Part shown: positions 1-11,379 of the stretch, piece by piece
Numbering within the stretch: position 1 is the first letter of the stretch
Layout: every line of letters starts with the position of its first letter
Assembly: GCA_024697885.1 (NCBI GenBank)
Contig: JAILSA010000108.1
Coordinates: 1-11,379, forward strand
Length of the DNA stretch: 11,379 bases
Direction of reading: 5' to 3'
From: Eubacterium sp.
GTDB taxonomy: Bacteria; Bacillota; Clostridia; Lachnospirales; Lachnospiraceae
Translations under genes and position numbers: made by a program
The notes under the pieces: model-generated
Seen by the model: the letters and a program-made list of their open reading frames with translations, nothing else
Databases searched by the model: none
Told to the model about the DNA's origin: nothing

Positions 1-131
1 TAATCGGAGATGTGACCCTGACCCTGACTAAGGAGGGCTATACTACCAAGTCCTACAGCGTCACCATTGTGGACGATGACCAAAATGTCAGCTGGAGCTT
101 CCCGGAGTTAGAGGAGAAGAGTAAGGGTTAA
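1..131 (+). CDS. C-terminal end of an unidentified protein (5' end outside window)
   Basis: An open frame with codons starting at base 3 runs from the window edge to TAA at 129-131 and encodes the last 42 residues of a longer protein. The tail alternates polar and hydrophobic residues in a beta-strand pattern (GDVTLTLTKEGY, then YSVTIVDDD) and ends in a short charged segment, ELEEKSKG. 'LTKEGY...VTI' patterns are common in small beta-sandwich modules of secreted or surface proteins (PEGA-like or carboxypeptidase-regulatory-like), but this stretch is too short to assign a family. No LPxTG motif or membrane anchor is visible in the tail. The frame and stop are clear; the identity is unknown. 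Confidence 0.6.
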   Translation, partial: IGDVTLTLTKEGYTTKSYSVTIVDDDQNVSWSFPELEEKSKG

Positions 132-146
132 ATTCAATTTGTAAAT

Positions 147-176
147 AACAGCGTTAGCTGTTCAAGGCAATTTTTT
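147..176 (+). terminator. possible weak intrinsic terminator of the upstream gene
   Basis: A perfect 6-bp inverted repeat, AACAGC/GCTGTT with a GTTA loop (147-162), lies 15 bases after the stop at 131. A run of six T follows at 171-176. The stem is short and eight bases separate it from the T run, so termination would be weak at best. Confidence 0.35.
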
Positions 177-203
177 CAGAGAAATTTTTCCCGGGAGAAT
201 GCC

Positions 204-209
204 TATAAT
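204..209 (+). promoter_or_regulatory. candidate -10 box for the mutase-glgB unit
   Basis: A perfect TATAAT lies 39 bases before the mutase start codon, in an AT-rich run that continues to about 215. No good -35 hexamer sits 16-18 bases upstream; the aligned bases, GAAATT, match poorly. The promoter may rely on an activator, or the box may be incidental. Its position between two genes, behind a possible terminator, favours a real promoter. Confidence 0.4.
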
Positions 210-248
210 AATATAGAGCTGTCAAAGACGGCGGATAAGGAGGATATT

Positions 249-1982
249 ATGGATTATAAGGAAATGTACGAGGCCTGGTTGGCCAATCCTTATTTCGATG
301 ATGCAACGAAAGAGGAGCTAAAGAGTATAGCGGGGGATGAGCAGGAGATCAAGGAGCGTTTTTACATGGACCTTGAGTTTGGAACCGCCGGTCTCAGAGG
401 TGTGATTGGAGCGGGAACCAACCGCATGAACATTTATACAGTGCGCAAGGCAACACAGGGCCTGGCAAATTACATTATTAGCCAGAATGCTCAGAGTAAG
501 GGAGTTGCCATTGCCTATGATTCACGTCGTATGTCACCGGAGTTTGCTGATGAGGCGGCTTGCTGTCTGGCAGCCAACGGCATTAAGGCCTATGTGTTTG
601 AGTCCCTTCGACCAACACCTGAGCTCTCCTTTGCAGTGAGAGAGCTTGGCTGTGTGTCCGGTATCAATGTAACTGCCAGCCACAACCCACCGGAGTACAA
701 TGGTTACAAGGTATATTGGGAGGACGGTGCCCAGATTACACCACCTCACGACAAGGGAATTATGGACCAGGTAAAGGCAGTGACAGACTATGCCACCGTT
801 AAGACCATGGACAAGGCTCAGGCAATTGAGGCGGGTCTCTATGAGTCCATCGGCCAGAAGATTGACGACCGCTACATGGAGGAGTTGAAGAAAAATGTCC
901 TTCACCCAGAGGCCATCAAGGAAGTGGCCAAGGATTTGACCATTGTTTACACCCCACTTCACGGAACCGGTAATTTGCCAGTTCGCCGCATTTTGAAGGA
1001 GTTGGGATTTGAGAGAGTTTTTGTAGTGCCGGAGCAGGAGTTGCCAGATGGTGAGTTCCCAACCGTCAGTTATCCAAACCCAGAGGCAGAGGAGGCCTTC
1101 CAGTTGGCCCTCAAGCTTGCCAAGGAAAAGGATGCCGATTTGGTTTTGGCCACTGACCCGGACGCAGACCGCCTCGGTGTTTATGTCAAGGATTCCAAGA
1201 GCCAGGATTACATTTGCCTGACAGGAAATATGTCCGGAAGCTTTTTGGCAGAGTATGAAATCGGCCAGAAAAAGGCCATTGAGGGCAAGCTTCCTGAGGA
1301 CGGCGAGTTGATTAAGACTATTGTTACCACCAACATGGTGGATAAGTTGGCTGAGTACTACGGCATCAAAGTGACAGAGTGCCTGACTGGATTTAAGTGG
1401 ATTGGAAGAGAAATCCTCCGCATGGAAAATACAGGCAAGGGCCAATACCTCTTTGGTTTCGAGGAGAGTTACGGCTGCCTGATTGGAACTCATGCCAGAG
1501 ACAAGGATGCCATTGTGGCTTCCATGGCCCTCTGCGAGGCAGCAGCCTTCTACAAGGCACAGGGCAAGACCATCTGGGATGGCATGCTGGAAATGTACGA
1601 AAAATACGGATATTTCAAGGATGATGTCATCGCCATTACCCACAAGGGAATTGAGGGATTGGCAAAAATCAAGTCCATTATGGACACCCTTCGTCAGAAT
1701 CCACCAATGAAGTTTGGCGCCTATGATGTTATTAAGACCAGAGATTACGACCAGGATATTGTTAAGGACATTAAGACAGGAGAGACCTGTGGAACAGGAA
1801 TTCCAAAATCCAACGTGCTCTACTTTGAGTTGACTGAGGATGCATGGCTTTGCGTTCGCCCTTCTGGTACAGAGCCAAAAATCAAAATCTACTTCGGTGT
1901 TGTGGGCAGCAGTTTAGAGGATGCCAACGCCAAGTCAGCAGCCCTGGCTGAGGATGTTAAGGCTCTTTTGGCAAAAATGTAA
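249..1982 (+). CDS. phospho-sugar mutase (phosphoglucomutase/phosphomannomutase family, PgcA-like)
   Basis: This 577-residue alpha-D-phosphohexomutase most likely interconverts glucose-6-phosphate and glucose-1-phosphate in the cytoplasm, through a phosphoserine intermediate. All four family motifs are visible: the active-site serine loop TASHNP (residues 142-147, S144 the likely phosphoserine), the metal-binding DPDADR (303-308), the sugar-binding loop GFEESYG (403-409), and the phosphate-binding RPSGTEP (537-543) in the C-terminal domain. The N-terminal FGTAGLRG (44-51) is typical of the long Firmicutes type, such as B. subtilis PgcA (about 580 residues). The ATG at 249 is supported by AAGGAGG at 237-243, five bases upstream. 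glgB starts 24 bases after the stop, so the two are probably co-transcribed and the product feeds glycogen or glucan synthesis. Mannose-phosphate activity cannot be excluded from sequence, and the symbol is left open for that reason. Confidence 0.93.
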   Translation: MDYKEMYEAWLANPYFDDATKEELKSIAGDEQEIKERFYMDLEFGTAGLRGVIGAGTNRMNIYTVRKATQGLANYIISQNAQSKGVAIAYDSRRMSPEFADEAACCLAANGIKAYVFESLRPTPELSFAVRELGCVSGINVTASHNPPEYNGYKVYWEDGAQITPPHDKGIMDQVKAVTDYATVKTMDKAQAIEAGLYESIGQKIDDRYMEELKKNVLHPEAIKEVAKDLTIVYTPLHGTGNLPVRRILKELGFERVFVVPEQELPDGEFPTVSYPNPEAEEAFQLALKLAKEKDADLVLATDPDADRLGVYVKDSKSQDYICLTGNMSGSFLAEYEIGQKKAIEGKLPEDGELIKTIVTTNMVDKLAEYYGIKVTECLTGFKWIGREILRMENTGKGQYLFGFEESYGCLIGTHARDKDAIVASMALCEAAAFYKAQGKTIWDGMLEMYEKYGYFKDDVIAITHKGIEGLAKIKSIMDTLRQNPPMKFGAYDVIKTRDYDQDIVKDIKTGETCGTGIPKSNVLYFELTEDAWLCVRPSGTEPKIKIYFGVVGSSLEDANAKSAALAEDVKALLAKM

Positions 1983-2006
1983 GCAGCGATAGATTTTGGA
2001 GGGAAT

Positions 2007-4259
2007 ATGAACCAATACTTAGATAAATGGGTCGGCAGAGTCTTGATGAAGGAACTGAGAGAAGGGGTGATCAACGCCCCTCAGGACCTTTTGGGCTGTC
2101 ATATCTTCGAGGAAGAGGGCGTTCAGATTTTCACTGCCTATCGACCATGTGCAGAGTCTATTGTCCTCTTAAATGGCCGCGGCGAGGAGCTGGGCCAGAT
2201 GGAGCCCATGGAATTAGAAGGTCTTTTTGGCTATGTCATTGAGAAAAAGGCCAAGAGAATCAAAAAGTACAAGTTCCGGGTAAAATACGGGGACAATGAT
2301 GTGGTTGACATTGACGATCCCTACGCCTACCCTATGGCAATCAGCGATTTTGACTGCTATATCTTCGGGGAGGGCAGGAACTATACAATTTATGAAAAGC
2401 TAGGTGCCCATCCTGAGAAAATCAAGGGTGTGACGGGTACCAGGTTTGCGGTCTGGGCGCCGGATGCCAGAAGCGTCAGTGTAGTGGGTTCCTTCAATAT
2501 GTGGGACGGCCGCCTACACAAGATGATGCTCCACGGAGGCAGCGGTATTTTTGAACTCTTTGTCCCAGGTGCTTGGGAGGGCGCCTCCTATAAGTACGAG
2601 ATTATCTCCAGGGACGGGGAAAAAATTTACAAGACAGACCCTTACGGCAATTTTGCCGAGAGAAGGCCGGACAACGCCTCACGCATTTGCTCCTTAGAGG
2701 GCTACAAGTGGGGGGACAAGGCCTATATGAAAAAGCGCCGGGAGACCAGTCCTGAGGAGAGAGACAGGTCCCCAATGAATATTTACGAAGTCCACCTGGC
2801 CTCTTGGAAAAAGAGGGTAGAGGATGACGACAACGGCAACTACTCCTACCGCGAGTTAGCTGCCATGCTGGGAGACTACGTGGTGGAAATGGGCTACACC
2901 CATGTGGAGCTCATGGGAATTGCGGAGTATCCTTTTGACGGGTCCTGGGGTTATCAGGTAGGTTGCTACTACGCTCCTACCAGCCGCTACGGAGAGCCTA
3001 AGGACTTTATGTACTTTGTGGATGAACTCCACCAGAGGGGAATTCAGGTGATTTTGGACTGGGTACCTGCTCATTTTCCAAGGGATGCTCACTGCCTGGG
3101 ACGGTTTGATGGTCAGGCCCTCTACGAGCACCCGGACAAGAGAAGGGGAGAGCACCCGGACTGGGGAACCTATATCTTTGACTACGGTCGCAAGGAGGTT
3201 TCGAACTTCCTGATTGCCAATGCCCTCTACTGGATTGAGACCTTCCATATTGACGGCCTTCGAGTGGACGCCGTGGCCTCCATGCTCTATTTGGATTATG
3301 GAAAGCAGGACGGCCAGTGGCTGCCAAACAAGGACGGCGGCAATGAGCACTATGAGGCGGTAGAATTTATCCGCCACCTAAATACGATTGTGGCCAAGGA
3401 GCACGCAGACGCCTACATTATTGCGGAGGAGTCCACCGCCTGGCCGGGAGTCACAAGGCCAGCCAAGGAGGGGGGCTTAGGCTTTTCCTACAAGTGGAAC
3501 ATGGGCTGGATGAATGACTTTTTGGAGTATATGAAGTTGGATCCATATTTTAAGCAGTTCCACCAAGACCAGCTCTGCTTTAGCATCGACTACTATTTGA
3601 GTGAAAAATACGTCCTGGTCTTGTCCCATGACGAGGTGGTTCACGGCAAGTGTTCACTTCTCAACAAGATGCCAGGACTTGAGGGTGACAAGTATGCAGC
3701 TCTCCGGGCGGCCTATGGATTTATGTACGGCCATCCGGGCAAAAAACTTCTCTTTATGGGACAGGAATTTGCCCAGAAGAGGGAGTGGGCGGAGTACCGC
3801 AGTTTGGACTGGTGGCTGATGGACCAGGATCCAAGGCACCGACAGATGCAGGACTACATCAAGGCCCTCAACGAGATTTACAAAAAATACGATGCCCTCT
3901 ACTACAATGATTTTGACATTATGGGATTTGAGTGGATGGATTGCTGGAGACCAGAAACCAGCACCGTGGCCTTTGTGCGAAGGGGAAGCACAGCGGAAAA
4001 ACAGCTGATGTTTATCTTGAACTTCACCCCAGTGGCCCATGAAAAATACACTGTCAAGGTTCCATGTGGAGGAAGCTTCCGAGAGATTTTGAATTCTGAC
4101 GAGGAGCGCTTTGGCGGCCTCGGTCGCATCAATCGGGCGGCCCTTAAGGCCAGGGAGGCAGACAGATACAATTACAAGGGACAGATGGAGCACATCCATG
4201 AGATCGAGCTCTACCTGCCACCTCTGTCAGCATTAGTTTTGGAATATGATTACAAGTAG
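2007..4259 (+). CDS. glgB: 1,4-alpha-glucan (glycogen) branching enzyme
   Basis: GlgB cuts alpha-1,4-glucan chains and re-attaches them as alpha-1,6 branches. The 750 residues hold an N1 module (about 28-112), a CBM48 module (about 144-230, with FAVWAPDARSV and GSFNMWDG), a GH13 barrel, and a C-terminal beta domain. The four GH13 regions are intact: region I DWVPAHF (D351, H356), region II GLRVDAV (nucleophile D421), region III AEEST (acid/base E474), region IV LSHDEV (D542). The spacings 421-474-542 equal those I recall for E. coli GlgB (405-458-526), each shifted by 16, which argues for an intact enzyme with an E. coli-like N1 extension. Short Bacillus-type GlgB (about 630-670 residues) generally lacks N1. 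The ATG at 2007 has GGAGGG at 1998-2003. A strong terminator follows. No glgC, glgA or glgP is visible in the window. Confidence 0.96.
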   Translation: MNQYLDKWVGRVLMKELREGVINAPQDLLGCHIFEEEGVQIFTAYRPCAESIVLLNGRGEELGQMEPMELEGLFGYVIEKKAKRIKKYKFRVKYGDNDVVDIDDPYAYPMAISDFDCYIFGEGRNYTIYEKLGAHPEKIKGVTGTRFAVWAPDARSVSVVGSFNMWDGRLHKMMLHGGSGIFELFVPGAWEGASYKYEIISRDGEKIYKTDPYGNFAERRPDNASRICSLEGYKWGDKAYMKKRRETSPEERDRSPMNIYEVHLASWKKRVEDDDNGNYSYRELAAMLGDYVVEMGYTHVELMGIAEYPFDGSWGYQVGCYYAPTSRYGEPKDFMYFVDELHQRGIQVILDWVPAHFPRDAHCLGRFDGQALYEHPDKRRGEHPDWGTYIFDYGRKEVSNFLIANALYWIETFHIDGLRVDAVASMLYLDYGKQDGQWLPNKDGGNEHYEAVEFIRHLNTIVAKEHADAYIIAEESTAWPGVTRPAKEGGLGFSYKWNMGWMNDFLEYMKLDPYFKQFHQDQLCFSIDYYLSEKYVLVLSHDEVVHGKCSLLNKMPGLEGDKYAALRAAYGFMYGHPGKKLLFMGQEFAQKREWAEYRSLDWWLMDQDPRHRQMQDYIKALNEIYKKYDALYYNDFDIMGFEWMDCWRPETSTVAFVRRGSTAEKQLMFILNFTPVAHEKYTVKVPCGGSFREILNSDEERFGGLGRINRAALKAREADRYNYKGQMEHIHEIELYLPPLSALVLEYDYK

Positions 4260-4269
4260 TAATAAAGGG

Positions 4270-4311
4270 GCTGTTGCACTAACAATTATTTGTTAGTGCT
4301 CAGCTTCTTTT
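4270..4311 (+). terminator. intrinsic terminator after glgB
   Basis: A perfect 10-bp stem, GCACTAACAA/TTGTTAGTGC (4276-4285 and 4290-4299) with a TTAT loop, is extended by GCTG (4270-4273) pairing with CAGC (4301-4304) across a small bulge. The T-rich run TTCTTTTT follows at 4305-4311. It begins 11 bases after the glgB stop and closes the mutase-glgB unit. Confidence 0.9.
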
Positions 4312-4372
4312 TGTGTCTTAATTAGGGAGCTTCTATTTTTTGGGAGGAATGTCGGCACTAGATAAGTATAAT

Positions 4373-4452
4373 AAAACAGGAAGAGGCCAACCAGTGAGAG
4401 ACTTAGGTGCGCATGCACCTCGTCTCGAGTCGGTTGGACTCTTCCTGTTTTT
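4373..4452 (-). terminator. large compound hairpin; probable trpS terminator, possibly bidirectional
   Basis: The 13-bp arms AAAACAGGAAGAG (4373-4385) and CTCTTCCTGTTTT (4439-4451) pair perfectly. After one G-A mismatch, CCAACC (4387-4392) pairs with GGTTGG (4432-4437). The 39-base interior holds GAGAC/GTCTC (4398-4402, 4422-4426) and AGGTGC/GCACCT (4405-4410, 4415-4420) around a GCAT loop. On the trpS strand the structure begins six bases after the stop and is followed by TTTTATTATA, which suits a terminator. On the plus strand it ends in five T, so it could also act as a backup after glgB. About 79 bases is unusually long for a simple terminator. Confidence 0.75.
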
Positions 4453-4456
4453 AGAC

Positions 4457-5503
4457 TTACTTGAAATAATTGATCTTCATGGCGGATTTTACCTGGTCTA
4501 AGGTCTGGGCTGCCACTGCCTTGGCCTCAATGGAGCCCTTGTGGAGGATTTCCATAACGGCAGGAATATCCTTTTCTAACTCAGCTCTCTTGGCCTGGAT
4601 TGGAGACAACTCCTCCATCAAGACATTGTAGAGGAATTTTTTGACCTTGACATCTCCCAAACCGCCGCGGGTGTAGTGGTCCTTCAACTCCTGAAGGTTG
4701 GCATAATCTGGCAGGTACTCAGCGAAGAAGTCATCCTGGCAGAAAGCGTCCAAATAGGTAAAGACAGTGTTGCCCTCTAGCTTGCCTGGGTCCTCAATGC
4801 GGATGTGGTCAGGGTCAGTGTACATGGACATTACCTTGGTGCGGATGTCCTTAGGATCGTCGGACAGGTAGATGCAGTTGCCAAGGGACTTGCTCATCTT
4901 GGCCTTTCCATCGGTGCCTGGCAGGCGAAGACATGCCTGGTTAGTGGAGATGGAGGCCTTAGGCTCTACCAAAACATCGCAGTCGTAGGTACGGTTAAAG
5001 CTGCGGACAATCTCTCTGGCCTGCTCGATCATTGGGAGCTGGTCCTCGCCAACAGGAACCACATTGGCCTTGAAGGCGGTGATGTCAGCGGCCTGGCTAA
5101 TTGGGTAGGTGAAAAATCCCACAGGAATGCTGGTGTTAAAACCTCTCATTTTGATCTCACTTTTTACCGTTGGGTTTCTCTCAAGACGGGAGACAGTAAC
5201 TAAGTTACTGTAGAAAAAGGTGAGCTCTGTCAGTTCTGATACATAAGACTGAACAAAGAGGGTGGATTTTTCCGGGTCCAAACCGCAGGACAAATAGTCC
5301 AGGGCCACATTGGAAATGTTGGACCTTACCTTGTCTGGGTTGTCGAAGTTGTCTGTCAATGCCTGAGCATCGGCAATCATAATATATATTTTGTCAAACT
5401 CACCGGAGTTTTGCAATTCTACTCTGCGTTTCAGGGAACCAACATAGTGGCCGACGTGGAGTCTGCCGGTAGGGCGGTCGCCTGTTAAAATAATTTTTTC
5501 CAT
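4457..5503 (-). CDS. trpS: tryptophanyl-tRNA synthetase
   Basis: This cytoplasmic class I aminoacyl-tRNA synthetase (348 residues, a usual TrpRS length) charges tRNA-Trp with tryptophan. The Rossmann-fold signatures are present: the HIGH-type motif HVGH (16-19) after DRPTGRL, and KMSKS (202-206) after GTDGKA. Between them are the TrpRS-typical segments NPTVKSEIK (110-118), [11 protein letters not shown] and VGEDQ. Phrases such as [29 protein letters not shown] and [11 protein letters not shown] match, from memory, the streptococcal-type TrpS rather than the Bacillus/E. coli type. The gene is opposite in strand to its neighbours. ATG at 5503 is supported by GGAGGA (minus strand, 5509-5514) five bases upstream. 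The promoter puts the leader at about 45 bases, too short for a T-box, so tryptophan-dependent T-box control is not expected. Confidence 0.97.
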
Positions 5504-5554
5504 AAAATTCCTCCAATATCATACTTGTGAAGGCCTTGGCACAACACAATAACT

Positions 5555-5584
5555 ATTTTACGAGCAAAGGGCGGTATGTGTCAA
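5555..5584 (-). promoter_or_regulatory. sigma-A promoter of trpS
   Basis: On the minus strand there is a perfect -35 TTGACA (5579-5584) and a -10 TAAAAT (5555-5560), separated by 18 bases. The -10 box lies about 50 bases upstream of the trpS start codon, facing it. Confidence 0.8.
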
Positions 5585-5594
5585 GTAAACCTTC

Positions 5595-5623
5595 TTCCAA
5601 TATGTAGAAAAAAGTGTTATAGT
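5595..5623 (+). promoter_or_regulatory. candidate promoter of tadA
   Basis: A -10-like TATAGT (5618-5623) lies 33 bases upstream of the tadA GTG start. The -35 position at a 17-base spacing (5595-5600, TTCCAA) matches consensus at only three of six bases. This -35 lies about 10 bases from the divergent trpS -35. Confidence 0.45.
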
Positions 5624-5656
5624 AAAGCATAAGTTTGACCGCCAGGAGGTGAAGGT

Positions 5657-6142
5657 GTGACCACAGATGAAAAATATATGGGAGAGGCTCTCAAGCAGGC
5701 CAAAAAAGCCTACGCCAGAGAGGAGACCCCCATTGGATGCGTGATTGTCTATGAGGACAGGATTATTGCCAGAGGTTATAACAAGAGAAACTGGAAGAAA
5801 AATACCCTGGCCCACGCAGAGATTATAGCCATAAACAAGGCCAGCAAGGTCTTGGGGGATTGGCGGCTAGAGGACTGCACCATGTATGTGACCCTGGAGC
5901 CCTGCCCTATGTGCGCCGGCGCCATTGTCCAGGCCAGAATTCCCAAGGTGGTAATCGGCAGCATGAATCCCAAGGCGGGATGCGCAGGTTCCGTCATTAA
6001 CCTTTTGCAAATTCAGGATTTTAACCACCAGGTAGAAATTGTGAAGGGGGTCCGGGACCAGGAGTGCTGCCAGCTTATGACGGGATTTTTCAGGGAGTTA
6101 AGATATAAGAAAAAAAACCTCCCTGGCCACAAGAAGGACTGA
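5657..6142 (+). CDS. tadA: tRNA-specific adenosine deaminase (A34 to inosine)
   Basis: TadA deaminates adenosine 34 in the anticodon of tRNA-Arg(ACG) to inosine, which lets one tRNA read several CGN codons. The zinc-dependent cytidine-deaminase fold is shown by HAE (H53, E55: zinc ligand and proton shuttle) and PCPMC (C83 and C86: zinc ligands), followed by AGAIVQARI. The length of 161 residues is normal for bacterial TadA. The start is GTG at 5657, fixed by an excellent AGGAGGTG (5644-5651), seven bases from the end of AGGAGG to the start. The gene is divergent from trpS and lies just upstream of the SRP RNA gene, the same pairing as tadA(yaaJ)-scr in Bacillus subtilis, which strengthens the call. 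A guanine or cytosine deaminase is a less likely alternative. Confidence 0.94.
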   Translation: MTTDEKYMGEALKQAKKAYAREETPIGCVIVYEDRIIARGYNKRNWKKNTLAHAEIIAINKASKVLGDWRLEDCTMYVTLEPCPMCAGAIVQARIPKVVIGSMNPKAGCAGSVINLLQIQDFNHQVEIVKGVRDQECCQLMTGFFRELRYKKKNLPGHKKD

Positions 6143-6162
6143 AAAAAGGGCGAAAAGTCGCC
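6141..6162 (-). terminator. minus-strand intrinsic terminator-like hairpin at the tadA 3' end
   Basis: GGCGA (6149-6153) and TCGCC (6158-6162) form a 5-bp GC-rich stem with an AAAG loop. Read on the minus strand, the hairpin is followed by C and then six T (complement of 6142-6147), a textbook terminator form. On the plus strand there is no T run, so tadA transcripts should not stop here. No minus-strand gene is visible immediately upstream of it. Confidence 0.45.
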
Positions 6163-6165
6163 TAC

Positions 6166-6194
6166 TTGACACCAAGAGTCAAAAAGGATATAAT
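6166..6194 (+). promoter_or_regulatory. perfect consensus sigma-A promoter of the SRP RNA
   Basis: TTGACA (6166-6171), a 17-base spacer and TATAAT (6189-6194) match consensus at all twelve positions with ideal spacing. Transcription should start near 6201, leaving a short 5' extension before the predicted RNA end at about 6215 that would be trimmed. A strong constitutive promoter suits a highly expressed stable RNA. Confidence 0.93.
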
Positions 6195-6214
6195 AAATCC
6201 AATATTGTCAAATT

Positions 6215-6479
6215 TCCGTGCAGCCGGGGAGTTAGCGGTGCCCTGTACCTGCAATCCGCTATAGCAGGGGTGTTGTCTTATCGAGGGTTTGAGGATGAAG
6301 CGCTGCCCACAGTAAGTGACGTTGACGCCTGGGTCTTGCGCAACAGGATCTTGTGAACCGTGTCAGGTCAGGAATGAAGCAGCACTAAGCAAACCTTCCT
6401 GTGTGACGCGAGGAAGCCTGGGCCGAGTAGGCTGCTGTGGTAACGGCTACTGAATCTTATTCGACATAAGACGCACGGA
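6215..6479 (+). ncRNA. ffs: signal recognition particle RNA, large (Alu-containing) type
   Basis: This is the RNA scaffold of the signal recognition particle, which binds Ffh and targets nascent membrane and secreted proteins to FtsY/SecYEG. The Ffh-binding domain IV is clear at about 6361-6389: GTCAGGTC, a GGAA tetraloop (6371-6374), then GAAGCAGCACTAAG. The Alu domain is recognisable near the 5' end (GGGGAGTTAGCGGTG, then CCTGCAATCCGCTATAGCAGG, about 6226-6270). The ends pair through CCGTGC (6216-6221) and GCACGG (6473-6478), extended by T6215-A6479. A span of about 265 bases matches the roughly 270-nt Bacillus scRNA. The two bases flanking the GGAA tetraloop are A and T rather than the usual C and G. 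No strong terminator follows, so transcription may continue into the next gene. The ends are inferred from pairing and could be off by a few bases. Confidence 0.93.
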
Positions 6480-6505
6480 TTTTATATATATAAGGGGTCG
6501 ATTTA

Positions 6506-8572
6506 ATGAACAAGCGTCGTGACATGGCACGCAGAAGTGCCCTGGTCAGAGAACTAATTGATGACAACCAATACATTGAAGCTTTGCAGGTTATAGATGG
6601 AATGGATTTAGAGTCGGTGGAGTCCACCAGTGATCTAAATCTTTTTGCTGACCTATACGAAAAGGCAGAGCGTTTTGATAAGAAAAAAGAAATATATTAC
6701 ATTTTATATAAGCGCAATCATTCTCGTTATGTACTTAACAGATTATTGCGCCTTGTTTTGCGTATGGGGGATATGGAAGAGGCCAGAGAACTTTTTTTGG
6801 CTTACGAAATGGCCGGGGATGTAACCCTGGATACCTTCGAACTCCGCTATCTCCTTGCCAAGGCAGAGGGAGCCTCTAGAACGGTTTTGATTGACATTTT
6901 GGAGGAACTTAAGCAGGAAGAATTTACAGAGGAGTGGGGCTACCAGCTGGCCCGTCTCTACGAGCAGGAGGGAAGAAGACAGGATTGTATCCGTGTCTGC
7001 GATGATATTGTCCTCTGGTTTGGAAGTGGAAAAATCGTAGAGAAGGCCAAGATTCTCAAAGAAGAGGTGGAGTCCGACGACTGGGAGCCATCCAGCGAGG
7101 AAGATATTCCAGAAGTGGAGGAAGTGGATCCAGAGGAGATTATCCCTTATGCCGCTGCTCCAATTAAGGTAAGTGATTTTGAGGACGAGGAAGAAGAGGA
7201 AGAGGAGGACCAGCCGGCAGTCATTGAGGACGAGGGCGTAGCAGGACTTATGGAAGAGATTCCAGTCCGCAAGAGACCGCAGCCAGTACAGGTGGACATT
7301 CCACAGACAGTGATAGACCCAGCTGTGACCAATCTCGAGGTGGACCAGGAGACCTTAGACCAGGAGGAAGAGGTCCCAGAAGTCAAAAAAGCCACCTTAA
7401 AGGATGAAATTAAAACCCTTGACCGCAGCCAACAGGAGGAGGCTCCGGCCAGCGAGGGCTTGATTGTAGATGAGGAAGTGGCGGAGCCAGTAGAAGAGGC
7501 CCCAGCCCAGAAGGGATTTTTCTCCAAGTTGGTAGATTTTCTCAGAGGGGACCTAGACCAGGATGTAGGACCTGAAGATGAGGATGAGTTGACCGAGGCC
7601 TCCGACGAGGAGTACATAGATGAGGACGAGGACTACGATGAGGAAGAATACGAAGACGAGGAATACGAAGACGAGGAAGATTCAGACGAGGATTCTTCCG
7701 AAGTTTTAGAAGAAGGTCTAGAAGAGGCTGTAGAAGAAGAGGCTGTAGAAGAGGCCCAAGAAGACTCTCAAGAAGACCCAATGGATGAACTCAAGGCAGA
7801 GCTCAGCCAGTCCATGGCAGTGGAAATGGACGTGGAGGAAATGCCAGTGGTTCACAAGAAGCCGGCGGACTCCAGCAAGAAGGAAGATTTGGCATCCTCT
7901 GTCCAGGAGATTATGGAGGCCCAGCCTGTGGAGCCAATCCCTATGGAGGTTCCAAGTAAAAAGAAAATTACAGATACCCTGGATTTAAATGACACCCTAG
8001 ATATGCCAGAGGTGAGAAGGGCCCTTGAGGGAGCCCCACTCCAGATGGAGGTGGAGGAGGACACCAAGCCTCTTCAGATGGAGGTTCAGGTGGAAAAAGA
8101 AGCTCCCCGCATGGAGGTCAGACCCAATATAGAGCCAGAGGACATTTCAGAAAATGGAATTTCCTACCAGACCCTAAAGGCCACCATGAGTCACCTGGCC
8201 AAGCACGAGACCCCTCTCCACTTTGCCTTTGCCGGAGGCGAGGATCGGATTAACCTGGCAGTGGCAAAGCGCCTCACCAAGGAATTAAACAAAATCGGAT
8301 ATTTTTCTGCCGGAAGCATTAATCGAATTTCCGCAGAAAAGCTGAATGAAATAGAGCTAATTGACCAGGAAGAAAAAATGTTAGGTGGCTGTACCCTGAT
8401 TACCCAAGCACCTGAGTTGAACCAGAAGTCCGTATACGATCTGATTCACTGCATGAAAAAATACCAGGGACAGGCGGTTGTCATGCTGTCCGGTCCTTTC
8501 GATGAGATGGATTGCTTCCTGGCAAACTATCCGGAACTTGCAGAACTTTTTGATTACAAGGTAAGAATGTAA
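6506..8572 (+). CDS. TPR-like/acidic protein with a degenerate CbxX/CfxQ-type AAA+ domain
   Basis: This 688-residue protein is not one I know by name; its function is unknown. Residues 8-190 are helical and TPR-like, for example GYQLARLYEQEG (145-156) and helix-turn-helix pairs at 14-34, 44-70 and 74-100. Residues 190-550 are extremely acidic and presumably disordered, rich in E, D, V and P, with tandem YEDEE and EEAVE repeats and three QMEV/RMEV motifs near 515-545. A short amphipathic stretch, GFFSKLVDFLRG (337-348), interrupts the acid region. Residues 553-688 resemble a CbxX/CfxQ/SpoVK AAA+ domain, aligning without gaps around each motif, but the catalytic residues are gone: FAGGEDRINLAVAK replaces FTGNPGTGKTTVAR (N583 for the lysine), GGCTLITQA replaces GGVLFIDEA (T633, Q634), and L681 stands at the SRF arginine. 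It is therefore probably a non-hydrolysing scaffold or regulator (inference). No signal peptide or membrane span is visible. ATG 6506 has AAGGGG at 6492-6497. No separate promoter is convincing, so read-through from ffs is likely. Confidence 0.85.
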   Translation: MNKRRDMARRSALVRELIDDNQYIEALQVIDGMDLESVESTSDLNLFADLYEKAERFDKKKEIYYILYKRNHSRYVLNRLLRLVLRMGDMEEARELFLAYEMAGDVTLDTFELRYLLAKAEGASRTVLIDILEELKQEEFTEEWGYQLARLYEQEGRRQDCIRVCDDIVLWFGSGKIVEKAKILKEEVESDDWEPSSEEDIPEVEEVDPEEIIPYAAAPIKVSDFEDEEEEEEEDQPAVIEDEGVAGLMEEIPVRKRPQPVQVDIPQTVIDPAVTNLEVDQETLDQEEEVPEVKKATLKDEIKTLDRSQQEEAPASEGLIVDEEVAEPVEEAPAQKGFFSKLVDFLRGDLDQDVGPEDEDELTEASDEEYIDEDEDYDEEEYEDEEYEDEEDSDEDSSEVLEEGLEEAVEEEAVEEAQEDSQEDPMDELKAELSQSMAVEMDVEEMPVVHKKPADSSKKEDLASSVQEIMEAQPVEPIPMEVPSKKKITDTLDLNDTLDMPEVRRALEGAPLQMEVEEDTKPLQMEVQVEKEAPRMEVRPNIEPEDISENGISYQTLKATMSHLAKHETPLHFAFAGGEDRINLAVAKRLTKELNKIGYFSAGSINRISAEKLNEIELIDQEEKMLGGCTLITQAPELNQKSVYDLIHCMKKYQGQAVVMLSGPFDEMDCFLANYPELAELFDYKVRM
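7646..7675 (+). repeat. tandem 15-base direct repeat (two copies) in the acidic region
   Basis: GAATACGAAGACGAG occurs at 7646-7660 and again, identically, at 7661-7675. It encodes two copies of EYEDE inside the Asp/Glu-rich linker of the 688-residue protein. The flanking GACTACGATGAG (7631-7642) looks like a diverged further unit. Confidence 0.9.
7721..7750 (+). repeat. second tandem 15-base direct repeat (two copies)
   Basis: GAAGAGGCTGTAGAA occurs at 7721-7735 and again, identically, at 7736-7750. It encodes EEAVE twice, followed by a partial third unit (EEA). It lies 45 bases after the other 15-base repeat and has the same unit length. Confidence 0.9.
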
Positions 8573-8576
8573 GGAG
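8571..8576 (+). promoter_or_regulatory. ribosome binding site deciding the TTG start of the flavin reductase gene
   Basis: AAGGAG at 8571-8576 shares its first two bases with the TAA stop of the upstream gene (8570-8572). It sits eight bases before TTG at 8585. The overlap suggests translational coupling of the two genes. Confidence 0.7.
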
Positions 8577-8584
8577 CGAGGGAC

Positions 8585-9160
8585 TTGAAAGAGAAAAAAC
8601 AGTTGTGGAAGCCGGGCAACATGCTCTATCCTGTACCGGCAGTTATGGTTTCCTGCGCGGACATGGAGGGCAAGCCCAACATCATCACCGTTGCCTGGGT
8701 GGGGACAGTTTGTTCCGATCCCGCCATGGTGTCCATTTCCCTTCGTCCCAACCGCTACTCTTACGACCTTATTAAGGAGACGGGGGAGTTTGTTATCAAC
8801 CTGACCAGCCAGGATCTGGCCAGGGCCACAGATTGGTGCGGGGTCAAGTCCGGCCGGGATGTGGACAAGTTTAAGACCATGGGTCTGACGCCAGGCAAGG
8901 CAGAGAAACTTGATTTGGCCCCGATTATAGAGGAGAGCCCAGTCAACATTGAGTGCAAGGTAAAACAGATTTTAGAGTTAGGAAGTCACCACATGTTTGT
9001 GGCAGAGGTTATGGCCGTCCAGGTCAGTGAACGCCACATGAACGAGACGGGCAAGTTTGAATTGAACGAGTTGGGCCTTGTGGCATATTCCCACGGCGAG
9101 TACTTCAGCCTGGGGGAAAAACTTGGAAAATTTGGTTATTCTGTCAAAAAAAGGAAATGA
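8585..9160 (+). CDS. flavin reductase family protein (FMN-binding split barrel)
   Basis: This 191-residue protein belongs to the flavin reductase-like / flavoredoxin family, FMN-binding split-barrel proteins of the cytoplasm that pass electrons from NAD(P)H or ferredoxin to flavins or other acceptors. The physiological substrate cannot be read from sequence. Family signs are GNMLYPVPAVMVSC near the N-terminus, NIITVAWVGTVCSDPAMVSI (the first FMN-contacting strands), the RPNRYSYDLI and GEFVINL segments, and SGRDVDKF before the second half. The likely start is TTG at 8585, because AAGGAG lies eight bases upstream. The first in-frame ATG (residue 13) would delete part of the conserved WKPGN lead-in and lacks a good binding site. 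The gene starts 12 bases after the degenerate AAA+ gene, so the two are probably one operon. A second, independent promoter for murA lies just downstream. Confidence 0.88.
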   Translation: MKEKKQLWKPGNMLYPVPAVMVSCADMEGKPNIITVAWVGTVCSDPAMVSISLRPNRYSYDLIKETGEFVINLTSQDLARATDWCGVKSGRDVDKFKTMGLTPGKAEKLDLAPIIEESPVNIECKVKQILELGSHHMFVAEVMAVQVSERHMNETGKFELNELGLVAYSHGEYFSLGEKLGKFGYSVKKRK

Positions 9161-9188
9161 CTTTTGGTCAAAAGTGTCAAAATGCCGT

Positions 9189-9216
9189 TTTACAAATAAT
9201 AAAAATGTGCTATACT
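9189..9216 (+). promoter_or_regulatory. sigma-A promoter of murA with extended -10
   Basis: The -35 TTTACA (9189-9194, five of six consensus bases) and -10 TATACT (9211-9216) are 16 bases apart, with TG at 9208-9209 giving an extended -10. The -10 box ends 39 bases before the murA ATG, so murA has its own promoter separate from the upstream operon. Confidence 0.8.
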
Positions 9217-9245
9217 GAATAGGATTAAATACGTTTCAATCGTTT

Positions 9246-9250
9246 GGAGG
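9246..9250 (+). promoter_or_regulatory. ribosome binding site of murA
   Basis: GGAGG at 9246-9250 lies five bases before ATG 9256. An in-frame TTG at 9244 overlaps this site and cannot be the start. With ATG 9256 the conserved residues fall at E. coli MurA numbering (K22, N23, D305, R397), which confirms the choice. Confidence 0.9.
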
Positions 9251-9255
9251 TAAAG

Positions 9256-10554
9256 ATGAAACAGTATATTATAAAAGGTGGTACCCCCTTAAGAGGAGAG
9301 GTCGTTATCGGTGGTGCCAAGAATGCAGCCCTGGGAATTATCGTGGCAGCGATTATGGCAGATGAGCCAGTGAAAATTGAAAACTTGCCGGATGTTGATG
9401 ATGTCCGGGTTTTATTAGATGCAATCGAGGGCATTGGAGCCATTGTAGAGAGGATTGACACACATACAGTCCGCATCAACGGAGCCCTGATTAATGATGT
9501 AAATGTAGATGAAGATGCCATCCGCAAGATTCGCGGTTCCTACTATTTGGTAGGGGCTCTTCTTGGAAAATACAAGAAGGCCATGGTAGCCCTTCCAGGA
9601 GGATGCCAGATCGGAAGCCGTCCAATTGACCAGCACATTAAGGGTTTTGAGCAGTTGGGTGCAGAGGTTACGATCCACCACGGAAAGATTGATGCCAGAG
9701 CCGAGGCCCTGGTAGGTCACCATATTTACCTAGACTGCCCAAGCGTAGGTGCAACCATTAATATTATGATGGCGGCCTGCATGGCAGAGGGCAAGACAAT
9801 TATTGAAAATCCAGCCAAGGAGCCACACATTGTAGATGTGGCCAACTTCTTAAATAGTATGGGAGCCAATATCAAGGGAGCCGGTACGGATGCCATAAGA
9901 ATCCGCGGTGTGGAGAGCCTGCACGGCAGTGAATACTCCATTATTCCGGACCAGATTGAGGCGGGAACCTACATGCTGGCAGTGGCAGCAACCAGGGGAG
10001 ATGTTTATATCAAAAATGTAATCCCTAAGCACTTGGAGGCCATTACGGCCAAGCTGATTGAAATCGGTGCCCAGGTGGAGGAGTTTGACGACTGCGTTCA
10101 TGTCAAGGCAGACCACAGGTTGGGATATGCCAATGTAAAGACCATGCCATATCCTGGATTTCCAACGGATATGCAGCCACAGATGACAACCCTTTTGGCC
10201 CTGTCTCAGGGAACAAGTATTGTGACAGAGACAATTTTTGAGACCAGATTTAAGTATGTGGGCGAGCTCAGACGCATGGGAGCCAACATTACAGTAGAGG
10301 GCAATGCAGCCTTTATCACAGGAGTGGAGGGGCTTACAGGTGCCCAGGTCAGTGCACCGGACTTGCGTGCCGGAGCAGCTCTTGTCATGGCAGGACTGGC
10401 AGGCGAGGGTTATACCTATGTAGACCAGATTCAGTACATCGAGAGAGGTTACGAGAACTTTGCCGAGAAGATTCGCGGCATGGGTGGCCACATGGAAAAG
10501 ATTGATTCAGAAGATGAAAGGGCAATTCGCAAGTTCAAGATGAAAGTTTCATAA
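9256..10554 (+). CDS. murA: UDP-N-acetylglucosamine 1-carboxyvinyltransferase
   Basis: MurA catalyses the first committed step of peptidoglycan synthesis in the cytoplasm, transferring enolpyruvate from PEP to UDP-GlcNAc. The 432-residue protein has the family's two-domain inverted alpha/beta barrel length. Key residues are present: K22-N23 in GGAKNAALG, the loop cysteine C117 in LPGGCQIGSRP (E. coli C115, the fosfomycin target), D305 in PGFPTDMQPQ, and R397 in IERGYE. Presence of the cysteine predicts fosfomycin sensitivity of the enzyme, unlike the Cys-to-Asp variants of mycobacteria and chlamydiae. Many Firmicutes carry two paralogues (MurAA/MurA1 and MurAB/MurZ); which one this is cannot be decided from the sequence alone. 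It has its own promoter and a terminator, so it is probably a single-gene transcript. Confidence 0.96.
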   Translation: MKQYIIKGGTPLRGEVVIGGAKNAALGIIVAAIMADEPVKIENLPDVDDVRVLLDAIEGIGAIVERIDTHTVRINGALINDVNVDEDAIRKIRGSYYLVGALLGKYKKAMVALPGGCQIGSRPIDQHIKGFEQLGAEVTIHHGKIDARAEALVGHHIYLDCPSVGATINIMMAACMAEGKTIIENPAKEPHIVDVANFLNSMGANIKGAGTDAIRIRGVESLHGSEYSIIPDQIEAGTYMLAVAATRGDVYIKNVIPKHLEAITAKLIEIGAQVEEFDDCVHVKADHRLGYANVKTMPYPGFPTDMQPQMTTLLALSQGTSIVTETIFETRFKYVGELRRMGANITVEGNAAFITGVEGLTGAQVSAPDLRAGAALVMAGLAGEGYTYVDQIQYIERGYENFAEKIRGMGGHMEKIDSEDERAIRKFKMKVS

Positions 10555-10588
10555 TTGGATTAAAAATTGCGGAAAGCCTTATGATTAA

Positions 10589-10620
10589 AAAACGCCGCGG
10601 TTTCCGAGGCGTTTTACTTT
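10589..10620 (+). terminator. intrinsic terminator after murA
   Basis: AAAACGCC (10589-10596) pairs with GGCGTTTT (10608-10615). Inside, after a G-A mismatch, CGG pairs with CCG around a TTT loop. The downstream arm runs into TTTTACTTTAT. It lies 34 bases after the murA stop. The A-rich upstream arm could let it act in both directions. Confidence 0.85.
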
Positions 10621-10645
10621 ATCTTAGTGAAAGGAGTACTTAACG

Positions 10646-11379
10646 GTGAACGAGAAAGTAAGAACTATATTAGAAGAGGTAGGAAAGGTAATTCGAGGAA
10701 AAGAAGAGACCATAGAGACAGCTATGACAGCTATATTGGCCAAGGGACACATTTTGATTGAGGATGTTCCCGGTGTGGGTAAAACCACGCTGGCGGTAGC
10801 TTTTTCCCGTGCCATGGAGCTGACAGAGAGGCGTCTCCAGTTTACACCGGACGTTTTGCCAAGTGATGTGGTGGGATTTAATATGATTGATGCAGATGGA
10901 GAGTTCCAGTACAAGCCGGGAGCAATCCTCTGTAACCTGCTTTTGGCCGACGAGATCAACCGTACCTCCACCAAGACCCAGTCCGCCCTCCTAGAGGTCA
11001 TGGAAGAGGGTCAGGTAACGGTAGACGGTGTCACCAGACAGTTGCCAAACCCATTTATTGTAGTGGCAACCCAGAACCCGGTGGGATCTGCCGGAACCCA
11101 GATGTTGCCAGAGTCCCAGTTGGACCGCTTCATGGTAAAACTTTCCATGGGTTATCCAACTATGGACGAGGAGATGCGCCTGATTAAGGAGCGCCAGGAC
11201 ATTAACCCACTGGATTTTGTAGAGGAAATTATTTCCAAACAGGAATTGCTTTTGATGCAGGACGAGGTAAAGCAGGTTCATGTAGATGACAAGGTGCTTG
11301 CCTACCTGTCCAAAATAGTAGAGGGAACCAGAAACCACTCCATGATTTCTCTGGGAGTCAGCCCACGAGGAACCCTGGC
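10646..11379 (+). CDS. MoxR-family AAA+ ATPase (3' end outside window)
   Basis: The reading frame starts at GTG 10646 and stays open to the window end, giving 244 complete codons of a protein usually about 310-330 residues long. MoxR ATPases act as chaperone-like partners of VWA/DUF58 proteins, often in maturation of enzymes or in cell-envelope stress. Motifs in order are GKEETIETAMTAILAKGHILIEDV-type lead-in segments (residues 18-41), Walker A PGVGKTT (K46), LQFTPDVLPSDVVG (64-77), Walker B LLLADEINR (D102, E103), sensor 1 ATQNP (N144), and LPESQLDRF with the likely arginine finger R161. AAAGGAG (10630-10636) lies nine bases upstream of the GTG. In related genomes DUF58 and transglutaminase-like genes often follow, but they would lie outside this window. 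No clear promoter is visible between the murA terminator and this start. Confidence 0.92.
   Translation, partial: MNEKVRTILEEVGKVIRGKEETIETAMTAILAKGHILIEDVPGVGKTTLAVAFSRAMELTERRLQFTPDVLPSDVVGFNMIDADGEFQYKPGAILCNLLLADEINRTSTKTQSALLEVMEEGQVTVDGVTRQLPNPFIVVATQNPVGSAGTQMLPESQLDRFMVKLSMGYPTMDEEMRLIKERQDINPLDFVEEIISKQELLLMQDEVKQVHVDDKVLAYLSKIVEGTRNHSMISLGVSPRGTL

Follow-up and report, generated by a model that had tools for sequence, protein, structure and literature searches.

Catalytically dead AAA+ domains are a known kind, and a gene in a Lachnospiraceae contig raises the question of whether its product carries one that is kept by selection and what such a domain could still do. The window, that is, the whole 11,379-nucleotide stretch of contig JAILSA010000108.1 (Eubacterium sp., assembly GCA_024697885.1) that was analysed, contains an open reading frame at 6506-8572 on the forward strand. 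The ORF call and its translation (688 codons, 688 amino acids) agree with the first-pass annotation that the frame is intact. We divided the product as follows.

6506..8572, forward strand: gene for the TPR - acidic linker - pseudo-CbxX AAA+ protein (intact ORF, homologues, conserved layout)
6506..7096, forward strand: N-terminal TPR domain, residues 1-197, 11 helices (AlphaFold, Foldseek, Pfam TPR_2 in orthologue L054)
7097..8146, forward strand: acidic variable linker, residues 198-547, 36% Asp/Glu (composition; poor conservation in alignment A1)
8147..8569, forward strand: pseudo-AAA+ core of CbxX/SpoVK type, residues 548-688 (profile searches, predicted fold)

Domain layout and identity of the C-terminal core

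AlphaFold modelled the N-terminal domain with a pLDDT of 95.1 and a pTM of 0.81 from a shallow input alignment (19 rows, as for the C-domain), and the top Foldseek matches of this domain were TPR proteins. Pfam TPR_2 fell below its cut-off in the window protein and above it in L054 (6.3e-8). The two-domain layout was kept across the 23 representatives in alignment A1. An amphipathic-looking linker stretch, 337-349 in the window protein, was spotted by eye in that alignment; a scan of the linker found no stretch common to the whole family and did not pick 337-349 in the window.

The C-terminal domain proposed in the first-pass annotation stood, although its start moved from residue 553 to nearer 548 (position 8147). 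Pfam returned no AAA+ match for the window protein even at E 1. Searched alone against NCBIfam, the domain matched SpoVK (2.7e-4) and CbbX (6.4e-4), both far under the equivalog cut-offs (for SpoVK, TIGR02881, 20.1 bits with a cut-off of 422.95). All 19 family representatives searched matched both models (best 3.3e-8 for SpoVK and 1.2e-7 for CbbX), and a profile of the 19 rows found CbbX among structures at 1.6e-6 and EccA1 (9lur) at 0.029. Comparison with nine true CbxX proteins by hhalign gave 98.3% and an E of 1.3e-14, the latter applying to that single comparison. A match to TIGR04479, a P-methyltransferase model (E 0.002; 6 of the 19 rows), was taken as chance. The AlphaFold model of the C-domain had an AAA+ fold, with CbbX ranked first among solved structures in the structure search, and a non-AAA+ fold was not seen. 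The domain is homologous to CbxX/SpoVK proteins, as the annotation had proposed from sequence, and neither an absent profile match nor a different fold, its suggested grounds for doubt, was encountered. With the TPR array at its N-terminus, the protein almost certainly carries a selected, non-canonical AAA+ core of CbxX/SpoVK type.

Loss of catalytic and sensing motifs

We aligned the window protein with 14 true CbxX proteins from Lachnospiraceae using MAFFT, and scored, besides the Walker motifs, the clade signatures given in PMC10659427, namely the sensor-1 GY, the Asn upstream of the first finger Arg, and the sensor-2 Arg in the lid. The sites concerned are these.

8234..8260, forward strand: former Walker A/P-loop, GGEDRINLA, residues 577-585, with N583 at the Lys position
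8345..8347, forward strand: N614 at the deleted pore-loop site (alignment column)
8384..8413, forward strand: former Walker B, GGCTLITQAP, residues 627-636, with T633-Q634 at the Asp-Glu positions
8477..8509, forward strand: former sensor-1 strand, VVMLSGPFDEM, residues 658-668, with GY replaced by GP
8528..8554, forward strand: former arginine-finger segment, YPELAELFD, residues 675-683, with Y675 for the conserved Asn and L681 for Arg

All residues quoted in the first-pass annotation were found at the positions it gave: the P-loop block at 572-588 (HFAFAGGEDRINLAVAK) with N583, the Walker B block at 627-635 (GGCTLITQA) with T633-Q634, and the finger block at 662-682 (SGPFDEMDCFLANYPELAELF) with L681. 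In the alignment N583 fell opposite the P-loop Lys, T633 opposite the Walker B Asp and L681 opposite the arginine-finger Arg, which confirmed that the P-loop Lys, the Walker B DE and the arginine finger are all replaced. As patterns, the window protein lacks Walker A GxxxxGK[ST] (GGEDRINLA instead), Walker B hhhhDE (TLITQA) and the sensor-1 GY signature (SGP), and the finger Arg is also absent at +4 from Y675 (A679).

The losses went further than the motifs named there, since the pore loop and the entire C-terminal lid are gone as well, which the annotation had missed. The core ends with its fifth strand; only 5 residues remain past the finger segment, and the sensor-2 Arg is absent with the lid. 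The 7-residue CbxX segment deleted throughout the family is one that we take to be the pore loop. All tested catalytic and sensing motifs, the pore loop and the lid are thus lost from the window protein. Conserved residues lie at the former P-loop, where H, F, F, A, G and G were invariant in 19 rows, and at N614, a derived and near-invariant site where 96% of the 121 family rows have Asn and 14/14 CbxX have Val.

We then counted each feature over 121 family rows, the window included, against the 14 true CbxX proteins, after dropping L040 (the same gene as L016), the duplicates L006, L009 and L030-L039, and L027 (C-domain incomplete). Walker A was kept in 40/121 family rows, all of them lid-bearing, compared with 13/14 CbxX, and the Walker B DE in 2/121 compared with 14/14; no family row combined the two (0/121, compared with 13/14). 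The arginine finger (L681 column) was present in 10/121 rows, the Asn upstream of it in 43/121, the sensor-2 Arg in 12/121 and the GY in 0/121, each compared with 14/14 CbxX. A pore-loop segment of at least 5 residues was found in 0/121 family rows and 14/14 CbxX, the segment measuring 1 residue in 120/121 rows, 3 in 1/121, and 7 in 14/14 true CbxX. The lid was present in 93/121 rows, compared with 14/14 CbxX; L164 is uninformative for the lid, and leaving it out gave 92/120 with all other counts unchanged. Among the lid-less rows, which include the close homologues in which intact Walker motifs had been proposed as a sign of local decay, 0/28 kept Walker A. The Walker loss is therefore fixed in the lid-less clade; family-wide it is stepwise and not fixed, as the 40 rows with Walker A attest.

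A near-universal family of Lachnospiraceae under purifying selection

Used as query, the C-terminal region found 86 homologues besides the window protein. A profile of the N-domain matched 236/250 Lachnospiraceae genomes, and 193/201 of those of good quality; nine of the 236 listed two or three matches and the rest one. The weakest N-domain match within Lachnospiraceae was at 3.4e-16. Beyond it, two wider samples that partly overlap gave 24 matches (8 + 16 genomes), of which only those in G307 (3.7e-14) and G600 (3.7e-21) were stronger than 1e-8. We fetched 38 N-positive loci within Lachnospiraceae, of which 34 came from genomes missed by the narrow C profile, two (G026 and G107) had earlier C matches and two (G299 and G339) did not belong to that sample; the C-domain was present in 37 of them, the sole miss being L161, whose ORF is cut by the contig end. 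Conversely, no TPR N-domain was detected in 12 of the first 84 rows of the family (L029, L050, L072, L077, L085, L089, L090, L091, L096, L099, L105 and L107), some of these ORFs being cut at contig ends and some apparently split into two genes. Taken together, these results place the window protein in an unnamed family that is nearly universal in Lachnospiraceae and mostly present as a single copy. Since it is matched in 236/250 genomes, the gene is likely important to these bacteria.

Two kinds of unusual row were seen. In L077, L089, L091 and L107 two family ORFs adjoin, as if duplicated or split: the first has the TPR N-domain but no detected pseudo-AAA+ core, and the second has the core but no detected N-domain. 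P0022 (574 aa) is a homologue whose start is unlike the TPR domain and which carries a precomputed PF02875, presumably a Mur ligase domain; it is perhaps an assembly chimera.

The disappearance of the catalytic motifs could in principle reflect local pseudogenisation, with the window gene being a decaying AAA+ gene without function. We regard this as having almost no chance of being correct, because the frame is intact, the losses are fixed across the clade, the gene is nearly universal, and dN/dS in the C-domain was 0.05-0.16 in the 8 of 12 close pairs for which dS could be calculated. The N-domain gave similar values, 0.03-0.14, in the 6 of 12 pairs that could be computed; the pairs were 9 lid-less and 3 lid-bearing, and 4 of 12 were uncomputable for the C-domain and 6 of 12 for the N-domain. 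The gene is under purifying selection, and the annotation's reading of a selected pseudo-ATPase rather than a decaying gene was borne out by the dN/dS range, the fixed losses and the wide presence.

Order of the losses

In an N-domain tree the lid-less rows formed one group, and lid loss required 1 change (support 75); with the long outgroup rows added, it required 2. Parsimony placed 9 changes in Walker A, or 10 or 11 on the tree with outgroup rows, and 14 losses when regain was barred on the unsure root. Well-supported branches force at least 3 changes for the Walker-A-plus group on the first tree and at least 5 on the outgroup tree. Rooting on L144 and L145 is unsure because both are very long branches and do not group, so for the order of losses we rely on motif retention in true CbxX and on parsimony. 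Taking the CbxX state as ancestral, we infer as the simplest order, on a root that is not secure, that the pore loop, the GY and most of the Walker B and finger residues were lost in the ancestor, the P-loop repeatedly, and the lid once.

The two outgroup proteins carry mostly intact CbxX modules. L144 (1336 aa, G600) has four CbxX modules and L145 (754 aa, G307; ORF open at the contig end) has two, and five of these six AAA+ modules are intact at Walker A and DE, at the GY, in the pore loop and at the finger Arg. The exception is the first module of L144, in which Walker B, sensor 1 and the arginine finger are degenerate. Intact TPR-CbxX proteins, P-loop-only ones and lid-less ones form a series in which the order of a motor's losses is directly testable.

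Partner ATPases and type VII secretion

A dead subunit could dock into, or regulate, the ring of an intact CbxX/SpoVK ATPase in the same cell, and the first-pass annotation had suggested looking for such a partner in the genome. True CbxX proteins were present in 89/250 Lachnospiraceae genomes, 87 of which bear the gene, and L011, among the three nearest relatives of the window protein, comes from a genome with a CbxX match of 183.6 bits. However, at E 1e-25 a true CbxX was missing from 149/236 gene-bearing genomes, and presence of the gene showed no significant association with CbxX (87/236 compared with 2/14, Fisher p 0.15). No SpoVK-like match exceeded 26.8 bits in the window's own genome, which is 79.5% complete, and none was found in the same-genus G108 (99% complete; best 10 candidates scored) or in G677, which carries L016 and seems to be identical with G108, where every candidate was scored. 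Within the lid-less clade, 3/19 genomes matched at E 1e-10, one of them weakly (42.4 bits). An intact partner is thus not a general rule, with the L011 genome as a counter-example, and we consider this role quite improbable. The N-domain of the window protein was nearer to those of L010-L012 (74-75%) than to that of the same-genus L016 (65%), which makes the bin or genus assignment of the contig somewhat doubtful.

A role as a type VII secretion chaperone like EccA would fit the order of TPR followed by a CbxX-type AAA+ domain, and 8/19 rows matched the EccA model weakly (best 3.7e-5). The distribution of EssC nevertheless speaks against it: EssC was above cut-off in 42/200 genomes (three candidates scored per genome) and the gene is in 236/250, and no EssC was above cut-off in the window's genome at its 79.5% completeness or in G108. 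These distributions largely refute a link to type VII secretion, and the role is very improbable.

Gene neighbourhood and candidate clients

Downstream of the window gene lie a flavin reductase gene and murA, and directly upstream lies an SRP RNA.

6216..6478, forward strand: large SRP RNA, directly upstream (Rfam RF01854, 179.4 bits)
9244..10554, forward strand: murA, downstream (protein family match)

In L013 (2665-4977), L041, L044, L046, L048 and L075, a gene for a protein of ~770 aa with an N-terminal cyclic-nucleotide-binding domain is upstream of the gene, sitting between it and the SRP RNA where the latter was found; in the window the SRP RNA directly precedes the gene.

The neighbouring genes differ between the two halves of the family, and each half suggests its own candidate client. 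In the lid-bearing half this is the glycogen branching enzyme GlgB, for which the protein would be a dedicated chaperone or scaffold. Of the 90 lid-bearing loci with at least 600 bp of downstream sequence, 40 had glgB, in the same orientation, as the next gene downstream, and in 30 of those 40 it followed within 40 bp. The other flanks varied in 18 such loci (largest shared group 4/18 upstream and 2/9 downstream), and the tree distance over which the adjacency extends has a median of 1.07 changes per column. Enzyme-dedicated chaperones do occur in the CbxX clade, according to PMC10659427. Against this, the adjacency needs only 5 tree changes and hence reflects one or few inherited events, and it was seen in 0/27 lid-less relatives. 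The gene is also present in two genomes without a glgB match (G186, 86% complete; G216, 95% complete), and glgB is so widespread (247/250 genomes at E 1e-60, 238 above cut-off) that its co-occurrence with the gene is uninformative. Dedication to GlgB is therefore a tentative proposal that we rate as unlikely, if the less so among the specific clients. The window does contain a glgB at 2007-4259, beyond trpS and tadA, whose product is a longer form of GlgB that has an additional N-terminal domain; its vicinity looks incidental, because glgB and the gene are on separate contigs in the same-genus G108.

In the window's own clade, the neighbourhood points instead to the envelope, where the protein might act on peptidoglycan precursor synthesis through MurA much as SpoVK acts on MurG, which it activates according to PMC10659427. 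murA lay at most 2 kb downstream in 17/22 lid-less loci with at least 2.5 kb of sequence. However, a flavin reductase gene is often in between, the arrangement occurred in only 2/18 lid-bearing loci with 2.5 kb of sequence, and the lid-less loci are so closely related that it may be a single inherited one. Adjacency alone being weak evidence, we hold a MurA role to be improbable.

A proposed ATP-free docking role

The explanation that we favour overall, with moderate confidence, is that the window protein is an ATP-free docking or assembly protein derived from a TPR-CbxX chaperone. The ancestor would have been such a chaperone, of EccA type, and its first losses, in the pore loop, Walker B and arginine finger, would have abolished substrate threading and hydrolysis, so that some lineages would have kept a nucleotide-binding fold at best. 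In the window's clade the P-loop and lid would then have been lost too. What remains would be a docking or assembly module that neither hydrolyses ATP nor threads substrate, and judging from its sequence the window protein is probably no longer working as a motor.

The long acidic linker would join the N-terminal TPR array to the C-terminal core of CbxX/SpoVK/EccA descent as a tether, with the TPR groove and the remodelled face of the former P-loop each holding one partner. We argue for a re-used surface from the conserved residues at the former P-loop and from N614. This adaptor mechanism of the window protein is somewhat better than an even bet. We limit the term nucleotide-independent to the window's clade, because 40/121 orthologues keep the P-loop motif, and the window protein may itself bind ATP by another mode. 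By analogy with CbbX (Rubisco), SpoVK (MurG) and EccA, the protein may be devoted to a single metabolic or envelope enzyme. A more specific version, in which stepwise losses traceable in present-day lineages (pore loop, Walker B and finger in the common ancestor; P-loop several times; lid once) turned a core protein of this large gut-associated family of bacteria from an enzyme-dedicated AAA+ chaperone into an ATP-free platform that organises glycogen branching enzyme in the glgB-linked lineages, is speculative and rather unlikely.

Comparison with known systems

The nearest known system is the CbbX (CbxX-CfxQ) Rubisco activase (PDB 3syl, 3zuh, 3syk), to which the AAA+ fold is nearest. Compared with CbbX, the window protein has no Walker A, Walker B, arginine finger, pore loop, GY or lid, and it has a TPR N-terminus. 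SpoVK (TIGR02881) is the best NCBIfam match of the domain, at 20.1 bits against 422.95, and differs in having the ATPase motifs that are absent from the window protein. L144 and L145, which belong to other bacterial families, resemble it in having a related N-domain (E 1.8e-21 and 7.1e-15) and CbxX modules, but five of their six modules are intact.

No Pfam or NCBIfam model names the family at the limits searched, the source annotations shown for three homologues all read "hypothetical protein", and our literature searches found no description of this CbxX-clade pseudo-ATPase family. The first-pass annotation had gone further and did not recognise the architecture itself as a described one; that part did not fully hold, as L144 and L145 share the TPR-CbxX layout and EccA likewise combines a TPR N-terminus with a CbxX-clade AAA+ domain (PMC10659427), although no description of the family as such was found. 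The likeness to EccA is one of domain order and does not imply that the TPR fold of the window protein is homologous to the EccA TPR; unlike EccA, the window protein lacks the catalytic motifs, has a long acidic linker and has no link to type VII secretion. Thus, degenerate AAA+ domains were already known, this orthologous CbxX-clade pseudo-ATPase family appears to be undescribed, and the EccA-like layout is its nearest precedent.
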